A stretch of DNA of 64,000 nucleotides from Pleurocapsales cyanobacterium LEGE 06147 (GTDB lineage Bacteria; Cyanobacteriota; Cyanobacteriia; Cyanobacteriales; Xenococcaceae), in the NCBI GenBank assembly GCA_015207585.1, contig JADEWQ010000018.1, positions 1 to 64,000 of the forward strand, in the 5' to 3' direction. This document shows positions 1 through 64,000 of this stretch, one piece after another. Every line of letters starts with the position of its first letter. Positions within the stretch are counted from its first letter, which is position 1. Position numbers and translations under genes: made by a program. The notes under the pieces were generated by a model, which did not search any database, had not been told where the DNA came from, and saw only the letters and a program-made list of their open reading frames with translations.

Positions 1-167
1 TATTTACTTATTTGACTGTACCTGAAAATCGCGATTTGGGGATAGTTAAATCCCCTCGCCCGAAACGAGCCAAACTACCTCTCGATTTATCTCCTTTTCC
101 CTCTTGACAACTAGCTTTCACGCTTAAATTGTCACTAATAGCTCTTAGCTATTGAATTCTGACTCCT

Positions 168-195
168 GTACGGGCGGTTTGCAAACCCCCCCTAC
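168..195. repeat. 28-bp dispersed palindrome, copy 1
   Basis: This is an imperfect inverted repeat beginning GTACGGGCGG and ending CCCCCCCTAC, with two mismatches between the arms. It follows the text GACTCCT, as does the better copy at 5729-5756. It lies just beyond the 3' end of nagB and could act as a transcript-end hairpin, but the T-tract of a classical terminator is absent. Confidence 0.55.
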
Positions 196-998
196 TGACT
201 GGTGACTGATAACTGATGAGCAGAATTTGCATCCAAAAACAGGATTGCCTGAGATTGCTTGCGTAGTATAGAAGCAGGACAAGCTGGACTAATTGCTCCT
301 CGCAACATTTTTTTGATTATCTCAGCTTTATGTTTTCCTGGTGCCAGACAAAATATTTTTTTCGCCGCACAAATTGTCGGTATGGTTAAGGTATAGGCAT
401 ACTGAGGTACGGCTTCCAAATGAGGAAAATAACCGCTATTTACTTGTTGCTGACGGGTTTTTTCCTCTAACCCGACTAGCTTTACTCGATAGGGATCTGA
501 GAAGTTGACAACAGAGGGTTCATTAAAAGCTAAATGTCCATTTTTACCAACGCCTAAGCAGCATAAATCGATCGGTTGTTGTTGCAATAATTGACTGTAG
601 CGGTGGCATTCTGCTAGCGGTTGGGGTGCATCTCCTTGAATATAGTGAAACTGATATGGTTTTACTTTTTTCTCCACTTTTTCCCGAAGATAGCGACGAA
701 AACTTCCTGGATGGTTGGCAGCAATACCTAAGTATTCATCCAAATGAAATAGGATAATACGAGACCAATCCAATCCCTGCAATGCGCTCAGAGTTTCCAA
801 AAATTGAACCTGTGAATTACCCGTAGCCAGAACGATTCTAACTACACTTTGTTGCTTTAAAAGAGACTGTAAATAATTGTGAGTCATTAAAGCAGCATCA
901 CGAGCTAATTCTATCGCAGAGGGATAAACTCTGACTGACAAGGCATCGACCGAAAAAGTATGACTGGGATAAGTGTATGATAAAGTGCGATCGCCCAT
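192..998 (-). CDS. nagB: Glucosamine-6-phosphate deaminase (NagB family)
   Basis: The 268-residue product matches the NagB/6-phosphogluconolactonase fold. It should convert glucosamine-6-phosphate to fructose-6-phosphate and ammonia in the cytoplasm, linking amino sugars to glycolysis. The family signature GVGKNGHLAFNEP lies at about residues 149-161, and the acidic motif DEYLG at about 87-91 corresponds to the catalytic aspartate region. Length is normal for the family (about 260-270). No nagA lies beside it. The start chosen is the only ATG that keeps the full N-terminal strand, although a start a few codons later cannot be excluded. The distinction from a 6-phosphogluconolactonase rests on the AFNEP motif, which favours NagB. 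Confidence 0.9.
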   Translation of the reverse strand: MGDRTLSYTYPSHTFSVDALSVRVYPSAIELARDAALMTHNYLQSLLKQQSVVRIVLATGNSQVQFLETLSALQGLDWSRIILFHLDEYLGIAANHPGSFRRYLREKVEKKVKPYQFHYIQGDAPQPLAECHRYSQLLQQQPIDLCCLGVGKNGHLAFNEPSVVNFSDPYRVKLVGLEEKTRQQQVNSGYFPHLEAVPQYAYTLTIPTICAAKKIFCLAPGKHKAEIIKKMLRGAISPACPASILRKQSQAILFLDANSAHQLSVTSQ

Positions 999-1076
999 AT
1001 TTTAAAAATTTAACTGAAATCTCTTGTGTTCTTTCAACTGATAACTGACAATTGTTTTGCAAGGCGATCGCCTTTA

Positions 1077-1106
1077 GTGAAAACACTGCGCGCCCAGCGC
1101 ACTCAA
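1077..1106. repeat. Internally deleted copy of the 96-bp palindromic element
   Basis: The left end GTGAAAACACTGCGC is joined directly to the right end CCCAGCGCACTCAA through one extra base. Both ends match the termini of the full copies at 3382-3482 and 62586-62686, so about 70 internal bases are missing. The right end supplies the stop codon of the reverse-strand gene at 1103-1435. Confidence 0.75.
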
Positions 1107-1435
1107 TTGTCTATTTCCCGAGTAGGGGTTTGCTTACTATTTTCCTCTGAAGAAGTATTGAAAGGTTCGATTTGGAGTAATGGTTTTTTTTGTTCCAGAT
1201 CGCTATATTGAGATTGTTGCTCGCGCTGTCTGATTTGTATTTCCATTTGTTCTCTTCCTTCATGATAAAATTGATGAGCAGCATTTTCTGCACCCAAGAA
1301 GGAATCTTTTAGAGAAATATTGTTATAAGATTGAGCATTGGCAGGTAAGACAGTAGTTAGTGCTAGCAGTAGACTCATGCCAGCAATTTTGCCATGCAGG
1401 AATTGATTTTCCTGCTTACTCCAGTAAGCATTCAT
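1103..1435 (-). CDS. Small secreted protein of unknown function
   Basis: A 110-residue protein with a clear Sec signal peptide: basic N-region, hydrophobic stretch SLLLALTTVLPA at about residues 21-32, and a likely cleavage site after ANA near residue 34. The mature part is about 75 residues, rich in Gln, Glu and Ser, with no recognised domain and no cysteines. It is probably periplasmic or exported. The stop codon is built from the end of a short palindromic repeat (1077-1106), so the C-terminus may have been changed by that insertion. The family is not recognised. Confidence 0.6.
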   Translation of the reverse strand: MNAYWSKQENQFLHGKIAGMSLLLALTTVLPANAQSYNNISLKDSFLGAENAAHQFYHEGREQMEIQIRQREQQSQYSDLEQKKPLLQIEPFNTSSEENSKQTPTREIDN

Positions 1436-1640
1436 TTTTTCTGTCTCCTCTAAATTACTAAAATTTGTCTCAGATAGCTTTAACTAAGATTTCAGAGAAA
1501 AAAGAGGGAAAATGTTTGAAGGAAAAAGGATGAATTGCTGTTAATTCTTTCTTTTTTTCACTCCATAGGAGTTTAGCAACTACTATTTAGTTTTTTTTCA
1601 AAGAAATAATTTAATTAATTCGATTGCTTTGCCTTATTTT

Positions 1641-2765
1641 TTAATATAGTTCATACTTTAATAAAGTGCAGGATAAAGAGCCATTGTAAACAGGCAGCCT
1701 TTGGGAAGTTCTTAACCCAATTTTTTTAGCTAAATTTTTATTCCCAGTTAATATATAAGCAGTCCACCCTCGAAAACGCTGTTTCAAAATATCTCCTAAT
1801 AGTTGATAAAGGGATTCTAATTCTTTGGTATTACCCAAACGTTGACCGTAAGGAGGGTTACAAATAATGATTCCTCGCTCTGCTGGAGCTTCAACAGACG
1901 ATAACTCTTGTTGCAGGAATTTTATTTGTTTTTCTAGTCCACAATTGCTGGCATTAATACGTGCTTGTTCGATAACTTTTAAATCGCGATCGCTTCCTAT
2001 AATAGGTGCAGCAAGAGTAGATAATTGACTATCTTTTGCTTGAGTTACTATTTCCTGCCACAAATCGCGCTCGAAATCTTGCCAAGTTTGAAAACCAAAC
2101 CTTTGACGATATAAGCCTGGAGCAATATTTAAAGCTTTTAAAGCAGCTTCTATAGGTAAAGTTCCCGAACCGCATAAAGGGTCAAACAAAGGCAAATCTG
2201 GTGTCCATCCTGTCATTTCTAATAAAGCAGCAGCCAGGGTTTCTTTTAAAGGAGCAAGTCCCATAGCCGGACGATAGCCCCGCCGATGTAAACTAGAACC
2301 GGAACTATCTAAACTGAGGATACAGCGATCGCGATCGATATGAGCATTAATTAATAAATCTGGATTTTTTGGCTCGATACTAGAACGTTTGCGATATTTT
2401 TTTTGTTGTCGATCTGTAATTGCGTTTTTAATTTGTAGAGCAGTAAAGTGAGTATGATTTAAGTTTTTATTTTTACCAGTACAATTAACTGCAAAAGTCT
2501 GATTAATTTGTAAATATTCTGACCAATTAATATTTTGAACGCTACGATATAATTGTTGCGCATTATAAGCTTTAATATTCGCAATAGGAACGAGAACGCG
2601 GAAAATTGTTCTTGCCCAAATATTAACGCGATAAAGTAGAGCTTTATCTCCTTGAAAATATACTCCGGCAAAATCGGGACGAACTGCTTTTGCACCCAAT
2701 CTTGCTAATTCTTGAGCGGCGATCACTTCTAAACCACGAGCAACAGTAGCAAAGTAATTATTCAT
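1641..2765 (-). CDS. THUMP-domain class I RNA methyltransferase (RlmL/YcbY-type)
   Basis: The 374-residue product has an N-terminal THUMP-like RNA-binding region (about residues 45-155) and a C-terminal Rossmann methyltransferase. The SAM-binding motif DPLCGSGT is at about 195-202 and the catalytic motif NPPY at 303-306, typical of N2-guanine or N6-adenine RNA methylation. It resembles the N-terminal half of E. coli RlmL, which makes m2G2445 in 23S rRNA; the RlmK half is absent, as is common in cyanobacteria. The exact target base is inferred from family only. It stands alone between a secreted protein gene and the divergent purT. Confidence 0.85.
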   Translation of the reverse strand: MNNYFATVARGLEVIAAQELARLGAKAVRPDFAGVYFQGDKALLYRVNIWARTIFRVLVPIANIKAYNAQQLYRSVQNINWSEYLQINQTFAVNCTGKNKNLNHTHFTALQIKNAITDRQQKKYRKRSSIEPKNPDLLINAHIDRDRCILSLDSSGSSLHRRGYRPAMGLAPLKETLAAALLEMTGWTPDLPLFDPLCGSGTLPIEAALKALNIAPGLYRQRFGFQTWQDFERDLWQEIVTQAKDSQLSTLAAPIIGSDRDLKVIEQARINASNCGLEKQIKFLQQELSSVEAPAERGIIICNPPYGQRLGNTKELESLYQLLGDILKQRFRGWTAYILTGNKNLAKKIGLRTSQRLPVYNGSLSCTLLKYELY

Positions 2766-2931
2766 TTAAAAAAGTTAAAATTCAAAAGGCAAAAGTCAAA
2801 AATAAGAGAGAAAAAAATAATTTTTTAAATAATTAATAATAATGTTTTGCTCGATATATATTTAATGGTATCTAGTAACAATATGATACGATTATTTAAG
2901 TTTTAAAAAAATATGTTTTATCCATAATGAT

Positions 2932-4218
2932 ATGATGTCAAAAAATCTACAATTACCGCAAAAAATAATGTTACTTGGTTCCGGAGAACTAGGCAAAGAA
3001 TTTGTTATTGCCGCTCACAGACTGGGTAATTTTGTAGTAGCAGTAGATCGTTATGCTAATGCACCAGCGATGCAAGTGGCAGATAAACTTGAAGTCATTT
3101 CAATGCTGGATGGCAACGATCTAGAAAGAGTCGTACAGCAATACCAACCCGATTTTATCGTGCCAGAGATTGAAGCAATCCGCACTGAAAAGTTAATTGA
3201 ATTGGAACAGAGAGGTTACACTGTTATCCCTACAGCAGCGGCTACCAACTACACCATGAATCGCGATCGCATTCGCGAACTCGCTCACACCCAACTAGGC
3301 ATTAGAACGGCTAAATATGCCTATGCTACCAGTTTAGAAGAATTAGTTGCAGTTTCCGAGCAAATTGGCTTTCCCAATGTCGTGAAAACACTGCGCTTCC
3401 TGCGCGGGAACGGGGCTTACAAGGGGCTGAAGTAAATTCAGCCCACAGCCCCTCACCAAGTTCCCGCCCCCAGCGCACTCAAACCAGTCATGTCTTCTTC
3501 CGGTAAGGGTCAATCGGTGGTTAATTCAGCCGCAGAAGTAGCCAAAGCATGGCATTATGCTATTGAAGGAGCGAGGGGAGACACCCAAAAAGTAATTGTG
3601 GAAGAGTTTATCGATTTTGAGATTGAAATTACTTTACTAACCGTTAAACAGTGGGATGCACCGACGCTTTTCTGTCCGCCTATCGGACATCGCCAAGAAA
3701 GAGGCGACTACCAAGAATCTTGGCAACCGACAGATAATATATCTGAAGCACAAATAGTGCAAGCACAAAAAATCGCCCAAAAGGTTACCGATGCTTTAGG
3801 AGGTGCTGGAATCTTTGGCATGGAATTTTTTATTACTAAAGATGAAGTAATTTTTTCCGGACTGTCTCCCCGTCCTCACGATACCGGAATGGTAACTTTA
3901 GTCTCTCAAAATCTTAATGAATTTGAATTACATTTGCGGACAATTTTAGGTTTACCCATTCCCAAGATAGAAGTATTTTCTCCTTCAGCCAGTGCAGTAA
4001 TTTTAGCCAGCGAACATTTAGAGCGAATAGTTTTTGCAAACGTTTCAGAAGCTTTAGCCATTCCCGATGTAGATATCAGGCTGTTTGGCAAACCAGATTC
4101 TCGTCCTTATCGTCGCATGGGAGTTGCTTTAGCTAAAGGAGATACAGTAGCACGAGCAAGAGAAAAAGCGACAACAGCAGCTAGCAAGGTAGTAATAAGA
4201 GGTACTTCACCAGATTAA
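2932..4218 (+). pseudogene. purT: purT split by a 96-bp repeat (formate-dependent GAR transformylase)
   Basis: Two adjacent reading frames together cover PurT, the ATP-grasp enzyme that formylates glycinamide ribonucleotide with formate in purine synthesis. The first part (2932-3435, 167 aa) carries the N-terminal pre-ATP-grasp domain with [10 protein letters not shown]. The second (3490-4218, 242 aa) begins MSSSGKGQ and carries the rest of the ATP-grasp domain, including PRPHDTGMVT. Removing 96 bp at 3388-3483 restores the family sequence VVKPVMSSSGKGQ without a frame change. The insert keeps frame but brings one TAA at 3433-3435, just before the ATP-binding loop. The gene may be dead, may make two complementing halves (an ATG lies at 3490, without an obvious ribosome binding site), or may be read through. 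Both halves otherwise look undamaged, suggesting a recent event. Confidence 0.85.
3382..3482. repeat. Palindromic repeat element, full copy in purT
   Basis: The 101-bp stretch is identical, base for base, to 62586-62686. The net insertion is 96 bp. It contains nested inverted repeats: GCGGGAAC with GTTCCCGC, and an inner hairpin GGGCTGAA / TTCAGCCC. Short A runs at both edges are compatible with a small target duplication. It encodes no protein of its own and resembles a non-autonomous, MITE-like or RPE-like element. Confidence 0.85.
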
Positions 4219-4325
4219 TTTTGATAGGTTGAAATTGACACGGAGAAATTTATTTTGAATTTATTTATGTGGAGGTACATAATGTCATAATTGACGGTTG
4301 GGGAATTTTGAACTTTGAATTGCTG

Positions 4326-4592
4326 ATGCCGATCTTTGTCAAAATAGAAGCAGGAATTGTCGATAAAGCAACCTTCGATCGCTACATACCTGCCCACAAA
4401 GAATATGTCCGCGAGTTGATTATTAACGGACACAAAGCACGAACTGGCTACTGGGCAGAATTTGGTGGGGGAATGCTAATTTTTGAAGCATCTTCTTTAG
4501 AGGAAGCAAAAGCAATTGTTGCCCGAGATCCTTTGGTTAAAAATAATTGTGTCAAATATGAACTTCACGAATGGTGTATTGTCGTTGAGTAA
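4326..4592 (+). CDS. YCII-related domain protein
   Basis: An 88-residue protein starting MPIFVKIEAG; a longer frame opens at 4269, but the family begins at the ATG used here. It has the ferredoxin-like alpha/beta pattern of the YCII family, with a conserved HKEYVREL segment and a C-terminal VKYELHEW strand. Family members are small cytoplasmic proteins, some dehalogenase- or isomerase-like, and the substrate is unknown. It follows purT by about 100 bp on the same strand and may share its transcript. Confidence 0.75.
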   Translation: MPIFVKIEAGIVDKATFDRYIPAHKEYVRELIINGHKARTGYWAEFGGGMLIFEASSLEEAKAIVARDPLVKNNCVKYELHEWCIVVE

Positions 4593-4950
4593 TTGGGAAT
4601 AGGGAATAGGTTGTTTCAGTTATCAGTCGAGGAGTCACCGAGTCAAGAGTAAATACTGGTGACTGATAACTACTTCTGAACTAAAGTGCGATCGCCAATC
4701 TTGTAGGTTGGGTTGAGTCCACGAAACCCAAAAATCCGATCGTTCGATTTTGGCGATTTGAGGAGATGATGTCGGGACAATGAGCTTATGAAACAACTTC
4801 TTGAGAGTGTAATATATAATCGTAACGACTCGAAATTATAAACGCTTAAATGTGCCAAAGGCGATCGCAGTAGAAAAAATATTGCAGCCTTCGAGCCAAT
4901 GTTGAGAGTCACGGGAACAGGGGATTTACAGGCTTTTTCCTCACCAAAAT
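4593..4950. other. Intergenic region with a dispersed GTTGGGTT/AACCCAA hairpin
   Basis: About 360 bp without a convincing gene. It holds copies of the TCAGT/GACTGATAAC-type short repeats (about 4618-4670), then an inverted repeat TTGGGTT / AACCCAA at about 4707-4732, a repeat type common in cyanobacterial gaps. The reverse-strand frame across this stretch has no family-like sequence. Confidence 0.5.
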
Positions 4951-5586
4951 TCAAGAGGCTAACAAAGCTTTGAGTTCTCGCAACATTTGACTGGTTCCAT
5001 CATTAATAGCTTTTTGGACCAGTCGGGGAATAAGTTCGCTTATAGGTAAATTGGGAAAGGTGGGACTAAAAGGAGATTCAACGTAGCCGTCAGCTTGGAG
5101 AATGTACATGGTTAGTTGATGGTTGCTGTAAATCCATACTTCCGGAACGCCTATAGATGTGTAGGCGTTGAGGGTTGTCTTTGAGGTAACATCCGATTCA
5201 ACCGCAAGATCTGGGGGAGGATATACCGTTAAATCCATTTGGGTACATCCTTTGACCTGGTTGGCATTTTGGATATAAAAGCAGGTATCTGGTTCAACTC
5301 CAGCGATGTCTGGACGTTTAAAACTAGTTGAGCCGAAATCTTCCCAGTTACGTCCTTGTTCTTCCAAAATTGTAGTAATGATGTAAGCAATAATGCGATG
5401 GGGACGCTCGTGGAGTGCTAACGGGGACATAATTTCTAGGGTTCCTCGGTAGTAGGCGACGCGGGTTTTGCGTTTTTCTCCTAAGTCTTCAAGAAGTCCC
5501 TCAAAATCTTGCCAGGACAGGTTATGAATCGCGATTTGGCTACCGGGAGTAAGTTCTATAGCTTGTATGGGTATAGTTACAGTCAT
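4951..5586 (-). CDS. Uma2 family endonuclease-like protein (DUF820)
   Basis: The 211-residue protein has the PD-(D/E)XK-like Uma2 fold that is greatly expanded in cyanobacteria. Visible family marks are the region MSPLALHERPHRIIAYIITT at about residues 53-72, VEPDTCFYI near 96-104, DLAVESDV around 126-133 and GVPEVWIY near 146-153. These proteins are predicted nucleases of unknown biological role and often sit as single genes beside repeats or mobile DNA. Here the gene lies between repeat-rich gaps downstream of uvrB. The acidic residues of the predicted active site look retained. Confidence 0.85.
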   Translation of the reverse strand: MTVTIPIQAIELTPGSQIAIHNLSWQDFEGLLEDLGEKRKTRVAYYRGTLEIMSPLALHERPHRIIAYIITTILEEQGRNWEDFGSTSFKRPDIAGVEPDTCFYIQNANQVKGCTQMDLTVYPPPDLAVESDVTSKTTLNAYTSIGVPEVWIYSNHQLTMYILQADGYVESPFSPTFPNLPISELIPRLVQKAINDGTSQMLRELKALLAS

Positions 5587-5682
5587 ACTATCTTATTTCT
5601 TATTTCGCTAATCAAACAACGATATTGAAAGCTATTAGCTATTAATGGGTGATTCTAACCCCCACTAATTGATTCTGACGAA

Positions 5683-5724
5683 GTCAGCGCAGCTCTCGGA
5701 TGCAAGCTCCGAGAGAACGCTGAC
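5683..5724. repeat. Nested hairpin repeat
   Basis: An outer inverted repeat GTCAGCG (5683-5689) / CGCTGAC (5718-5724) encloses an inner perfect stem CTCTCGGA (5693-5700) / TCCGAGAG (5708-5715). It sits between uvrB and the Uma2 gene, immediately before the 28-bp palindrome at 5729. It could form a stable RNA hairpin at the uvrB transcript end. Confidence 0.65.
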
Positions 5725-5728
5725 TCCT

Positions 5729-5756
5729 GTAGGGACGTTCCATGGAACGTCCCTAC
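5729..5756. repeat. 28-bp perfect palindrome, copy 2
   Basis: The two 14-base arms (GTAGGGACGTTCCA and its complement) are perfectly inverted with no loop. It is preceded by GACTCCT, as is the copy at 168-195. It lies 11 bp beyond the uvrB stop codon. Confidence 0.8.
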
Positions 5757-5767
5757 TTCAAGGCTGC

Positions 5768-7777
5768 TTATTTTTGATAACTTTTACCCAATAATTTGTC
5801 TCGTAAATTTTTAATCCTATCTCGATATTTTGCCGCCTCTTCAAACTCCAAATTTTTAGCAGACTCTTTCATTTTTACTTCTAATTGCTCGATTAGTTCG
5901 GGAATTTTTTCTAACGGCAATTCATCCGATTGTTCGTAAACTTCTTGTAATTGTTGAGTACTTAAACGACGGGAAATATCTAAGAAAGCCAGAATTGAAT
6001 TGCCAGATTTTTTACTAATTGGCTGTGGTGTAATTCCATGCCTTTGGTTATAAGCAATTTGAATATTGCGTCTTCTTTCTGTTTCTTCTATTGCTCTAAG
6101 CATACTATCTGTTAAATTATCAGCATAAAGAATTGCCTCTCCTCTGACGTGACGAGCCGCTCTACCAATGGTTTGAATAATCGAGCTTTCCGAGCGCAAA
6201 AATCCTTCCTTATCTGCATCTAAAATGGCAACCAAAGAAACTTCTGGTAAATCCAATCCCTCGCGCAATAAATTGACTCCGATTAAAACATCAAAATCTC
6301 CTTCTTTTAAGGCTTGTAATATTTCAATGCGTTCGATTGATTTAATTTCTGAGTGGAGATATTGTACGCGAATATTTCTCTCCTGAAAATATTCAGTCAA
6401 ATCCTCCGCCATTCTTTTAGTAAGAGTAGTAATTAAAACTCTTTCTTGAAGTTTAATTCTCTCTTTAATTTCCCCTAATAAATCGTCAACTTGTCCTTCA
6501 GTAGGACGAACAAAAATTTCCGGATCGACTACTCCGGTAGGACGAATAATTTGTTCGATAATTCTCTCTTCTGACTGTTCTATTTCCCATTTACCGGGAG
6601 TAGCAGAAACAAAAATACATTGATTTACTTTTTGCCAAAACTCTTCTGCCTTGAGAGGACGATTATCTGCCGCCGAAGGAAGACGAAAACCGTGTTCGAC
6701 TAAAACTTTTTTCCGAGATTGGTCACCATTGTACATTCCACGCAATTGAGGAACGGTAACGTGAGATTCATCGATAACTAATAACCAATCGTCGGGAAAA
6801 TAATCAATCAGACATTCTGGAGGTTCCCCTAGTTTTCTACCTGCTAGGTGACGGGAATAATTTTCTACTCCATTGCAATAACCAACTTCTTGCAGTAGTT
6901 CCAAATCGTAGCGAGTGCGTTGTTCTAAACGTTGAGCTTCTAAGAGTTTTCCTGCTTTTTCTAACTCTTCCAAACGCTCTTCTAATTCTATTGTAATTGC
7001 TTCACAAGCCGATTCTAATTGTTCCTGAGGAGTTACAAAGTGACGCGCCGGATAAATATTGATTCCCTGAAGACTTTGAAGAATTTCTCCCGTTACCGGA
7101 TCGACATAGCGAAGGGCTTCAATTTCATCCCCAAAAAATTCCACCCTAATAATACGATCCTCGTAAGCGGGAACAATTTCCAATACATCCCCTTTAACCC
7201 GAAAACGTCCCCTCTCAATCTCTATGTCGTTACGGCTATATTGTACTGTAACCAAATCTCGTAATAATTCCCGTCGATCTATCTCCATTCCTACCTTCAA
7301 AGGAACGGCTGCATTCAAATATTCCGACGGCATTCCCAAACCGTAGATACAGCTAATAGAAGCAACGACAATTACATCCCGCCTTTCAAATAGCGATCGC
7401 GTTGCTGAGTGACGCAGCATATCGATCTCATCATTAATTGAAGCGGTTTTTTCGATGTAGGTATCGGTAACGGGAATGTATGCCTCTGGCTGATAGTAAT
7501 CGTAATAGCTAATAAAATATTCGACGGCATTATCGGGAAAAAATTGCCGCAATTCATTGCATAATTGAGCTGCTAGAGTTTTATTATGAGCCAAAACCAG
7601 AGTAGGTTTCCCGACATTAGCGATCGTTCGAGCAATGGTAAAGGTTTTTCCCGTACCCGTCGCCCCCAAAAGAGTTTGAAAGCGATTGCCACCTAAAATC
7701 GATTCCGTCAGTTGAGCAATCGCAGCTGGTTGATCTCCGGTTGGTTGAAAAGGTGCTTGCAGATTAAAGATGCTCAT
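5768..7777 (-). CDS. uvrB: Excinuclease ABC subunit B
   Basis: The 669-residue product is a full-length UvrB, the damage-verifying helicase-like subunit of nucleotide excision repair that is loaded by UvrA and recruits UvrC. The Walker A motif GATGTGKT is at 38-45. The beta-hairpin region [12 protein letters not shown] follows at about residue 90-101, the DESH-type Walker B box is near 340, and helicase motif VI-like IGRAARH is near 540. A C-terminal UVR domain ([19 protein letters not shown], about 640-660) provides the UvrC contact. No neighbour belongs to the same pathway, which is usual in cyanobacteria. Confidence 0.97.
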
Positions 7778-8019
7778 GAATTAGGACGCAACTAAAAAAT
7801 CCCACTCTTTGAGGGTAGCGTAGTTAGAGCAAAAAGAATGGCGATCGCTCCAGTTAAAATATTCACCATTTTCCCTTAACTGAAAAATATTGAGCTGTGG
7901 ATGAGGAACCAAAACATGCTGCTTGCTATTTTTTACCAAAATTAGTAGCCTTGACAGCAAAAGAATTTTCACTGATGCCCTTTAACCAGAGAATTATAAG
8001 TATCTCTCAATCAGAATCA

Positions 8020-9369
8020 ATGACTGTAACCACAACTACTTGGAACGCGATCGCTAAAGAACTAGATGGCATCGAAATTATTACCGATCCTAACCAACTA
8101 ACCAAACTCTCTCTCGACTATTATCATTTCAGTCCCATCCTTCAAGGGCAACTGCAAGATAAACGAGGTAATTTAGTAGTTCGTCCCGCTAGTGAAGCAG
8201 AAGTCATCCAAATCGCTCGCACTTGCGTCAAACACCAAGTTCCTCTTACTGTTCGAGGTGCAGGAACGGGAAATTATGGGCAATGTATTCCTCTCGAAGG
8301 TGGTGTAATTCTCGATACCACTAGAATGGAGCGAATTCGCTGGCTCAAACCAGGCATGAGTTGCGTCGAACCCGGTGTAAAAATGGCTGCTTTTGACAAA
8401 CAAGCCAGGGAAATTGGCTGGGAATTGCGGATGGCACCTTCTACCTATCGTACGGCTACGATTGGCGGATTTATTGGTGGTGGTAGTGTGGGAATGGGTT
8501 CGATTACCTATGGACAACTAAAAGATAGGGGCAATCTCGGTACAGTGCGTCTCGTCACTATGGAAGAAGAGCCTCAAATCATCCAATTGCGGGGCGACGA
8601 CGTACAAAAGGTAATTCATGGCTATGGTACAACTGGTATTATCACTGAATTGGAAATTCCTCTTGCTCCTGCTTATCCTTGGATGGAAATTATCGTTGTT
8701 TTCGATGACTTTATGACGGCGGCACAATTCGGACAAGTTCTCAGCGATAGCGATGGTCTTGTTAAAAAACTAGTCAGCATTCACGCTGCACCCATTTCTT
8801 CCTACTTTGTCGGACTAAAAAATCATCTTCTCCAAGGAAAGCACGCTGCTTTATTAATGATATCCGAGTATGATTTTGAACCTTTCCAAAATTTAGTACG
8901 GGAATACAATGGAGAAATTACTTACTGTAAAACTGCCCAAGAAGCTGCTAAAAAAACGAGTTTACTAGAATTTACCTGGAATCATACTACTCTTCACGCT
9001 CGTAGCGCAGATCCTAGCTTGACTTATTTACAAACTTTCTACTTTACCCTCGAGCGAGTCGAACAAATGTATCGTCATTTTGGGGATGAAGTAACGATCC
9101 ATCTTGAATTCCTGCGCGCTAATGGTAAAGCCGTTCCGGCTGGCTTACAACTCGTTCGCTATACCACCCCAGAACGTCTCAACGAGATTATTCAATATCA
9201 TGAAGAGCAAGGAGCATTTATTGCCAATCCCCATGTCTATACTATTGAAGATGGAGGCAATAAACAGATCGATCGCGATAAGCTGCAGTTTAAGCAAAAA
9301 GTAGACCCTTATGGACTATTAAATCCCGGCAAGATGCGCGGCTTTGGCAGCTATTTCACGCCCTTGTAA
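8020..9369 (+). CDS. FAD-binding oxidoreductase (GlcD-like)
   Basis: The frame stays open from 7897, but the likely start is the ATG at 8020 (MTVTTTTWNA), which gives about 449 residues and places the FAD domain normally. An FAD_binding_4 (PCMH-type) domain is visible: VVRPASEAEVIQIART, then the pyrophosphate-binding segment VRGAGTGNYGQ, then GGVILDTTRM. The C-terminus NPGKMRGF is typical of FAD-linked oxidases of the glycolate/lactate oxidase group. The substrate cannot be told from sequence. It is divergent from uvrB with about 240 bp between. Confidence 0.8.
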   Translation: MTVTTTTWNAIAKELDGIEIITDPNQLTKLSLDYYHFSPILQGQLQDKRGNLVVRPASEAEVIQIARTCVKHQVPLTVRGAGTGNYGQCIPLEGGVILDTTRMERIRWLKPGMSCVEPGVKMAAFDKQAREIGWELRMAPSTYRTATIGGFIGGGSVGMGSITYGQLKDRGNLGTVRLVTMEEEPQIIQLRGDDVQKVIHGYGTTGIITELEIPLAPAYPWMEIIVVFDDFMTAAQFGQVLSDSDGLVKKLVSIHAAPISSYFVGLKNHLLQGKHAALLMISEYDFEPFQNLVREYNGEITYCKTAQEAAKKTSLLEFTWNHTTLHARSADPSLTYLQTFYFTLERVEQMYRHFGDEVTIHLEFLRANGKAVPAGLQLVRYTTPERLNEIIQYHEEQGAFIANPHVYTIEDGGNKQIDRDKLQFKQKVDPYGLLNPGKMRGFGSYFTPL

Positions 9370-9609
9370 GCCCCGTGGTTTTCCCCAGAAGGAACTGCCG
9401 AAAGGGTTTCCCGGCATAAAGCGCCTGCCGTCGGCTCTGCCGACTTGTAGCAACTGGCGTTCATTTGTAAAAGTTGCCAGCGTGTTTATATTTCGCAACA
9501 TAGTTTGGTTTATTCTTACCGACTTACTTATTCTCAAACGAAAGAATGGGATAGTGAGCTACGCCGTTTAGCTGTTGTTTGTTAGATTCAACAACATAAA
9601 AGTGTAGGT
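9370..9609. other. Gap with short hairpin repeats
   Basis: This stretch begins with GC-rich repeat DNA, including GTCGGC-TCT-GCCGAC near 9430-9446, and then turns AT-rich before the kinase gene. No gene is supported. Confidence 0.4.
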
Positions 9610-9636
9610 TTGTTCAGATTTGCACGAACGGTAGTA

Positions 9637-11007
9637 ATGTATAATCACTTCATTGCCTTATTACGCTATATCAAACTGTGTCATCGATGGTTGGAATGCA
9701 ATCCTGAAATTTCTTATAGAAAAGATTTGCGGGCACAGTTACATCTAGCTTCTCTCTTGTCAAAAGAACTAGAATTAGCTAAATTATTTCAGCCTAAAGT
9801 ACTAATAAAGACAACTAATACTCGCAGTTGTGAATGCCCGACTAATAAAGTGAATCTTAGTAAGTGTACTCAGAATATAGTTAATTTAGAAAGCGATCGC
9901 TTTAAAGCTAAAGATAGCCCCCCTCAATTTCGGCAATCTCCAGCTTTTGCAGAATACTTGCTCGATTGTCTTCCCTACTATCTTTTTGTTGTCGAGCGGG
10001 AAACTCAGCAGATTTCTTTCTGTAACCAATTAATGGCAAGGGGTCTGGGTTTTGACGAGCCACAACAAGTTCAAGGCAAAACTATCATCGAATGCTTCTT
10101 ACCAGAAAACGCCAACAAATTATTTGGAGACAATCTTGTAGTTTTAGAATTAAACCAATCTTTACGTCAGCAAAAAGCCATATCTCTAGCAGATGGTCAT
10201 CATTATTTTGATACAGAAATAATTCCCTTAAAAAAACCTGATGGAGAAGTTCATTCGTTGCTCTATGCTTTAAGCGATGTACCCGATTTAGTTGCTACCA
10301 AGAAAGCTCTATCTAAACGCACCGCTCAACTAGAGGCTGCCAATAAAGAATTGGAATCATTTTCTTACTCCGTTTCCCACGATTTACAAACACCTCTAAG
10401 AGTTATTAATGGTTTTAGTGATGTATTATGGGAACGCCACTGCGACAAATTCGACCATCAAGAAAAACACTATTTACAGAGAATTAAAGCCAACACCAAG
10501 CGAATGAGCGAACTGATCGATACTTTGCTGCAATTGTCGCAAATAACCCGCTCTCAGATGCAGTTGACAACCGTAGATCTTAGCGCGATCGCTACAGAAA
10601 TTGCCGCCGAACTTCAAAGCACTCAACCAGATAGGCAAGTAGAATTTAAAATTACGCCTGGATTAATTGCTAATGGCGATCGCAGCTTACTGCGCATTGT
10701 CATGAACAATCTTTTAGATAATGCTTGGAAATACACGTCAAAACGAATGTCTGCCCTAATCGAGTTTGATGTCATAACTTCATCTAAACAACCACCAACT
10801 TATTTAATTAGAGATAACGGTGCTGGTTTCGATCCCACCTACGCCGACAAATTATTTATTCCTTTTCAACGCTTTCATTCAGAGGCAGAGTTTCCCGGTA
10901 CGGGAATTGGTCTGGCTACCGTTCAACGTATTATCTATCGTCATGGCGGTTGCGTTTGGGCTGAAGGCAATCCCGAACAAGGTGCAGTATTTTACTTTTC
11001 TTTGTAA
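9637..11007 (+). CDS. PAS-domain sensor histidine kinase, phytochrome-type core
   Basis: The frame opens at a TTG (9610), but the first ATG at 9637 is the preferred start (456 residues). After a helical N-terminal part with no recognised domain, a PAS domain lies at about 105-215 (DCLPYYLFVVERETQQISFC). A coiled coil follows (KRTAQLEAANKELESFS), then a HisKA domain with the phosphoacceptor histidine in SYSVSHDLQTPL and a HATPase_c domain (N box MNNLLDNAWKY, G boxes RDNGAGFDP and GTGIGLATV). This core is of the same type as the second kinase of the large protein at 41842-47412. No transmembrane segment is seen, so it should be a cytoplasmic sensor. A partner regulator is not adjacent. Confidence 0.85.
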   Translation: MYNHFIALLRYIKLCHRWLECNPEISYRKDLRAQLHLASLLSKELELAKLFQPKVLIKTTNTRSCECPTNKVNLSKCTQNIVNLESDRFKAKDSPPQFRQSPAFAEYLLDCLPYYLFVVERETQQISFCNQLMARGLGFDEPQQVQGKTIIECFLPENANKLFGDNLVVLELNQSLRQQKAISLADGHHYFDTEIIPLKKPDGEVHSLLYALSDVPDLVATKKALSKRTAQLEAANKELESFSYSVSHDLQTPLRVINGFSDVLWERHCDKFDHQEKHYLQRIKANTKRMSELIDTLLQLSQITRSQMQLTTVDLSAIATEIAAELQSTQPDRQVEFKITPGLIANGDRSLLRIVMNNLLDNAWKYTSKRMSALIEFDVITSSKQPPTYLIRDNGAGFDPTYADKLFIPFQRFHSEAEFPGTGIGLATVQRIIYRHGGCVWAEGNPEQGAVFYFSL

Positions 11008-11079
11008 TTAATAATTGGGAATTGACTGAAAGAGGTGTTAGATGGTGGTGAATTATTACTTAACCCGAACTCAGGTTGC

Positions 11080-11793
11080 TTACTGTTCTTCTTGTTGTTG
11101 TATTTGAGGAAGATTAGGCATGCAGATCAGGTTATCTTCTCGAATAAAGATTAATCCTTGACGGCGTAACTTTCCCATCAGGCGGGTAACGGTTACGCGA
11201 GTAGAACCAATCGCACTACCAATTTGGGCATGAGTTAATAGGTAGGGCAAACAATAACCCTGTTCGCAAGGCTCGCCGTATTCTTCAATTAATAGGGTTA
11301 AAAAACTTATTAGTCGTTCACTAGTTCGTCTTTGCCCTAAAGCACTCAGCCAAAGAAGTTTACGCTGATGTTGATAGCGAAATGCTTCGTATACTTCCTT
11401 GCGAAAATGGGGCCAATTGTCTAAGTCGTGCCAGTACATCCAGACTACTACAGTTCGGTCTACATGAGCATAGGCTTGAAGATTAAAGGGCGACTGTGCC
11501 ACAATCTCAAAAGGATGACCGGCATCGACAAAACCTAAAAATGCTTCCTCGGGAAATTCAGATGAGGATTCCCTTGGTTCTGGCTCGTCTTCTTCTGGCA
11601 GTATATTTAATTGAGCGGTGCCTACTAAACGAATAGCTCCCCGATGTACCAAGTAAAGCAATCCCGGACGTGCAGGTATGCGCTCGTCTTTTCTGAAAGA
11701 GCGATCGCGATAGTGTGTTTGTGCCCAATCAATAATGCGTTGCCAAGTCAGAAAAGGGCGAGCTGCTTCTAAAGAGCGATCGGAGAAGTGCAT
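11080..11793 (-). CDS. Crp/Fnr family transcriptional regulator with acidic insert
   Basis: A 237-residue regulator with a cyclic-nucleotide-binding-like beta-barrel (about residues 35-125) and a C-terminal winged helix. The recognition segment IGSTRVTVTRLMGKLRRQG is nearly the same as that of the nitrogen regulator NtcA. The effector domain is unlike NtcA, however, and carries a highly acidic insertion (EEDEPEPRESSSEFPEE) at about 66-82. The DNA target may therefore resemble NtcA sites (GTA-N8-TAC), by inference. It is divergent from the DALR-domain gene with only 43 bp between their starts, so it may control that gene. Confidence 0.85.
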   Translation of the reverse strand: MHFSDRSLEAARPFLTWQRIIDWAQTHYRDRSFRKDERIPARPGLLYLVHRGAIRLVGTAQLNILPEEDEPEPRESSSEFPEEAFLGFVDAGHPFEIVAQSPFNLQAYAHVDRTVVVWMYWHDLDNWPHFRKEVYEAFRYQHQRKLLWLSALGQRRTSERLISFLTLLIEEYGEPCEQGYCLPYLLTHAQIGSAIGSTRVTVTRLMGKLRRQGLIFIREDNLICMPNLPQIQQQEEQ

Positions 11794-11836
11794 AGGGAGG
11801 AGCCAAACTGATCCGTAAACGCATAATAGATCTTAC

Positions 11837-12781
11837 ATGGATAGCAAAGTATCAAAAAATACTTTCTTACATAAGTTTGTTAAATTACATCTCGCTCAGT
11901 GTGATTTAGCCATTGTCAATCTACTGCAGCAGCAGCTGGTCAAAACAATCGATTTATATCAGCAAAGCAAAAATTTGACCCTAAAAAAAGAAAAGTTAAC
12001 AAAACTAATTGCCAATACCACAATTGTTCGCGATTCGTCTAAGCAACAACCAACAGAAATGGTTTATCGATGTGCGGTTGCTCTTCCTCTAGCCCATCAG
12101 TTTAAATTACCACCCCTAGAAATAGCTGAAGAACTAGCCCAACTTTTAGCGATCGCCAGTTACGAGTCGCCAACTGTTCCTTACTTAGAGTTTACCGTTC
12201 GCGTGCTTTCTCCAGGCTGGATCGATTTGGCGTTGAGCGATCGCTCTCTAGCTATTTGGCTACAAATATTGGTTGAGGAGATACAGAAAGGGAAGGGGAG
12301 ACGGGGAGACGGGAAGACGGGGAGAGAGGGAAAAGATGAACAAAATTTGTTGCCGCTTCAATACGTCCACGCTCGTTGTTGTTCGTTACTGCGTTTGGGG
12401 CATCAGGAAAGTCTAATTGAGCTTAAGGAGGTACTTTTTAGTGAATCATCCTGGCAAATTGTCGAACCAAATCCAATTCCTTGGCTCGATCTCCAAGGAA
12501 ATTTTCAGTTAACACATCCGAGCGAACGTCGTTTGCTAGTTCAGCTATTCATAGTAGTTGATGAATTTGCCCGATTGCAGCAAGGAAATTGGAGACAATT
12601 AGCTCAGAATTTGAGCGAAGCGATGCTAGCTTTTACTGCTGAGTGCCGTATTTGGGGAGAGGTAAAGCAGCAAAAACCCCAATTAGCACGGGCAAGATTG
12701 GGCATAATTGCTTTAGTACAATGGTATTTACAAAAACTATTACAAGAAAAATTGAGTATTTTGGCGATCGCCGAACTGTGA
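11837..12781 (+). CDS. ArgRS-derived DALR anticodon-binding domain protein
   Basis: The 314-residue protein aligns by eye with the non-catalytic parts of class I arginyl-tRNA synthetase. Its C-terminal region has the DALR-type motif QYVHARCCSLLR (about residue 173-184) and the helical bundle that reads the tRNA anticodon. The N-terminal half contains an Add1-like segment (LPPLEIAEELAQLL). The catalytic Rossmann fold with HIGH and KMSKS motifs is missing, so it cannot charge tRNA. It may bind tRNA or another RNA. Residues about 151-169 (KGKGRRGDGKTGREGKDEQ) are encoded by a purine-rich GGGGAGACG-type repeat at about 12286-12340 that seems to have entered the gene in frame. Confidence 0.75.
   Translation: MDSKVSKNTFLHKFVKLHLAQCDLAIVNLLQQQLVKTIDLYQQSKNLTLKKEKLTKLIANTTIVRDSSKQQPTEMVYRCAVALPLAHQFKLPPLEIAEELAQLLAIASYESPTVPYLEFTVRVLSPGWIDLALSDRSLAIWLQILVEEIQKGKGRRGDGKTGREGKDEQNLLPLQYVHARCCSLLRLGHQESLIELKEVLFSESSWQIVEPNPIPWLDLQGNFQLTHPSERRLLVQLFIVVDEFARLQQGNWRQLAQNLSEAMLAFTAECRIWGEVKQQKPQLARARLGIIALVQWYLQKLLQEKLSILAIAEL
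12286..12340. repeat. In-frame purine-rich GGGGAGACGG repeat within the DALR gene
   Basis: Imperfect tandem units of GGGGAGACGG interrupt the conserved part of the DALR protein. Related text, often GGGGACACGGGG or its complement CCCCGTCTCCCC, appears inside the kinase genes at 43676-43740 and 50175-50285 and in the gaps at 24700 and 34720. Confidence 0.6.
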
Positions 12782-12819
12782 AATAAATATTTACACAAAA
12801 AAAGCCTCAAAATATTGAC

Positions 12820-12909
12820 AAAAATCCAAAATTCACCTAGAATTCTTATCGTGTGAGGAGCGAACCAGTCAGAGAACCGAGACGAAACACGGCAAGTCGT
12901 CGGTTCTCT
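12820..12909 (-). ncRNA. yfr1: Possible Yfr1-like small RNA
   Basis: On the reverse strand a strong hairpin (AGAGAACCGA paired with TCGGTTCTCT, 12909-12871) is followed, after nine bases, by the unpaired motif GCTCCTCACAC at 12861-12851. A weak AT hairpin with a T run follows (AATTC-TAGGT-GAATT, then GGATTTTTG). Yfr1 is a cyanobacterial sRNA defined by two stem-loops around ACUCCUCACAC, which pairs with ribosome binding sites of target mRNAs. One base of the eleven differs here. The first hairpin is longer than usual, so this is a candidate only. It lies downstream of the pfkB gene on the same strand. The hairpin could also terminate the opposite-strand DALR transcript. Confidence 0.5.
12871..12909 (+). 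terminator. Strong hairpin followed by a T-rich run
   Basis: AGAGAACCGA / TCGGTTCTCT plus an inner GACGA / TCGTC pairing, followed by TTCTGTTTCT on the plus strand, 90 bp after the DALR gene. It could serve as its Rho-independent terminator, and as the 5' stem of the reverse-strand sRNA candidate. Confidence 0.45.
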
Positions 12910-12936
12910 TTCTGTTTCTAGAGATAGGACTATTAC

Positions 12937-13917
12937 CTAATGCTGTTTGAGAAAAGCTTCTACTTCTGCGGCAGTAGGTTGAGCGGCGATCGCGCCAGAT
13001 TTAGTGGTAGTTAATCCCCCAACAGCACAAGCATAGGTAACTATTTCTCGAGCAATATCGGGATTGCTTAGGCTGCCTATACCTCGCTGACACAGTTGAT
13101 GGATAAAGCCTGCCAAAAAAGCATCTCCTGCACCAGTCGTATCTTCCACTTTGACTTTAAAGGGAGTAACTTTGCCTTCACTATTGCTCAGACAATAGCT
13201 GACATAAGCATCGCCGTTACTAACTAACACTCCTTCGACGGAATTGAAACGACCGGCGATCGCTCCAGCATCGGTTGTACCAAATAACCACTCGGCTTCC
13301 TCAGAGGCAAATTTGACAAAATCAGTATATTGCCACAACTGTTTAATTAGAGGAAGAGCTTCACTTTCGTCTGACCAAAACATGGGTCGCCAGTTGACAT
13401 CTAGCACGACTTTCAAGTCGTATTGTTCCGCTAGCTCTAAGGCTCGGAAAACAGCGGTTCTGGTTTGCGGATAGGCTAACTCGAGAGTGCCTATTACCAA
13501 AAATTCTGCTTTCAAAAATAGTTCTGTTGGTAAAGCTTCAGCTTGGAGGTAAGCATCGGCAAACTCATCGGGTTGACGTTTACCAAAACCAGCAAATTGG
13601 CGATCGCCTGTCTCTGTGCGAACTACATAAATTTGTCTGGTGGGAGCAGACGGATGGCGTTGAATGCCAGTGATATCTACTCCTACCGTCTCGAGCAGTT
13701 CGACTAACTCGTCTCCTGGTTCATCCTTACCTACACAACCGATAAAAGCAGCAGAAGTCCCCAGTTTTACTAATGCACAAGCAACATTAGCTGGCGCTCC
13801 TCCTGGATATGCAGTCCAAGATTCTACCTGTTCTACAGGACGGTTTAATTGATCTGCCAGGCAATCGAATAAAATTTCTCCCAGACAGATAACACGAGGA
13901 TAGCTACGATTAGTCAC
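12937..13917 (-). CDS. PfkB family carbohydrate kinase (fructokinase-like)
   Basis: The 326-residue protein is a ribokinase/PfkB fold sugar kinase. It begins with the family strand VICLGEILFDCLAD, has the first signature region at GGAPANVACALVKLG (about residue 39-53), and the second PfkB signature with catalytic aspartate at DTTGAGDAFLAGF (about 265-277). The set of motifs is closest to fructokinases, which phosphorylate fructose released from sucrose. That would fit the sucrose- or glucoside-type phosphorylase gene elsewhere in the window, but the two are 45 kb apart. Assignment of the sugar is by family resemblance only. Confidence 0.9.
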   Translation of the reverse strand: MTNRSYPRVICLGEILFDCLADQLNRPVEQVESWTAYPGGAPANVACALVKLGTSAAFIGCVGKDEPGDELVELLETVGVDITGIQRHPSAPTRQIYVVRTETGDRQFAGFGKRQPDEFADAYLQAEALPTELFLKAEFLVIGTLELAYPQTRTAVFRALELAEQYDLKVVLDVNWRPMFWSDESEALPLIKQLWQYTDFVKFASEEAEWLFGTTDAGAIAGRFNSVEGVLVSNGDAYVSYCLSNSEGKVTPFKVKVEDTTGAGDAFLAGFIHQLCQRGIGSLSNPDIAREIVTYACAVGGLTTTKSGAIAAQPTAAEVEAFLKQH

Positions 13918-13998
13918 TATGTCTCTTCATTTCGCTTCTTTTCTCAGACTATCGTTTTTGGGGACTGGAAAAATCAAATTGCAACTAATTTAAACTAT

Positions 13999-14448
13999 TT
14001 AAATTTCGCCGCGAATTTCCTCGACTACCCCGTCACGAATCAAGACTTCTACATTGAGCTTTTTGACCAAGTTATCTCCTTGCTGCAGACGAAAGAAGCT
14101 TTCCATCTGTGCTTGAACGACTTCTTGATTTAACTCTAACAACTGCACTTGTTGTAATTGCTGAAGAAATTGATTTTTTTTCTCAAGTATTTCGCTTTTC
14201 TTTTGATTGACCTGAGCTTGAATACTCTCGATCTGCTTGTTTACCTGCGGACCAATAGGTTTGATACTTTGTTGTTTAATTTCCTCAATCGTTCTGTGTC
14301 CCTGCATATCTAGCTGTTGTATTTGGGAATCGAGTTGATTGATTTGATTTTGGAGTTGTTGTTGAACTTCTTCTTTCCAACGGTTAGTAACGATAGCTTT
14401 AATCGTAACTGGTCTTTTTAATAGCAAGCTAGCAGTTCCGTTGTCCAT
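13999..14448 (-). CDS. YlqD family protein
   Basis: The 149-residue protein has the YlqD pattern: a short N-terminal strand (LLLKRPVTIKAIVTNRWKEE), a long coiled coil rich in Gln and Leu (about residues 30-105), and a C-terminal strand pair ending VEVLIRDGVVEEIRGEI. YlqD proteins occur in Firmicutes and cyanobacteria and have no established function. The gene is about 80 bp downstream of pfkB's start and transcribed in the same direction, so pfkB lies downstream and the two could share a transcript. Confidence 0.75.
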   Translation of the reverse strand: MDNGTASLLLKRPVTIKAIVTNRWKEEVQQQLQNQINQLDSQIQQLDMQGHRTIEEIKQQSIKPIGPQVNKQIESIQAQVNQKKSEILEKKNQFLQQLQQVQLLELNQEVVQAQMESFFRLQQGDNLVKKLNVEVLIRDGVVEEIRGEI

Positions 14449-14821
14449 AAGTGTTTTATCCTTTGTCTGTTGTACTGTAATTGTTTAACAGCGCGCTTCC
14501 GTGTGGGAAACGGTGAGCGAATTCGATTCGCTCGCTCTAGTCGTCCGTAGCGCGATGCCGAAGGCACGCTTTCAGCGACCGTTAGCCAATGGGTTTTCAG
14601 ATTAAAGATTATAGGTTGCCTTGAGGCAAAAACTAGTATTTTCTGAATATTTAACCTTTTAAGTTATAACCTTCTCTAAAAAAAATAAGGAAAATAGTTA
14701 AGTAAGAAGAAGTCAGTAGGGACGTAGCATGCTACGTCCGTACACCGAGTCAGAAGTCAGGAGTAAAAAGGAAATCCGTCGGGAAGCAAGTTCCGGCTTC
14801 GACTCTCTCAGCGCACTCAAA
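14449..14821. other. Repeat-rich intergenic region
   Basis: This 370-bp gap has no gene. A GC-rich island (about 14485-14600) contains TGCC-TTC-GGCA and GAGCGAATTCGATTCGCTC hairpins. A 28-bp palindrome follows at 14716-14743. The gap ends in CAGCGCACTCAA at 14809-14820, which matches the right end of the 96-bp element and abuts the stop codon of the synthetase gene. Confidence 0.6.
14716..14743. repeat. 28-bp dispersed palindrome, copy 3
   Basis: Arms GTAGGGACGTAGCA and TGCTACGTCCGTAC are inverted with a single mismatch. It has the same length and outer bases as the copies at 168 and 5729, but a different core. Confidence 0.75.
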
Positions 14822-16765
14822 TTAATCTCTAAACATGCTATCGATTAGATATTGATAGCGTTCGTAAATTACTGGACGCTTAATTTTTAGAGTTTGGGTC
14901 ATCATCCCGTTTTCAATAGAGAAGGGTTGTCCAATGAGTCTGAATGGACCGATGCGATCGTCAGCACGATAGCCGGGACGGTTTTTTACTTCGCGGTTTA
15001 ATTCTTGACGAATTAACTGGTAAATCTCTTTGCTATGAAGATCGCTGGCTTCGACTTCTTCTGGAGAAGCATGAGGACTGGGTAAATTGAGATTCAGTTG
15101 TTGGTTAGTTGTCCATTGTTGTAGTGCTTCGAGATTGGGTACGATTAAAGCACCGAGCGATCGCTGGTCTTGACCGACTAACATAATTTGGTCGATATAG
15201 GGACTGCGAACGCAAGCATCTTCAATCGGTTGCGGTTCGATATTTTCTCCGTTGGAGAGAACGATGGTATCTTTAACCCTACCCGTCAGCACTAAATCGT
15301 TAGTTGGAGTTATCCAACCCAGATCCCCGCTGTCGAACCAACCTTCAGTGTCGATCGCTTTTGCGGTAGCTTCTGGATTTTTATAGTAACCCTGCATAAC
15401 TTGGGGACCGCGAATCAATACTAATCCTCGTTGACCTAAAGGTAAGGTTTGACGACTATCGGGATCGACAATTTTAATTTCTGTCTGGGGAATCGGTCTG
15501 CCTGCCGTCCCTCTTATATTATGGTTGGGAGAACGAGCATTAGTAACGGGAGAAGTTTCTGTTAATCCGTAACCAACAAGTAAAGGAATATTTACTATTT
15601 CATAAAAGTCATCTAAATGTTTGGCTAAGGAACCGCCACCGCTAATAATCGTTTTGATATTGCCGCCTACAGCATCGCGCACTTTGCGGTAGACAATTTT
15701 GTCTGCCAAGGCGTGCAGGGGAAACAGCAGACTGGCTTTGATTTGAGCGAGAAAGCGATAGCTTTTGGAGACATGAAAATGCTCTAAGCTAAGATTGTGG
15801 GCAATTCTCTTGGCAACAACATATTGTTCCGATACGCCGAAGAAAAAGTTAATCAATTTTTGTCGCCAATTTGGTTGTTCTCTAAATTGTCTTTGTACTC
15901 CTTCATAAATAGATTCCCATAAACGCGGAACCCCTACCATATAATGGGGCTTGTATTGTTGTAAATCTTTTTTAATGGAGCGCAAATTAGTGTAATAAAG
16001 AGTGCAACCATGAGAGAGAAGAAAGTATTCGCCACTACGCTCATAAGCGTGCCAACTAGGAAGAATACTGAGAGCGCGATCGCCGACTTTGGGCTGAATT
16101 ACTGCTTCAAGATTAATTATTTGGTGCAGTAAATTACCGTGAGATAGCATTGCCCCTTTGGGTTTTCCGGTCGTGCCAGAAGTGTAGATCAGGGTTGCTA
16201 GAGTTTCTTTATTTTGTGGAACCAATTGCAGTTGCTGTTTTGTCCCTATTGTCATTAATTGTTGGTAATTAACAATTCTTACAGGGAGATCGCCTTCAGC
16301 TATTTCACCATCGTAAAGAATTACTACTAGTTCTATAGGCAAGTTATTCAGGTGAGAAGACAATTTATGGAAAGTGTCTGAGTTCTCAACTACTAAACTA
16401 GTGCTATCGCTATGCTCTAAAATATATAGCAATTCTTGTGGTTCTGCCGCTGAAGAACGAACTACATTTACTGCCCCTGCAGTCATAATTCCTTGATCGG
16501 CAATAAACCAGCGAGGACTATTGTCGGCAAACAAAGAAACTTTCGATTGCGGTTTGACTCCTAAAGCTTGTAAACCAGCTGCAAATTGCTGAATCTGTTT
16601 AGCTAAATCTCTGTAAGTAACGGTTACTTCTGGTTTGGCATGAGGAGCGCACAGTGCTATTGTATCACCAAATTCTTGGGCTGCTATTGACCAAATTTTT
16701 GGCAAAGAGTCAACAGTTAAGTAATCGAGTGAATTGTTTTCATAAGAGTTTGTCGATTGATTCAT
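14822..16765 (-). CDS. Long-chain acyl-CoA/acyl-ACP synthetase (AMP-binding)
   Basis: The 647-residue product is an adenylate-forming enzyme. The phosphate-binding motif TLIYTSGTTGKPKGAMLSHG lies at about residues 190-209, the A5-type motif GYGLTETSPV at about 395-404, and the hinge region SGDLGWITPTNDLVLTGRVKD at about 476-496. It should activate free fatty acids with ATP. In cyanobacteria the member of this family (Aas, slr1609 type) recycles fatty acids as acyl-ACP. That identity is likely but not proven here. No transmembrane segment is obvious. The gene stands alone, with a repeat-rich gap at its 3' end. Confidence 0.9.
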   Translation of the reverse strand: MNQSTNSYENNSLDYLTVDSLPKIWSIAAQEFGDTIALCAPHAKPEVTVTYRDLAKQIQQFAAGLQALGVKPQSKVSLFADNSPRWFIADQGIMTAGAVNVVRSSAAEPQELLYILEHSDSTSLVVENSDTFHKLSSHLNNLPIELVVILYDGEIAEGDLPVRIVNYQQLMTIGTKQQLQLVPQNKETLATLIYTSGTTGKPKGAMLSHGNLLHQIINLEAVIQPKVGDRALSILPSWHAYERSGEYFLLSHGCTLYYTNLRSIKKDLQQYKPHYMVGVPRLWESIYEGVQRQFREQPNWRQKLINFFFGVSEQYVVAKRIAHNLSLEHFHVSKSYRFLAQIKASLLFPLHALADKIVYRKVRDAVGGNIKTIISGGGSLAKHLDDFYEIVNIPLLVGYGLTETSPVTNARSPNHNIRGTAGRPIPQTEIKIVDPDSRQTLPLGQRGLVLIRGPQVMQGYYKNPEATAKAIDTEGWFDSGDLGWITPTNDLVLTGRVKDTIVLSNGENIEPQPIEDACVRSPYIDQIMLVGQDQRSLGALIVPNLEALQQWTTNQQLNLNLPSPHASPEEVEASDLHSKEIYQLIRQELNREVKNRPGYRADDRIGPFRLIGQPFSIENGMMTQTLKIKRPVIYERYQYLIDSMFRD

Positions 16766-16995
16766 GGGTGAAAATTGAGAGAATATGAGAGTTGTATTTA
16801 GACTAAAATTAATAATCTATTTCTTCTTTTAGAATAATCCTCTGCCCGAAATCTATGTAAATACGGATAGACACATTTACTTTTGTCTACTTTTATTTAA
16901 GTAAGTTTACTGAGCAAGCAATGTAATTAATTTTAAAAAACTGTCTCACCAATAAACAGACAACTGTCCAAATATTTTTACCGTCATTTCAGCAA

Positions 16996-17688
16996 TCAAT
17001 TTATTTCTAAGTATCTAGAAGAGTACTTAAATATTTTCTTGTTAAGTTCTTCTAAAAGAAAACAAGCAAGCGCAAAACAGGGGAATAGAGCAATGACCGA
17101 TACTACTCCAACAGAACTACCGCTACTAACTAAACCTAATTTTGCCAGTGCGTGGTAATAGATTAGATGAAAAAGATATAAAGAGTAAGAATAATTACCC
17201 ACAGATGCTAACAATGATTTCAAAGGAAATTGAGGATTGGTATAAATAGAAAGACAGCAGAAAATAGGAGTTACGATCGTCAATAATGGTGCTATTTGGC
17301 TGCCCGTCTCGGGAAAACGAGTATAATATACTAGGAAAAGAAAAGATACAAAAGCGATCGCAGTTAATTTAATGCTCAGATCGTCTGGTGGATATTGCTT
17401 AATTACCGTAAGCAAGTTAGGTAATGCTAGCCCCTGGGCAAATAAAAATAAGTGTCCCATAAACACATATCGATAGACGAAATAATCTCTACTATATGGT
17501 ATGGATGTAAGGGGAAAAGCAATAAAAGAAAGAAGTATTCAGAAAATTATTAATATTAAATAATTCCCGATCCCTACTTTATATTCTCTATAATCTGGTG
17601 ATAAATAAGAATTAACATAATGATTTATTAACACGACAATAATAGCAAAACCCTTGAGTACCAAGATAATGTTTTGTTTTGTTTGCAT
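16996..17688 (-). pseudogene. Acyltransferase-3 family remnant with in-frame TGA
   Basis: A single frame runs from an ATG at 17688 to the stop at 16996, broken only by a TGA at 17539-17541 (codon 50). The first 49 codons (MQTKQNIILVLKGFAIIVVL...) look like the start of a membrane acyltransferase of the OafA/acyltransferase-3 type. The later part has several membrane helices and the typical YSLYLFHLIYYHAL segment near the C-terminus. Even with the TGA read through, the total of about 230 codons is well short of the usual 340 or more, so an internal deletion is also likely. A downstream GTG at 17466 could still start a 156-residue fragment. Confidence 0.75.
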
Positions 17689-17705
17689 TTATTTTTTATT
17701 AATAA

Positions 17706-18887
17706 CTAACCAACAATATTTCCTAAGCCTCTTACCAATCTTTCAATTCCTTCTGTAGCCGTTTTCGGTTCCAAGGCACCATAAGCTAATCTTAGGTAGC
17801 AGCCATGCTTCATGCCAAATGTACTTCCTGGAATTACTGCTACTTTGTAGTCTTCAATTAATCGTTTAACTAGGGTGAAATCATTTATTTCTGTTTTGAC
17901 TTTAAGAAAAAAATAAAACGCACCAGAGGATGAGGTAATAGTACATATATCTTTAATATTTTTGAGATAATTCAAGACAATTTCTCTGACAACAGTAATT
18001 CGAGATAAATATTTTTGGCAATAATTTTTTCCAATTTTTAATGCGCCTAAAGCAGCATATTGAGAAATAACCGGAGGGCAGATTACATTGGTATCTTGGA
18101 CTTTTTTTATTGGCATTAATAAACTCTGGGGAATTACCATATAGCCGATTCGCCAACTAGCGAAACCATAGGCTTTAGATAGGCTAAATAAAGAAATAGT
18201 ATGAGAATAACTGTTAGAAAAAGAGGCTGGGGAATAGTGTTTTACCCCGTTATAGGTGAAGTATTCATAAGCCTCATCGCTAATGTGATATATTCCTCTT
18301 TCTCGACAAAGTTGATTGACTTCTAATAAAGCCGCTCGCGAATAAACTGCGCCTGTGGGATTATTAGGAGAAATAGTAACTACTGCTTTAGTGTTATCGC
18401 TAATGGCTTTAGCCATTGCTTCGGGTTGTAATTGATAATTTGGGTCGGTTTCTACTAACACCGGACGGCAATTAGCCATGGTAATTGCCATTTCGTGATT
18501 GAAATAATAAGGCGTGTTGAGAATAATTTCGTCACCAACTGAAGTGATAGCCAAAATGGCATTTAAAAAAGCCATATTACTTCCAGCAGTGACAACAATG
18601 CAGTTTCGATCGTTAATTTCTATCTGATTTTCCGCTTCTAATTTAGATTTAATTGCTGCTAATAAAGAAGGAATTCCCTCAACAGACTGATACTTATGAT
18701 TTTCTGGATCGGCAAGAAATTGAGATAAAGAAGCGATCGCTTCGGTTGGCGGTGGATAGAAAACTACTCCCTGTCCCAAAGAAATCGTCCCTGGATTCTG
18801 GCGAATCAGTTCGCCAACGACAGGAATCAGAGGAGACTGTACTGCCTCCATACGGGAGTTTAATTTGGCTATTTTGGGTAAAGACAT
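17706..18887 (-). CDS. PLP-dependent aminotransferase, class I/II
   Basis: The 393-residue protein is a fold-type I aminotransferase. The motif SPNNPTGAVYS (about residue 175-185) and the PLP-lysine motif SLSKAYGFASWRIGY (about 235-249) are present, as is a C-terminal arginine region YLRLAYGALE for carboxylate binding. It should be cytoplasmic and transfer amino groups between an amino acid and 2-oxoglutarate. The exact substrate (aspartate, aromatic or other) cannot be set. The gene lies just upstream, on the other strand, of decayed toxin-antitoxin sequences. Confidence 0.9.
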   Translation of the reverse strand: MSLPKIAKLNSRMEAVQSPLIPVVGELIRQNPGTISLGQGVVFYPPPTEAIASLSQFLADPENHKYQSVEGIPSLLAAIKSKLEAENQIEINDRNCIVVTAGSNMAFLNAILAITSVGDEIILNTPYYFNHEMAITMANCRPVLVETDPNYQLQPEAMAKAISDNTKAVVTISPNNPTGAVYSRAALLEVNQLCRERGIYHISDEAYEYFTYNGVKHYSPASFSNSYSHTISLFSLSKAYGFASWRIGYMVIPQSLLMPIKKVQDTNVICPPVISQYAALGALKIGKNYCQKYLSRITVVREIVLNYLKNIKDICTITSSSGAFYFFLKVKTEINDFTLVKRLIEDYKVAVIPGSTFGMKHGCYLRLAYGALEPKTATEGIERLVRGLGNIVG

Positions 18888-18909
18888 CTAAATTTTAGGA
18901 GTAAGATCT

Positions 18910-19056
18910 ATGGATAAGGTTGGTAAACTAACTGTTTTCAATATTGGCGGGAATAAAGTGCGTCTGATTACAGCAATACACTATAACCGTAAGAAAATTT
19001 ATATTCGTGCTGTTTTAACCTATAGTGAGTACGATTTAAGTAAATGGAACGAATAA
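18910..19056 (+). pseudogene. N-terminally truncated HigB-type toxin
   Basis: A 48-codon frame encodes only the second half of a RelE-fold HigB toxin. The visible family text is FNIGGNKVRLITAIHYN and VLTYSEYDLS; the usual length is about 95 residues. The first half is not found in the preceding 20 bp, where the aminotransferase gene begins on the other strand. A broken antitoxin gene follows after 3 bp, which is the normal higBA order. It is probably inactive. Confidence 0.75.
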
Positions 19057-19059
19057 GCG

Positions 19060-19286
19060 ATGTCTACTATCAATATTGATGAAACAATAAAAGCTTGGTC
19101 TAATCTAAATGACACTTTTTTGTACCTCATACGGAAACAGAATATCAAAAGCTAGTTAGTTTACTTGATGATTTGATTGATGAAGTGGGAGAAGATGAAT
19201 CACATCCTTTAGCTTCTTTGATGGAAATTATTGGTTTATTGATTGAAACTTATGAATCAAAGAATGTACCAGAATTGGCATATTAA
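19060..19286 (+). pseudogene. Frameshifted HigA-type antitoxin
   Basis: The gene starts MSTINIDETIKAWSNLNDTF, but the frame then shifts at about 19120 and meets a stop. The remaining family-like text continues in another frame: PHTETEYQKLVSLLDDLIDE... ending ESKNVPELAY and TAA at 19284-19286. Both halves together resemble the N-terminal part of cyanobacterial antitoxins paired with HigB, but the DNA-binding HTH is lacking. It is a dead partner of the preceding toxin fragment. Confidence 0.7.
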
Positions 19287-19392
19287 AAAACTATACCAAT
19301 TGGAAAAAGTAATGAGAGAGTACAGGAGTCAGGAGTCAGAATTCAACAGCTAATAGCTTTTTTTGAACGAGCGAACTTTGAACTATTCTGCA

Positions 19393-20019
19393 ATGATTAA
19401 AAGCAGCGCGATCGCCATAAAAAATATTACTTATCCTATTGTAGAAACCTTCCACTCAATTCAAGGAGAGGGTGCTTGGACTGGGGTTAACGCCTTTTTT
19501 ATCCGGTTGGGAGGTTGTGATGTCCATTGTCCTTGGTGCGACACGAAGCAATCTTGGAACCCCAAGCATCATCCCCAAATTGCTTTAAAGGATATAGCCG
19601 AGGAAGCTAAAGCAGCCAATCCGGCGATTGTGGTAATCACCGGAGGCGAACCTCTAATGCACAATCTCGAACCCTTGACAAAGGAATTACATCAACTAGG
19701 ATTACGGGTTCATTTGGAAACTTCCGGCGCACATCCTTTTAGCGGAAACTTCGATTGGGTTACTTTTTCGCCTAAAAGATTTAAACCACCCCATCCTAGT
19801 ATTTATAACTGTGTTAATGAACTAAAGGTAGTAGTTGTCAATGAAGAAGATTTACAATGGGCAGAACAACAAGCTGCTTTAGTTCCCGAACAGACCTTAA
19901 AATATTTGCAACCGGAATGGAATACGCCCCAAAGTAAAGATTTAATCTTTGACTATGTCCTCAAACACCCTCAGTGGCGTATCAGTTTGCAAACTCATAA
20001 ATTATTAGAAGTTCGATGA
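19393..20019 (+). CDS. queE: 7-carboxy-7-deazaguanine synthase
   Basis: About 208 residues from the ATG at 19393; a TTG 30 bp earlier is possible but unneeded. This radical SAM enzyme makes 7-carboxy-7-deazaguanine from carboxytetrahydropterin in the queuosine pathway. The QueE-type cluster motif CDVHCPWC (CX3CX2C) is present within [16 protein letters not shown], preceded by the conserved [12 protein letters not shown]. The glycine-rich SAM region [11 protein letters not shown] follows. The stop codon overlaps the start of queC by four bases (ATGA), so the two are translationally coupled and act in consecutive steps. Confidence 0.95.
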
Positions 20020-20723
20020 ACAAGCCAAAAGCAGTTGTTTTACTTTCTGGAGGTCTAGATTCGGCGACTACAGCCGCGATCGCCCTAAATGATGGTTATG
20101 AAGCGATCGCCCTCTCTTTCCGATACGGTCAACGTCACGAACGGGAATTAGAAGCAGCCGAACGGGTTGCCGAAGCTTTAGGCATTACGGAACACTATAC
20201 TATTGATGTTAATTTATCTCAATGGGGTGGTTCTGCCCTGACAGATCGATCTGTCGCTGTTCCGCAAGATGGAGTTCAACCAGATATCATCCCTGCTACT
20301 TACGTTCCCGGCAGAAATACCGTTTTTATCGCGATCGCTCTTTCTTTAGCAGAAGCAAAGGATGCAGAGGCGATTTATTTAGGAATCAATGCCGTAGATT
20401 ATTCTGGCTATCCCGATTGTCGTCCCGAATATTTGGCAGCTTATCAACAACTAGCCAATCTTTCCTCCAAGGTAGGGATAGAAGGAAAAGCACCTCAATT
20501 GATCGCACCCCTCGTCAGAGACTCTAAAGTAGAGATAGTCCATCGCGCCTTGGAATTAGGAGTTCCCATTGAAAAAACCTGGTCTTGTTACCAGGGTCAA
20601 ACAGAACCCTGCGGTTTGTGCGACTCTTGTAGGATACGCGATCGCGCTTTAATCGAAGCGGGAAGACCCGATTTAGCAACACCGGCGGGACGTAAATTAT
20701 ACGCCGAGGCGCTCGCTAGCTAA
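20016..20723 (+). CDS. queC: 7-cyano-7-deazaguanine (preQ0) synthase
   Basis: The 235-residue product has the PP-loop [11 protein letters not shown] near its N-terminus and the zinc-binding cysteine cluster [15 protein letters not shown] near residue 190-204, both diagnostic of QueC. It converts 7-carboxy-7-deazaguanine to preQ0 using ATP and ammonia. It overlaps queE by four bases, forming a tight two-gene operon. The other queuosine genes are not in the window. No DNA-modification (dpd) genes are nearby, so tRNA queuosine is the likely end product. Confidence 0.96.
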
Positions 20724-21151
20724 TTACCGTTCACATGTACTACTACTTCTCGCTGATGACTGCGCTGACGGTGTTCCCAAAGGTAAATCCCCTGCCACGT
20801 TCCCAATACTAATCTACCTCTGGCTATGGGGATTTGCTCGGAAGTATGAGTTAATGCCGAACGAATATGAGCCGGCATATCATCGGGTCCTTCAGCATTG
20901 TGAATATAACGCATGGGGTCTTCGGGAACTAACTTAGCAAAGAAATTTGATAAGTCTCTTAGTACATCGGGGTCGGCATTTTCCTGTATTACTAACGAGG
21001 CAGAAGTATGGCGGACAAAAACAGTACACAAACCCGTTTCTACCCCAGATTCGGACACTACTTGTTCTACCTGGGAGGTAATTTTGTGCAGAGATTTACC
21101 TGTAGTTTTGATACGCAGTGCTTTTTGATGATGTTTTATCATATTTAACAA
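20720..21151 (-). CDS. YjbQ/UPF0047 family protein (secondary thiamine-phosphate synthase type)
   Basis: The 143-residue protein carries the YjbQ family pattern, including [19 protein letters not shown] and the C-terminal [12 protein letters not shown]. Conserved His and Glu residues form the presumed active site. Family members show weak thiamine-phosphate synthase activity, and the physiological role is unsettled. The true start may be the second Met (MIKHHQK). The gene converges with queC, their stop codons overlapping by four bases. Confidence 0.88.
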
Positions 21152-21152
21152 C

Positions 21153-21353
21153 TTAACTTATCGGCAGTGGCAAATAACCCCTCTGGAGATCGCGGCAGAT
21201 TTTACGAACGAGGAAGTCATTAATCTCACGATGACGGGGAATTGCTGAAGATTTTTGGGCAGCACGATTCACATAGATGGTCTGATTACCACCTTCTCGT
21301 AAAAACTCGCAATCATAGGCTTCGAGGTGGCGAATCAAATCTCTACGCTTCAT
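21153..21353 (-). CDS. hicA: HicA-type toxin, probably inactive
   Basis: The 66-residue protein matches HicA, an mRNA interferase with a dsRBD-like fold: MKRRDLIRHLEAYDCEF, then the active-site loop, then PRHREINDFLVRKICRDL. The catalytic histidine expected in the loop (GGNHTIY in close relatives from memory) is glutamine here (GGNQTIYV), which should abolish activity. The start codon overlaps the stop of the hicB remnant upstream, the usual hicBA coupling. The antitoxin gene is broken by a tnpB element, so loss of toxicity would be needed for survival. Confidence 0.85.
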   Translation of the reverse strand: MKRRDLIRHLEAYDCEFLREGGNQTIYVNRAAQKSSAIPRHREINDFLVRKICRDLQRGYLPLPIS

Positions 21354-21448
21354 GGAACAGAGAAAACCACAGATTCTCGAATCACTTCTTGTCCTTGGAT
21401 CTGCTCTTCTGCCAATACTCGATTAGCTTCCAGAAGTGACTTCTCCCG
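21350..21448 (-). pseudogene. hicB: 3' part of hicB, cut off by the tnpB insertion
   Basis: In frame up to the stop at 21350-21352 the DNA encodes LLEANRVLAEEQIQ then EVIRESVVFSVP, the typical C-terminus of a HicB antitoxin. The N-terminal half lies 1.3 kb upstream at 22781-22936. The piece has no start codon of its own. Confidence 0.8.
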
Positions 21449-22784
21449 ATGCTGACTCTACGAGTACAGCGCGGGCTTCTTAATATCGCTATTAAGATTT
21501 TCTGCCCCAATACGCCACTTATCTAGGCATTGCACCCCCGACAGCCCGACTTGGCAGACGATTTCTTTCCCCGCTAGTCCAGCGGTACTAGATAGAGGTT
21601 CCCATCCTCTTTGTAAAATCACTCTCGCACTTGCATGGTCACGACTTGTTGTATATGTACACTCAGGACAGATGTGAACTCTTTGGCTCAGTTCTTTCTT
21701 TCCTGTATGTGCATTACACTCTGGGCAAATCTGACTACTGTACCTGTGGTCAACAGTACAAAAGTACTTCCCTCGCTTCCAGCAAACCCACTTCAGCAAG
21801 TCTCGAAATTGTCCAAAACCTCCGTCGAGCATATGTTTGTCAAGAAATCCTTTAGCCGAGACACGAAAATCTATGTCCTCGACAAAGATCATGTCAGCTT
21901 GGTCACAGAGGAGGTGACTAGTTTGAAAGTGAAAATTCCGGCGAGAATTGGATATTTTATGGTGAAGACGTGCGACTTTAAGCTGTGCTTTCTCCCAGTT
22001 CTTAGATTTCTTTTTCTTACGGGAAGCTCGTCGTTGCAGCACTTTAAGCCTACTTTGCAAGTCCCGAAAGAATCTTGCGGGTTCAACACGGAAATTGTCG
22101 CTAGTTACCAAGAAAGATTCAACTCCGATATCGCAGCCGATACCTCTTCCAAAGGGCAACGGGTCGGGTACGGAAACATCGCTAGAAATAGTTACGATTG
22201 CATACCAAATAGTGCCTCTTGCTCTAGATACAATCCTTACTCCTTTTACCTTAAACCCTTCTGGAATAGGACGATGGCAGTTTATAACTACCTCACCTAT
22301 TTTGGGAAGCTTAATTATGTTTCCAAAGAGAGGATTATCAGCAAACTGCGGGAACAAGAAGGACTGGTATCTACCATATTTCTTGAATCGGGGAAAACCG
22401 TAACCACGGGCTTTAAAAGCTTCCCAGGTATTGTGCAGTCGCTTAACTACATCTTGAGTTACTTGGGAGTGGACATCTTTATAGTACGGATTGGTTTTCT
22501 TCCACTGGGTAAGTTGTCGCTTCTGTTCCAAGTAGCTAGGAAAAGGAATATCTGGCGACATTATATATTCCCGTTCCAGAGAGCAAGAGTACAAACTACA
22601 CTTTCTCGAATTAATCCAGTCTTTAATGTCGCGCAGACATCTGTTATAAAGTCGCCTACACGTCTCCAGCCAGCCAAGCATCTGTGCTTGTTGGTCGGCA
22701 GTTGGATAAATTCGATAGCGGTAGTTCATTGTTAGCATGAAGCAATTTTAGCACACAACATGAACCACGATAAAACTTATTTAG
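21449..22784 (-). mobile_element. IS200/IS605-group element with tnpB only (IS1341-like)
   Basis: The segment separates the two halves of hicB and holds a single tnpB gene without tnpA. Boundaries are approximate. The right end lies within about 10 bp after the tnpB stop, near the palindromic AGAAGTCACTTCT, and the left end within about 50 bp before its start codon. Such elements do not make terminal inverted repeats or target duplications, which fits. Confidence 0.75.
21458..22738 (-). CDS. tnpB: TnpB (OrfB) RNA-guided nuclease
   Basis: A full-length 426-residue TnpB. Three RuvC acidic residues are seen: D203 in GCDIGVESF, E287 in VEDIDF and D367 in SRDHASA. The zinc ribbon CPEC/CPEC is at 338-341 and 357-360. 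TnpB proteins are programmable DNA nucleases guided by an omegaRNA that usually overlaps the 3' end of the gene and the right end of the element, here about 21400-21600. All catalytic positions appear intact, so it may be active. A tnpA is missing, so movement would need a transposase in trans. Confidence 0.92.
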   Translation of the reverse strand: MLTMNYRYRIYPTADQQAQMLGWLETCRRLYNRCLRDIKDWINSRKCSLYSCSLEREYIMSPDIPFPSYLEQKRQLTQWKKTNPYYKDVHSQVTQDVVKRLHNTWEAFKARGYGFPRFKKYGRYQSFLFPQFADNPLFGNIIKLPKIGEVVINCHRPIPEGFKVKGVRIVSRARGTIWYAIVTISSDVSVPDPLPFGRGIGCDIGVESFLVTSDNFRVEPARFFRDLQSRLKVLQRRASRKKKKSKNWEKAQLKVARLHHKISNSRRNFHFQTSHLLCDQADMIFVEDIDFRVSAKGFLDKHMLDGGFGQFRDLLKWVCWKRGKYFCTVDHRYSSQICPECNAHTGKKELSQRVHICPECTYTTSRDHASARVILQRGWEPLSSTAGLAGKEIVCQVGLSGVQCLDKWRIGAENLNSDIKKPALYS

Positions 22785-22936
22785 ATACCCAGCCTCTCAT
22801 GAATGCCAGATTCAGCTAAATTTACTCTAGCCTCCTCCAAAGTATCCCCTTGGGTATTGGCTCCAGGTAATTCTTCGACCAAGCCAATATAACCTTCGGG
22901 AACTCTCTGGAAAACCTTAGTTATTTTGAGCTGCAC
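22781..22936 (-). pseudogene. hicB: 5' part of hicB antitoxin gene
   Basis: From a GTG at 22936 the frame reads VQLKITKVFQRVPEGYIGLV, then ELPGANTQGDTLEEARVNLAE, a clear HicB N-terminal domain. It then runs into transposon sequence and stops at 22781. The C-terminal half is at 21350-21448. The HicB product, which normally neutralises HicA and represses the operon, cannot be made whole. Confidence 0.82.
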
Positions 22937-23303
22937 GATCTACCTCAAAACTCTTATAACATTGTCGCTACAAAATAACTCTGGAGCAAGGTCATTGGTA
23001 ACGAGCGTCATTGAGTAAAGCTTGTAGATTGGATTGACCTAAGAAACCTAACACTTGTCGCTATCTTCAAGCAGATTGCCATAATATCGAGTACAACGCA
23101 AGTCGATAAGGATTCAGATTTAGAAAAGAGGTATTAGGTGAGAATTTATAACCTAAAACTTCATACCCGATCGCTGTATTTATTTCCTTATACTTTGAAG
23201 GAAGTAGTAGAAATACCCAAGCTCATCGCTTTGTAATTAATTAGCCTGGATCTAGATAAACTATCTTTTTTTATTTAATCCTTACTAAGTAAAATTATTA
23301 CTT
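22937..23303. other. Intergenic region, no gene recognised
   Basis: About 370 bp of AT-rich DNA that should carry the hicB promoter on the reverse strand and the promoter of the Mrr-ParA gene on the forward strand. A reverse-strand stretch at about 23040-23110 looks protein-like in places but has stops and matches nothing I know. Confidence 0.35.
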
Positions 23304-24461
23304 ATGAACTCCTTAATCGAACCGGATTATATTCATGACTATCAGCATTTTGAACAGTACGTCGCAAAGCTTTTTAGTAAAGCAGGTTGGATAGTAGAAA
23401 CGGCGAAAAATAATCAACCCGGATATGATTTGATAGTTAAAAAAGATAAACAGGTTGCTGCCGTTCAAGTTAAATGGCTAAAAAGTAATGTTGCAGCCCC
23501 TCAGCTTTTAAAATTTGCCGATCTCTTAGATAGTGAGGAAGGAAAAAAATTTGATTTTGGTTTTTTTGTTACTACTAAAGGTTTTGGCAATCCAGCAAAG
23601 GCTTTAATCAAAGCATGGGACAAAGATACAAAAGTTTTTTGTGGTGTGGCTTCGGAAAGTGAAATTATTTGGCTCTCGGATAGACCACAAAAAAAATCAA
23701 CAAAAGATATTATTTATAACAATAATAAAGTTTATTTCGGCATTTTTACTTGCAAAGGTGGTGTAGGTAAAACTACCATAGCTGCTCATCTAGCAGGTGC
23801 TTTTGTCTTGCAAGAATTTAATGTAGCTCTGGTAGATCTAGATCCAGAACAAAATTTACATAAATTAGTAGGAGATGGAATTTTTGTTCCCAATTTTAGA
23901 GGTGGTGTCGGGCATAGTATAGAAGTTTTTAACGATCGGGACTGGGATGAAAATGCAGCTAAAGATTGCAAAATTGTAATCTGTGATTGTTCTCCTGCTG
24001 TTGAACGCAATCCCCAAGAATTAATGAAAAAATTTGACTATTGTATTATTCCCACAACTTTAAATCCCTTGGGTATAAATAAACATGGCAAAGTTATCCA
24101 AGATACTGTTAACAAAATCCGCGAATTCAATCAAAAAGCTCATCTGTTTGTAGTAATTAATAACTATAAAAAAATTAATGCGGTCAAGAGGATGGAAATT
24201 CTAAGGCGAGCTTATTTGGATGCTTATCAAGAAATTAAACAAACAGATGATAAATTTCACTGTATCGATCCAGAAAAAGCCTGCATTCGTGCTAGCGACC
24301 AACTCTATTACTGGGGAATTCACTTACTAGAAAATCCAGAAGAGCCACGTAGCGAATTAGCTTTTGAGCTTGTAGGAGGAAGATGTTATCCACGGGATGA
24401 TTTTATTAATTTAGCCGATTATATTGAAACCGAAGCAGGGTTAGGTGTTTTGAGAACTTAG
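23304..24461 (+). CDS. Mrr-like restriction endonuclease fused to ParA-type ATPase
   Basis: The 385-residue protein has two clear parts. Residues 8-125 match the Mrr/restriction endonuclease PD-(D/E)XK fold: FEQYVAKLF with E17, then GYDLIV with D42, then QVKW with Q55 and K57. Residues 143-385 form a ParA/MinD deviant-Walker ATPase: KGGVGKTT at 151-158, the A' box VALVDLDPEQN at 174-184, and Walker B VICDC with D228. No ParB-like gene, centromere-like repeat or methylase lies beside it. The fusion suggests nucleotide-controlled DNA binding or cleavage, perhaps in plasmid or phage defence. That role is inferred. It lies among broken toxin-antitoxin genes, which fits an accessory locus. Confidence 0.85.
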   Translation: MNSLIEPDYIHDYQHFEQYVAKLFSKAGWIVETAKNNQPGYDLIVKKDKQVAAVQVKWLKSNVAAPQLLKFADLLDSEEGKKFDFGFFVTTKGFGNPAKALIKAWDKDTKVFCGVASESEIIWLSDRPQKKSTKDIIYNNNKVYFGIFTCKGGVGKTTIAAHLAGAFVLQEFNVALVDLDPEQNLHKLVGDGIFVPNFRGGVGHSIEVFNDRDWDENAAKDCKIVICDCSPAVERNPQELMKKFDYCIIPTTLNPLGINKHGKVIQDTVNKIREFNQKAHLFVVINNYKKINAVKRMEILRRAYLDAYQEIKQTDDKFHCIDPEKACIRASDQLYYWGIHLLENPEEPRSELAFELVGGRCYPRDDFINLADYIETEAGLGVLRT

Positions 24462-24749
24462 CATTGTGCATTTTGAATTGTTTAACAAGAGCAATCGAGC
24501 CCGTGGGTTGTATCCTCTTCTTGACCGAACTTAGCTATGATAGGCATATTTAAGCGATCGCAGGCTAAAAATTACTGTTGAAGAAATCCAGCGAGACTCT
24601 TGGAAATATCTACACCAAGTTGAAGCAGGTGAAAGTTTTGCCGTGTCAGTCGATGCGCGAATTTGGGATTGATTTAATCTCCGTGTTTGGCATCCCCATC
24701 TCCCCGTCGCCACGTCTCTTGAGTACGGGCAAATATTAAGCGTGACAGC
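24462..24749. other. Intergenic region with antitoxin remnant and repeat
   Basis: Apart from the Phd-like remnant at 24565-24672, this gap ends with CCCATCTCCCCGTCGCC, the complement of the GGGGAGACGG-type repeat. No full gene is present. Confidence 0.5.
24565..24672 (+). pseudogene. Remnant of a Phd/YefM-like antitoxin
   Basis: A 35-codon stretch reads LKITVEEIQRDSWKYLHQVE, then AGESFAV and a stop. It resembles the start of cyanobacterial Phd-type antitoxins that neutralise VapC/Doc-like toxins. A start codon and the C-terminal half are missing, and no toxin gene follows. Confidence 0.55.
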
Positions 24750-26819
24750 TTAGAATTTTATTTGTCTGGGTGGAGAGAACAAGTATCCTTGTGCATATTG
24801 GCATGACAACTGTTGGAGTAAAGCCAATTGTTCTGATGTTTCCACCCCTTCAGCAACTATTTTCAGTCCTAAAGAATTCCCTAACGTCACGATGGCGCGA
24901 ACGATCTCCAAACTCTCTAGAATTCTGCTAATAAAGGAGCGGTCAATCTTTATGAGATCGATGGGGAAACGGTGCAGATAATTTAAAGAAGAATAGCCCT
25001 TGCCAAAGTCGTCGAGGGACAAACCAATCCCCAATGCTTTCAATTCTGCCAAAAGAACTGCTGCTGATTCTGGATTTTCGATGATAGCACTTTCGGTAAT
25101 TTCTAGATTTAAACTGCTAGCCTCTAAACCAGTCTCGTCTAAAATTTGTCTAATTTGTTCCACGAGATTCGGTTGTATTAAATCCCTGCTAGAAAGATTG
25201 ACACTGATGGTTGAAGATGAAGAAATTTGACGCTCTTCCTGCCACGCTTTCATCTGACGGCAAGCTTCTCGTAACACCCATCGATCTATCGGGACAATTA
25301 ACCCAATTTCCTCCGCTATAGGGATGAACTCAGCTGCACAAATTAAACCTCGTTGAGGATGATGCCAGCGCACCAAGGCTTCAAAACTAACTATCTCTTG
25401 AGTTGTTAGTGAAACAATGGGTTGGTAGTAAACGATTAACTCATCCCGTTCAAAAGCTTGCCGGAGATCGTTTTCTAATTGTAAAACTGACAGAACTTGA
25501 CTGCGCATGACGGTATCGAACACTTCATAACGTCCTCTGCCTTTAGCTTTGGCACGATACATGGCAATGTCAGCATCTCGGAGTAGTTCCTCGATTTGTT
25601 CGTAACCAATTGAACTTAAAACAATGCCCATACTGGCATTGGTAAATACTTCTTGTCCATTTAGATTGAAAGATATGCTCAACTCTTGCTGAATTCTTTG
25701 AGCAACTTTATAAGCTTCGTGTTCGTTGGGGAGATTTTCTAGGAGGATGGCAAACTCGTCTCCTCCCAAACGCGCTACTGTATCGATAAGGCGGACGGAT
25801 TTTAAGAGCCTAGCGGCGACGGCAACGAGCAACCGATCCCCTACTGTATGCCCCAGACCGTCATTGACCACTTTAAAACGATCGAGGTCTAAAAATAAGA
25901 CAGCAAACAAATAATCTGGATGTCGCTTGACTCGTTCGACTGCATCGGTGAGTCTTTCCATAAACCAAGCGCGGTTTGGCAAATTAGTTAGAGCATCATA
26001 AAATGCCTGACTATGTAATTTTTGTGCTGCTAACCTCTGCTGGGTGACATCTCGGAAGATTAACACCGTACCTGTAATACTTCCTATGCTGTCTTTAATT
26101 GGTGTAGTGCCTTTATAATTTGTAATTGGTGCTGCACTGTCTTCTATTGGCACTTCCGTCCCATCTTTCCTCACCAGTAAGGTATGCTCTGGCAAAGTGC
26201 CAATCTTACCTGTTTCCAGAACTTGATTTATTGGGCTATTGACACTCTTGCGGGTAGTCTCATTAATGATTTTGAAGACCTCACGGGCATCTGTGCCAAC
26301 TGCATTGTTGAGCGACCAGCCTGTAAGTGTTTCGGCAATGGGGTTGATAAAAGTAATACAAGCTTTGCAATCGGTAGTTATTACTCCATCGCTAATGCTG
26401 TTGAGAACAGTTGCCAGCCATTGAGCATTTTCTCTCAATTGCCTTTCCATCTGATGCTTGTAGAGAGCGATCTCAATGGTGGTGCGTAATTCTCTTTGTT
26501 CAAAGGGTTTAATAATATAGCCAAGTGGTTCGGTAATTTTCGCTCGTCTTAAGGTAACTTCATCTGCATGAGCCGTTATGTACACTACTGGGATATCAAA
26601 CCGATCTGAAATTTGTTTGGCAGCAGCGATCCCATCCATTTCGCCGAGGAGTCTGATATCCATTAAGATTAAATCCGGATTAATTTCAGCCGTTTTCTGA
26701 ATGGCTAACTCCCCTGAATCAGCAATTGCTGGGACAAAATATCCCAAATCTTCTAGGATTGTTTGTAGGTCTTGGGCAATAATACTTTCGTCTTCAACTA
26801 CTAAGATAGTTTCCGGCAT
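24750..26819 (-). CDS. Response regulator with PAS, GGDEF and EAL domains
   Basis: The 689-residue protein begins with a receiver domain (phosphoacceptor D54 in LILMDIRLLGEMDG), then a PAS domain (about 130-265). A GGDEF domain follows with the intact motif RLGGDEF near residue 350 and a preceding RxxD inhibitory site (RLID). The EAL domain has an intact EALVRW near 475 and DDFGKGYSSL. It can therefore both make and break cyclic-di-GMP in principle. It starts one base after the stop of the ethylene-receptor-like kinase, so the two are almost surely cotranscribed and form a sensor-regulator pair that turns an input signal into c-di-GMP changes. Confidence 0.94.
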   Translation of the reverse strand: MPETILVVEDESIIAQDLQTILEDLGYFVPAIADSGELAIQKTAEINPDLILMDIRLLGEMDGIAAAKQISDRFDIPVVYITAHADEVTLRRAKITEPLGYIIKPFEQRELRTTIEIALYKHQMERQLRENAQWLATVLNSISDGVITTDCKACITFINPIAETLTGWSLNNAVGTDAREVFKIINETTRKSVNSPINQVLETGKIGTLPEHTLLVRKDGTEVPIEDSAAPITNYKGTTPIKDSIGSITGTVLIFRDVTQQRLAAQKLHSQAFYDALTNLPNRAWFMERLTDAVERVKRHPDYLFAVLFLDLDRFKVVNDGLGHTVGDRLLVAVAARLLKSVRLIDTVARLGGDEFAILLENLPNEHEAYKVAQRIQQELSISFNLNGQEVFTNASMGIVLSSIGYEQIEELLRDADIAMYRAKAKGRGRYEVFDTVMRSQVLSVLQLENDLRQAFERDELIVYYQPIVSLTTQEIVSFEALVRWHHPQRGLICAAEFIPIAEEIGLIVPIDRWVLREACRQMKAWQEERQISSSSTISVNLSSRDLIQPNLVEQIRQILDETGLEASSLNLEITESAIIENPESAAVLLAELKALGIGLSLDDFGKGYSSLNYLHRFPIDLIKIDRSFISRILESLEIVRAIVTLGNSLGLKIVAEGVETSEQLALLQQLSCQYAQGYLFSPPRQIKF

Positions 26820-26820
26820 T

Positions 26821-28656
26821 TTAATTATTGTTATTAACTTTAATTCTAGTTAAAGTAATTTGAAACTGCGTTCCCAAATCACTATTAACTTTAATTTCAC
26901 CGCGAAGTTGATTGGTTAGATTTTTTACTAATTTTAATCCTAAACTTTTGGTTTGCTCTAAATCGAAATCGGGCGGTAAGCCTCTGCCATTATCGCTAAT
27001 AGTTAAGACGAGATTTCCTTCTTCGTCAGGCATGGCTTGAATATAAATTTCACCTTTCTTTCTAATTTTAAAAGCGTATTTAAGTGCATTAGAAACCAAT
27101 TCATTAATAATCAAACCACAGGGTACTGCCGTATCAATATCCAAGAAAAAATCTCGATTGATTTCTATTTTTTTGGTAATATTTAAATCATAAATTGTGT
27201 AAGAGCAAAACAAATTATTAGTTAAATTATAAATATATTCAGCTAGGTTAATTCTAGAAAGATTTGGAGATTGGTATAGTTGTTCGTGAATCAGTGCCAT
27301 TGCCCTTACTCGGTTTTGACTTTCCTTAAATTGCTCGAGAATTAGCTTATCTTTAAGAGAACGGGCTTGGAGATTAAGTAGGCTACAAATGACCTGTAAA
27401 TTATTTTTGACTCGATGGTGAATTTCCTTGAGCAGTATTTCTTTTTCTTTGAGAGCTTTTGCCTGTTTTCGTTCGGTAATATCTTCAGCTATGTAAGAAA
27501 ACCAGGATTCCTCATTTGTTATCTTGGCGATCGGGGAGACAGTTACTGAGAGATCGATCGCGCCTTTGTCAGTCTGGTGAACGTACTCAAAACTGACAGG
27601 ATGACCTGTTAATTCGCTTTGGCGGTAGTGGCCGATCCACTCCTGCATTATTGCTTGAGGAACGCCCATTTCGCTTGCCAATCGCCCTTTTACGGTTTCT
27701 GGAGTAAGTCCAAAAAATACTGCTGTAGTGGCGTTGTCGGAAATATGTAAAATATCATTCTCCACAAGCTTAACAACTCCCATCATCATCGGCGCACTAT
27801 TGTAAAAACTGCGCAGAATCGATTCCCTTTCCTGCAAAGCTTGTTCTGCTTGTTTACGCTTGGTGGTATCCCGTCCCACAGCTTGAAATTCGATTAAGTT
27901 ACCCTGCTGGTCAAAAATTGCCCGATTGCTCCATTGCATCCAGCGGATTTCTCCATTGACAATAACTCGATGCTCGATTGTCTCTACTGGATTTTCCTTA
28001 GTCAGAGACTTCAAAAGTCGCTCGCTCCTCTGTTGATCTTCTAAGAAAAGGAATGATTTGTAGCTATTTCCAATTAATTCCTCTTTTTCCCTGCCAAAAT
28101 AGCGACAGTAAGCCTGATTAACGAAGGTTAGTGTTCCCTCGGGCATCAACCGAGCAATTAGTTCTGTCTGATCCTCAACTATAGCGCGATAGCGTTCTTC
28201 GCTCTGCCGTAAGGCTGTTTCTAGCTTACGGCGTTCGGCAATTTCTCCTTCTAGTTCGAGGTTGGCTGCTTCCAATTTTTCTGGACTGGGAAGGGCAAGA
28301 GCTTTCGGAACTAACGGGATCAGCTCCAGAGCAGTGAAGCAGGAGATAAGAGCAGTGAAAACTTTGACGAATCCCGATAGCCAATAGTTTGGATGCCAGA
28401 GCGTCCAAATCTCCATCATATGAGTACTACCACAGGAGATGATAAAGGCGGCAAACAGAAGAAAGATCGAAGGATAGGGCAAATCTTGGCGTTTGTGGAC
28501 AAAATAGACCAGGGTAATCGGGATGGAATAATAGGCGATCGCAATCAGAAAGTCAGATACAACATGAAGCCAGACTAGGCGAGAAATCCAAAGGTAGCAA
28601 TGTCCGTGAGGAATAAATCGGGTTACTGCCAAAACGTTCGACAATACCTGTGACAT
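26821..28656 (-). CDS. Ethylene-receptor-like histidine kinase (ETR1-type sensor)
   Basis: The first 120 residues form three membrane helices matching the ETR1 ethylene-binding domain. Residues that bind copper and ethylene in ETR1 have counterparts: D35 and Y42 in SDFLIAIAYYSIP, I45-P46, I72, C75 and H79 in FIISCGSTH (ETR1 D25, Y32, I35-P36, I62, C65, H69). Two PAS domains follow (about 150-270 and 275-395), then a HisKA_2 kinase with the phosphoacceptor in KEIHHRVKNNLQ (about residue 411) and a HATPase_c domain. In Synechocystis a related protein (slr1212, SynEtr1/UirS) binds ethylene and controls phototaxis. This one lacks the GAF photosensor of that protein. Confidence 0.93.
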   Translation of the reverse strand: MSQVLSNVLAVTRFIPHGHCYLWISRLVWLHVVSDFLIAIAYYSIPITLVYFVHKRQDLPYPSIFLLFAAFIISCGSTHMMEIWTLWHPNYWLSGFVKVFTALISCFTALELIPLVPKALALPSPEKLEAANLELEGEIAERRKLETALRQSEERYRAIVEDQTELIARLMPEGTLTFVNQAYCRYFGREKEELIGNSYKSFLFLEDQQRSERLLKSLTKENPVETIEHRVIVNGEIRWMQWSNRAIFDQQGNLIEFQAVGRDTTKRKQAEQALQERESILRSFYNSAPMMMGVVKLVENDILHISDNATTAVFFGLTPETVKGRLASEMGVPQAIMQEWIGHYRQSELTGHPVSFEYVHQTDKGAIDLSVTVSPIAKITNEESWFSYIAEDITERKQAKALKEKEILLKEIHHRVKNNLQVICSLLNLQARSLKDKLILEQFKESQNRVRAMALIHEQLYQSPNLSRINLAEYIYNLTNNLFCSYTIYDLNITKKIEINRDFFLDIDTAVPCGLIINELVSNALKYAFKIRKKGEIYIQAMPDEEGNLVLTISDNGRGLPPDFDLEQTKSLGLKLVKNLTNQLRGEIKVNSDLGTQFQITLTRIKVNNNN

Positions 28657-28956
28657 TTATAGTACTTTTCAACTAGTTGCAACGAGCCTTGATTGAAGTC
28701 CAAGATACTCTGTCCCTTGCAGAACGGAGTATCTTGGACTTCGTCAAAAGTCAAATTTTAATCTAAAATTCAGAATTTAGGAGTCAGAAGGAATATAAAT
28801 CTTAACTATCTTCCGTAAGAAGTCCCACTCGCGGTGCCCTAAAATTTATAAGCAATCAAAAATTCTTCCTTTGGTTTAAGCTCCCAGACGCTTTACCATG
28901 TCTATGTAGACAACAGATAACTAAAACCTGTAGATATATAGACAGGAGATCGTATT
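28657..28956. other. Divergent promoter region with hairpin repeat
   Basis: This 300-bp gap separates the kinase operon from the SPFH gene and should hold both promoters. It contains the 48-bp hairpin at 28695-28742. No gene is supported. Confidence 0.45.
28695..28742. repeat. Perfect 16-bp inverted repeat hairpin
   Basis: Arms GAAGTCCAAGATACTC (28695-28710) and GAGTATCTTGGACTTC (28727-28742) are perfectly inverted around a 16-base loop. The outer GTCCAAG/CTTGGAC pair recurs in the larger structured element at 34422-34463. Confidence 0.85.
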
Positions 28957-29799
28957 TTGAATACTCAGTCTTCTAATAGTTGGCAACCCTTAATTGGAGG
29001 TATTATTGCCGCTTTAATTGTTTTAATTGCTTTTAACGCTTTTGTCATCATCAATCCAGGTCAGGCAGGAGTTCTCAGTATTCTAGGTAAAGCTCAAGAC
29101 GGACCTTTACTAGAAGGACTTCATTGGCGACCTCCGTTTGTTTCCCAAGTCGATATTTACGATGTAACGGTACAAAAGTTTGAAGTTCCGGCTGAAAGCT
29201 CTACCAAAGATTTACAAGATCTTAGAGCTAGCTTTGCCATTAATTTCCGGCTCGATCCGCTCATAATTGTCGAAATTAGAAGAAAACAAGGAACTTTACA
29301 AAATATTGTCGCCAAAATTATCGCTCCTCAAACCCAAGAATCTTTTAAAATCGCTGCTGCTAGAAGAACGGTAGAAGAAGCAATTACCCAAAGAAATGAA
29401 CTCAAAGAAGATTTTGACAACGCCCTTGGTTCTCGATTAGAAAAGTATGGAATCATTATTTTGGATACTAGCGTTGTCGATCTAAGCTTTTCCCCGGAGT
29501 TTGCCAAAGCAGTAGAAGAAAAACAAATTGCCGAACAAAAAGCTCGCAGAGCAGTATACATTGCTAGAGAAGCCGAACAGCAAGCGCAAGCAGAAATTAA
29601 CCGTGCTAAAGGTAAGGCAGAAGCTCAAAGACTACTAGCTGAAACTCTTAAAGCTCAAGGGGGAGAATTAGTACTGCAAAAAGAGGCGATCGAAGCTTGG
29701 CGCGAAGGGGGAGCGCAAATGCCTAGAGTTCTGGTAATGAGCAGTGATTCTCAAAGCAGAGTTCCTTTCATCTTTAATCTGGGAGATGGGCAACAATAA
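28957..29799 (+). CDS. SPFH/prohibitin family membrane protein
   Basis: The 280-residue protein has one N-terminal membrane helix (about residues 12-32, GGIIAALIVLIAFNAFVII). An SPFH domain follows (about 30-200, starting PGQAGVLSILGKAQDGPLLEGLH), then a charged coiled coil rich in Ala, Glu and Gln (about 195-240). Prohibitins form ring-shaped membrane scaffolds that modulate proteases. The frame opens with TTG at 28957, supported by AGGAG eight bases upstream, with no nearby ATG. The next gene starts 12 bp later on the same strand, so a shared transcript is likely. Confidence 0.9.
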   Translation: MNTQSSNSWQPLIGGIIAALIVLIAFNAFVIINPGQAGVLSILGKAQDGPLLEGLHWRPPFVSQVDIYDVTVQKFEVPAESSTKDLQDLRASFAINFRLDPLIIVEIRRKQGTLQNIVAKIIAPQTQESFKIAAARRTVEEAITQRNELKEDFDNALGSRLEKYGIIILDTSVVDLSFSPEFAKAVEEKQIAEQKARRAVYIAREAEQQAQAEINRAKGKAEAQRLLAETLKAQGGELVLQKEAIEAWREGGAQMPRVLVMSSDSQSRVPFIFNLGDGQQ

Positions 29800-29811
29800 G
29801 TTGTACATTTA

Positions 29812-30891
29812 ATGAAAATTATTATGATTGAGGGAGCTTTCCTCTATTTGTTCCAACTAGATCGCTCTCGCCAGTGGCTGGCACATCAACTTGATGAGTT
29901 TGGGCTCGGAGCGATAGAAACTCCGTTTCAGGTAATTTTTTCAGAGCCGGGGGTCGAGCTGCGCTTCTATGGAGTCGAGCGAGGGAGCGGACCAATAGTG
30001 TTAATTGTTCCCGCCCCGATTAAGAGTGCATCGATTTGGGATTTGAGTCCCTCCGTTAGTGTCGTGCAGCATTGCCTTCGGGAAGGATTGCGAGTTTACC
30101 TTCTCTGTTGGAAGCCGCCAAGAGAATCTCAACGAGATTTTGGTCTGTCGGAATATGCCGATCATTTTATTCTAGATGCCTTGGAGCCGATCTTATTGGA
30201 GACTGGACAGTCACAGATTTTCCTAGCCGGACATTCTTTGGGAGGAACTCTCGCCGCCATCTTTGCATCTCTCCACCCCGAGCGAGTCAAGGGGCTAATT
30301 CTCCTGGGAACGCCCCTGGGATTTGGTCGGTTGTCGGGGATTCTAGCTGCTTTCGTAAAGGCTTTTCCCAGAACTTCTTTTTTAACGGCGACTCGGGGAA
30401 ATATCCCTGGCTCATTTCTCTCGATCGTGTCTGGAGCGATCGCTCCAGTAACCTTCGGATTTGACCGATGGCTGGATTGGGTTTTAAGCCTTCCAGATAA
30501 CCACGCTCGGTTAACTCACTTGCGGGTCGCTCACTGGATGCTTGAAGAGATGCCGATGGCGCAGCGCCTTTTTAAAGAAGTCGTCGAACAGTTATATCGT
30601 GAAGATCGCTTTTTGAGCGGGAGCTTAAGGATTGGAGGCAAGCAAGCCGTGCCAGAACAGGTTACGGCTCCAGTACTGAGTGTTGTAGATCCACGATGCC
30701 GACTGGTTCGACCTCAATCCGTCATGCCGTTCCATCAAGCCATTAGCCATCCCGATTCTCAACTGCTCTGGTATGAAGGAGACACGGGAGTAGCTCTGCA
30801 ACACGTCGGGATGCTCGTTGGACGGCAGGCTCACCTGAATTTATGGCCGCCAATAATCGACTGGATTCATTCTCGTTGGGAGGAGGGATAA
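29812..30891 (+). CDS. Alpha/beta hydrolase, PhaC-like
   Basis: The 359-residue protein has the alpha/beta hydrolase fold and resembles the class III polyhydroxyalkanoate synthase subunit PhaC in overall plan (VLIVPAPI near the start of the fold, then RVYLLCWKPP). Its nucleophile elbow is GHSLGG, with serine in place of the cysteine required in PHA synthases, so it is more likely an esterase or acyltransferase. A catalytic Asp (VVDPRCR) and His (LQHVGML) can be placed in the last third. It follows the SPFH gene by 12 bp. The first ATG is used; the second, MIEGAF, is four codons later. Confidence 0.75.
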   Translation: MKIIMIEGAFLYLFQLDRSRQWLAHQLDEFGLGAIETPFQVIFSEPGVELRFYGVERGSGPIVLIVPAPIKSASIWDLSPSVSVVQHCLREGLRVYLLCWKPPRESQRDFGLSEYADHFILDALEPILLETGQSQIFLAGHSLGGTLAAIFASLHPERVKGLILLGTPLGFGRLSGILAAFVKAFPRTSFLTATRGNIPGSFLSIVSGAIAPVTFGFDRWLDWVLSLPDNHARLTHLRVAHWMLEEMPMAQRLFKEVVEQLYREDRFLSGSLRIGGKQAVPEQVTAPVLSVVDPRCRLVRPQSVMPFHQAISHPDSQLLWYEGDTGVALQHVGMLVGRQAHLNLWPPIIDWIHSRWEEG

Positions 30892-30894
30892 ATA

Positions 30895-32181
30895 TTATGA
30901 TTTAGGTTTTCGATCGAGGCGATTGGCTTGTTCGATCGCCAACTTTTCTCTAGCTCTTTGGGCAAAAGGTTGTAATTCCTCGATCGCCATGCCGCTGAGA
31001 ATACTTAAATTTTCTAAATCCATTCCCTTCATTAACATTTCTACACACCAAGTCTGTCTGGCTTGTTCTATGGTTGGGTTTTGTCCTTGAAGGGTAAGTA
31101 ACCCTTCTGTCAAATTTGCCCATAAAGCCCGTAGTTCTTGCTCGGACATTGGTTGTTCTTCTTCGTTGAGAAACAAAGCAGGCTGGTCATCTTTACGAGT
31201 TTTGAGCCATTGAGTTAAGGGATTATTAGTAGAAGAACCATAGCGTTTTCCCGTAATCCATTGATTGAGGGGAACTTGTCGGGGTGCGTCGCCATTAATT
31301 TGCAAGATATGTTGATGGGATTCGCTAATAGAGTGCGATCGCTCTAAATTAACTACCTCTGTAGCAGATAAACCCGCTCCAAATAAAACATAAGCCAAAG
31401 CGTAATGCTGTCGTCCAAGTTTCTTAGCTCGTTGGAGAATCGAATGAACTAAATTTCCTGGGAGATCGGTTACTAGACTTACTGGTGGTGCTGAGTCACG
31501 GATTACTCCTCTGTAAAACGACGAAGACGGTACGGACCGTTGTTCGGTCTTAGTTTCGGTAGTGATAGTTGTTTGCTGTTGGGGCGCGATCGCTCCCTGT
31601 AAAAACAATGTTACTAAACTTTCTAGGAAATCTTCTCGTCCTTCCCAAAATTTGTGTCCTTCGCTAGTTAATTCGATCGCAAAGTAGCCCAACAACAGCC
31701 CATTGAGTAAACTAGCTAATTTTTCAGCAGGCAAACGACTCTGCCAACCATTTTCCGCGATCGCTTTTGCCAAACATTCGGCAACATAACTATTGGCTTG
31801 ATTTAAGCTCTGTCCTATAGCGATACGATTTTCTAATGGATATTGACCCGCATTACCTACTATAGAACGTATTAATTCGGGAACTCTTTCTAAAGCCTGT
31901 AAACTTTCCTCTGCATAAGCTTTTAAAGCCTCAGAGACGCTCTGCTTGGCAACAGCTCGTTCGGTTAAAGTTTTACCTAACTGGGCAAAGTTGGCAGAAT
32001 CTTCCATTACTGCTAAAAGGAGTCCATGCTTGCTGCCAAAATGACGGAATATAGTAACTTCATTTACTTGAGCGCGTTCGGCAACTTCTTTGGTTGTGGT
32101 TTCTGTCACTCCTTTGGTAGCAAATAACTCCAACGCTGCATCAATCAGTCGGGTTCTCGTTGATTTTTTTTGAGCAGGCAT
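30895..32181 (-). CDS. TetR regulator fused to a tyrosine-recombinase-like domain
   Basis: The start is the ATG at 32181 (MPAQKKSTRTRL); an earlier in-frame start would lie inside an operator. Residues 5-60 form a TetR helix-turn-helix (VAERAQVNEVTIFRHFGSK), followed by a ligand-binding-like helical region to about 190. The C-terminal 200 residues resemble the catalytic domain of tyrosine recombinases: YALAYVLFGAGLSATEVVNL, then PLNQWI, then a region like the last helices (CVEMLMKGMDLENLSILSGM). The usual Arg of the first motif and the nucleophilic Tyr are not seen, so it is likely a DNA-binding or dimer module without enzymatic activity. It is divergent from desC and probably controls it. 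Confidence 0.8.
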   Translation of the reverse strand: MPAQKKSTRTRLIDAALELFATKGVTETTTKEVAERAQVNEVTIFRHFGSKHGLLLAVMEDSANFAQLGKTLTERAVAKQSVSEALKAYAEESLQALERVPELIRSIVGNAGQYPLENRIAIGQSLNQANSYVAECLAKAIAENGWQSRLPAEKLASLLNGLLLGYFAIELTSEGHKFWEGREDFLESLVTLFLQGAIAPQQQTTITTETKTEQRSVPSSSFYRGVIRDSAPPVSLVTDLPGNLVHSILQRAKKLGRQHYALAYVLFGAGLSATEVVNLERSHSISESHQHILQINGDAPRQVPLNQWITGKRYGSSTNNPLTQWLKTRKDDQPALFLNEEEQPMSEQELRALWANLTEGLLTLQGQNPTIEQARQTWCVEMLMKGMDLENLSILSGMAIEELQPFAQRAREKLAIEQANRLDRKPKS

Positions 32182-32190
32182 AAATAAAAA

Positions 32191-32207
32191 TGCAAGTAGC
32201 ACTTGCA
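32191..32207. promoter_or_regulatory. Palindromic operator, perfect copy
   Basis: TGCAAGTAGCACTTGCA has 7-base arms, TGCAAGT and ACTTGCA, around AGC. It lies 10 bp upstream of the TetR-fusion start codon and 158 bp before desC. A near-identical site is 47 bp away, as expected for binding of a dimeric autoregulator. Confidence 0.8.
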
Positions 32208-32237
32208 CGATTGGAAAGAACTTGATAAACTAAAAAA

Positions 32238-32254
32238 TGTAAGTAGCACTTGCA
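32238..32254. promoter_or_regulatory. Palindromic operator, second copy
   Basis: TGTAAGTAGCACTTGCA differs from the site at 32191-32207 by one base. The 47-bp centre-to-centre distance is about 4.5 helical turns. The pair sits in the shared control region of the regulator and desC. Confidence 0.8.
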
Positions 32255-32364
32255 TGTCTTATCTATAATTATAGCGATAAAGCTATAGCGTGCTGAGACC
32301 TGCATTAACTCACGAAGTTATTTGCTGCATCAGTAATAAAAGATTTCTAAGGACAAAATAAATA

Positions 32365-33216
32365 ATGACACAACAAGCAATTATTCCAGAAGGTAAGCCA
32401 GAAGGTACCTTTTCTTGGATAAGTTTGGCTTTTTTCGCGACAATTCACGTTTTAGCTCTATTGGCACCTTGGTTCTTTTCTTGGTCGGCTTTAGGAGTGA
32501 TGATTTTTCTCCACTGGCTACTGGGTAGTATTGGTATCTGTTTAACCTATCACCGTCTTTTGACCCATCGCAGTTTTCAGGTGCCTCAGTGGTTGGAATA
32601 TATCTTAGCAACTATAGGGGCTTTAGCGTTGGAAGGAGGACCGATCTTTTGGGTGTCGGCACATCGTTTACATCATTCTCATACCGAGGATAAAGATAAA
32701 GATCCCTATTCAGCAAGTCGGGGTTTTTGGTGGAGTCATATGCTCTGGCTATTTTACCATCGGGAGCCTTTTTTCAACTATGAATCTTACAAAAAATATG
32801 CAGCCGATTTAGAGCGATATGCTTATTATCGCTGGTTAAACCGTAACTTCCTACTGCTTCAGATTCCTTTAGGGTTATTGTTGTACGCTTTGGGCGGATG
32901 GTCTTTTGTCATCTATGGTATGTTTTTGAGAACAGTTTTGCTTTGGCACAGCACTTGGTTAATTAACTCCGCTACCCATTTACGAGGATATCGTAATTTC
33001 TCTGTGGATGATGGCTCTCGCAATCTTTGGTGGGCGGCAATTTTAACTTATGGAGAAGGTTGGCATAATAACCATCATGCTCACCCCCGTGTAGCTAAAG
33101 CTGGACAGCGTTGGTGGGAAATCGACATGACTTGGTGGGCAATTCAAATTCTCAGAATCTTGGGTTTAACGAAGAAAATTGTCATGGAACCAACTCGGAC
33201 TGTAGCAAAGATTTGA
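32365..33216 (+). CDS. desC: Acyl-lipid delta-9 desaturase
   Basis: The 283-residue membrane protein has the three histidine boxes of acyl-CoA/acyl-lipid delta-9 desaturases: HRLLTH (about 63-68), HRLHH (100-104) and HNNHH (232-236). It has hydrophobic stretches near residues 20-55 and 165-195. DesC introduces the first double bond in stearic acid of membrane lipids, which keeps membranes fluid in the cold. Its divergent neighbour is a TetR-type regulator with two shared operator palindromes, suggesting control by that protein. Length is normal for the family. Confidence 0.94.
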   Translation: MTQQAIIPEGKPEGTFSWISLAFFATIHVLALLAPWFFSWSALGVMIFLHWLLGSIGICLTYHRLLTHRSFQVPQWLEYILATIGALALEGGPIFWVSAHRLHHSHTEDKDKDPYSASRGFWWSHMLWLFYHREPFFNYESYKKYAADLERYAYYRWLNRNFLLLQIPLGLLLYALGGWSFVIYGMFLRTVLLWHSTWLINSATHLRGYRNFSVDDGSRNLWWAAILTYGEGWHNNHHAHPRVAKAGQRWWEIDMTWWAIQILRILGLTKKIVMEPTRTVAKI

Positions 33217-33371
33217 GTTAAACCGATCGCTTTTGGAAAAAATCAGTTGTAATCTTAAGAGCGATCGTTCGGCAAAAGTGAGCGGCGCAGATCTTACGGA
33301 AACGAAGCGCAGAGTCTGTTACCCGTTCACTCTACTGTGTTGCTATACTGCGATCGCCTTCCATTACACAT
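33217..33371. repeat. Gap with imperfect inverted repeat
   Basis: AGTGAGCGG (about 33278) pairs imperfectly with CCGTTCACT (about 33324). The gap between desC and the P450 remnant holds nothing else that I recognise. Confidence 0.35.
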
Positions 33372-34049
33372 TTAGCGCCGGCTGAACTTTACCTTCAGCC
33401 CATCGCGAGGACGAGAAAACGGCAATACAACTCGCTCTAGATTTTGTCCGGGTACTAACTCCCATTTGCGATCGCGAACTAACAAAGCAGCAAACAGTTT
33501 CATTTCTAATCTGGCAAACTCTTTACCCAAGCATTCTCGTATGCCGCCACCGAATGGAATATGGCTGAAGAGTTTTTGTTTATCTTGCGATCGCTCTGGG
33601 TCAAATCGATCCGGGTCAAATCGCTCTGGGTGTGTGTATATCTGACTATCTTGATAGGTTTCCGGAATCTGATAATATACATCCCAACCCTGTAGAATCG
33701 AATACCCACCGAACTCGCAAGTCTCCAGCACTTTCCGCGATCCACTCCGAACCACAGGTGGTGCAATTCGTAACACCTCTTTTAGCACTTGCTCTAGGTA
33801 AATCATTTGCTTCGAATCGGGTAAGCAATTCTTCCCACGCTCGAACTGCTCGATCGAACTTGCTACCCGGAAACCGAACTGGAATCGTCAAAAGCCCCTC
33901 GCTCCAAGCTTCGTAAACTTTTTCTAACGATTCGTCCGCAGCAGTACTCACGCCGACAAATAAACGACAAGCAAAGACTCCCCGATCGCAGGTAAACCCA
34001 ATCGACCAGGAGGTAGTGGGAGATTTGGCTGAGTTGAAAGGCTGGTCAT
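33372..34049 (-). pseudogene. Decayed cytochrome P450 (CYP120-like)
   Basis: Three pieces in different frames make up a P450. The N-terminus is MTSLSTQPNLPLPPGRLGLP (34049 down to about 33950). A middle piece follows (LEKVYEAWSEGLLTIPVRFPG, about 33925-33810). The intact C-terminal 144 codons (33806-33372) have the ExxR motif in KEVLR and the heme loop PFGGGIRECLGKE. Two internal deletions or frame shifts remove the I-helix oxygen-binding region. The sequence is closest to CYP120-type retinoid hydroxylases of cyanobacteria, from memory. A truncated tetR gene is divergent from it, suggesting that a regulator-P450 pair decayed together. Confidence 0.85.
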
Positions 34050-34112
34050 GCTTCCCTCATTATTGAACGAGTATTTCGATACGCTACTGTTTCGTAAGCT
34101 ATCCTGGCATTT

Positions 34113-34358
34113 ATGAACGAGAGCAACAAAAAGCCGGGAAGACCCCGTAGTCTCCAATCTCATCAAGCAACATTGCAAGCGACTCTGGAGTTACTTGCAA
34201 AAGTTGGGTTTGATGCCATGAGCATTGAGGCGATCGCGGCTCGTGCTGGTGTTGGCAAAACCACCATCTACCGTCGCTATAGCTGCAAAGAGGAATTGGT
34301 TGCCACTGAGTCATGGAGATGTTATGTTCGTCGTGCCTTACATCTTTTTCTGGGATAG
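34113..34358 (+). pseudogene. Truncated TetR family regulator
   Basis: An 81-residue frame begins MNESNKKPGRPRS and encodes a normal TetR DNA-binding domain (IEAIAARAGVGKTTIYRRY). The family resemblance ends near residue 67, and the ligand-binding domain of about 130 residues is missing. The structured repeat element at about 34382 follows shortly after. It faces the P450 remnant, which it may once have regulated. Confidence 0.8.
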
Positions 34359-34381
34359 TTTACCGTGAACTAAAGTTCCGG

Positions 34382-34556
34382 CTCAAAGCTCAAACCCATT
34401 GAAATGGGTTAGCTTAACGAAGTCCAAGCAGGCTCCGCCGTCTCACGGCGGAGTACCTTGGACCAATATTTCGAGTCAGTTAAAACTGACCGCGCTCTGC
34501 GGTGGCGTGCCGTCTCCGCCGTCTCACGGCGGAGTACCTGCCACTTTAGCTTTGAG
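34382..34556. repeat. Multi-hairpin element with terminal inverted repeats
   Basis: The ends CTCAAAGCT (34382-34390) and AGCTTTGAG (34548-34556) are perfectly inverted. Between them lie four hairpins: AACCCATT-GA-AATGGGTT (34393-34410), a GTCCAAG/CTTGGAC stem containing CTCCGCCGT-CTC-ACGGCGGAG (34422-34463), GTCAGTT-AA-AACTGAC (about 34475-34490), and a second CTCCGCCGT-CTC-ACGGCGGAG (34514-34534). As a whole it looks like a cruciform MITE-like element or a structured RNA with a multibranched core. No reading frame is present. Confidence 0.75.
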
Positions 34557-34734
34557 ATGAGGAAATTGATTTCCTGGTAGCTATGCGTAAGTCCTATGGG
34601 AGAAAACTCGGTCTAGCTTGGCGATCTTAGTACAAACAGAATATCGGTAATCTAGCTATTTTCGAGAATTGGTATAATTTAGAGTTAACTATAAAAATTA
34701 TGACGGCTAATTTTTTCTCCTTGTCCCCGCGTCT

Positions 34735-35655
34735 TCAGATTAAGCCTAACAAACTAGCTAGTAAGGCTTTTTGGGCATGCATGCGATTTTCTGCCTGATC
34801 CCAAACTCTCGACTGTTTTCCTTCCATTACTGCTTCGGTAATTTCTTCTCCTCTATGAGCGGGTAAGCAGTGCAGAACAATAGCTTCGGGGTCGGCATAG
34901 CTCAAAAGCTGCTCGTTAATTTGATAAGGTTTGAAGACAGGAATTCTCGTATCGGCAGAATCTTCTTGTCCCATACTAGCCCAGACATCGGTATAGATTA
35001 CTTGTGCTCCTTCTACTGCAGCTATGGGGTCATCTGTAATTATAATTTCTGCATTGTTGTTGGCTAATTGTTTGGCTTGTCGCACAATTTGCTCATCTGG
35101 CTGATAATCATTGGGAGTAGCTATACGGACTTTCATGTCCATTAAGGCTCCTCCTAAAAGCAAAGAATGGGCGACATTGTTACCATCCCCAACATAAGTC
35201 AGGGTTATACCTCCAAGATAACCAAAACATTCTTGAATGGTTAACAAATCGGCTAAGATTTGGCAGGGATGTTCGAGATCGCTTAAGGCGTTGATAATAG
35301 GAATTTCAGCGTATCGAGCAAATAATTCTAAATCTTTTTGAGCGAAAGTACGAATTGCTAAAATATCCAGGTAGCGGTCTAATACCCTTGCCGTGTCTTG
35401 AATTGGTTCTCCTCTACCAACTTGGGTAACGCTGGGATTGAGGTCGATAACCTGACCCCCCAATTGATACATGGCTACGCTAAAAGATACCCGCGTGCGA
35501 GTCGAGGCTTTATAAAATAAAAGTCCTAGTATTTTGTTACATTGAGGCGATCGCTCTCCCTTTTTTAGCTGTCGAGCAAGCTTGAGTAGCTCGTCTATCT
35601 CTTCACTACTTAAGTCGGCAATTCCGAGTATGTCTCTTCCTTTTAGTTGTTCCAT
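34735..35655 (-). CDS. argF: Ornithine carbamoyltransferase
   Basis: The 306-residue product has the carbamoyl-phosphate motif STRTRVSF (about residue 52-59), the HPCQILADL motif (about 131-139) and the ornithine-binding HCLPAHRGEE (about 266-275). It makes citrulline from ornithine and carbamoyl phosphate in arginine synthesis in the cytoplasm. It is a full-length single gene with no other arg genes nearby. A stretch resembling the GTCCCCGCGTCTTC repeat precedes its stop-codon side. Confidence 0.96.
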   Translation of the reverse strand: MEQLKGRDILGIADLSSEEIDELLKLARQLKKGERSPQCNKILGLLFYKASTRTRVSFSVAMYQLGGQVIDLNPSVTQVGRGEPIQDTARVLDRYLDILAIRTFAQKDLELFARYAEIPIINALSDLEHPCQILADLLTIQECFGYLGGITLTYVGDGNNVAHSLLLGGALMDMKVRIATPNDYQPDEQIVRQAKQLANNNAEIIITDDPIAAVEGAQVIYTDVWASMGQEDSADTRIPVFKPYQINEQLLSYADPEAIVLHCLPAHRGEEITEAVMEGKQSRVWDQAENRMHAQKALLASLLGLI

Positions 35656-35767
35656 CTCCAGCCTCGTCCGAGCAGGAATACATGCAGCAGCATAGAAAAA
35701 GTTAATTTTAAAACTAAAAGAAGGATGAAATCAACTATATGGGCAAGTTAAGGTAAAAAGTAGTTGA

Positions 35768-37435
35768 ATGTTTATTGTTGAATTTTCTTTGGAAAAAAAA
35801 GCCAAAACGAACTTGAGTAGTAGGCGATCGCCTTTTTGGCAACTCTTTACTTTGGCTCTCTTACATCTAGGTTTGGGTCTGAGTATTCCTCCGCTACTGG
35901 CAACTAGAACTTTGGCAGCAGAAAAAATCTATCTCGATTATGGACCATTACAATTTTCTTTAGCAGTAGAATCTTTGGAGCTGTACGCGCGAGAAGGTAC
36001 AATAAACCGTGATTTAGCCGACTATACTCGTTTTTTGACTCCCAAACAGTTAGAAGATTTAAGAACTGCTTTGGTGACTAGTGCAGAGATTACACCTCTA
36101 GCAGTAGCTCAGTTTCTTTATTCGCCTCAAGGAGAAAGAATTCTAGAACAAGTAGGTCAAATCATTCAAACCAAAGCCGGTCAACCAGGTTTCTATGCAA
36201 TTCGCTCTGCACTGATTCTCGCTGCAGCCGAACCAGAAGGCTTAACTCCTCTAAATATTTTAAAAAACTTTCCTACTTACGGTATTCGTATTAATTCCCA
36301 ACGAGGCTTTGAAATTATTGAAAAGTTAAGCAATATCGTTCAGCAAACCGAGATGGCGATCGCGGCGGTGAAACAGGAAGCAAGCAGACAAATGAAAGCA
36401 GAAACTTTAGTCAATATTTCTCCTCTACCCAACTTTAGCCAACCAGGCAAATTTGCCTTCGAGAAAATAACCTTAACTTTAGAAGATCGACAGCGCAGAA
36501 GAACTTTTTCTGCAGATCTCTATCTGCCGCAACAACAGTCGTCATCCTTGAAGCGTTTTCCTCTGGTAATTATTTCTCACGGTCTTGGTTCCGATCGCAT
36601 TACCTTTGCTTATCTAGCCAGACATTTGGCTTCTTATGGTTTCGCCGTAGCGGTTCCCGAACATCCAGGAAGCAGTGCCAGTCAACTTCAAGCACTATTT
36701 AATGGTTTGGCTAGCGAAGTAACGCCAGCCAAAGAATTAATCGACCGACCTCTAGATATTCAGTATTTGTTAGATCGATTAGAAGCTAGTTATGGAGAAA
36801 AAATAGATGTTCTACAGGCAGGTATTATCGGTCAGTCTTTTGGCGGTTATACAGCCTTAGCTCTAGCCGGAGCAAAGTTTAATTTTAATCTGTTAACCCA
36901 AGCTTGTCCAAACTTTGACAATTCTTTAAATGTATCCCTCTTGTTACAATGTTTAGCTCTAGAATTGCCAAATAAAAAGATTAATTTACAAGACCGCCGA
37001 ATAGTAGCTGCGATCGCGATCAATCCCTTAACTAGCGGTTTGTTTGGTCGAGAGGGTTTGAGTCAAATTCAAATACCGATTATGTTTGTTTCTGGTAGTG
37101 CCGATCCGGTAACTCCAGCTTTATCGGAACAGATCGAACCGTTTACTTGGCTAAAAACCCCTCATAAATATCTAGCACTCCTCATCGGAGGCACTCATTT
37201 CTCGACTTTAGCTAAATCTAATGATGTCGTTCCTCTACCTCCCCAAGCGATCGGTCCCGATCCGGCCATTGCTCAAAATTACATTCAACAACTCAGCCTT
37301 GTCTTTTTCAATTCCTATGTAGCTAACCTGCCAGAATATCGAGGTTATCTCAGTGCCGATTACGCCGCCACCATCAGCCAAGATTTGATGCCTTTAAGTT
37401 TCGTGCGATCGCTTCTTTTACCGCAGAGTAATTAG
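35768..37435 (+). CDS. DUF1400 / alpha-beta hydrolase, exported
   Basis: The 555-residue protein starts with a basic stretch and a hydrophobic segment (about residues 24-44, WQLFTLALLHLGLGLSIPPLL) consistent with a signal peptide or anchor. A DUF1400 domain follows (about 50-185, starting EKIYLDYGPLQFSLAVESLE). A dienelactone-hydrolase/chlorophyllase-like alpha/beta hydrolase domain follows (about 230-520) with nucleophile motif GQSFGGYTA and a likely His in GGTHFSTL. This two-domain plan is typical of cyanobacterial extracytoplasmic lipases or esterases of unknown substrate. It is divergent from argF with about 110 bp between. Confidence 0.85.
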   Translation: MFIVEFSLEKKAKTNLSSRRSPFWQLFTLALLHLGLGLSIPPLLATRTLAAEKIYLDYGPLQFSLAVESLELYAREGTINRDLADYTRFLTPKQLEDLRTALVTSAEITPLAVAQFLYSPQGERILEQVGQIIQTKAGQPGFYAIRSALILAAAEPEGLTPLNILKNFPTYGIRINSQRGFEIIEKLSNIVQQTEMAIAAVKQEASRQMKAETLVNISPLPNFSQPGKFAFEKITLTLEDRQRRRTFSADLYLPQQQSSSLKRFPLVIISHGLGSDRITFAYLARHLASYGFAVAVPEHPGSSASQLQALFNGLASEVTPAKELIDRPLDIQYLLDRLEASYGEKIDVLQAGIIGQSFGGYTALALAGAKFNFNLLTQACPNFDNSLNVSLLLQCLALELPNKKINLQDRRIVAAIAINPLTSGLFGREGLSQIQIPIMFVSGSADPVTPALSEQIEPFTWLKTPHKYLALLIGGTHFSTLAKSNDVVPLPPQAIGPDPAIAQNYIQQLSLVFFNSYVANLPEYRGYLSADYAATISQDLMPLSFVRSLLLPQSN

Positions 37436-38088
37436 TACGTTACTGCTCCATAAAACTTAGACAACGTAGGACAAATCCTGACATTGATGTTTACTATCTG
37501 CTTCAGCCGAGACTGTCGGCAGCACCTCGTCCACAGATCTTGAAGCGACTAAGCCAGCCGCTAACGCCTCATAGTTTTCTAAGTTCAGGGCGGCGTTTAA
37601 ATCCCTGCACCTACTCATTCCACAAGCAGGACAGTTATAAGTTCTTATCGCTAAAGGCATCTTTTGCCTATGACTGCAATTACTACATAACTGACTGCTG
37701 GGGAAGAATCTATCGGCTATCACTAGAGTAGACTCATAGCGATCGCATTTATACTGCAACTGCTCTCTTATCATTCCAAAGGAAGAATCAGCTATAGCCT
37801 TAGTAAGATTGCGGTTTTTAAGTAAACCTTTAACATTCAAGTCTTCAATTATACATTTAGCGTGGTTCTTGCTTACGTAACTAGTAAGATGATGAATGCT
37901 CTTAGCCCTTATGTCCGCTATTTTCCGATGAGCTTTAGCTACCTTTAACCTAGCCTTACACCAATTAGAGGACTTAAATACCTTACGGCTTTTATTCAGC
38001 GATTAAATCAAACTCTTGCCATAAGTAAAGAAGAGGAAACGTGTTTATATACTCTTTTTCAGCTTTTTCCTCTTCCTCAGTTCATAAA
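37436..38088. other. Region between the DUF1400 hydrolase and psaK
   Basis: It is occupied almost wholly by the tnpB remnant (37457-38001). The last 85 bp before the psaK stop codon hold an A- and T-rich stretch without a clear terminator hairpin. Confidence 0.5.
37457..38001 (-). pseudogene. C-terminal remnant of a tnpB gene
   Basis: A frame without a start codon runs from just after a TAA near 38001 to 37457. It encodes only the second half of an IS605-type TnpB: KSSNWCKARLKVAKAHRKIA, then IIEDLNVKGL (second RuvC acidic motif), the zinc ribbon CSNC/CPAC, and SRCRDLNAALN (third RuvC acidic motif). The N-terminal half with the first RuvC aspartate is missing. It is a different lineage from the intact TnpB at 21458-22738. 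Confidence 0.8.
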
Positions 38089-38361
38089 TTATAAAACTCC
38101 GGCGTTACCTAACCCTAGAATAATTCCTGTACCCAGAATATGACCGAAGCTAGTCGTAGCTAATAATTCAGGAACGCCAAATTTATCCCATAACTCCGGC
38201 TTGGGTACGGGTAAATCCGGTCCTTCTCCTGGATGTTGAATGGCATAGCGACCAACAGCAATTGCAAATAAATTGCACAAAATCATAATGAGTGCTACCG
38301 ATGGATTCCACTCGACTGTTGTAGGGGTAGAGTGAGCTGCCAGAATTAAAGTAGATATCAT
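38089..38361 (-). CDS. psaK: Photosystem I reaction centre subunit PsaK
   Basis: The 90-residue membrane protein has two membrane helices (about residues 20-40 and 68-88) joined by the loop HPGEGPDLPVPKPE, with the characteristic PELLATTSFGHILG region. PsaK sits at the edge of the photosystem I complex in the thylakoid membrane and helps antenna binding and state transitions. The gene is divergent from trpF with about 155 bp of AT-rich control DNA between. Length is normal for the family. Confidence 0.94.
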   Translation of the reverse strand: MISTLILAAHSTPTTVEWNPSVALIMILCNLFAIAVGRYAIQHPGEGPDLPVPKPELWDKFGVPELLATTSFGHILGTGIILGLGNAGVL

Positions 38362-38517
38362 TTAAGCTTTAACTCCCGTGTTGCTAAACAGTATATTATT
38401 TAAAGGAATTATAGAAATCTCTCTGTTAAAAACTTCGTTTTGTCTTAGATAGTTAACAGTACTTAAAAGTTTTACCAAAAAACTAAGATTACACGACACC
38501 GGAAGATAATCCCCAAG

Positions 38518-39150
38518 ATGCGAGTTAAAATTTGCGGCATAACTAAGTCAAATCAAGCAAGGGCAATTGTCGAATTAGGAGCAACCGCGTTGGGATTCAT
38601 TTGCGTGCCTCAATCTCGCCGCTATGTTACGCCACAGGCGATAGCAGAAATTGTTGCTTGCCTACCTCAAAATATAGACTACATAGGGGTTTTTGCCGAT
38701 GCCGATTGTCAAGAAATTGTTTCGGTCGTTACTGAAGCTGGTTTAACCGGGGTTCAACTGCATGGCAACGAATCGCCTCAATTTTGCGATCGCCTACGCC
38801 AACTATTACCCAAGCAAATTGAAATAATAAAAGCTTTGAGACACAAAACCTCCCAGTCTCTAGTTGAAGCTAATGCTTACTCGGAGTGCGTCAATACGCT
38901 GTTATTAGATGCCTATCATCCTCAACTATTAGGGGGTACCGGTCAAACTCTCAATTGGCAAGAATTAGCTGATTTCCAGCCGCCTCTGCCTTGGTTGTTA
39001 GCTGGCGGACTGACACCCGATAACGTGTTTGTTGCCTTAAAACAAATTCGTCCAACTGGCATCGATCTTTCCAGTGGAGTAGAGCGATCGCCCGGCGACA
39101 AAGACATTAAAAAAATTGCCCAATTATTCGAGCAACTTAAAAGAATTTAG
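38518..39150 (+). CDS. trpF: Phosphoribosylanthranilate isomerase
   Basis: The 210-residue TIM-barrel enzyme begins [14 protein letters not shown], with the catalytic Cys and the lysine-rich start typical of TrpF. The catalytic aspartate region (GVFAD, about 59-63) and the phosphate-binding [12 protein letters not shown] and [13 protein letters not shown] follow. It performs the Amadori rearrangement of the third step of tryptophan synthesis in the cytoplasm. No other trp genes are linked, as in most cyanobacteria. Confidence 0.96.
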
Positions 39151-39388
39151 CAATTATTGAGAAAAGAAGGAAAAACGATTTGCATTGGTGATGAACTCAA
39201 AATTGGCTCATCGCAAAGATTAAGTAGTCATGCCAAATTAAATTTATATTAAATTTATTTTAGATGCATTATCTGTAGCAGACATTTAGCAATTTGGTAT
39301 TATAAATTCGCCACACGGGACTCCTTTGCGTGAGGCTAAATTATATTTTCAGCAGAGAGGAGGAATAAGTTTAAGTCCCCTTGTCTGC

Positions 39389-41179
39389 CTATCCCCTCAT
39401 CCCCGTTTGCACGCGCCATAAATTAGCATAAATGCCTTGTTGGCTCAATAATTCTTCATGGGTTCCCTGTTCGATCAGTTGCCCGAATTCCAGTACATAA
39501 ATACAGTCAGCATGACGGATAGTAGAAAGACGATGAGCGATCGCGATCGTGGTTCGATTGCGAGTAATCTTTTCTAAAGAACGAGCGATCGCTGCTTCGG
39601 TTTCATTGTCTACTGCAGAAGTAGCCTCATCGAGGATTAAAATTGGTGGGTTTTTTAACACCGCCCTGGCGATCGCAATTCTTTGTCTTTGTCCGCCAGA
39701 TAATTTTTGTCCTCTCTCGCCAACAATAGTGTCGTATTCTTGAGGTAGTTGGCAGATAAAATCGTGGGCTTCTGCTATTTTAGCGGCGGCGATTACTTCT
39801 GACAAACTGGCGTTGAGATTGCCATAAGCAATATTTTCTCTCACCGTACCGTGAAACAGAAAAACATCCTGACTAACTAAACCAATTCCCCGCCGTAAGT
39901 CAGATAAAAGAATATCTCTAATATCTATGCCATCCAAAGTAATTTTTCCAGCTTGTACTTCATATAGCCGTAACAACAGCTTGACTAAAGTACTTTTTCC
40001 CGAACCAGTCGAACCGACAATGGCAATAGTGTTACCCGCAGGAATATACAGGGAAAGATTTTTAATGACAGGTTGTCCCGGATAATAGGCAAAGGTAATG
40101 TTATCTAAGTTAACTTCTCCGCGAATCGCCTCCACTGGTAGAGATAAATGACCCGGATGAATGGCAATCGGAGTATCGAGCAAATCCATCACGCGATTGG
40201 TAGAAGCCATAGCACGCTGGTACAAGTCCAGAGTTTGTCCCAATCTGGTGAGGGGCCAAAGTAACCGTTGCGTGAGAAAAACGAGAACGCTATAAGTACC
40301 GACTGCTAAATTTCCCTCTACTACCTCCATACCGCCGTAGAGAAGGATAGCAGTAAATCCTGCCAAAATAACCATCCGAATCAGCGGAATGAAAGCAGCA
40401 GAAAGCGCGATCGCTCTACGATTACTCTGACGATAGGCTTCGCTTTCTTGTCTTAACCGTTCCAGTTCGTAAGCTTCGGTGGTGAAGCTTTTGATGGTAG
40501 TGATTCCGCTGAGGTTATTTGCCAGACGGCTATTGAGTAAACTAACTTTTTCTCGTACTTGAGCATAACGAGGTGCCAAACGTTTTTGAAAGACAATCGA
40601 ACCCCACAGAATGAAGGGAATGGGTAAAACTGCCATCCAAGCAACATTGGGAGTCAGCCAGAAAAATGCCCCGCTAATAATTACTGCTGTCGTTACAACT
40701 TGTAAAATCTCATTGGCACCGATATCTAAAAAACGTTCTAATTGATTGATATCATCGTTGAGAATGGCTAATAGCCTGCCCGTACTGCGCTCTTCAAAAT
40801 AAGCTAATTCTAAATTTTGGATATGATTGTAGGCATCCAAACGCAAGTCATGTTCGATGTGTTGTGCTATATTACGCCACAATTGTTCGTAGATATATTG
40901 AAAAAGAGATTCTAAACTCCAGATAATGACAGAAAGCACGGACAAGACTAAAAGCTGTCCAAAGATATCGGTAATCCCGAAACGAGCAATGAGGGAATCT
41001 TGACGTTGAACGACAACATCTACTGCCGCACCGATTAAAGCAGGGGGTGCGAGGTCGAAAAGTTTATTTAAAATCGAGCAAATTACTGCTTGCCAGATTA
41101 AAGGACGATATTTATGCCCATATTTTAATAAGCGGACGAGAGGATGCTTGGGTTGTTTTTTTGAATTTTCGTCGATCAT
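39389..41179 (-). CDS. ABC transporter, fused permease and ATPase (MsbA-like)
   Basis: The 596-residue protein is a half-transporter with six membrane helices (about residues 25-320) and a nucleotide-binding domain (about 350-590). Walker A is GSTGSGKST, the signature [10 protein letters not shown], Walker [10 protein letters not shown], and the H-loop IAHRLST. Such homodimeric exporters move lipids, peptides or drugs outward; the substrate cannot be judged. The gene is single, with a 240-bp gap to trpF and a 500-bp gap upstream. Confidence 0.92.
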
Positions 41180-41680
41180 TAATCAATTCTCAATAATTAG
41201 CAATATTACCTAGAAGGAGTCAGGATCGATTTGACTCAAGGCTCAATTAAAAACGAGCGGTTCTCCAAAATTAGTGTGTAAAACTCACCAATTTAAAATA
41301 GGTAATATTTTTTAAATATCTAGATTTTTAGCGAAATAAATAACATTTTTTTAAATTTTAAAGTCCAAAAATTATTGATTGAATATCTTTTTCTTCGTAA
41401 GTACTATTAGCGAATTAAAAGAAGATGAGTTGGCAATTCATTAAGTAAACCTTTAGATATATTAGCAAATTTGACTTTATTTCTCTTGCTTTTATTGGTT
41501 GAGTTTTTGAAGAACTAAAGCGAGTTCAAATGATAAATTTTTTAATCAAATAGCGGTTTCCCGATGGCTAAAACTCTACTTGATTCAAAGGATAACTACT
41601 AAAGATATAGTTCTAAAGATAGAGACATAAAATATGATAAGTGTCTTATTCTCCTATACTAAGGAAAGAAAAAACAGTCA
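41180..41680. other. AT-rich gap, nothing recognised
   Basis: About 500 bp between the ABC exporter and the phosphorelay cluster. It should carry the exporter promoter and, at its right end, the start of the kinase transcript. No repeat, RNA or gene is seen. Confidence 0.4.
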
Positions 41681-41836
41681 ATGGGTAAGGAAAAATTAGG
41701 GTTAGCTGATTTAGTCCATCAACTGCAGCAACCACTGAAGCGATCGCAAGGAAAATCCGTGACTCAATTAGAAGTTGCTCTAAACGTGAATCACGACAAT
41801 CACATCTTCAGTCAATATTTTCTAAACGAGGAATAG
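41681..41836 (+). CDS. Possible 51-residue leader protein
   Basis: An ATG-started frame encodes MGKEKLGLADLVHQLQQPLK and ends HIFSQYFLNEE, five bases before the GTG of the giant kinase. It has a charged, helical look and no known domain. The close spacing suggests translational coupling. It may be a real small protein, or chance. Confidence 0.35.
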   Translation: MGKEKLGLADLVHQLQQPLKRSQGKSVTQLEVALNVNHDNHIFSQYFLNEE

Positions 41837-41841
41837 ATACC

Positions 41842-44800
41842 GTGACTGATGAGAGAGGTTGGCTTAATAGATTATTCGTTGGCGAAGGCGAGATGGCGAG
41901 GCTGATGCGTTCTTTTGATTGGACTCGTTCGCCTCTTGGAGCAGTTGAAGATTGGTCACAAAGCTTGCGAACGGCAGTGAGTATCTGTCTAAACTCTCGC
42001 TTTCCCATGGTGATTTGGTGGGGAGAAGAGTTAGTATTGCTCTACAATGATGCTTGGAGACCTATCCTGGGCAATAAGCATCCACGAGCTTTAGGAAGAC
42101 CCGGACAGGAAATTTGGCCGGAAATTTGGGATATTATTGGCGCGCAGCTTAAAAGCGTGTTGGCGACAGGAGAAGCAACTTGGTCCGATGACCTACTGCT
42201 GCCAGTGAATCGATACGGCTATCATGAAGAAGCTTACTTTACCTACTCCTACAGCCCAATTTTTCTAGAAACGGGGGAAGTAGGAGGGGCATTTACTGCC
42301 GTTGCCGAAACAACTGAGAGAGTACTGGGGGAAAGGAGATTAGCTACTTTACAAAAGTTAGCAGCAAAGTCGGGGGAGGGGAAAACTGTAGAGCAAGCCT
42401 GCCGAATTGCAGTGCAAACCATAATAGATAACCCGATTGACATTCCCTTTGCCATAATTTATTTGCTCGATTCAGAGAAAACTGAAGCAGTTTTACAGGA
42501 AAGTACCCTTTTAGATACAAAAGCGATCGCCTCTCCCACTCGTGTAGACTTAACCCAAGACGAGAGTAATTCAGTCTGGCCAATAGCTTCAGTAGTTCAA
42601 AGCGGACGGGCAGTGCCGGTCGAGGATTTCGTGGAACGCTTTGGGGAACTGCCTGCAGGAGCATTGGCAATTCCACTACAGCAAGCTCTCGTTTTGCCCA
42701 TTAGGGCAGCAGGACAGGACTCACTGGTGGGAGTACTTGTGGTTGGGATCAACCCCGGTCGAGCACTGGATGAAAACTACCGCCACTTTTTTGAGATGAC
42801 AGCAGGACACTTGGCTACAGCGATCGCCAATGCCGATGCCTACCAAGCAGAACGCAAACGAGCCGAAGCACTAGCAGAACTGGACCGCGCTAAGACCACT
42901 TTTTTCAGTAACGTCAGTCACGAGTTTCGCACTCCATTGACTTTAATGTTAGGTCCGGCAGAGGATGCACTGGCAGATACCGATGCCCCCCTTCCTCCCC
43001 AACAACGAGAACGCATTGAAGTTTTACATCGCAATGGATTGCGATTACTGAAACTAGTCAACACCCTCCTCGATTTTTCTCGAATTGAGGTCGGTCGAGT
43101 TCAAACCGTCTACGAACCCACCGATTTGGCAACACTTACCACTGAACTTGCTAGTGTCTTTCGTTCCGCGATCGAACGAGTCGGTTTAACCTTTACTGTC
43201 GATTGCTCCCCTTTGCCCGAACCCGTTTATGTGGATCGGGAAATGTGGGAGAAAATCGTGTTGAATTTGCTTTCCAATGCTTTTAAATTTACTTTTGAGG
43301 GAGAGATTACCGTTACCTTGCATTGGGCTGGCGATGCGCGCGTTGAGTTGGCGGTGCGAGATACGGGAGTTGGCATTCCCACTGAAGAATTGTCCCATAT
43401 CTTTGAACGGTTTTATCGACTACCAGGAACGAAGGGACGTACCTATGAGGGAACGGGGATTGGATTGTCTTTGGTTCAGGAATTAGTGCGATTGCACGGT
43501 GGTTCTATAGAGGTGTCGAGCGTGGTGGGCGAAGGAACTACTTTCACCGTATTCCTTCCCACTGGCTCTGCTCATTTACCGAAAGAGTGCATTGGAGCAT
43601 CGCGAACAGTAGCCTCAACTGGAATGGGTGCATCTCCCTATATAGAAGAAGCGTTTCATTGGCTACCTGAAGAGGACACGGGAACACGGGGACACGGAGA
43701 TATGGGGAGAAATCAAATCTCTGCGTCGCCGCGTCTCCCACTCTCCAAGTCTTCCTCTCCTACTAGGATTCTCCTTGCTGACGATAATAAAGATATGCGC
43801 GATTACGTGAAACGACTCTTGAGCGATCGCTACGAAGTAGAAGCCGTAAATGATGGCATGGCAGCGTTAGCGGCAATTCGGGAGCGGATTCCAGATTTAG
43901 TGCTTACCGATGTCATGATGCCCCGACTCGATGGCTTTGAGTTGTTAAGAAAACTGCGTGCCAATCCCGATACCAAAGAAATTCCTATCCTCATGTTATC
44001 TGCCCGTGCTGGAGAAGAATCGAGAGTTGAAGGACTCGAAGCCGGAGCCGATGATTACCTAATCAAGCCATTTTCGGCACGAGAACTGTTGGCACGAGTT
44101 GAGTCTAATTTGAAAATGGCGCGCCTGCGGCAGGAAGCGACGCGGCGAGAGCAGTTGATGCGACGGAAAGCCGAAGCACTAGCAGCAAAACTTGCGGTAG
44201 AACGCGATCGCTTGCGAGCGGAGATGAGCGAACGCCAGCAAGCAGAAGAGGCATTACACCAAAGCGAAGAGCATTTACGCTTGGTGCTGCAAAATATGCC
44301 AGTCATGATGAATGCTTTTGATGCCGACCTCAACATCTTGGTGTGGAATCGCGAGTGCGAAAGGGTGACGGGCTACAGTGCCGTAGAAATGATTGGGAAT
44401 CCTCAGGCGTTAGAGCTTCTCTATCCAGATGAGAAGTATCGTCAATGGATGATTGCTGAATGGATGACACGCAGAGATGACTATCGAAATTGGGAATGGG
44501 ACATTACTTGTAAAGACGGTAGCGTTAAAACCATTTCTTGGTCGAACATCTCAAGACACTTTCCCATTTCTGGCTGGACAACCTGGGGCACCGGGATAGA
44601 TATCACCGAGCGCAAACAGGTGGAAGAAACCCTCAAAGAGAGGGAGGAGCGGTTTCGGCAACTGGCAGAAAAGGTACACGTTATTCCTTGGGAGGCAAAT
44701 GCCATCACGGGTAATTTTACCTATGTCGGTCCCCAAGCCGTCGAAATTCTCGGTTATCCATTGTCTGATTGGTACGCTGACAATTTCTGGGCAGAGCACA

Positions 44801-47412
44801 TCCACCCAGAGGATCGAGAGTGGACGATCCAGTATTGCTTAAACTCCTCGGTATCGCTCGACAACTACGAATTTGAATACAGAATGCTGGCAGCAGATGG
44901 AAGAGCCGTATGGCTATATGACCTTGTTAATGTTGTTCGGGATAAGAATGGACCGCAAATATTGCGTGGATTCATGATTGATATTACCGCTGCAAAGCAC
45001 CGCGAAGCGGAACGCAAGCAGGCAGAAGAAGCTCTGCGCGAAAGTGAAGCCCGATTTCGCCACTTGGTAGACACCGCTCCCGTGATGGTTTGGATGTCTG
45101 GCACGGACAAGCTTTGTAACTACTTCAACAAAGGTTGGCTGGATTTTAGCGGACGAACAATGGAGCAAGAAGTGGGCAATGGTTGGGCAGAGGGAGTTCA
45201 TCCTGACGATTTTCAGCATTGCTTGGATACCTACGTAAATGCTTTTGAGAACCGCCAGGAGTTCAACATGGAGTATCGCCTCAGAAGGTATGATGGGGAG
45301 TACCGCTGGATTCTTGATATCGGCGTACCGCGATTCACCCCAGAAGGATTTTTCCTGGGTTATATCGGCTCGTGTATTGATATTCACGATGCCAAGCACC
45401 GCGAAGCAGAACGCAAGCAGGCAGAGGAAGCCCTACGCGAAAGCGAAGACCGCTTGCGACTAGCAATTGAGGCAGCAAAGTTGGGGACGTGGGATTTCAA
45501 TCCAGTAACAGGAGAACTCCAGTGGGACGAACGGTGTAAAGCAATGTTCGGTTTGCCACTCACGGCCAAGGTCAATTACGATGTCTTCCTCCTTGGTTTA
45601 CACCCAGAAGACCGCGATCGTACCCACCAAGTCGTGCAATGGTCACTCAATCCGACCAGTGGTGGTAAGTTAGAGATTGAGTATCGCACCGTCGGTATTG
45701 AAGATGGTGTGGAGCGTTGGATAGCATCCAAAGGACAGGTATTCTTCAATCAGGAGAAAGAAGCAGTACGGTTCATTGGCACAGTCCTCGATATCACCGA
45801 GCGCAAGCGGGCAGAAGAAGCTCTGCGGGAAAGCGAGGAACGGTTCCGCCACATGGCTGACAATGCCCCCGTCACGATCTGGGTTACTGACTCTACTGCC
45901 TACTGCACCTACCTCAGCAAAAGCTGGTACGACTTTACGGGTCAGACTGAGGAAACTGGTTTGGGACTCGGGTGGATGAATGCCTTGCATCCAGAAGATC
46001 GCGACTCCGCCCAGAAAACTTTTCTAGCAGCTAACGATCGCCACGAGGCGTTCCGGATGGAGTACCGCTTGCGGCGCAAAGACGGCGAGTATCGCTGGGC
46101 AATCGATGCCGCTAGCCCCTGGTTCGGGTTGGACGGTCAGTTTAAAGGTTACATCGGCTCAGTGATTGACATTACAGAACGCAAACAGGCAGAAGCAGAA
46201 ATTGTCAAACTTAACCAGTCCCTCGATCGCCGAGTCAAGGAGTTGGAAACCTTGCTTGAGGTCATCCCCATTGGAATCGGCATTGCTGAAGATCCACAAT
46301 GTCAAAAGATCCGAATCAACCCCAGTTTTGCCAAGCAATTGGGGATTTCTTCAAACGTAAATGCTTCCCTCAGTGCTCTCCCTGATGAAAGACCCTCAAA
46401 CTTTAAAGTGTACCGGGATGATAGAGAATTAACCTCTGAAGAGCTACCCATGCAGTATGCTGCCGCTCATAGTACCCAAGTTATAGATGTGGAAGTTGAT
46501 GTGATGCATGAAGATGGAAAAATCTTGAAGCTATTAGCGTATGCTGCTCCGCTATTTGATGAATATGGTAAAACCAGAGGATGTGTCGGTGCCTTTCTAG
46601 ATATCACTGAACGGGTGCAAACAGAAAACGAAATTCGCCAACTCAACGAAAGTCTAGAACAGCGCGTCCAAGAGCGTACCGCCCAACTAGAAGCAGCTAA
46701 CAAAGAACTGGAATCTTTTTCCTACTCCGTCTCTCATGACTTGCGGGCACCGCTGCGGCATATTGCTGGATTTGTCGATTTGCTCGCAAAACGGCTGGAG
46801 TCATCCCAACTAGATGAAACCAGTCGTCGTTATCTCAAAATTATTGCCCAGACAACTAAACAGGCGGGCATTCTGATCGATGACTTGCTTGCCTTCTCTC
46901 GTATGGGTCGCTCAGAAATGCGCTTTATCTCAATCGACATGAACCAACTCGTGCAAGAAGTGCAACGGGAGCTTGAACCAGAAACGAATGGGCGAAATAT
47001 TCATTGGCAGATTAATCCTTTGCCCAGTGTAAAAGGCGATCCACCGATGTTGCGACTAGTCTGGTGCAATTTGCTCGAAAACGCACTCAAGTACACCCGC
47101 TTGCAAACTCAGACAGAAATTGAGATTGGCAACATTAGCAACGAGCAGGAGGAGGTTTTCTTTGTGCGAGATAATGGCATTGGCTTTGATATGAAGTACG
47201 CTCACAAACTGTTTGGCATCTTTCAACGCTTGCATAGCGATCCGCAGTTTGAAGGCACTGGCATCGGACTGGCAAATATCCAACGCATCATTCATCGTCA
47301 TGGAGGAAAAACTTGGGCTGAGGGAGTAGTCGATGGCGGAGCCACTTTCTATTTTTCTCTACCTAAGCAGTCACCAGTCATCAGTCCTCAGTCACCAGTA
47401 AACAGAATTTAG
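41842..47412 (+). CDS. Giant hybrid histidine kinase with two kinase cores
   Basis: The 1856-residue protein starts at a GTG. The order is an N-terminal PAS-like domain (about 35-160), a GAF domain (165-340) and a HisKA with the phosphoacceptor in NVSHEFRTPL (H about 358). A HATPase_c domain follows (GTGIGLSLV), then a receiver domain with the Asp in LVLTDVMMP (about 690). Six PAS domains start near 805, 933, 1067, 1200, 1330 and 1465. A coiled coil and a second HisKA (SYSVSHDLRAPL, H about 1631) with HATPase_c of phytochrome type end the protein. No membrane segment is seen. Residues 612-633 come from a GGGGACACGG-type repeat between the first kinase and the receiver. The Rcp1-like regulator downstream is a plausible partner of the second core. 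Confidence 0.93.
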   Translation: MTDERGWLNRLFVGEGEMARLMRSFDWTRSPLGAVEDWSQSLRTAVSICLNSRFPMVIWWGEELVLLYNDAWRPILGNKHPRALGRPGQEIWPEIWDIIGAQLKSVLATGEATWSDDLLLPVNRYGYHEEAYFTYSYSPIFLETGEVGGAFTAVAETTERVLGERRLATLQKLAAKSGEGKTVEQACRIAVQTIIDNPIDIPFAIIYLLDSEKTEAVLQESTLLDTKAIASPTRVDLTQDESNSVWPIASVVQSGRAVPVEDFVERFGELPAGALAIPLQQALVLPIRAAGQDSLVGVLVVGINPGRALDENYRHFFEMTAGHLATAIANADAYQAERKRAEALAELDRAKTTFFSNVSHEFRTPLTLMLGPAEDALADTDAPLPPQQRERIEVLHRNGLRLLKLVNTLLDFSRIEVGRVQTVYEPTDLATLTTELASVFRSAIERVGLTFTVDCSPLPEPVYVDREMWEKIVLNLLSNAFKFTFEGEITVTLHWAGDARVELAVRDTGVGIPTEELSHIFERFYRLPGTKGRTYEGTGIGLSLVQELVRLHGGSIEVSSVVGEGTTFTVFLPTGSAHLPKECIGASRTVASTGMGASPYIEEAFHWLPEEDTGTRGHGDMGRNQISASPRLPLSKSSSPTRILLADDNKDMRDYVKRLLSDRYEVEAVNDGMAALAAIRERIPDLVLTDVMMPRLDGFELLRKLRANPDTKEIPILMLSARAGEESRVEGLEAGADDYLIKPFSARELLARVESNLKMARLRQEATRREQLMRRKAEALAAKLAVERDRLRAEMSERQQAEEALHQSEEHLRLVLQNMPVMMNAFDADLNILVWNRECERVTGYSAVEMIGNPQALELLYPDEKYRQWMIAEWMTRRDDYRNWEWDITCKDGSVKTISWSNISRHFPISGWTTWGTGIDITERKQVEETLKEREERFRQLAEKVHVIPWEANAITGNFTYVGPQAVEILGYPLSDWYADNFWAEHIHPEDREWTIQYCLNSSVSLDNYEFEYRMLAADGRAVWLYDLVNVVRDKNGPQILRGFMIDITAAKHREAERKQAEEALRESEARFRHLVDTAPVMVWMSGTDKLCNYFNKGWLDFSGRTMEQEVGNGWAEGVHPDDFQHCLDTYVNAFENRQEFNMEYRLRRYDGEYRWILDIGVPRFTPEGFFLGYIGSCIDIHDAKHREAERKQAEEALRESEDRLRLAIEAAKLGTWDFNPVTGELQWDERCKAMFGLPLTAKVNYDVFLLGLHPEDRDRTHQVVQWSLNPTSGGKLEIEYRTVGIEDGVERWIASKGQVFFNQEKEAVRFIGTVLDITERKRAEEALRESEERFRHMADNAPVTIWVTDSTAYCTYLSKSWYDFTGQTEETGLGLGWMNALHPEDRDSAQKTFLAANDRHEAFRMEYRLRRKDGEYRWAIDAASPWFGLDGQFKGYIGSVIDITERKQAEAEIVKLNQSLDRRVKELETLLEVIPIGIGIAEDPQCQKIRINPSFAKQLGISSNVNASLSALPDERPSNFKVYRDDRELTSEELPMQYAAAHSTQVIDVEVDVMHEDGKILKLLAYAAPLFDEYGKTRGCVGAFLDITERVQTENEIRQLNESLEQRVQERTAQLEAANKELESFSYSVSHDLRAPLRHIAGFVDLLAKRLESSQLDETSRRYLKIIAQTTKQAGILIDDLLAFSRMGRSEMRFISIDMNQLVQEVQRELEPETNGRNIHWQINPLPSVKGDPPMLRLVWCNLLENALKYTRLQTQTEIEIGNISNEQEEVFFVRDNGIGFDMKYAHKLFGIFQRLHSDPQFEGTGIGLANIQRIIHRHGGKTWAEGVVDGGATFYFSLPKQSPVISPQSPVNRI
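43676..43740. repeat. In-frame GGGGACACGG-type repeat inside the giant kinase gene
   Basis: Purine-rich units (ACGGGAACACGGGGACACGG) followed by a pyrimidine-rich near-complement (CGTCGCCGCGTCTCCCACTC) encode a disordered linker EEDTGTRGHGDMGRNQISAS between the kinase and receiver domains. Confidence 0.55.
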
Positions 47413-47688
47413 ATAAAAAAATAAGGATAAAATAAAGCAACGGAGCGAACTTGTATGATGGTTAAGTCAATAACTGACTCTTGAGCGCAAGCGGAACAAG
47501 AGCAGCATGAAGTTAATCAGGACTTCTGAGAATTGTACTACTGCGTGAGTCATTGTTTGTTAAGGACTACCAGATTTTTCTCTCGTCTGGTCTATTTCCC
47601 AACCTACTGATTATAGGTGCTTTAAGAAAGGACATATTAACAATGGTGCAGGAAGAGACACACAACTATTTATTAGGGGTTATACCCA
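47413..47688 (+). ncRNA. Putative omegaRNA (HEARO-type) region upstream of the iscB remnant
   Basis: This 276-bp gap has several potential hairpins: CTCTTG with CAAGAG (about 47476-47505), GTCA-ATAAC-TGAC (about 47465-47478), and ACCAGA with TCTGGT (47569-47574 / 47586-47591). In IscB loci the guide-carrying omegaRNA lies directly upstream of the gene, so this is the expected place. The exact ends cannot be set. Confidence 0.45.
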
Positions 47689-48300
47689 ATGACAAAAAAG
47701 ATTAGAGTCCCAGTTTTATCACCAGACGGTAAACCTCTCATGCCCACAACCTCAGCCCGTGCAAAGAAGTGGGTAGAAAGTGGTAAAGCCAAACCAGTAT
47801 GGAACAACCTAAACATTTTTTGTGTACAGTTATTAGTCGAACCATCGGGAATAAATACTCAGCCTATTGCTATAGGCATTGATCCAGGAAAACATTTTTC
47901 AGGGATAGGTTGTGTTAGCCAAAAAGCAGTATTATTTACTGCTCATTTGGTCTTGCCGTTCAAGCGCGTCATTGCTCGAAAAGGCGCACAAAAGATATTG
48001 CGCCGTGCTAGAAGAGGAAGAAGAATTAAGCGTATTTACCGCCGACAGTTGCACTTTGAGAACTCCAGCCAAGGTGCAATTAGAAAGCGTAAAGGTGGAA
48101 CTGTTACACCATTTGGATTTAGGAGTGGTGATTTAGTAGAAGCTACTAAAGGAAAATTAACTGTCAAAGGTTGGGTGGGTGGCTACTCACAAAAGAATAG
48201 AGTTATCAGTATTTATGATGTGAATTGGCGCAGATTAGGTCAGTTTTCTGTATCTAAAACTAAATTAATTAGGAGGTCAAATGGACTATGTGTAGTTTAA
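47689..48300 (+). CDS. IscB-family protein lacking the nuclease core
   Basis: The 203-residue protein begins with the IscB PLMP/RRXRR domain (VPVLSPDGKPLMPTTSARA, then KPVWNN). It continues with RuvC-I (IGIDPGKHFSGIG, D65) and the arginine-rich bridge helix (KILRRARRGRRIKRIYRRQ, about 102-120). It then jumps straight to the C-terminal domain (KRKGGTVTPFGFRSGDLVEA ... KLIRRSNGLCVV). RuvC-II, the HNH domain and RuvC-III, about 200 residues in the family, are missing, yet the frame is kept. Normal IscBs are about 400-500 residues and cut DNA guided by an omegaRNA. This version could at most bind RNA. It may be a decaying relic or a tamed binding protein. Confidence 0.8.
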   Translation: MTKKIRVPVLSPDGKPLMPTTSARAKKWVESGKAKPVWNNLNIFCVQLLVEPSGINTQPIAIGIDPGKHFSGIGCVSQKAVLFTAHLVLPFKRVIARKGAQKILRRARRGRRIKRIYRRQLHFENSSQGAIRKRKGGTVTPFGFRSGDLVEATKGKLTVKGWVGGYSQKNRVISIYDVNWRRLGQFSVSKTKLIRRSNGLCVV

Positions 48301-48378
48301 ACCCTAACAGGATTCCTCTCACGCTTCACCTTCGGTAGAAGCGGAGAATCGTCGCCGAAATTGTTGAATGGATTTGAG

Positions 48379-48840
48379 ATGATAGACTTGAAGCGCATTT
48401 TACTAGTAGAAGACAATCCCAATGATGTTGAATTAATATTGACTTCCCTGGCAGAAAATCACCTGGGTAATGAAGTAGTTGTAGTGCGAGATGGAGAAGA
48501 AGCACTCGACTATCTCTACCGAAGAGGCGTATTTAGATTGCGAATGGAGGGCAATCCGGTCGTGGTGTTGCTCGATCTTAAGCTGCCCAAAATTGATGGG
48601 CTAGAAGTCCTTGCAGAATTAAAAGCCAATCCAGCTCTACGCATGATTCCTGTTGTCGTGTTGACCTCTTCTCGCGAAGAGCCAGACTTGAGACAATGCT
48701 ATGAGTTGAGTACTAATGCTTATGTAGTCAAACCCATTGACTTTCAAGAATTTGTCGAAGTAATTAAGCACGTGGGATTGTTTTGGGCTGTAGTGAATCA
48801 ACCTCCTCCCGGATCTTCACCTATCACCAATAGAAATTAA
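48379..48840 (+). CDS. Rcp1-like response regulator
   Basis: A single receiver domain of about 153 residues from the ATG at 48379 (MIDLKRILLVEDNPND); an earlier TTG at 48361 is less likely. It has the acidic pair EDN, the phosphoacceptor Asp in VVLLDLKLPKIDG, and the conserved Lys in VVKPID. The loop YLYRRGVFR before the phosphorylation strand is typical of cyanobacterial Rcp1, the partner of phytochrome kinases. There is no output domain. It sits downstream of the giant kinase and 20 bp before the next hybrid kinase, so the cluster is likely a phosphorelay. Confidence 0.93.
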   Translation: MIDLKRILLVEDNPNDVELILTSLAENHLGNEVVVVRDGEEALDYLYRRGVFRLRMEGNPVVVLLDLKLPKIDGLEVLAELKANPALRMIPVVVLTSSREEPDLRQCYELSTNAYVVKPIDFQEFVEVIKHVGLFWAVVNQPPPGSSPITNRN

Positions 48841-48860
48841 TTAGCAACGGGGCAAAGGCG

Positions 48861-51167
48861 ATGAAAAAACTCCAGTTACTCTTACTTGAAGACAGCCCAC
48901 TCGATGCAGAACTCATTCGCGCTACGCTCACGGAAGGTGGCATTGAGTTTGAACTAATGCTGGTGCAGTCCTGCAATGACTTTGTAGAAGCATTGAAAAC
49001 GAAAACCTTTGACTTGATTCTTGCAGATTATTCATTGCCTGGCTTTGATGGCATTTCAGCCCTGGAGATTGCCCGTCGTCTCTGTCCTGAAGTGTCCTTT
49101 ATTTTTGTTTCTGGTGCTCTAGGGGAAGAATTAGCTATCGAAACCCTCAAAAGTGGTGCAACAGATTACGTGCTCAAAGAACGGTTAGGGCGGCTCGTAC
49201 CATCGGTACAGCGAGCATTGCGAGAAGCCGAGGAACGTCGTCAACGCATACGAGTTGAAGCAGAACGAGTTCAAATCCTGACGCGCTTACAACAGCAAGC
49301 CACTCAACTACACGGGTTGATGGATGCAGCTCTAATCATGAATTCGCACCGCTCGATTGAAGAAGTACTCCAGGCGATTACAGAACAGGCACGACTCATC
49401 ATTGGTGCCCATCAGTCAGTTACCAGCATGACGATTAACCAGAATTGGGCGCAGTCAATCAATGCCGTCTCGCTGTCAGATAAATATGCAGCATGGCGCA
49501 ATTATAACGAGCAGCTAGAAGGTTCGGGGATCTATATAGATATAGATGTTTGTCAATTGAACCGTCCCATGCGGCTAACGCAGCACCAACTAGAAGCCCA
49601 TCCTCATTGGCAGGAATTGGGCAAAGAAGCTGGAAAACATCCTCCCCTAAGGGGTTGGCTTGCTGCTCCACTGGTGGGACGGGATAGACACAATATTGGC
49701 TTGATTCAATTATCCGATAAGTACGAGGGCGAATTTACCAAAGAAGACGAAGCTATTCTAGTTCAATTGGCACAAATGGCATCCGTAGCGATTGAAAATA
49801 CGCGGCTGTATGAAGCAGAGCAGATTGCTCGCACTCAGGCAGAGGAAGCTAATCGTGTTAAAGATGAGTTTTTAGCTATCCTTTCTCACGAGCTGCGATC
49901 GCCTCTCAATGCTATCTTAGGCTGGTCGAAAATACTCCTCAAGCAAGAATTCGATCGAGCTACTACTGCTCAGGGGTTGGAAATTATTGAGCGCAACGCC
50001 CGGTTACAGACTCAGTTGATTGAAGATTTGCTTGATGTTTCTCGTATTCTTCGCGGCAAGCTCAGCCTGGATGTCTGTCCGGTAAATCTAGTATCCCTCA
50101 TTCAAGGAGCACTTAATACCATGCGTCCGGCGGCTCAAGCTAAGTCAATTGAGATCGGATTCGAGATAATACGGGGAAAGGAGGAAATGGAGGACACGGG
50201 GAGGCGGGAACGTGGGGATGGGAGGAATGTAAATAAAAGTTTCTTCGCGTCTACGGACTCTGCAGTAAGACAAGCGTCTCCCCATCCTTCTTTTCAAGTT
50301 TCAGGAGACCCCAACCGCTTACAACAGGTTTTTTGGAATTTGCTGTCTAATGCCATTAAGTTTACCCCTCAAGGGGGACAAGTTGAGATAAGGCTGTCAT
50401 TGGTCGCCGGTCATTCGTCATTAGTAGAAGAAGGACAAATCACAACTGACAAATCACAAAGGAATAATAACCAAGGACTAATGACAAAGGACAAATTTGC
50501 TCAAATACAGGTTAAGGATACTGGCAAGGGCATTAGCCCAGAGTTTTTACCCCATGTTTTTGAATATTTTCGTCAAGCGGATGCTTCCACGACTAGAACT
50601 CAGGGAGGACTGGGGCTTGGATTGGCAATTGTCCGTCATTTGGTGGAGTTACATGGGGGTACGGTAACGGTAGAAAGCCCGGGTGAAGGACAGGGAGCTA
50701 CCTTTACAGTCAGGCTACCGATAATGAAAACTTCCTCAAAACCAGCTAAAGAGGATAACCTTTTCCCTCATTTCTCTGCTCTTAAAGGGCTGCAGGTACT
50801 GATTGTAGATGATGAACCAGATGCGCGGGAGTTTCTAGCTTTCCTGCTCGAACATAAGGGAGCATCAGTCACTGCCTTCGCCTCAGCCAATGAAGCTCTA
50901 AATTTCCTGATGCACTCCAAACCCGATTTACTGATCAGCGATATCGGCATGCCGGAAGTTGATGGCTATACACTGCTGCGCCAGATAAGAGCCTTAACGC
51001 CAGAACAAGGAGGTCAAATTCCGGCGATCGCCTTGACAGCTTATGCTAGAGAGATAGACCAACAGCAAGCGATCGCGGCAGGTTTTCAAAAGCACATTGC
51101 CAAGCCAATCCAGCCAGAAGAACTGATGAGGGTAATTACTCATTTGACTCGACGATTTGAATCTTAA
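48861..51167 (+). CDS. Hybrid histidine kinase: REC-GAF-HisKA-HATPase-REC
   Basis: The 768-residue protein has an N-terminal receiver (LLLEDSPLDAELI, Asp in LILADYSLPG) and a GAF domain (about 155-315). A HisKA (ILSHELRSPLNAI, H about 342) and a HATPase_c (WNLLSNAIKFTPQGG, then GLGLGLAIV) follow, with a C-terminal receiver (Asp in LLISDIGMP). Two extra segments interrupt the ATPase region: residues about 439-475, from a GGGGAGGCGG-type repeat, and 512-549, from GACAAAGGACTAATGACAAA-type tandem repeats. The gene is close in sequence to the next kinase at its 3' end, indicating duplication. It is probably cotranscribed with the Rcp1-like gene. Confidence 0.93.
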   Translation: MKKLQLLLLEDSPLDAELIRATLTEGGIEFELMLVQSCNDFVEALKTKTFDLILADYSLPGFDGISALEIARRLCPEVSFIFVSGALGEELAIETLKSGATDYVLKERLGRLVPSVQRALREAEERRQRIRVEAERVQILTRLQQQATQLHGLMDAALIMNSHRSIEEVLQAITEQARLIIGAHQSVTSMTINQNWAQSINAVSLSDKYAAWRNYNEQLEGSGIYIDIDVCQLNRPMRLTQHQLEAHPHWQELGKEAGKHPPLRGWLAAPLVGRDRHNIGLIQLSDKYEGEFTKEDEAILVQLAQMASVAIENTRLYEAEQIARTQAEEANRVKDEFLAILSHELRSPLNAILGWSKILLKQEFDRATTAQGLEIIERNARLQTQLIEDLLDVSRILRGKLSLDVCPVNLVSLIQGALNTMRPAAQAKSIEIGFEIIRGKEEMEDTGRRERGDGRNVNKSFFASTDSAVRQASPHPSFQVSGDPNRLQQVFWNLLSNAIKFTPQGGQVEIRLSLVAGHSSLVEEGQITTDKSQRNNNQGLMTKDKFAQIQVKDTGKGISPEFLPHVFEYFRQADASTTRTQGGLGLGLAIVRHLVELHGGTVTVESPGEGQGATFTVRLPIMKTSSKPAKEDNLFPHFSALKGLQVLIVDDEPDAREFLAFLLEHKGASVTAFASANEALNFLMHSKPDLLISDIGMPEVDGYTLLRQIRALTPEQGGQIPAIALTAYAREIDQQQAIAAGFQKHIAKPIQPEELMRVITHLTRRFES
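50175..50285. repeat. In-frame purine-rich repeat insert in the hybrid kinase
   Basis: GGAGGACACGGGGAGGCGGG and following bases encode a low-complexity stretch between HisKA and the N box. The paralogous kinase at 51315-54629 lacks this segment at the same place, so it is an insertion. Confidence 0.65.
50396..50505. repeat. GACAAA-type tandem repeat insert in the kinase ATP-binding domain
   Basis: Short units such as GACAAATCACAA and AATGACAAAGGACAAA lie between the N box and the G1 box. A shorter, different version lies in the paralog at 53880-53960. Confidence 0.7.
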
Positions 51168-51314
51168 GTACTTAAACAGAATTAATAACGCAAAAAAATA
51201 GTTCGCTCGTTCAAAGTTTAAAATTAATTTTTCCTGTCATCTATTCTCTCCTCTGCAACAATAACTTTAATTTTGTCCGACTACTGATCAGCTGACCTGT
51301 TGCCTGAAGAAACA

Positions 51315-54300
51315 ATGTCCAATGCTTCAAAACCCGAAAACGAAGTCGCTCGCTTGGCGGCTCTCCATCGATATCGCATTCTCGACACCCCTGCCGAAGC
51401 TGCCTTCGATCGCATCACAGCCTTGGCGGCACGACTGTTTGATGTGCCGCTCGCGCTAGTTTCCCTGGTGGATGAGTCGAGAGCCTGGTTTAAGTCTTGC
51501 TATGGCTTTGATGCTCGTGAAATGCCACGAGACGACACGATTTGTAGTTTTGCCGTATTGTTTGAAGATGTTTTTGTGGTTCCAGATACCAAACAAGATT
51601 CCCGCTTCGTTTATAATCCATTCGTTCGTGGCGAACCGGGCATTCGCTTCTATGCGGGTGCTCCCTTACTGACTCCCGATGGCTTTAACCTGGGCACCCT
51701 CTGTCTATTAGACAGCAAGCCGCGAGATGAGTTAAGTGATGAACAGAAAGCCACCCTGACCGATCTGGCAGCAATGGTTGTAGATGAACTAGAGTTACGA
51801 TTAGCAGCCCGTCAAATTGCTCAAATTGATGAAGCATTGCTAGAGGTGACGCGGAGCGTTTCAGCGGCAACGGGTGAAACCTTTTTTTCTGCTCTGGTAC
51901 AACATTTCACGAAAGTTTTGGCAGTTGATTACGCTTATATGGGTCTACTCGTGAATCGCGAGCGAGAAGCCATTAAAACGATCGCCGTCTGTACTCGCGG
52001 TCAAATCGTTGACAACTTTGAATACTTGCTGCAGGATACCCCCTGTCAAGAGGTGCTTCGGCAACGAAAAATTTGTTGCTATCCCCGTGGTGTGCAAACT
52101 TTGTTTCCCAACGCTCCTTTATTGGAACCCCTAAGCGTAGAAAGTTATGTAGCGATTCCCTTCTTTGACTCGACTGGTGCACCCCTTGGATTATTGGGCG
52201 TGATGGATAGCAAGCCTTTGGAAAATATCCAGCTTGCAGAATCCTTACTGACGATCTTCGCTTTGCGCATTGGCACCGAATTGGAGCGACAGCGAACCGA
52301 AGCAGCAAGGCAACGAGCACACCGTGATTTGGAAAGTTTAGTCGAACGACGAACGGTTGAATTATCCAAAACAAACGAACTACTTCAATTAGAAATTAGA
52401 GAGCGACAGCAAGCTGAATTAGCCCTCCAGAAAGAACAGGAGATGCTCAAAGCACTGCTCGATAACGTGCAGGCAGGCATTGTGGCATGTAACGCGGAAG
52501 GAATTTTGACTTTGTTTAACCGAGCTGCCCGAGAATTTCATGGCTTGCCAGAGCAACCCCTGCCACCAGAACAGTGGGCAGAGCACTACGACCTGTATAT
52601 GCCTGACGGCAAAACGCGGATACCGAAAGAGGAAATTCCATTATTTAAAGCATTGCAGGGGCAGACTGTTGGCAATGTTGAGATGACGATCGCACCCAAA
52701 CAGGGAACAACACGAACCATACTAGCTAGTGGGCAGTTGCTCGTTGATGAGTGGGGCAACAAACAGGGAGCTGTTGTGGTGATGCATGACATCACCGAAC
52801 GCAAAAAAGCAGAAGCCGAACGCGTCCAACTAATTCGGGAGCAAACCGCTCGCCAGAAAGCAGAAGCCGAGCGACAGCAAGCGGCATTTCTAGCAGAAAT
52901 CAGCACTATGTTGGCATCCTCGCTGAATTATGAAGATACCTTAGCAAGGGTAGCCAATCTGGTGGTGATGTTTTTTGCAGATTGGTGTGCGATCGACCTG
53001 CTGCAACCCAACCAATCCATCACTAGAGTTGCCTTAGCTCACTGCGAGCCAGAAAAAATAAAATTAGGCTGGGAACTTCATCTACGATATCCCAAACAAA
53101 TCGATGGAGCGGAGGGAATACCCAAGGTTCTGCGAACTGGGCAAACGGAAATAGTGACCGAAATTTCAGATGCCGCCTTGGGAACGATGGCTCGAGATGC
53201 TGAACATTTGCAAATTCTACGGGAATTGGGTTTAAAATCTTGTATCGTTTCACCACTGATTGCTCGCGGACAGATTTTAGGTGCAATTTCCTTTGTGACG
53301 GCTGAATCGGATCGCCGTTACACCAAGACCGATCTGGCTTTGGCAGAGAACATTGCTCATCGAGCCGCGATCGCCATCGACAATACCAATCTCTACAAAG
53401 CAGAACGAATTGCTCGCACAGAAGCTGAAGCAGCCAACCGGATCAAGGATGAGTTTCTGGCCGTTCTTTCCCACGAATTGCGCTCCCCCCTCAATCCCAT
53501 TCTAGGTTGGTCTCAGTTGCTTCGCAGTGGTAGGTTGGATGCATCAAACACCGCTCAGGCGTTGGAGGCGATCGAGCGTAATGCCAGACTACAAACGCAA
53601 CTGATCGAAGATTTGCTCGATGTATCTCGTATTCTGCAAGGTAAATTGGCTTTAAAGGTTAGCTCTGTCAATTTGGTCGATACGATCGAAGCTGCACTTG
53701 AAACGGTTCAATTAGCTGCAGAAACAAAAAGCATTCAAATTCAAACTCAATTTAATTTAGAAGTTAAACTCATTAAAGGCGATCCGAGTCGTATCCAGCA
53801 AATTGTGTGGAATTTGCTGTCCAATGCCATTAAGTTTACCCCACAAGGCGGACTGATTGAGGTAAAGCTGTCATCGGTCGCCGGTCATTCGTCATTGGTA
53901 GAAGAAGGACAAATCACAACTGACACTAATGACAAAGGACTAATGACAAAGGACAAATTTGCTCAAATTCAGGTTAGAGATACTGGCAAGGGCATTAACC
54001 CAGAGTTTCTACCTTACGTGTTTGAGTCCTTTCGTCAGGCGGACGCGACGACAACTCGCAAGTTTGGCGGATTGGGGTTAGGATTGGCGATCGCCCGTCA
54101 CCTAGTCGAACTGCATGGAGGAACCATCATGGCAGAAAGTTTAGGGGAAGGACAAGGGGCTACTTTTACAGTTAGACTACCTCTTGCCGAGACAAGAGGA
54201 GAAGCTAAAGAAGCTAACAGAGCAGCTCCTTACTCTTTACTCTTGACTCGAATACGAATCTTAATAGTAGATGACGAACCAGATACAAGGGATTTTTTAA

Positions 54301-54629
54301 CTTTCATGTTGGAGCAGCAAGGAGCAACAGTCACCGCAGTCGCCTCAGCCAACGAAGCTCTAAATTTCTTGAAGCAATCCAAACCCGATCTGCTCATCAG
54401 CGATATCGGTATGCCAAAGGTTGATGGCTATACACTGCTTCGTCGGATACGAGCCTTAGCCCCAGAACAAGGAGGTCAGATTCCGGCGATCGCCCTGACC
54501 TCCTATGCTAGGGATATAGACCGACAAGAAGCGATCGCGGCAGGTTTTCAGAAACACATCGCCAAGCCAGTTCAACCAGACAAGTTAGCTGCCCTGATCG
54601 CAGAACTTTTCAACTCGACAAACCTTTAG
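51315..54629 (+). CDS. Hybrid histidine kinase: GAF-GAF-PAS-GAF-HisKA-HATPase-REC
   Basis: About 1104 residues from the ATG at 51315 (MSNASKPENEVARL). GAF-like domains are at about 20-165 (DTPAEAAFDRITALAARLFD...) and 170-330. A coiled coil and PAS domain follow (about 375-500), then a third GAF (about 525-690), a HisKA (VLSHELRSPLNPI, H about 720), a HATPase_c (GLGLGLAIA) and a C-terminal receiver (LLISDIGMPKVDG). A short extra segment at residues about 854-880 comes from GACAAAGGACTAATGACAAA repeats. Its 3' third is very similar to the preceding kinase gene. No membrane segment is seen, so it is cytoplasmic. Confidence 0.93.
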   Translation: MSNASKPENEVARLAALHRYRILDTPAEAAFDRITALAARLFDVPLALVSLVDESRAWFKSCYGFDAREMPRDDTICSFAVLFEDVFVVPDTKQDSRFVYNPFVRGEPGIRFYAGAPLLTPDGFNLGTLCLLDSKPRDELSDEQKATLTDLAAMVVDELELRLAARQIAQIDEALLEVTRSVSAATGETFFSALVQHFTKVLAVDYAYMGLLVNREREAIKTIAVCTRGQIVDNFEYLLQDTPCQEVLRQRKICCYPRGVQTLFPNAPLLEPLSVESYVAIPFFDSTGAPLGLLGVMDSKPLENIQLAESLLTIFALRIGTELERQRTEAARQRAHRDLESLVERRTVELSKTNELLQLEIRERQQAELALQKEQEMLKALLDNVQAGIVACNAEGILTLFNRAAREFHGLPEQPLPPEQWAEHYDLYMPDGKTRIPKEEIPLFKALQGQTVGNVEMTIAPKQGTTRTILASGQLLVDEWGNKQGAVVVMHDITERKKAEAERVQLIREQTARQKAEAERQQAAFLAEISTMLASSLNYEDTLARVANLVVMFFADWCAIDLLQPNQSITRVALAHCEPEKIKLGWELHLRYPKQIDGAEGIPKVLRTGQTEIVTEISDAALGTMARDAEHLQILRELGLKSCIVSPLIARGQILGAISFVTAESDRRYTKTDLALAENIAHRAAIAIDNTNLYKAERIARTEAEAANRIKDEFLAVLSHELRSPLNPILGWSQLLRSGRLDASNTAQALEAIERNARLQTQLIEDLLDVSRILQGKLALKVSSVNLVDTIEAALETVQLAAETKSIQIQTQFNLEVKLIKGDPSRIQQIVWNLLSNAIKFTPQGGLIEVKLSSVAGHSSLVEEGQITTDTNDKGLMTKDKFAQIQVRDTGKGINPEFLPYVFESFRQADATTTRKFGGLGLGLAIARHLVELHGGTIMAESLGEGQGATFTVRLPLAETRGEAKEANRAAPYSLLLTRIRILIVDDEPDTRDFLTFMLEQQGATVTAVASANEALNFLKQSKPDLLISDIGMPKVDGYTLLRRIRALAPEQGGQIPAIALTSYARDIDRQEAIAAGFQKHIAKPVQPDKLAALIAELFNSTNL
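53880..53960. repeat. GACAAA-type tandem repeat in the second hybrid kinase
   Basis: The units GACAAATCACAACTGACACT and AATGACAAAGGACTAATGAC encode an extra loop before the G1 box. It matches the location of the insert at 50396-50505 but differs in number and order of units. Confidence 0.7.
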
Positions 54630-56863
54630 GCTTCAAAAACAACCCTAAGATTGCCTCGCTTCTTAGCAACCCGACAGGCAGTCGTACCCCCAGAACGTTC
54701 AAACTCTAGATCGAGAATAGTTGGTCCGACTGTCAGGTTTTGTAACGAGAGACTATGGATTGACTCTGGCAATACCGGATCGATAACGCGCACGCAATTA
54801 CTGGGAGCATCGGGCACGATATGAATCATCATTTGCAACAGTTGAAAGATGGTTCCAGTTGCCCATGCCTGAGGAGAACAGGCGACGGGATAACGCACGG
54901 GGCTATTATCTTCAGTGCGTTCGTAGCCACAGAAAAGTTCTGGCGGACGCTGATAGGGCTGTTGCAAGGTCATGTCAATCACTCCTTGAGCCACTTCTAG
55001 GGCTTGGTCGATCGACCCGAGCGATCGCAAACCCATAGCGATGATGCCATTATCGTGAGGCCAAACCGAACCGATATGATAGCCCATTGGATTGTAAGCA
55101 GGGGACAAACTACTGAGAGTCCGAATGCCCCAACCGCTGAACATATCTGGTGCTTGCAACCGCTCGGCTACACTTTTGGCTTTGTCTGAATGGAGTATTC
55201 CCGTACTCAAGCAGTGACCGGGATTGGAAGTAATACTATCCACTGGCTTGCCTTCCCCATCTAACCCTAAGGCGCAATAATCTAAATCGGGAAGCCAAAA
55301 ATCTCGATTAAAGCGGCTTTTGAGTTCTTGAGCATCCCTATACCATTTTTGGGACAAATCTTTGCGCTGCATGAGCTTGGCGATTTCACTCAGGCGAATT
55401 TTGGCAGCGTAAACATATCCCTGTACTTCACTTAAGGTAATCGGACCTAATGCCAGTCTCCCTTGCCGATTAACGATACAGTTTCCAGAATCCTTCCAAC
55501 CTTGGTTGATCAAACCGCAAGGCGAACGACGGAAATAACTCAAATAACCCGTCTTTTTGCAGTTGCGGTCGATCCAGTCCATTGCCTCTAACGCAGCACT
55601 CCACAAATTTTCGATGGTTTCGCGATCGCCCGTCCAAGCATAATATTCTGCATAAAGAATCAACCAAAGAGGCGTGGCATCGACAGTTCCATAATAAGGC
55701 GTGTGGGGAATTTCGCCACAGCGGGCCATTTCCCCGAGACGCAACTCATGAAGAATTTTGCCCGGTTCCTCTTCTCGCCATTCATCCTCAGTTTTGCCCT
55801 GATATTCGGCTAGGAGAGATAAAGTATCTTTGGCGATCTTGGGATCGAGAATCAGCGTTTGCCAAGCAGCAATAATTGCATCTCTACCAAATAGAGTAGA
55901 AAACCAAGGAATTCCTGCCGACAGAACTTTGCCATTGCCAAAGCTTTGTCGTAGCAAATAGATATCTTGTTCGGCTTGTTCGATGACTTGATTAAACGCT
56001 TTGTTATCGGAACGAATTTTGGCAATTTGCTGTTGCCATTCCTGCTGTTCCATCGATTCGGCTGCTTTTGCTTGCATCAGAGTCATCGGTGTTCCCACTT
56101 TAGAAACGGAGCGATCGTCGGTTAAAAGTTGAACGCGATAGCCCAAGCGTAAAGTTTCGTGAGAGTTTAACTCCAGTTGCCAAACAGCAGTGTAACCCTT
56201 GCAATAATCTGGCTGACGCTGAGAAAATTGAATGCGAGACTCCATAACTGAGCCATCTAGTCCTCGATAGGCTAGATTTAATTCATCGGGTGTCCGAACT
56301 ATTGAAGTTCCTGCACCATCGCCGTTTTCTGTCATCAAGCGCAGCAGTTGTCCGCGCTCTTTACGTTTCCAGCCGCGAATTTCAAACAGATCGACAAAAT
56401 CGGCATCAAAACTCAGACTGAGTTCAAAACTGACTGGGTTGGTACTGTAATTGGTAATGGTTAACTCTTCAAAGAGTCCGCCATTAAGAATTATTTCTCT
56501 TTGAATGCCAATATTTTCTGCACCCGTATTACTTTTTTCTAGGTAGGGATTGGCACAGAGTACGGAAAGACCAAAGCCTCGGCGAGCAGTACTGCTGAGG
56601 AGAATGGGCAGATGACCGTCGATCTGTAACTCGAGACGACTTAAAAAACGAGTATCTCGACCAAATAGTCCCAAGCTACTTTGTTTATCTATTGTAAAAT
56701 ATCCGGGAATATTGCCCAGTGTATCTGCGATCAGAAAAATGTCATCGTCTTTAAGAGTAAGAGTTGAAATGCTCGATTCAGTTTGAACACAAGGCCATTC
56801 TGGAATCGATTCGGTCTCGGCATACACGAAGGTTTTACCTTCAAGTTCTAAAATTTCGGTCAT
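54626..56863 (-). CDS. Amylo-alpha-1,6-glucosidase-like glycogen debranching family protein
   Basis: The 745-residue protein has a beta-sandwich N-terminal domain (about 30-280, with SLGLFGRDTRFLSRLELQIDG) and a C-terminal (alpha/alpha)6 barrel (about 320-720). The barrel holds WFSTLFGRDAIIAAWQTLIL and SVWPHDNGIIAMGLRSLGSI, where the acidic catalytic residues are expected. Such proteins act on alpha-glucosidic bonds of glycogen or related glucans. The stop codon overlaps the 3' end of the preceding convergent kinase gene by four bases. It lies downstream of a GT4 and a GH13_18 gene on the same strand, which suggests a small carbohydrate module. Confidence 0.88.
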   Translation of the reverse strand: MTEILELEGKTFVYAETESIPEWPCVQTESSISTLTLKDDDIFLIADTLGNIPGYFTIDKQSSLGLFGRDTRFLSRLELQIDGHLPILLSSTARRGFGLSVLCANPYLEKSNTGAENIGIQREIILNGGLFEELTITNYSTNPVSFELSLSFDADFVDLFEIRGWKRKERGQLLRLMTENGDGAGTSIVRTPDELNLAYRGLDGSVMESRIQFSQRQPDYCKGYTAVWQLELNSHETLRLGYRVQLLTDDRSVSKVGTPMTLMQAKAAESMEQQEWQQQIAKIRSDNKAFNQVIEQAEQDIYLLRQSFGNGKVLSAGIPWFSTLFGRDAIIAAWQTLILDPKIAKDTLSLLAEYQGKTEDEWREEEPGKILHELRLGEMARCGEIPHTPYYGTVDATPLWLILYAEYYAWTGDRETIENLWSAALEAMDWIDRNCKKTGYLSYFRRSPCGLINQGWKDSGNCIVNRQGRLALGPITLSEVQGYVYAAKIRLSEIAKLMQRKDLSQKWYRDAQELKSRFNRDFWLPDLDYCALGLDGEGKPVDSITSNPGHCLSTGILHSDKAKSVAERLQAPDMFSGWGIRTLSSLSPAYNPMGYHIGSVWPHDNGIIAMGLRSLGSIDQALEVAQGVIDMTLQQPYQRPPELFCGYERTEDNSPVRYPVACSPQAWATGTIFQLLQMMIHIVPDAPSNCVRVIDPVLPESIHSLSLQNLTVGPTILDLEFERSGGTTACRVAKKRGNLRVVFEA

Positions 56864-57179
56864 GGCAAATCAGAGATGGGAAATAGCTTTTCACATCTGA
56901 TGGAGTAGTTGTTATTGTTACTTCTGTCAAATGATGACAGAATTGGTACTTAATGACCAGTTATATCTAATAAGCAAAGTGATTATTATTACATTTTGAT
57001 TAAACTTTTTTCAAGACTGGCAAAAAAATCAGTCGCCAGTCACCAGTAGGGGCTTTCCTGCCGTTTGCCCGTACAACTCACCAGCATCAGTTATGAGGTA
57101 TCAGGTTTTAGATTAAATAATAATTTACCTAATACCTAATACCGATTTATGCCATTACTCCTTATCAATAATTTGTCGC
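56864..57179. other. Intergenic region with degenerate palindrome
   Basis: A 316-bp gap with short CAGTCGCCAGTCACCAGT repeats and a degraded copy of the 28-bp palindrome (GTAGGGGC ... GCCCGTAC, 57046-57074). It separates the debranching gene from the glycosyltransferase gene and could carry a promoter. Confidence 0.5.
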
Positions 57180-58268
57180 TCAGACAGCCAGACGATTCAG
57201 TTCGACCGAGCGTGGTAAATGACCATTCTGGACAAACTGCTTTTCTAAAAGCTTTTGATACACTGCTTCGTAGCTATCTACCATATGTCGGACGCTAAAG
57301 TTAGCCACGACGCGATCGCGGCAAGTACGACGGTCGATCTCCCAGATGCGATCGAGGGCAGCAACGCATTCTTCAACATTGTTGCATAAGAATCCAGTTT
57401 TACCATCTTCGATGATCTCTTTTGTCGAGCCCAATGCCATGGCAATTACGGGGGTGCCTACTGCCATTGATTCGGTCATTACCAAGCCGAAAGGTTCTTG
57501 CCAAGTAATGGGAAAGAGAGTAGCTACTGCTTTGCCCATGAGTTCGCATTTAGTATTATGGTCAGCTTCTCCTAGATATTCAATCTGCTTACCATCAATT
57601 AATGGTTCGATTTCGTGGGCAAAAAACTCTCGGTCTACAGGATCGATTTTGCCTGCCATCTTTAGATGCCAACCAGAACGTTTAGCGATGGCGATCGCCA
57701 GATGGGGTCCTTTCTCCGGAGACATGCGACCTAAAAAAACCAGATAGGGAGAACTATCTGGCTGAGGGTGAAAGGGATAAATATTAATATCGATACCGTT
57801 ATAAACTGTCGCTACATAGTTTAATCCCAAATCATTACGCCTCTGAGAATTGGAGATACTAATAAAATTTTGGGAACGATTATGAATCCAGATTTTTTCT
57901 GTTGTTGGCGTAATAATTCCGTGAGTGGTATAAACGGTTGGAGTTGTTACTAATCTGGCGTAGGGTAATGCTGCTACATCTATATGAGAGTGAATTAAAT
58001 CGAATTCCCCTGCTCTCTCGAAAACCTTAGTTAGTTGCAGGGTCTCATAAACAGTATATTCTTCATTAGTCACACCTATTTTACGTAGAGCTTGCGGACA
58101 ACTTGGTTCTAACCGAGCTAAAGTCTGGGAATCACCACTAGCAAAGAGAGTAACATCGTGACCGCGACGCACCAATTCATCGGTAAGGAGACTGACAATT
58201 AATTCCGTTCCGCCATAGGCAGGAGGTGGAACTTTTTCCCATAAGGGAGCAATTTGAGCGATTCGCAT
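57180..58268 (-). CDS. Glycosyltransferase family 4
   Basis: The 362-residue GT-B enzyme has an N-terminal acceptor domain (MRIAQIAPLWEK, then PPAYGGTELIVSLLTDEL) and a C-terminal GT4 nucleotide-sugar domain (VFLGRMSPEKGPHLAIAIAK, and EPFGLVMTESMAVGTPVIA with the EX7E pair). It transfers a hexose from a nucleotide sugar to an unknown acceptor in the cytoplasm. The neighbouring GH13_18 phosphorylase gene is upstream on the same strand (180-bp gap). Together they may build and recycle a glucoside such as glucosylglycerate, by inference. A GAGG-rich ribosome binding site precedes the ATG. Confidence 0.88.
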   Translation of the reverse strand: MRIAQIAPLWEKVPPPAYGGTELIVSLLTDELVRRGHDVTLFASGDSQTLARLEPSCPQALRKIGVTNEEYTVYETLQLTKVFERAGEFDLIHSHIDVAALPYARLVTTPTVYTTHGIITPTTEKIWIHNRSQNFISISNSQRRNDLGLNYVATVYNGIDINIYPFHPQPDSSPYLVFLGRMSPEKGPHLAIAIAKRSGWHLKMAGKIDPVDREFFAHEIEPLIDGKQIEYLGEADHNTKCELMGKAVATLFPITWQEPFGLVMTESMAVGTPVIAMALGSTKEIIEDGKTGFLCNNVEECVAALDRIWEIDRRTCRDRVVANFSVRHMVDSYEAVYQKLLEKQFVQNGHLPRSVELNRLAV

Positions 58269-58445
58269 CTACAAACCTCCTCAAAAATAGAGTAAAAATA
58301 GAAGTGCTTACCGTTCTTCGCGAGAATACTTAAGAATTTTTTTTATTTATGTATTTGTTTGCGATCTGACTATACAGCTTTAATTTATGTTTTAGAAAAA
58401 ATTAATATTTTTTACAATCCAGCTAAAGGTAGAGATTGCCACACC

Positions 58446-60194
58446 TTACAATTTATTAGTAATCCAAGCGCATTGGTAAGGTTTGAGAGTAAATTTGGCA
58501 TAGATATCCTCGATACCTTGACCGCTGAGGAGATCGCACCATCTGTCTGTAATAGCTAGATTTAAGTCAGATAAACGCAGCTTTTGGGTGCGACGGCTGA
58601 GATTGTGGATACAAAAAATACTTTGCTCGCGATAAATACTTTGTCGCCAGAAGGCAAACAGCGATCGATTAAGAGGATGAAGTATATATTGAGTGGCATT
58701 GGGATGAAAAGCTGACTGGCGACGACGAATTTTAATTCTACGAGATAACTCTTTTAAAACAATTGATTGAGAAGAATGAGGATCTTGAAGTCGTGTGACT
58801 AAATGCTCGTAATCCCATTTGTAGCGGTTGATAGCACGATTACTGCCAGTTTTGACTACACCTTCCGTGTCGTTAGGAGTAGCGAGCAAACTGTGAATAT
58901 AAAAAGCAGGAATTCCCTCAAGAGCCATCATAATCGTTTGGGAACAGATAAATCTCTCGATTTGCCACCTGTCCTTTCCTTTAACCGTTCCTTTCATGGC
59001 ATCAAACCAAGAAATATTGATTTCGTAAGGACTTTCAGTTCCGTCGGGTTTTTGCCTCATGCTGATTTTGCCTCCAAATTTGGGCATCATCTCTAGCAAT
59101 TGTTGATATTCGTCCTCGGCTAATAACCCTTCTGCCGGACGCAACCCAATGCCATCATGAGAAGCGGTGAAATTAAGATAGGCACAACCAACAGGTGCAG
59201 GCGGCATTCTCATCATCCAGGTTTTGAGATGATCGGATTTTCCTTGCATCAAAGCATTGAGTAATAACGGCGGAAGACTAAAATTGTAAATTGAGTGTGC
59301 TTCGTTACGATTGCCGAAATAACTAAGATTTTCTCGGTTTGGCACATTGGTTTCGGTAATTAGAGAAACTGAGGGGGCGACCATCTGTAAAATTTCTCGT
59401 AGTAACCGAACAACCACGTGTGTCTCGGGCAAATGAATGCAGGGAGTACCGAGACTTTTCCAAAGAAATCCCACCGCATCAAGTCGAATATATTTTGACC
59501 CAATCTCAACGTAAAATAAGATGATTCCGATCAACTCTATCAGTACATCTGGGTTGGCAAAATTGAGATCGATCTGATCGTTACTAAAAGTAGCCCAGAC
59601 GTACTTTTCTCCATCAAGGGTATCGACCTTGACAAGGAGAGGGCTGCTGCGAGGACGCACGACTTGCGAAAGATCTTCAGTGGGATCTACTTCGATAAAA
59701 TAATCGCAACCTGGTTTTTTGCCTTGCTTAAACTGTTCAAACCAAGCATGTTTGCTCGAAACATGATTGAGAACTAGATCGATCATTAAATTAAAATGCT
59801 CGGCAATACGTTTTATATCTTCCCAATCTCCCAATTCGGGATTGACCGTTAAATAATCAATAACTGCAAATCCGTCGTCGGAACTGTAGGGAAAGAAGGG
59901 GAGGATATGAATACCAGTAATGGTGTCTTGTAAGTATTGCTCAAAGAAGCGTTCTAGAGTAACGAGGGGTTTTTCTGTGGTGTTGCTGTAGATGCTGTCT
60001 CCGTAGGTAATTAATTGAATATTGTCTTCACTCCATTTGTTGAGATTTTCTTCTGGACAGTCGGCAAAATAATCTTGAATTAGAAAAAAAAGTTTATCTA
60101 ATAATTTTTCTTGAACTTCTTTAGAGTAAAGCTTCTCCAGCAAAGGTTTAATTCGTAAGCAAAAATATTCAAATTGCATATAGGATTTAGTCAT
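58446..60194 (-). CDS. GH13_18 sugar phosphorylase (sucrose/glucosylglycerate type)
   Basis: The 582-residue protein is a GH13 (alpha/beta)8 enzyme of the sucrose phosphorylase group. Active-site motifs are seen: MIDLVLNHVSSKH (strand 3), YIRLDAVGFLWK with the nucleophilic Asp, LITETNVPNREN with the acid Glu, and FTASHDGIG with the transition-state Asp. The N-terminal helical extension of about 60 residues (PLLEKLYSKEVQEKLLDKLF) occurs in the longer members that act on glucosylglycerate or related glucosides, so sucrose is not certain. It would release glucose-1-phosphate. It heads the group with the GT4 and debranching genes. Confidence 0.86.
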   Translation of the reverse strand: MTKSYMQFEYFCLRIKPLLEKLYSKEVQEKLLDKLFFLIQDYFADCPEENLNKWSEDNIQLITYGDSIYSNTTEKPLVTLERFFEQYLQDTITGIHILPFFPYSSDDGFAVIDYLTVNPELGDWEDIKRIAEHFNLMIDLVLNHVSSKHAWFEQFKQGKKPGCDYFIEVDPTEDLSQVVRPRSSPLLVKVDTLDGEKYVWATFSNDQIDLNFANPDVLIELIGIILFYVEIGSKYIRLDAVGFLWKSLGTPCIHLPETHVVVRLLREILQMVAPSVSLITETNVPNRENLSYFGNRNEAHSIYNFSLPPLLLNALMQGKSDHLKTWMMRMPPAPVGCAYLNFTASHDGIGLRPAEGLLAEDEYQQLLEMMPKFGGKISMRQKPDGTESPYEINISWFDAMKGTVKGKDRWQIERFICSQTIMMALEGIPAFYIHSLLATPNDTEGVVKTGSNRAINRYKWDYEHLVTRLQDPHSSQSIVLKELSRRIKIRRRQSAFHPNATQYILHPLNRSLFAFWRQSIYREQSIFCIHNLSRRTQKLRLSDLNLAITDRWCDLLSGQGIEDIYAKFTLKPYQCAWITNKL

Positions 60195-60497
60195 GAATCC
60201 GCAATTGACACCTTAAAAGCTAATGAGATCTGAAGGAAAGGATTTGTTCCCAGATAAACTCGTCAAGCTTAACACAACTCTAATTAATGAACTCGAAAAA
60301 GTTTTTGCTAGCCGATTGCCTAATTTACTGTGGTTTGAAGGAAAGATTAGCCTGACATTGTTAAAAATAATAAGAAATGTTTTGTTATTTTAATTCTTGG
60401 GAGTTTTATCGAGATAGATTAATATAAATGAGCTTTGTTTTTCTATCTATTAAATAGGATTAAGAGGTTATCTGAGAAGTCTTATTTGCTACATTCG

Positions 60498-60577
60498 ATC
60501 CCCCCTAGCCCCCCTTGACAAGGGGGGAAAAGAATCAAAGTCCCCCTTGGTAAGGGGGATTTAGGGGGATCGAAAAA
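60498..60577. repeat. CCCCCTTG/CAAGGGGG dispersed palindromes
   Basis: Two back-to-back hairpins, CCCCCCTTG-A-CAAGGGGGG and CCCCCTTGG-TAAGGGGG, lie between GATCCCCCC and GGGGGATCG. This repeat is widespread in cyanobacterial gaps. Confidence 0.8.
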
Positions 60578-60759
60578 CTTAAAACTGAGTTGAATCTACT
60601 TTTCAGACATCCTCTAAAATAGATTTGATTTTATTTAAACTTTTTGTCGATCGCAAACAATTAATTAGAGTTAATTATCAAATATTTTTGACCGATTTTA
60701 TCCATGTTTTAGAGCTGATTCGTTAACTCGCTGAAATCTTTGTATAGTGAGACTCTTAT

Positions 60760-60785
60760 TTGTTTAGTTCAAAAGAACTAAACAA
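60760..60785. repeat. Perfect 11-bp stem-loop
   Basis: TTGTTTAGTTC and GAACTAAACAA are perfectly inverted around AAAA. The position, about 355 bp before the Crp gene, does not show whether it is a terminator, an operator or part of an RNA. Confidence 0.75.
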
Positions 60786-61140
60786 CAATAGAAAGGTAAG
60801 CAGATCGAGTAATCCAGCTTTCTTAAGATTTGCTTTATGAATCAGCTCTTAAATATTTTTACTTATTATTTGTCGTTTTTATTTTTTAACTAATATTATT
60901 CCAATAATTGATAAGAATAACTTAAAACTCATAGAAAAGGTAGCACTGGTCGATTTTTTTGATTGTATATAACTTACTTAATTATTTTAAGATAACTCAT
61001 ATAATCCTTAGTTAATTTGAATTTAAACTTTTTTTAATAAATAGCTGCAATATTAATAAATATACCTAATTTTTATAATGAAAATTGTGATTAAGCGAGT
61101 GGTTAAATCACATAAAATAAATACTTTTTTATAGAACTTA

Positions 61141-61851
61141 ATGGTTGCCAGCTCTCCTCAGCCAGCTAATCAACTATTAGCAGCTTTACCAGAATCGGAA
61201 TATGCAAGTCTTGTTCCTCATTTAGAAACAGTTTCTCTCCGTACCGGGCAAATTCTTTACCAACCCTACGAACTAATTGAATTTGTCTATTTTCCCAATC
61301 GAGCTATTGTTTCTCTAGTGGCGATTATGGAAGACGGTGCAACTACCGAAGTAGGATTAGTGGGTAAAGAGGGAATGGTAGGCTTACCCGTTATTTTAGG
61401 CAGTAACTGCAGTAGCAGACGTGCCATAGTACAGATCGGTAACGGTGCAGTGATGCTAAATGCCGACATTTTAAAAAGGGAATTCGATCGCGGCGGCGAA
61501 CTACGAAGATTGTTATTGCTCTATACCCAAGGGTTACTTACTCAAGTCAGCCAAACTGCTGCTTGCAATCGTCAGCACGTCATCGAAGAAAGATTGGCTC
61601 GCTGGCTTTTATCGGTGCAAGATCGAGTCGAGCAGGATGAGTTTTTGCTAACTCAAGAAATGATCGCTTATATGCTTGGCGTGCGTCGTTCTGGAATAAC
61701 AGTAGCTGCCAATATTTTACAAAGAGCGGGAATAATCAGCTATAGTCGCGGTCGCATTCATATTCGCGATCGCCAAGCTCTAGAAGCTACTGCTTGCGAA
61801 TGTTATCGCCTCGTTAATCAAGAGTTTCAACGGTTGTTTGGGTTTAATTAA
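61141..61851 (+). CDS. Crp/Fnr family transcriptional regulator
   Basis: The 236-residue protein has a cNMP-binding-like barrel (about 20-130, YFPNRAIVSLVAIMEDGATT) and a C-terminal winged helix (EMIAYMLGVRRSGITVAANI). It lacks an N-terminal Fe-S cysteine cluster, and the barrel does not show the full cAMP-binding motif. It is unlike the NtcA-type HTH of the regulator at 11080-11793. Neighbouring genes do not show its target. Confidence 0.88.
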   Translation: MVASSPQPANQLLAALPESEYASLVPHLETVSLRTGQILYQPYELIEFVYFPNRAIVSLVAIMEDGATTEVGLVGKEGMVGLPVILGSNCSSRRAIVQIGNGAVMLNADILKREFDRGGELRRLLLLYTQGLLTQVSQTAACNRQHVIEERLARWLLSVQDRVEQDEFLLTQEMIAYMLGVRRSGITVAANILQRAGIISYSRGRIHIRDRQALEATACECYRLVNQEFQRLFGFN

Positions 61852-62074
61852 AAATTATTGTAAACTTATTCACACCCTAAGCAGCCATAATTTTACGTAG
61901 ATTATTCTGTATTTAAAATTATGTAATTTTTCCGAAAAATCTATGAGATAACCTGAAAATTGACGGCATTTGCTAAAAACAATCCGAGAAAACTCGGTTT
62001 GTGTACACTACCGTACATACACCGCTCGGTGAAATCTGCGATTATGTATAGCATAAGATTCTAGGTAGTTACAT

Positions 62075-62302
62075 ATGGAACGAGATCGTAAGCAATTGAC
62101 ATCAATTGTAGATTTACAGGCTAATCTATGCCAATTTGGTCAAAAGGTATCGGAACTGTGTGACTTAGAATCCAATCGCCACCTCTCTAGTCAAGATGCC
62201 TATGATGAAATTAGAAACCTATGGCTACAACTGAAGAACTCTAGACCAGAAATCCTCGATATTCTGGCAAAATTGAGTGAAAAGGAACAATTAAATACAT
62301 AA
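62075..62302 (+). CDS. Small helical protein, unknown function
   Basis: The 75-residue protein (starts MERDRKQLTSIVDLQ, ends LSEKEQLNT) is predicted to be mostly helical with no membrane segment or known motif. Its stop codon is immediately followed by the ATG of the CHAD gene, indicating a two-gene operon with translational coupling. It may be a partner of the CHAD protein. I do not recognise the family. Confidence 0.65.
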   Translation: MERDRKQLTSIVDLQANLCQFGQKVSELCDLESNRHLSSQDAYDEIRNLWLQLKNSRPEILDILAKLSEKEQLNT

Positions 62303-63361
62303 ATGAGCCAACAGCAAGAAGCGAAAACTTTTGGCGACTGGGCAAAGATTGCGATCGCCAAACATTTTGACAAGATACTAAAACACGAAAACGAAGTACT
62401 GCAAGACAAAGATCCGGAAGAATTGCATCAAATGCGGGTTGGGATGCGTCGTTTGCGTAGTGCGATGACTGGCTTTGCTCCTGCCATAAATCTACCCAAA
62501 CCAGCAGGCGAAAAACAAGTTGGCAAAGTTGCCAAAGTGCTGGGAAAGCTTAGAGATTTAGATGTTTTGCAAAAAAGTCTCAAAAGTGAAAACACTGCGC
62601 TTCCTGCGCGGGAACGGGGCTTACAAGGGGCTGAAGTAAATTCAGCCCACAGCCCCTCACCAAGTTCCCGCCCCCAGCGCACTCAATACGAACCAAATTT
62701 ACCCTCAGCCGAACAAAAAAGCTTAGCTACTGTATTAAAGTTTCTCAAAAAGCAACGCAAGCAAGCTTTCAAGGAAGTTAAAACAATACTCTATGGAGAT
62801 CGCTATATTCGCTTTAAACAGGAGTTACAAGACTGGCTGGAACAACCAAGTTATCAACCTATCGCTGCTCTTAAGATTGAATTGGTTTTACCCGATTTAC
62901 TTTTACCCCAAATCGGTAAATTGTTACTTCATCCTGGCTGGTTAGTAGGAGTCGAAATTAAAGAAGGAGAGATCGAATATTTCGATGGAGTCGATCCCCA
63001 AATAGTAGAACAAACCCTTGAAAGTCGGGGAGAAATATTACACGATCTACGTAAAGAAGCCAAGCGCTCGCGCTACAATATGGCTTTGTTTACCCAATTT
63101 TATGGGGAAGCTTATCAAGACTATCTACAGCAAATCAAAGATATTCAAGAAATATTAGGTCAGATCCAAGACAGTTTTATTTTAGTAGAGTTCCTCGAAT
63201 CAGTCTTAGAGTCGGATATTCACAAACAAATGCCAACTTTGGCAGAACAATTGAGTAAAACCCGCTTTCAAAAATGGCAGGAATGGGAAAAATTACAGCG
63301 GCACTTTCTTAATTGGGAAAAACGACAAGATTTGCGCACCATCGTGCAACATCCCCAATGA
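62303..63361 (+). CDS. CHAD domain protein with in-frame repeat-derived segment
   Basis: The 352-residue protein is a CHAD domain, a helical bundle with conserved histidines and basic residues that binds polyphosphate. Visible features are ELHQMRVGMRRLRSAM (about 36-51), LGKLRDLDVL (about 80-89) and LHDLRKEAKRSRYNM (about 248-262). Residues about 97-128 ([11 protein letters not shown] ... SSRPQRTQ) are encoded by a complete copy of the 96-bp palindromic element, which is open in this frame and lengthens a loop by 32 residues. The protein is otherwise intact. It follows a small helical gene with no spacing. Confidence 0.9.
   Translation: MSQQQEAKTFGDWAKIAIAKHFDKILKHENEVLQDKDPEELHQMRVGMRRLRSAMTGFAPAINLPKPAGEKQVGKVAKVLGKLRDLDVLQKSLKSENTALPARERGLQGAEVNSAHSPSPSSRPQRTQYEPNLPSAEQKSLATVLKFLKKQRKQAFKEVKTILYGDRYIRFKQELQDWLEQPSYQPIAALKIELVLPDLLLPQIGKLLLHPGWLVGVEIKEGEIEYFDGVDPQIVEQTLESRGEILHDLRKEAKRSRYNMALFTQFYGEAYQDYLQQIKDIQEILGQIQDSFILVEFLESVLESDIHKQMPTLAEQLSKTRFQKWQEWEKLQRHFLNWEKRQDLRTIVQHPQ
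62586..62686. repeat. Palindromic repeat element, full copy in the CHAD gene
   Basis: Identical over 101 bases to 3382-3482. The net insertion is 96 bp (about 62591-62686), and the flanking codons join to a normal CHAD sequence when it is removed. It is read in a different frame from the purT copy and has no stop there. Confidence 0.85.
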
Positions 63362-63790
63362 GCGATTGATTAATAGCGATCGCTTAACAATTACTATCAA
63401 TAATTGGGCATTTTAAAATTGAACAAGGAGATGCAGAATGAAGTTTAATTTATTCTGACTCCTGATTCCTGACTCCTGACTCCTTCTTATACTAAATCCT
63501 GTTAAAATACAACATTTAAAAGTTGGGTAAAGGCAATTCGCAATTGGCAGTTCGCAATTGGCAATTCGCAGTTCGCAGTTCGCAATTAATAACTGCGTTC
63601 CATTCAGATTGCGGAGCAGTACTGCCAATTGTTATTGGGCAGAAGCTTTTTAGCCTAATTAAAACTCCCAAACGAAAAGTATGTTTTCAGAATCGGATTT
63701 GGTATTAAATATTGTAGTAGCCAGTTTTGTCTCATCCCACCTATCCTGTAAATAGAGGGTAATTGCAAGTTATGGAGAAGATAATAAATT
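63362..63790. repeat. Intergenic region with heptamer-type tandem repeats
   Basis: This 430-bp gap contains tandem CTGACTCCTGA units (about 63458-63484) and then CAATTCG/CAATTGG/CAGTTCG units at about 63534-63588. The latter are short tandemly repeated sequences typical of cyanobacterial gaps. No gene is supported. Confidence 0.65.
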
Positions 63791-64000
63791 ATGGCTGGTT
63801 TTGAAAATCTTGTTAAAAAAGCCTTCTATTTGGGTGTAGGATTTGCTTCTTATGCCACAGAAAAAGCTAGTGCTACACTGAGCGAATTAAGGGTACAAGC
63901 CCAGAAGTTAGCAGATGAGATGGTAGAGAGAGGAGAACTTAGTACAGAAGAAGCTCGTAGATTTGTAGACGATATAGTCAGACAAGCACAACAGGAAAAT
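63791..64000 (+). CDS. Phasin-like protein, cut by window end
   Basis: The first 70 codons (MAGFENLVKKAFYLGVGFAS, then ATEKASATLSELRVQAQKLADE ...) match small helical proteins of the cyanobacterial phasin/PHA-granule-associated type with alanine-rich amphipathic helices. The frame is still open at the edge, so length is unknown. Its role on storage granules is inferred from family resemblance. Confidence 0.65.
   Translation, partial: MAGFENLVKKAFYLGVGFASYATEKASATLSELRVQAQKLADEMVERGELSTEEARRFVDDIVRQAQQEN

Follow-up and report, generated by a model that had tools for sequence, protein, structure and literature searches.

The window analysed here, a stretch of 64,000 nucleotides from Pleurocapsales cyanobacterium LEGE 06147, contains a gene whose product joins a TetR half to a domain resembling tyrosine recombinases. 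This gene diverges from a fatty acid desaturase gene, desC, and two palindromes lie in the promoter region that both genes share. A first question is whether such a protein controls desC, and a second one is what a recombinase fold would be doing in a transcription regulator.

A TetR half joined to a tyrosine-recombinase fold

The regulator gene and its parts map as follows:

30895..32181, minus strand: regulator gene, 428 aa, with TetR half, linker and tyrosine-recombinase-like domain (open reading frame, Pfam, homologues aligned from the same start, AlphaFold2)
32008..32148, minus strand: TetR_N helix-turn-helix, residues 12-58 (Pfam PF00440, E 3.7e-16, 59.1 bits, cut-off 24; invariant columns)
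31486..31572, minus strand: low-confidence linker, residues 204-232 (pLDDT <50)
30904..31476, minus strand: tyrosine-recombinase fold, predicted to be catalytically dead, residues 236-426 (Pfam Phage_integrase PF00589, E 2.7e-9, 37.5 bits, cut-off 27.1; VIA-align; catalytic columns)

The fusion had been proposed in a first-pass annotation from the letters of the DNA, and both domains are borne out by Pfam and by the modelled structure. In the AlphaFold2 prediction, which was built from 49 rows and has a mean pLDDT of 81 (>85 in most blocks of the C-terminal domain), residues 236-426 show the recombinase fold that a structure prediction had been expected to reveal, superposing on XerA (5hxy) with a Z of 20.5 and 3.8 A over 173 residues at 18% identity (VIA-align 2). 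The next structural matches were XerH, Tn1549 Int, an integron integrase and Cre, and a profile of the C-terminal domain retrieved the Xer-like recombinase 4a8e (5.8e-9). The domain includes a long C-terminal helix (400-424).

Residues 5-195 match TetR structures (2g3b with a Z of 17.2, FadR with about 16); the fatty-acid FadR structures are among the top matches, but level with many others. After the helix-turn-helix, the model is helical from residue 51 to 197, with one 3-residue strand (146-148), as expected of a TetR ligand and dimer region. The recognition helix, NEVTIFRHF, is near-invariant in relatives, whose alignment A1 comprises the window protein and 48 of 61 other unique homologues; L062 and L023, each with an in-frame stop, were omitted from the homologue set. 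The likely start codon of the regulator, as judged from these sequences, is the ATG at 32181, from which relatives align; a GTG at 32208, inside the left palindrome, was dropped.

Predicted operators within the desC promoter

The intergenic region and the gene facing the regulator contain the following features:

32191..32207, unstranded: predicted operator O1, TGCAAGTAGCACTTGCA (perfect 7-bp arms, 3-bp centre; conserved in relatives)
32203..32208, plus strand: predicted -35 box of desC, TTGCAC, within the right half of O1 (spacing to the -10)
32223..32231, plus strand: predicted extended -10 of desC, TGATAAACT (conservation of TGnTANNNT)
32238..32254, unstranded: predicted operator O2, TGTAAGTAGCACTTGCA (one base off O1, one arm mismatch; conserved in relatives)
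32268..32273, minus strand: possible -10 of the regulator's own transcript, TATAAT (sequence only; columns weakly conserved in relatives)
32365..33216, plus strand: desC-like fatty acid desaturase, 283 aa (PF00487, E 1.9e-19), a putative Delta-9 enzyme

The two 17-bp palindromes announced by the first-pass annotation, 47 bp apart and differing in one base, are found at these positions, 47 bp from start to start and with 30 bp between them. They are not repeated in this genome: the search suggested at that stage returned two sites with the exact pattern TGYAAGTNNNACTTRCA in 6.23 Mb, both at this locus, and none for the reversed control. With the looser pattern TGYAAGYNNNRCTTRCA, 24 of the 27 family genomes yielded 51 sites between them, against 4 for the control; by our own tally the 51 fall upstream of desC in 48 cases (including a desC that has moved, in genome G015), before another gene, described below, in 2 and elsewhere in 1.

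A redundant set of 130 divergent regulator/desC loci, restricted to those with complete genes and a divergent desC close by, has a site pair scoring 26-28 of 28 in 127; the exceptions are L114, with its second site 85 bp away, and L122 and L123, with one site each. Spacing within the 127 pairs is 47 bp in 85, 46 in 17, 48 in 17, 51-53 in 7 and 44 in 1, so that 120 lie at 44-48 bp. The step from this range to 51-53 bp amounts to about half a helical turn, which argues against a rigid contact between two bound dimers.

The distance appears to follow instead from the promoter itself. A -35 box TTGCAn formed by the right half of O1, together with an extended -10 TGnTANNNT between the sites, occurs in 59 of 62 non-redundant promoters, with a spacer of 17 bp in 53 and of 18 bp in 6, whereas shuffled spacers would give an extended -10 at the same spacing in 0.22 of 62. 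TGnTANNNT is the strongest conserved run between the operators, each named letter being present in 33 of the 35 promoters of 47-bp spacing, and a few A-rich columns show weaker conservation. O2 is separated from the -10 by 5-7 bp in 56 of these 59 promoters, which places the predicted start of desC transcription on the first base of O2 or beside it, and near 32238 in the window. The palindromes would thus lie in the shared promoter, as first proposed, overlapping the predicted -35 and start of desC, and we regard the operators as built into this promoter, with an O1-O2 distance set by promoter geometry. Helical phasing between dimers was considered as the source of the 47-bp distance and rejected in favour of this geometry, because the -35/-10 spacer is fixed at 17 or 18 bp while the position of O2 shifts.

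Distribution and natural experiments

In a sample of the phylum, the regulator was found in 44 of 386 genomes, all of them in the class of the window; it is fused in 41 and consists of the TetR part only in three (G037, G202 and G357). The double site, with 28-32 bp between palindromes, occurs in 32 of the 386 genomes, each one among the 44 with the regulator, and in none of the 342 without it (reversed control, 0/386). In G015, desC has been relocated together with both sites, which stand upstream of it at 2970 and 3017 of L147, 47 bp from each other, and the region upstream of the regulator (L148) contains no site, its best match being 11 of 14.

The TetR-only regulators L121, L122 and L123 all retain the pairing with desC, the recognition helix and the palindrome or palindromes, which indicates that the TetR half would be the part reading the operators. 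L121, with 236 aa and a proline-rich tail in place of the recombinase domain, still has desC, a NEVTLFRHF helix and the two sites with 47-bp spacing, so the domain seems dispensable there. A tree of TetR halves, thinned of near-identical rows to 72, separates the whole regulator set from its paralogues at 100/100 and places L121 inside the fused group (89/87), which makes a loss of the recombinase domain likely in this case; L122 and L123 sit on a long branch at the unresolved base. Taken at face value, these cases point to desC as the target and to the recombinase domain as an extra that the regulator can lose.

Some loci depart from the common arrangement. L154, L155 and L156 are TetR paralogues with the same NEVTLFRHF helix, other neighbours and, in their vicinity, no palindrome that matches better than 11 of 14. 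In L153 (G026, 2217-3266), a regulator lacking its first 110 residues abuts a 3′ fragment of desC, and G026 contains no site; either the operators were deleted along with the start of each gene, or the contig is misassembled. L004, from a record titled Candidatus Gracilibacteria, has the regulator, desC and the operators; it falls in a group with the window and Hydrococcus and is probably a mis-binned cyanobacterial contig.

A recombinase domain predicted to be dead

The first-pass annotation had considered the recombinase-like domain to lack the catalytic residues, and this is right for all but one of those compared with 4a8e: the window protein has S272 for R-I, E372 for the HxxR histidine, M398 at the H/W position and F406 for the tyrosine, but retains the R-II arginine (R375). 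The catalytic lysine was assessed by eye in that single alignment. Across alignment A2, with 75 rows (the window and 74 of 83 stretches), R-I is an arginine in 2 rows and missing in 73, the R-II arginine is present in 29, the tyrosine is kept in 67, and the HxxR histidine occurs in none. Since no row has this histidine or the full set of R-I, His, R-II and Tyr, catalysis is excluded across the family as far as these columns tell. The protein shares with XerA, XerH and XerC/D the catalytic-domain fold over residues 236-426, but differs from them in its lost catalytic residues and in having a TetR half in place of the core-binding domain.

The C-terminal half nevertheless appears to be under purifying selection and not in decay, with a dN/dS (NG86) of 0.08-0.30 against 0.02-0.11 for the N-terminal half across 14 close pairs, among them two duplicates from genomes already represented. 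Its net charge has a median of +1 (-4 in the window), compared with +9 and +12 in two near-identical ordinary recombinases, a crude measure with a small control. In the 27 family genomes, the C-domain profile matched the fusion genes, including truncated copies, and a single genome added four weak matches, with E from 4.3e-7 to 9.7e-4; of these, L158 and L159 resemble ordinary recombinases. Among the matches examined, which include these two of the four weak ones, the profile revealed no free-standing close relative of the domain in those genomes.

Neighbouring genes

A small membrane-protein gene present in 4 of the 27 family genomes (L150, L151, L161 and L162) is preceded in all four by two near-identical palindromes 51 bp apart. 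The pairs lie at 2635-2702 in L150 and 2487-2554 in L151, L151 also has TTGCAA-17 bp-TGTTATTTT before the gene, and in L150 and L151 the gene adjoins a 4HBT thioesterase and another TetR gene. It may be a second target of the regulator.

In the window, a histidine kinase with an ethylene-receptor ETR1_N domain, PAS and HisKA_2 is encoded at 26821-28656 (minus strand), and an alpha/beta hydrolase resembling the class III PHA synthase PhaC (4.5e-47, below cut-off) at 29812-30891 (plus strand), ending right before the stop of the regulator. On the other side of the locus, a C-terminal cytochrome P450 fragment (33372-33951; 3.3e-36), with apparent remains in another frame, lies beside a truncated TetR reading frame of 81 aa (34113-34358), and both look like decayed genes.

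Proposed mechanism and alternatives

The most probable reading of the locus is a local, self-regulating TetR-type repressor of desC, whose dead recombinase fold would be a protein-contact module. A dimer of TetR halves would bind each palindrome and, with O1 covering the -35 and O2 the transcription start, the bound protein would shut RNA polymerase off the desC promoter. This anatomy of repression is read from the layout of operators and promoter with established promoter knowledge. Both sites lie upstream of the start codon of the regulator, which would thus probably limit its own expression. The weakest step concerns the signal: a small lipid-derived ligand, be it an acyl chain, acyl-ACP or a free fatty acid, would most likely occupy the TetR pocket and set the level of repression, by analogy with DesT, where acyl-CoA does so. 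As for the C-terminal fold, it would neither cut DNA nor read the operators, and, kept by selection, it would most likely join dimers or a partner; exaptation is the best reading of its origin. The specific control of desC that the first-pass annotation had thought likely gains strength from the conserved divergent pairing, the promoter-embedded sites, their rarity elsewhere and their having moved with desC, and the regulator very probably controls this gene specifically, to judge from comparative sequence evidence. The same annotation spoke of a new regulator type, which holds for the domain architecture but not for DNA binding and operator logic; these look like those of an ordinary TetR repressor, and three relatives without the recombinase part keep the palindrome or palindromes and the pairing with desC.

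A possible but rather doubtful addition to this repression is that the recombinase-like domain tetramerises in the manner of Xer or Cre, bridging the dimers at O1 and O2 and trapping or bending the promoter. The long C-terminal helix, the nearly constant presence of two sites and the selection on the domain would fit such an assembly, but L121 has the 47-bp site pair although it lacks the domain, the spacing is not tied to one helical face, and promoter geometry by itself accounts for the distance. It is likewise unlikely, and somewhat more so, that, in a transcription factor widespread among cyanobacteria, the fold grafted on TetR preserves tetramer assembly or DNA grip and locks the promoter between the operators, so that the cell would sense the state of its membrane lipids and set the first desaturation step.

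That the protein is an activator or dual regulator, recruiting or repositioning RNA polymerase at the desC promoter and repressing itself, is improbable. Activation might make use of the two sites and of so unusual an additional domain, and TTGCAN is only a fair match to the -35 consensus; however, O1 overlaps the -35 and O2 the start, and a protein bound over either of them normally blocks transcription, while a conserved extended -10 with a 17-bp spacer should make the promoter work unaided. We give equally little credit to the domain as a functionless passenger: it is absent from L121, probably by secondary loss (89/87), but retained in 41 of 44 regulator genomes under purifying selection. 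It is very unlikely that the sites belong to another regulator, with the fused gene as a mere neighbour, given their co-occurrence with a regulator of this family in 32 of 32 genomes, the persistence of both regulator and sited desC, apart from each other, in G015, and the TetR-only forms with the same recognition helix and site. Finally, a recombinase fold next to inverted repeats might evoke a promoter switch, but recombination at the palindromes was rejected as next to impossible, with the HxxR histidine and the full catalytic set missing in 75 of 75 rows and with the promoter between the sites pointing the same way in 59 of the 62 non-redundant loci.

Relation to known systems

DesT is a TetR-type protein that adjoins its target and neither it nor MadR is known to carry a recombinase domain. 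As described in the cited texts, DesT of Pseudomonas aeruginosa regulates the desBC desaturase genes (PMC8872791, PMC8319022) and discriminates saturated from unsaturated acyl-CoAs (PMC8872791), MadR of mycobacteria is a desaturation repressor released by a lipid intermediate (PMC8872791), and both exemplify the control of desaturases by acyl-CoA-sensing repressors in other bacteria (PMC8872791, PMC8319022). Set beside DesT by description, the regulator reported here is likewise of the TetR type and would be devoted to a desaturase gene, as suggested by its pairing and predicted operators, and a DesT-like logic would be the best reading, by analogy; acyl-CoA discrimination is a property of DesT, whereas the recombinase domain is particular to the present protein. 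With MadR it would share the proposed repression of desaturation, although MadR targets mycolic acid desaturases.

In cyanobacteria, the desC transcript of Synechococcus 7002 is reported to be steady over temperature (PMC3468840), and that of chilled Nostoc 7120 to rise, as cited in the same paper. The transcriptome data are said there not to fit transcription-factor control of desaturase genes (PMC3468840).

Repurposed recombinases have been described in other settings. In the account of PMC3212892, the Crypton-derived DUF3504 genes of animals (KCTD1, ZMYM2-4, QRICH1) also have tyrosine recombinase domains, dead and fused to other domains, in transcription regulators, but these are eukaryotic, have other partner domains and come from Crypton transposons. 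TnsF of Tn6022-like transposons, by the description in PMC10293859, is a bacterial inactivated tyrosine recombinase reused as a target selector of a transposon, and not as a regulator of a housekeeping gene. No paper describing a TetR/dead-recombinase regulator was found, as judged by titles and abstract openings. Our verdict is that the TetR-repressor logic is known in kind, and that the novelty lies in the recombinase graft and the part it plays. The locus is a concrete candidate for transcriptional control of a cyanobacterial desaturase, with predicted operators mapped in many cyanobacteria, and among bacteria it is a clear example of a recombinase fold that became part of a transcription regulator, in parallel to the Crypton-derived genes of animals.

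Follow-up and report, generated by a model that had tools for sequence, protein, structure and literature searches.

An in-frame palindromic repeat in the CHAD gene and other genes of a Pleurocapsales cyanobacterium

Rickettsia palindromic elements are dispersed palindromes of ~50–150 bp, which are inserted in frame in unrelated genes and are read in a favoured frame that gives a conserved peptide (PMC10969869, PMC3733652). REPs are short hairpins present in many copies, some of them intragenic (PMC3733652), and REPs inside tnpA-REP genes were described for a subclass abundant in cyanobacteria (PMC6006769). For IS200/IS605 elements, it was reported that TnpA binds subterminal hairpins and that the left end lies next to a conserved target (PMC6006769). 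A search of open-licence papers returned no report of in-frame coding palindromes in cyanobacteria; such palindromes are best known from Rickettsia. To our knowledge, the mechanism by which the Rickettsia elements insert is not known.

We analysed a stretch of 64,000 nucleotides (the window) from Pleurocapsales cyanobacterium LEGE 06147. It belongs to contig 219 of a draft assembly (6.23 Mb, 244 contigs), and the family of the organism includes Stanieria. The window carries a repeat which resembles the Rickettsia elements in being a dispersed palindrome of similar size class at many unrelated loci (39 two-ended copies, with compensatory changes) and in being inserted in frame into functional-looking ORFs (~24 genic copies). 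In contrast to them, it forms a cyanobacterial family in another phylum, with a fixed and retained target, exact junctions and nested modules. We know of no sequence shared between the two, and the likeness is taken as one of behaviour; the first-pass annotation, which had called the repeat similar in style to the Rickettsia elements, was apt as to the way of working, not as to membership. With miniature elements derived from IS200/IS605, the repeat shares terminal or subterminal hairpins, a short fixed one-sided target, no duplication and no coding capacity of its own, but no parent insertion sequence with matching ends was found at the 14 Y1 loci of the draft assembly, the outer stem starts at the target and the element is adapted to coding sequence. 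REP/REPIN repeats are likewise short hairpins in many copies, but they are mostly intergenic and GTAG/CGTC-tagged, whereas the present element is mostly genic and tagless, and no class-2 TnpA was seen among the readable Y1 motifs. The small dispersed repeats of Nostoc are also cyanobacterial, form hairpins with compensatory changes and occur as nested copies, but they are 21–27 nt long, and we know of no in-frame coding insertion among them. On the whole, the repeat is probably a non-autonomous in-frame mobile palindrome at CTCAA, served in trans by a Y1/HUH mover of the IS200/IS605 type.

The CHAD insertion and the other copies in the window

The CHAD-domain gene (62303–63361, plus strand; Pfam PF05235, E = 5e-61) encodes 352 aa, or ~320 aa without the insert. 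When the protein was compared with 23 orthologs, the alignment held to about residue 94 and resumed at about residue 127. At the junction, 34 residues of the window's protein stood against two in each of the 23 orthologs, a net gain of 32 codons or 96 nt, and the CHAD reading frame crossed the insert with zero stops. The 32 extra residues without a stop that had been noted from the sequence alone were thus confirmed in number. Because the segment was missing in all 23 orthologs, it was assigned as a 96-nt insertion. The element occupies 62586–62681 (plus strand) in phase 1, the first base of its first codon (62585) being supplied by the host, and its boundaries were placed by means of empty sites at several loci. 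It is followed at 62682–62686 (plus strand) by one unduplicated copy of the retained target CTCAA (TTGAG on the opposite strand), which is found as ACT CAA in ortholog L123 and as xCT CAA at other empty sites. The two junction residues are T-Q in several CHAD orthologs, in one of which the coding sequence is ACT CAA TAT. The element had been given as 101 bases; these 101 bases are indeed repeated, but the mobile unit is 96 nt and the final CTCAA is the pre-existing target.

It might be argued that the CHAD segment is an ancestral feature which other lineages lost, or that it is an assembly artefact, as two identical copies lie on one contig. However, the 23 orthologs that lack it come from many genera, the same sequence occurs in unrelated genes, the flanks of the CHAD insert are orthologous on either side and the repeat has a length of only 101 bases, and we regard this explanation as hardly credible.

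The second of these copies lies in purT (2932–4218, plus strand). As the first-pass annotation had stated, it is identical to the CHAD copy, with an exact match over 101 bases on the same strand (62586–62686 = 3382–3482), and it is read in a different frame, phase 0 versus phase 1. The 96-nt element (3382–3477, plus strand) contains an in-frame TAA at 3433–3435, which splits purT into ORFs of 167 aa (2932–3435) and 242 aa (3490–4218), while the frame downstream is retained. Its CTCAA target is located at 3478–3482 (plus strand), and relatives have the insert-free sequence NV(V/I)KPVMSS. Here an identical copy has disrupted the gene recently; the purT copy is an exception among the genic copies. 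Loss of purT appears bearable, because high-identity PurT was missing in 9 of 23 relatives. The idea of in-frame mobile insertion holds for the CHAD copy, but the copy in purT breaks its gene and is not to be counted as a tolerated in-frame insertion.

A short form of the element, 25 nt in length (1077–1101, plus strand), was found directly behind the TGA stop of a minus-strand ORF (1103–1435), with its CTCAA target at 1102–1106 (plus strand). This copy and those at loci L065 and L074 each follow directly on a gene that has its TGA stop within the TTGAG target, and their lengths are not divisible by three.

Family size, empty sites and target

Ten 101-base copies with 98–100% identity were found in the genome. 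When up to 3 mismatches were allowed, the 18-base sequence of the 5′ end gave 44 matches, versus 0 for the reversed-pattern control; such recurrence is far beyond chance. Two-ended copies numbered about 39, with total lengths of 30–140 bases. Rather than nearly all of them being intergenic, ~24 of the 39 lay inside genes, nearly all in open frames. A covariance model built from ten 56-base copies gave 55 matches in the genome, some of them being the same hairpin matched on its reverse strand, and detected clear copies in both Stanieria genomes and in genome G003. The 5′ end was GTGAAAACAC in nearly all copies, and a sister subfamily (GTGAAATCACCGAGTC...GACTCG/CTCAA, the slash marking the junction) had a different outer stem but shared end and target with the main family. 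GTDB contigs and IMG/VR, from which records very near the window's genome were possibly left out, gave no exact match to 23- and 19-base patterns of the outer end. No Rfam match above threshold was obtained, the only one being a weak microRNA match far under its cut-off.

Besides the CHAD locus (23 of 23 orthologs), empty sites were observed in relatives at the RuBisCO-like, TrpD, FemAB-like, Tex and CpeS-like loci. The relatives had CTCAA or xCTCAA at the CHAD, RuBisCO-like, TrpD, FemAB-like and aldolase sites, for example as GAA ACT CAA CTA (RuBisCO-like), GGT ACT CAA GCC (TrpD) and AAG CCT CAA TAT (FemAB-like), and in the CHAD, TrpD and FemAB-like genes the host base before GTG was the first base of the relative's codon. 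The chance of xCTCAA in relatives at 5 of 8 sites was roughly estimated as ~1e-7 with five relatives assumed for each, a value that becomes some orders of magnitude weaker, but still small, when all compared loci are counted. The DUF427, methyltransferase, permease, glycosyl hydrolase and GGDEF-EAL sites were less conserved, and their alignment was too loose for junction placement.

From the relatives' empty-site sequences at CHAD and the five other loci, the junction rule N/GTGAAA...GCGCA/CTCAA was deduced, by which, as read from these alignments, the host CTCAA is kept and zero bases are duplicated or lost. CTCAA was exact in 35 of the 39 copies, and the outer flanking bases were variable. 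The check for a target duplication proposed in the first-pass annotation revealed none in the flanks of the 39 copies; a fixed, retained CTCAA was found instead. A classical MITE of DDE transposons was rejected, because the flanks lack a target site duplication. As far as comparison between genomes reaches, the junctions, the target, movement of the element in the course of evolution, its in-frame length and the absence of stops from the frame used can be taken as demonstrated. In genome G003, related elements (L251, L266) ended in CTAAA rather than CTCAA, which possibly reflects a changed target preference.

Reading frames and host proteins

The inserted length was divisible by three in all 24 genic copies (45 to 135) versus 10 of 15 other copies (Fisher p = 0.005), a contrast that is partly circular because the genic calls were made from open frames. 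The circularity is offset in part by the out-of-frame copies at L065, L074 and L088, which lie behind a natural stop codon within the target. If the insert were cut out of the mRNA or bypassed by the ribosome, no open frame would be necessary, and the downstream frame of purT, retained despite the stop in the insert, would be accounted for. Open frames and lengths in threes would then be unneeded, yet every genic copy has a length divisible by three; moreover, no Rfam ribozyme or intron match was found, and a broken purT is bearable given its absence from the nine relatives. Splicing or skipping is thus very improbable, and on the preferred reading of an in-frame mobile palindrome the extra codons would be translated.

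Among the genic copies, 16 were read in sense phase 1 (ENTALPARE...), 5 in sense phase 0 and 3 in antisense phase 1, and the commonest reading was ENTALPARE...SRAQRTQ. The peptide in the favoured frame was strongly hydrophilic (GRAVY of −1.3). Sense phase 1 was more frequent than expected (16 of 24 versus 40%, p = 0.008), although the sense-phase distribution alone was not significant (chi-square p = 0.16). Of the genic CTCAA in the genome, phase 1 accounts for 57%, phase 0 for 37% and phase 2 for 6%, and the 51-nt form is open in four phases, covering nearly all target sites; therefore, the target itself steers insertions toward open frames. As genic CTCAA is mostly read as xCT CAA, which is the open phase of the element, an insertion usually adds 15–45 codons in frame. 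The phase bias was rejected as proof of selection, since the codon phases of CTCAA account for most of the sense-phase distribution; the tests relied on were those of length and open frame. Selection would add to the target steering, on the basis of the divisibility of lengths by three and the phase-1 sense excess; selection against disruptive copies would keep the lengths in threes. A more tentative idea, possible but not one towards which we lean, is that target choice, length and reading frames were jointly shaped by life inside genes, with CTCAA mostly in open phases, body and nested modules changing by multiples of three, and the favoured frame giving a soluble linker.

Host proteins included CHAD, Tex, RuBisCO-like, a TrpA-TrpD fusion, CpeS-like, DUF427, class II aldolase and an ArsP-type permease, and further FemAB-like, RibD reductase, GGDEF/EAL, M16 peptidase, TetR and HAD proteins. 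The Tex insert was located in the YqgF-like domain, and the insertion at L064 altered just the last residues of a protein. The first-pass proposal of a mobile repeat that enters coding sequence in frame was supported by the mostly open frames of the genic copies, their lengths in threes and the empty sites in orthologs. Because the repeat lands at CTCAA and its length is a multiple of three, it would be read through as extra amino acids in many unrelated proteins. Most insertions would add a hydrophilic linker, as in CHAD, Tex, RuBisCO-like, TrpD and FemAB-like proteins, and a closed-frame insertion would break the gene, as in purT; selfish DNA would in this way supply ready-made linkers to conserved enzymes. 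The element-bearing ORF at L073 (678–1775, plus strand) combines the N-terminal half of TrpA with the C-terminal half of TrpD (Pfam Trp_syntA, Glycos_transf_3), and is a gene fusion or a rearranged paralog.

Candidate mobiliser and nested modules

As read, the element inserts directly 5′ of CTCAA, which on the opposite strand is 3′ of TTGAG, and leaves the target unduplicated. In the mechanism that we propose, the mover would be a Y1/HUH transposase of the IS200/IS605 type, acting in trans on single-stranded hairpin DNA at TTGAG. This assignment was made because the fixed short one-sided target, the lack of duplication and the terminal hairpins fit IS200/IS605 transposition. The genome gave 14 Y1 matches, whose readable motifs were of the Y..NQ or Y...Q class, and class-1 IS200-type TnpA genes were present. 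A transposase acting in trans had been suggested as something to look for; an end search in the draft assembly found none with matching ends among the 14 Y1 loci, and the mobiliser is for this reason only a putative one. The geometry of the element, whose outer stem begins right at the target, is unlike IS608 and counts against the Y1 model.

The element could instead be of the REP type and served by TnpA-REP (RAYT), whose cleavage would fall at the CT of the reading-strand CTCAA. TnpA-REP cleaves at CT beside a hairpin (PMC8266576), and CT directly follows the hairpin in our element; cyanobacterial TnpA-REP genes are also on record, some with REPs inside (PMC6006769). But no class-2 (Y..NP) protein was seen among the Y1 matches with a readable motif, a few fragments being unreadable, and the foot of the hairpin carried neither a GTAG nor a CGTC tag, GTGA being ten bases from the stem. 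A TnpA-REP mover is considered distinctly unlikely.

The 101-base repeat was predicted to fold as a nested hairpin, with −47.8 kcal/mol and a z of −5.8 as RNA, and a z of −5.9 for the opposite-strand DNA. In the 56-base copies, 90% of the pairing cells were standard, and five pairs had changed on both sides, which was matched by 2 of 500 shuffles; the signal was register specific. Fold and compensatory changes support an outer stem that, in the CHAD copy, consists of the 5′ arm TGCGCT (62596–62601) and the 3′ arm AGCGCA (62676–62681), and between them lies the inner 45-nt hairpin module (62616–62660; all on the plus strand), which distinguishes the 96-nt from the 51-nt form seen in other copies. 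One TPR gene is orthologous in two Stanieria genomes, with closely similar sequence next to the element. Stanieria PCC 7437 (G001) has the 51-nt form there and the second genome (G008) the 96-nt form, and the two differ by exactly 45 nt, the inner hairpin, which keeps the frame.

The nested copies and strong RNA folding recall the small dispersed repeats of Nostoc, for which an RNA-mediated process was suggested. The same in-frame mobile palindrome might be moved by such a process or by an unknown integrase, and no cognate transposase was found among the 14 Y1 loci. However, an exact, fixed, one-sided target without duplication is a signature of Y1/HUH elements, and class-1 TnpA genes are at hand, so another mover seems unlikely. 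If the more tentative idea of joint shaping by life inside genes is true, the element would be a frame-neutral mobile protein insert, with a single-strand, target-specific Y1 insertion mechanism that would be testable for the Rickettsia elements. The sequences of these free-living bacteria directly display empty sites, exact junctions, the target and, between two sister genomes, a stepwise nested insertion, which makes the insertion mechanism testable.

TnpB genes in Xenococcaceae genomes from metagenomes also contain an identical inner hairpin, read in the same frame and lacking the outer ends, and this hairpin is similar to one beside an IS605-like tnpA in the window's genome. TnpB genes of related cyanobacteria (L246:1824–3128, L247:6365–7627, L250 and L259) carry in-frame palindromes, and a TnpB-like ORF of Stanieria PCC 7437 apparently carries two; TnpB may be a favoured landing place for palindromes. 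In the TnpB gene of L246, the reading frame also seems to run through a second, unrelated palindromic stretch (2110–2160; GGCGACATAAACGCCTGGGGTTTCCCCAGGCGAC...), a hint that coding palindromes comprise more families.
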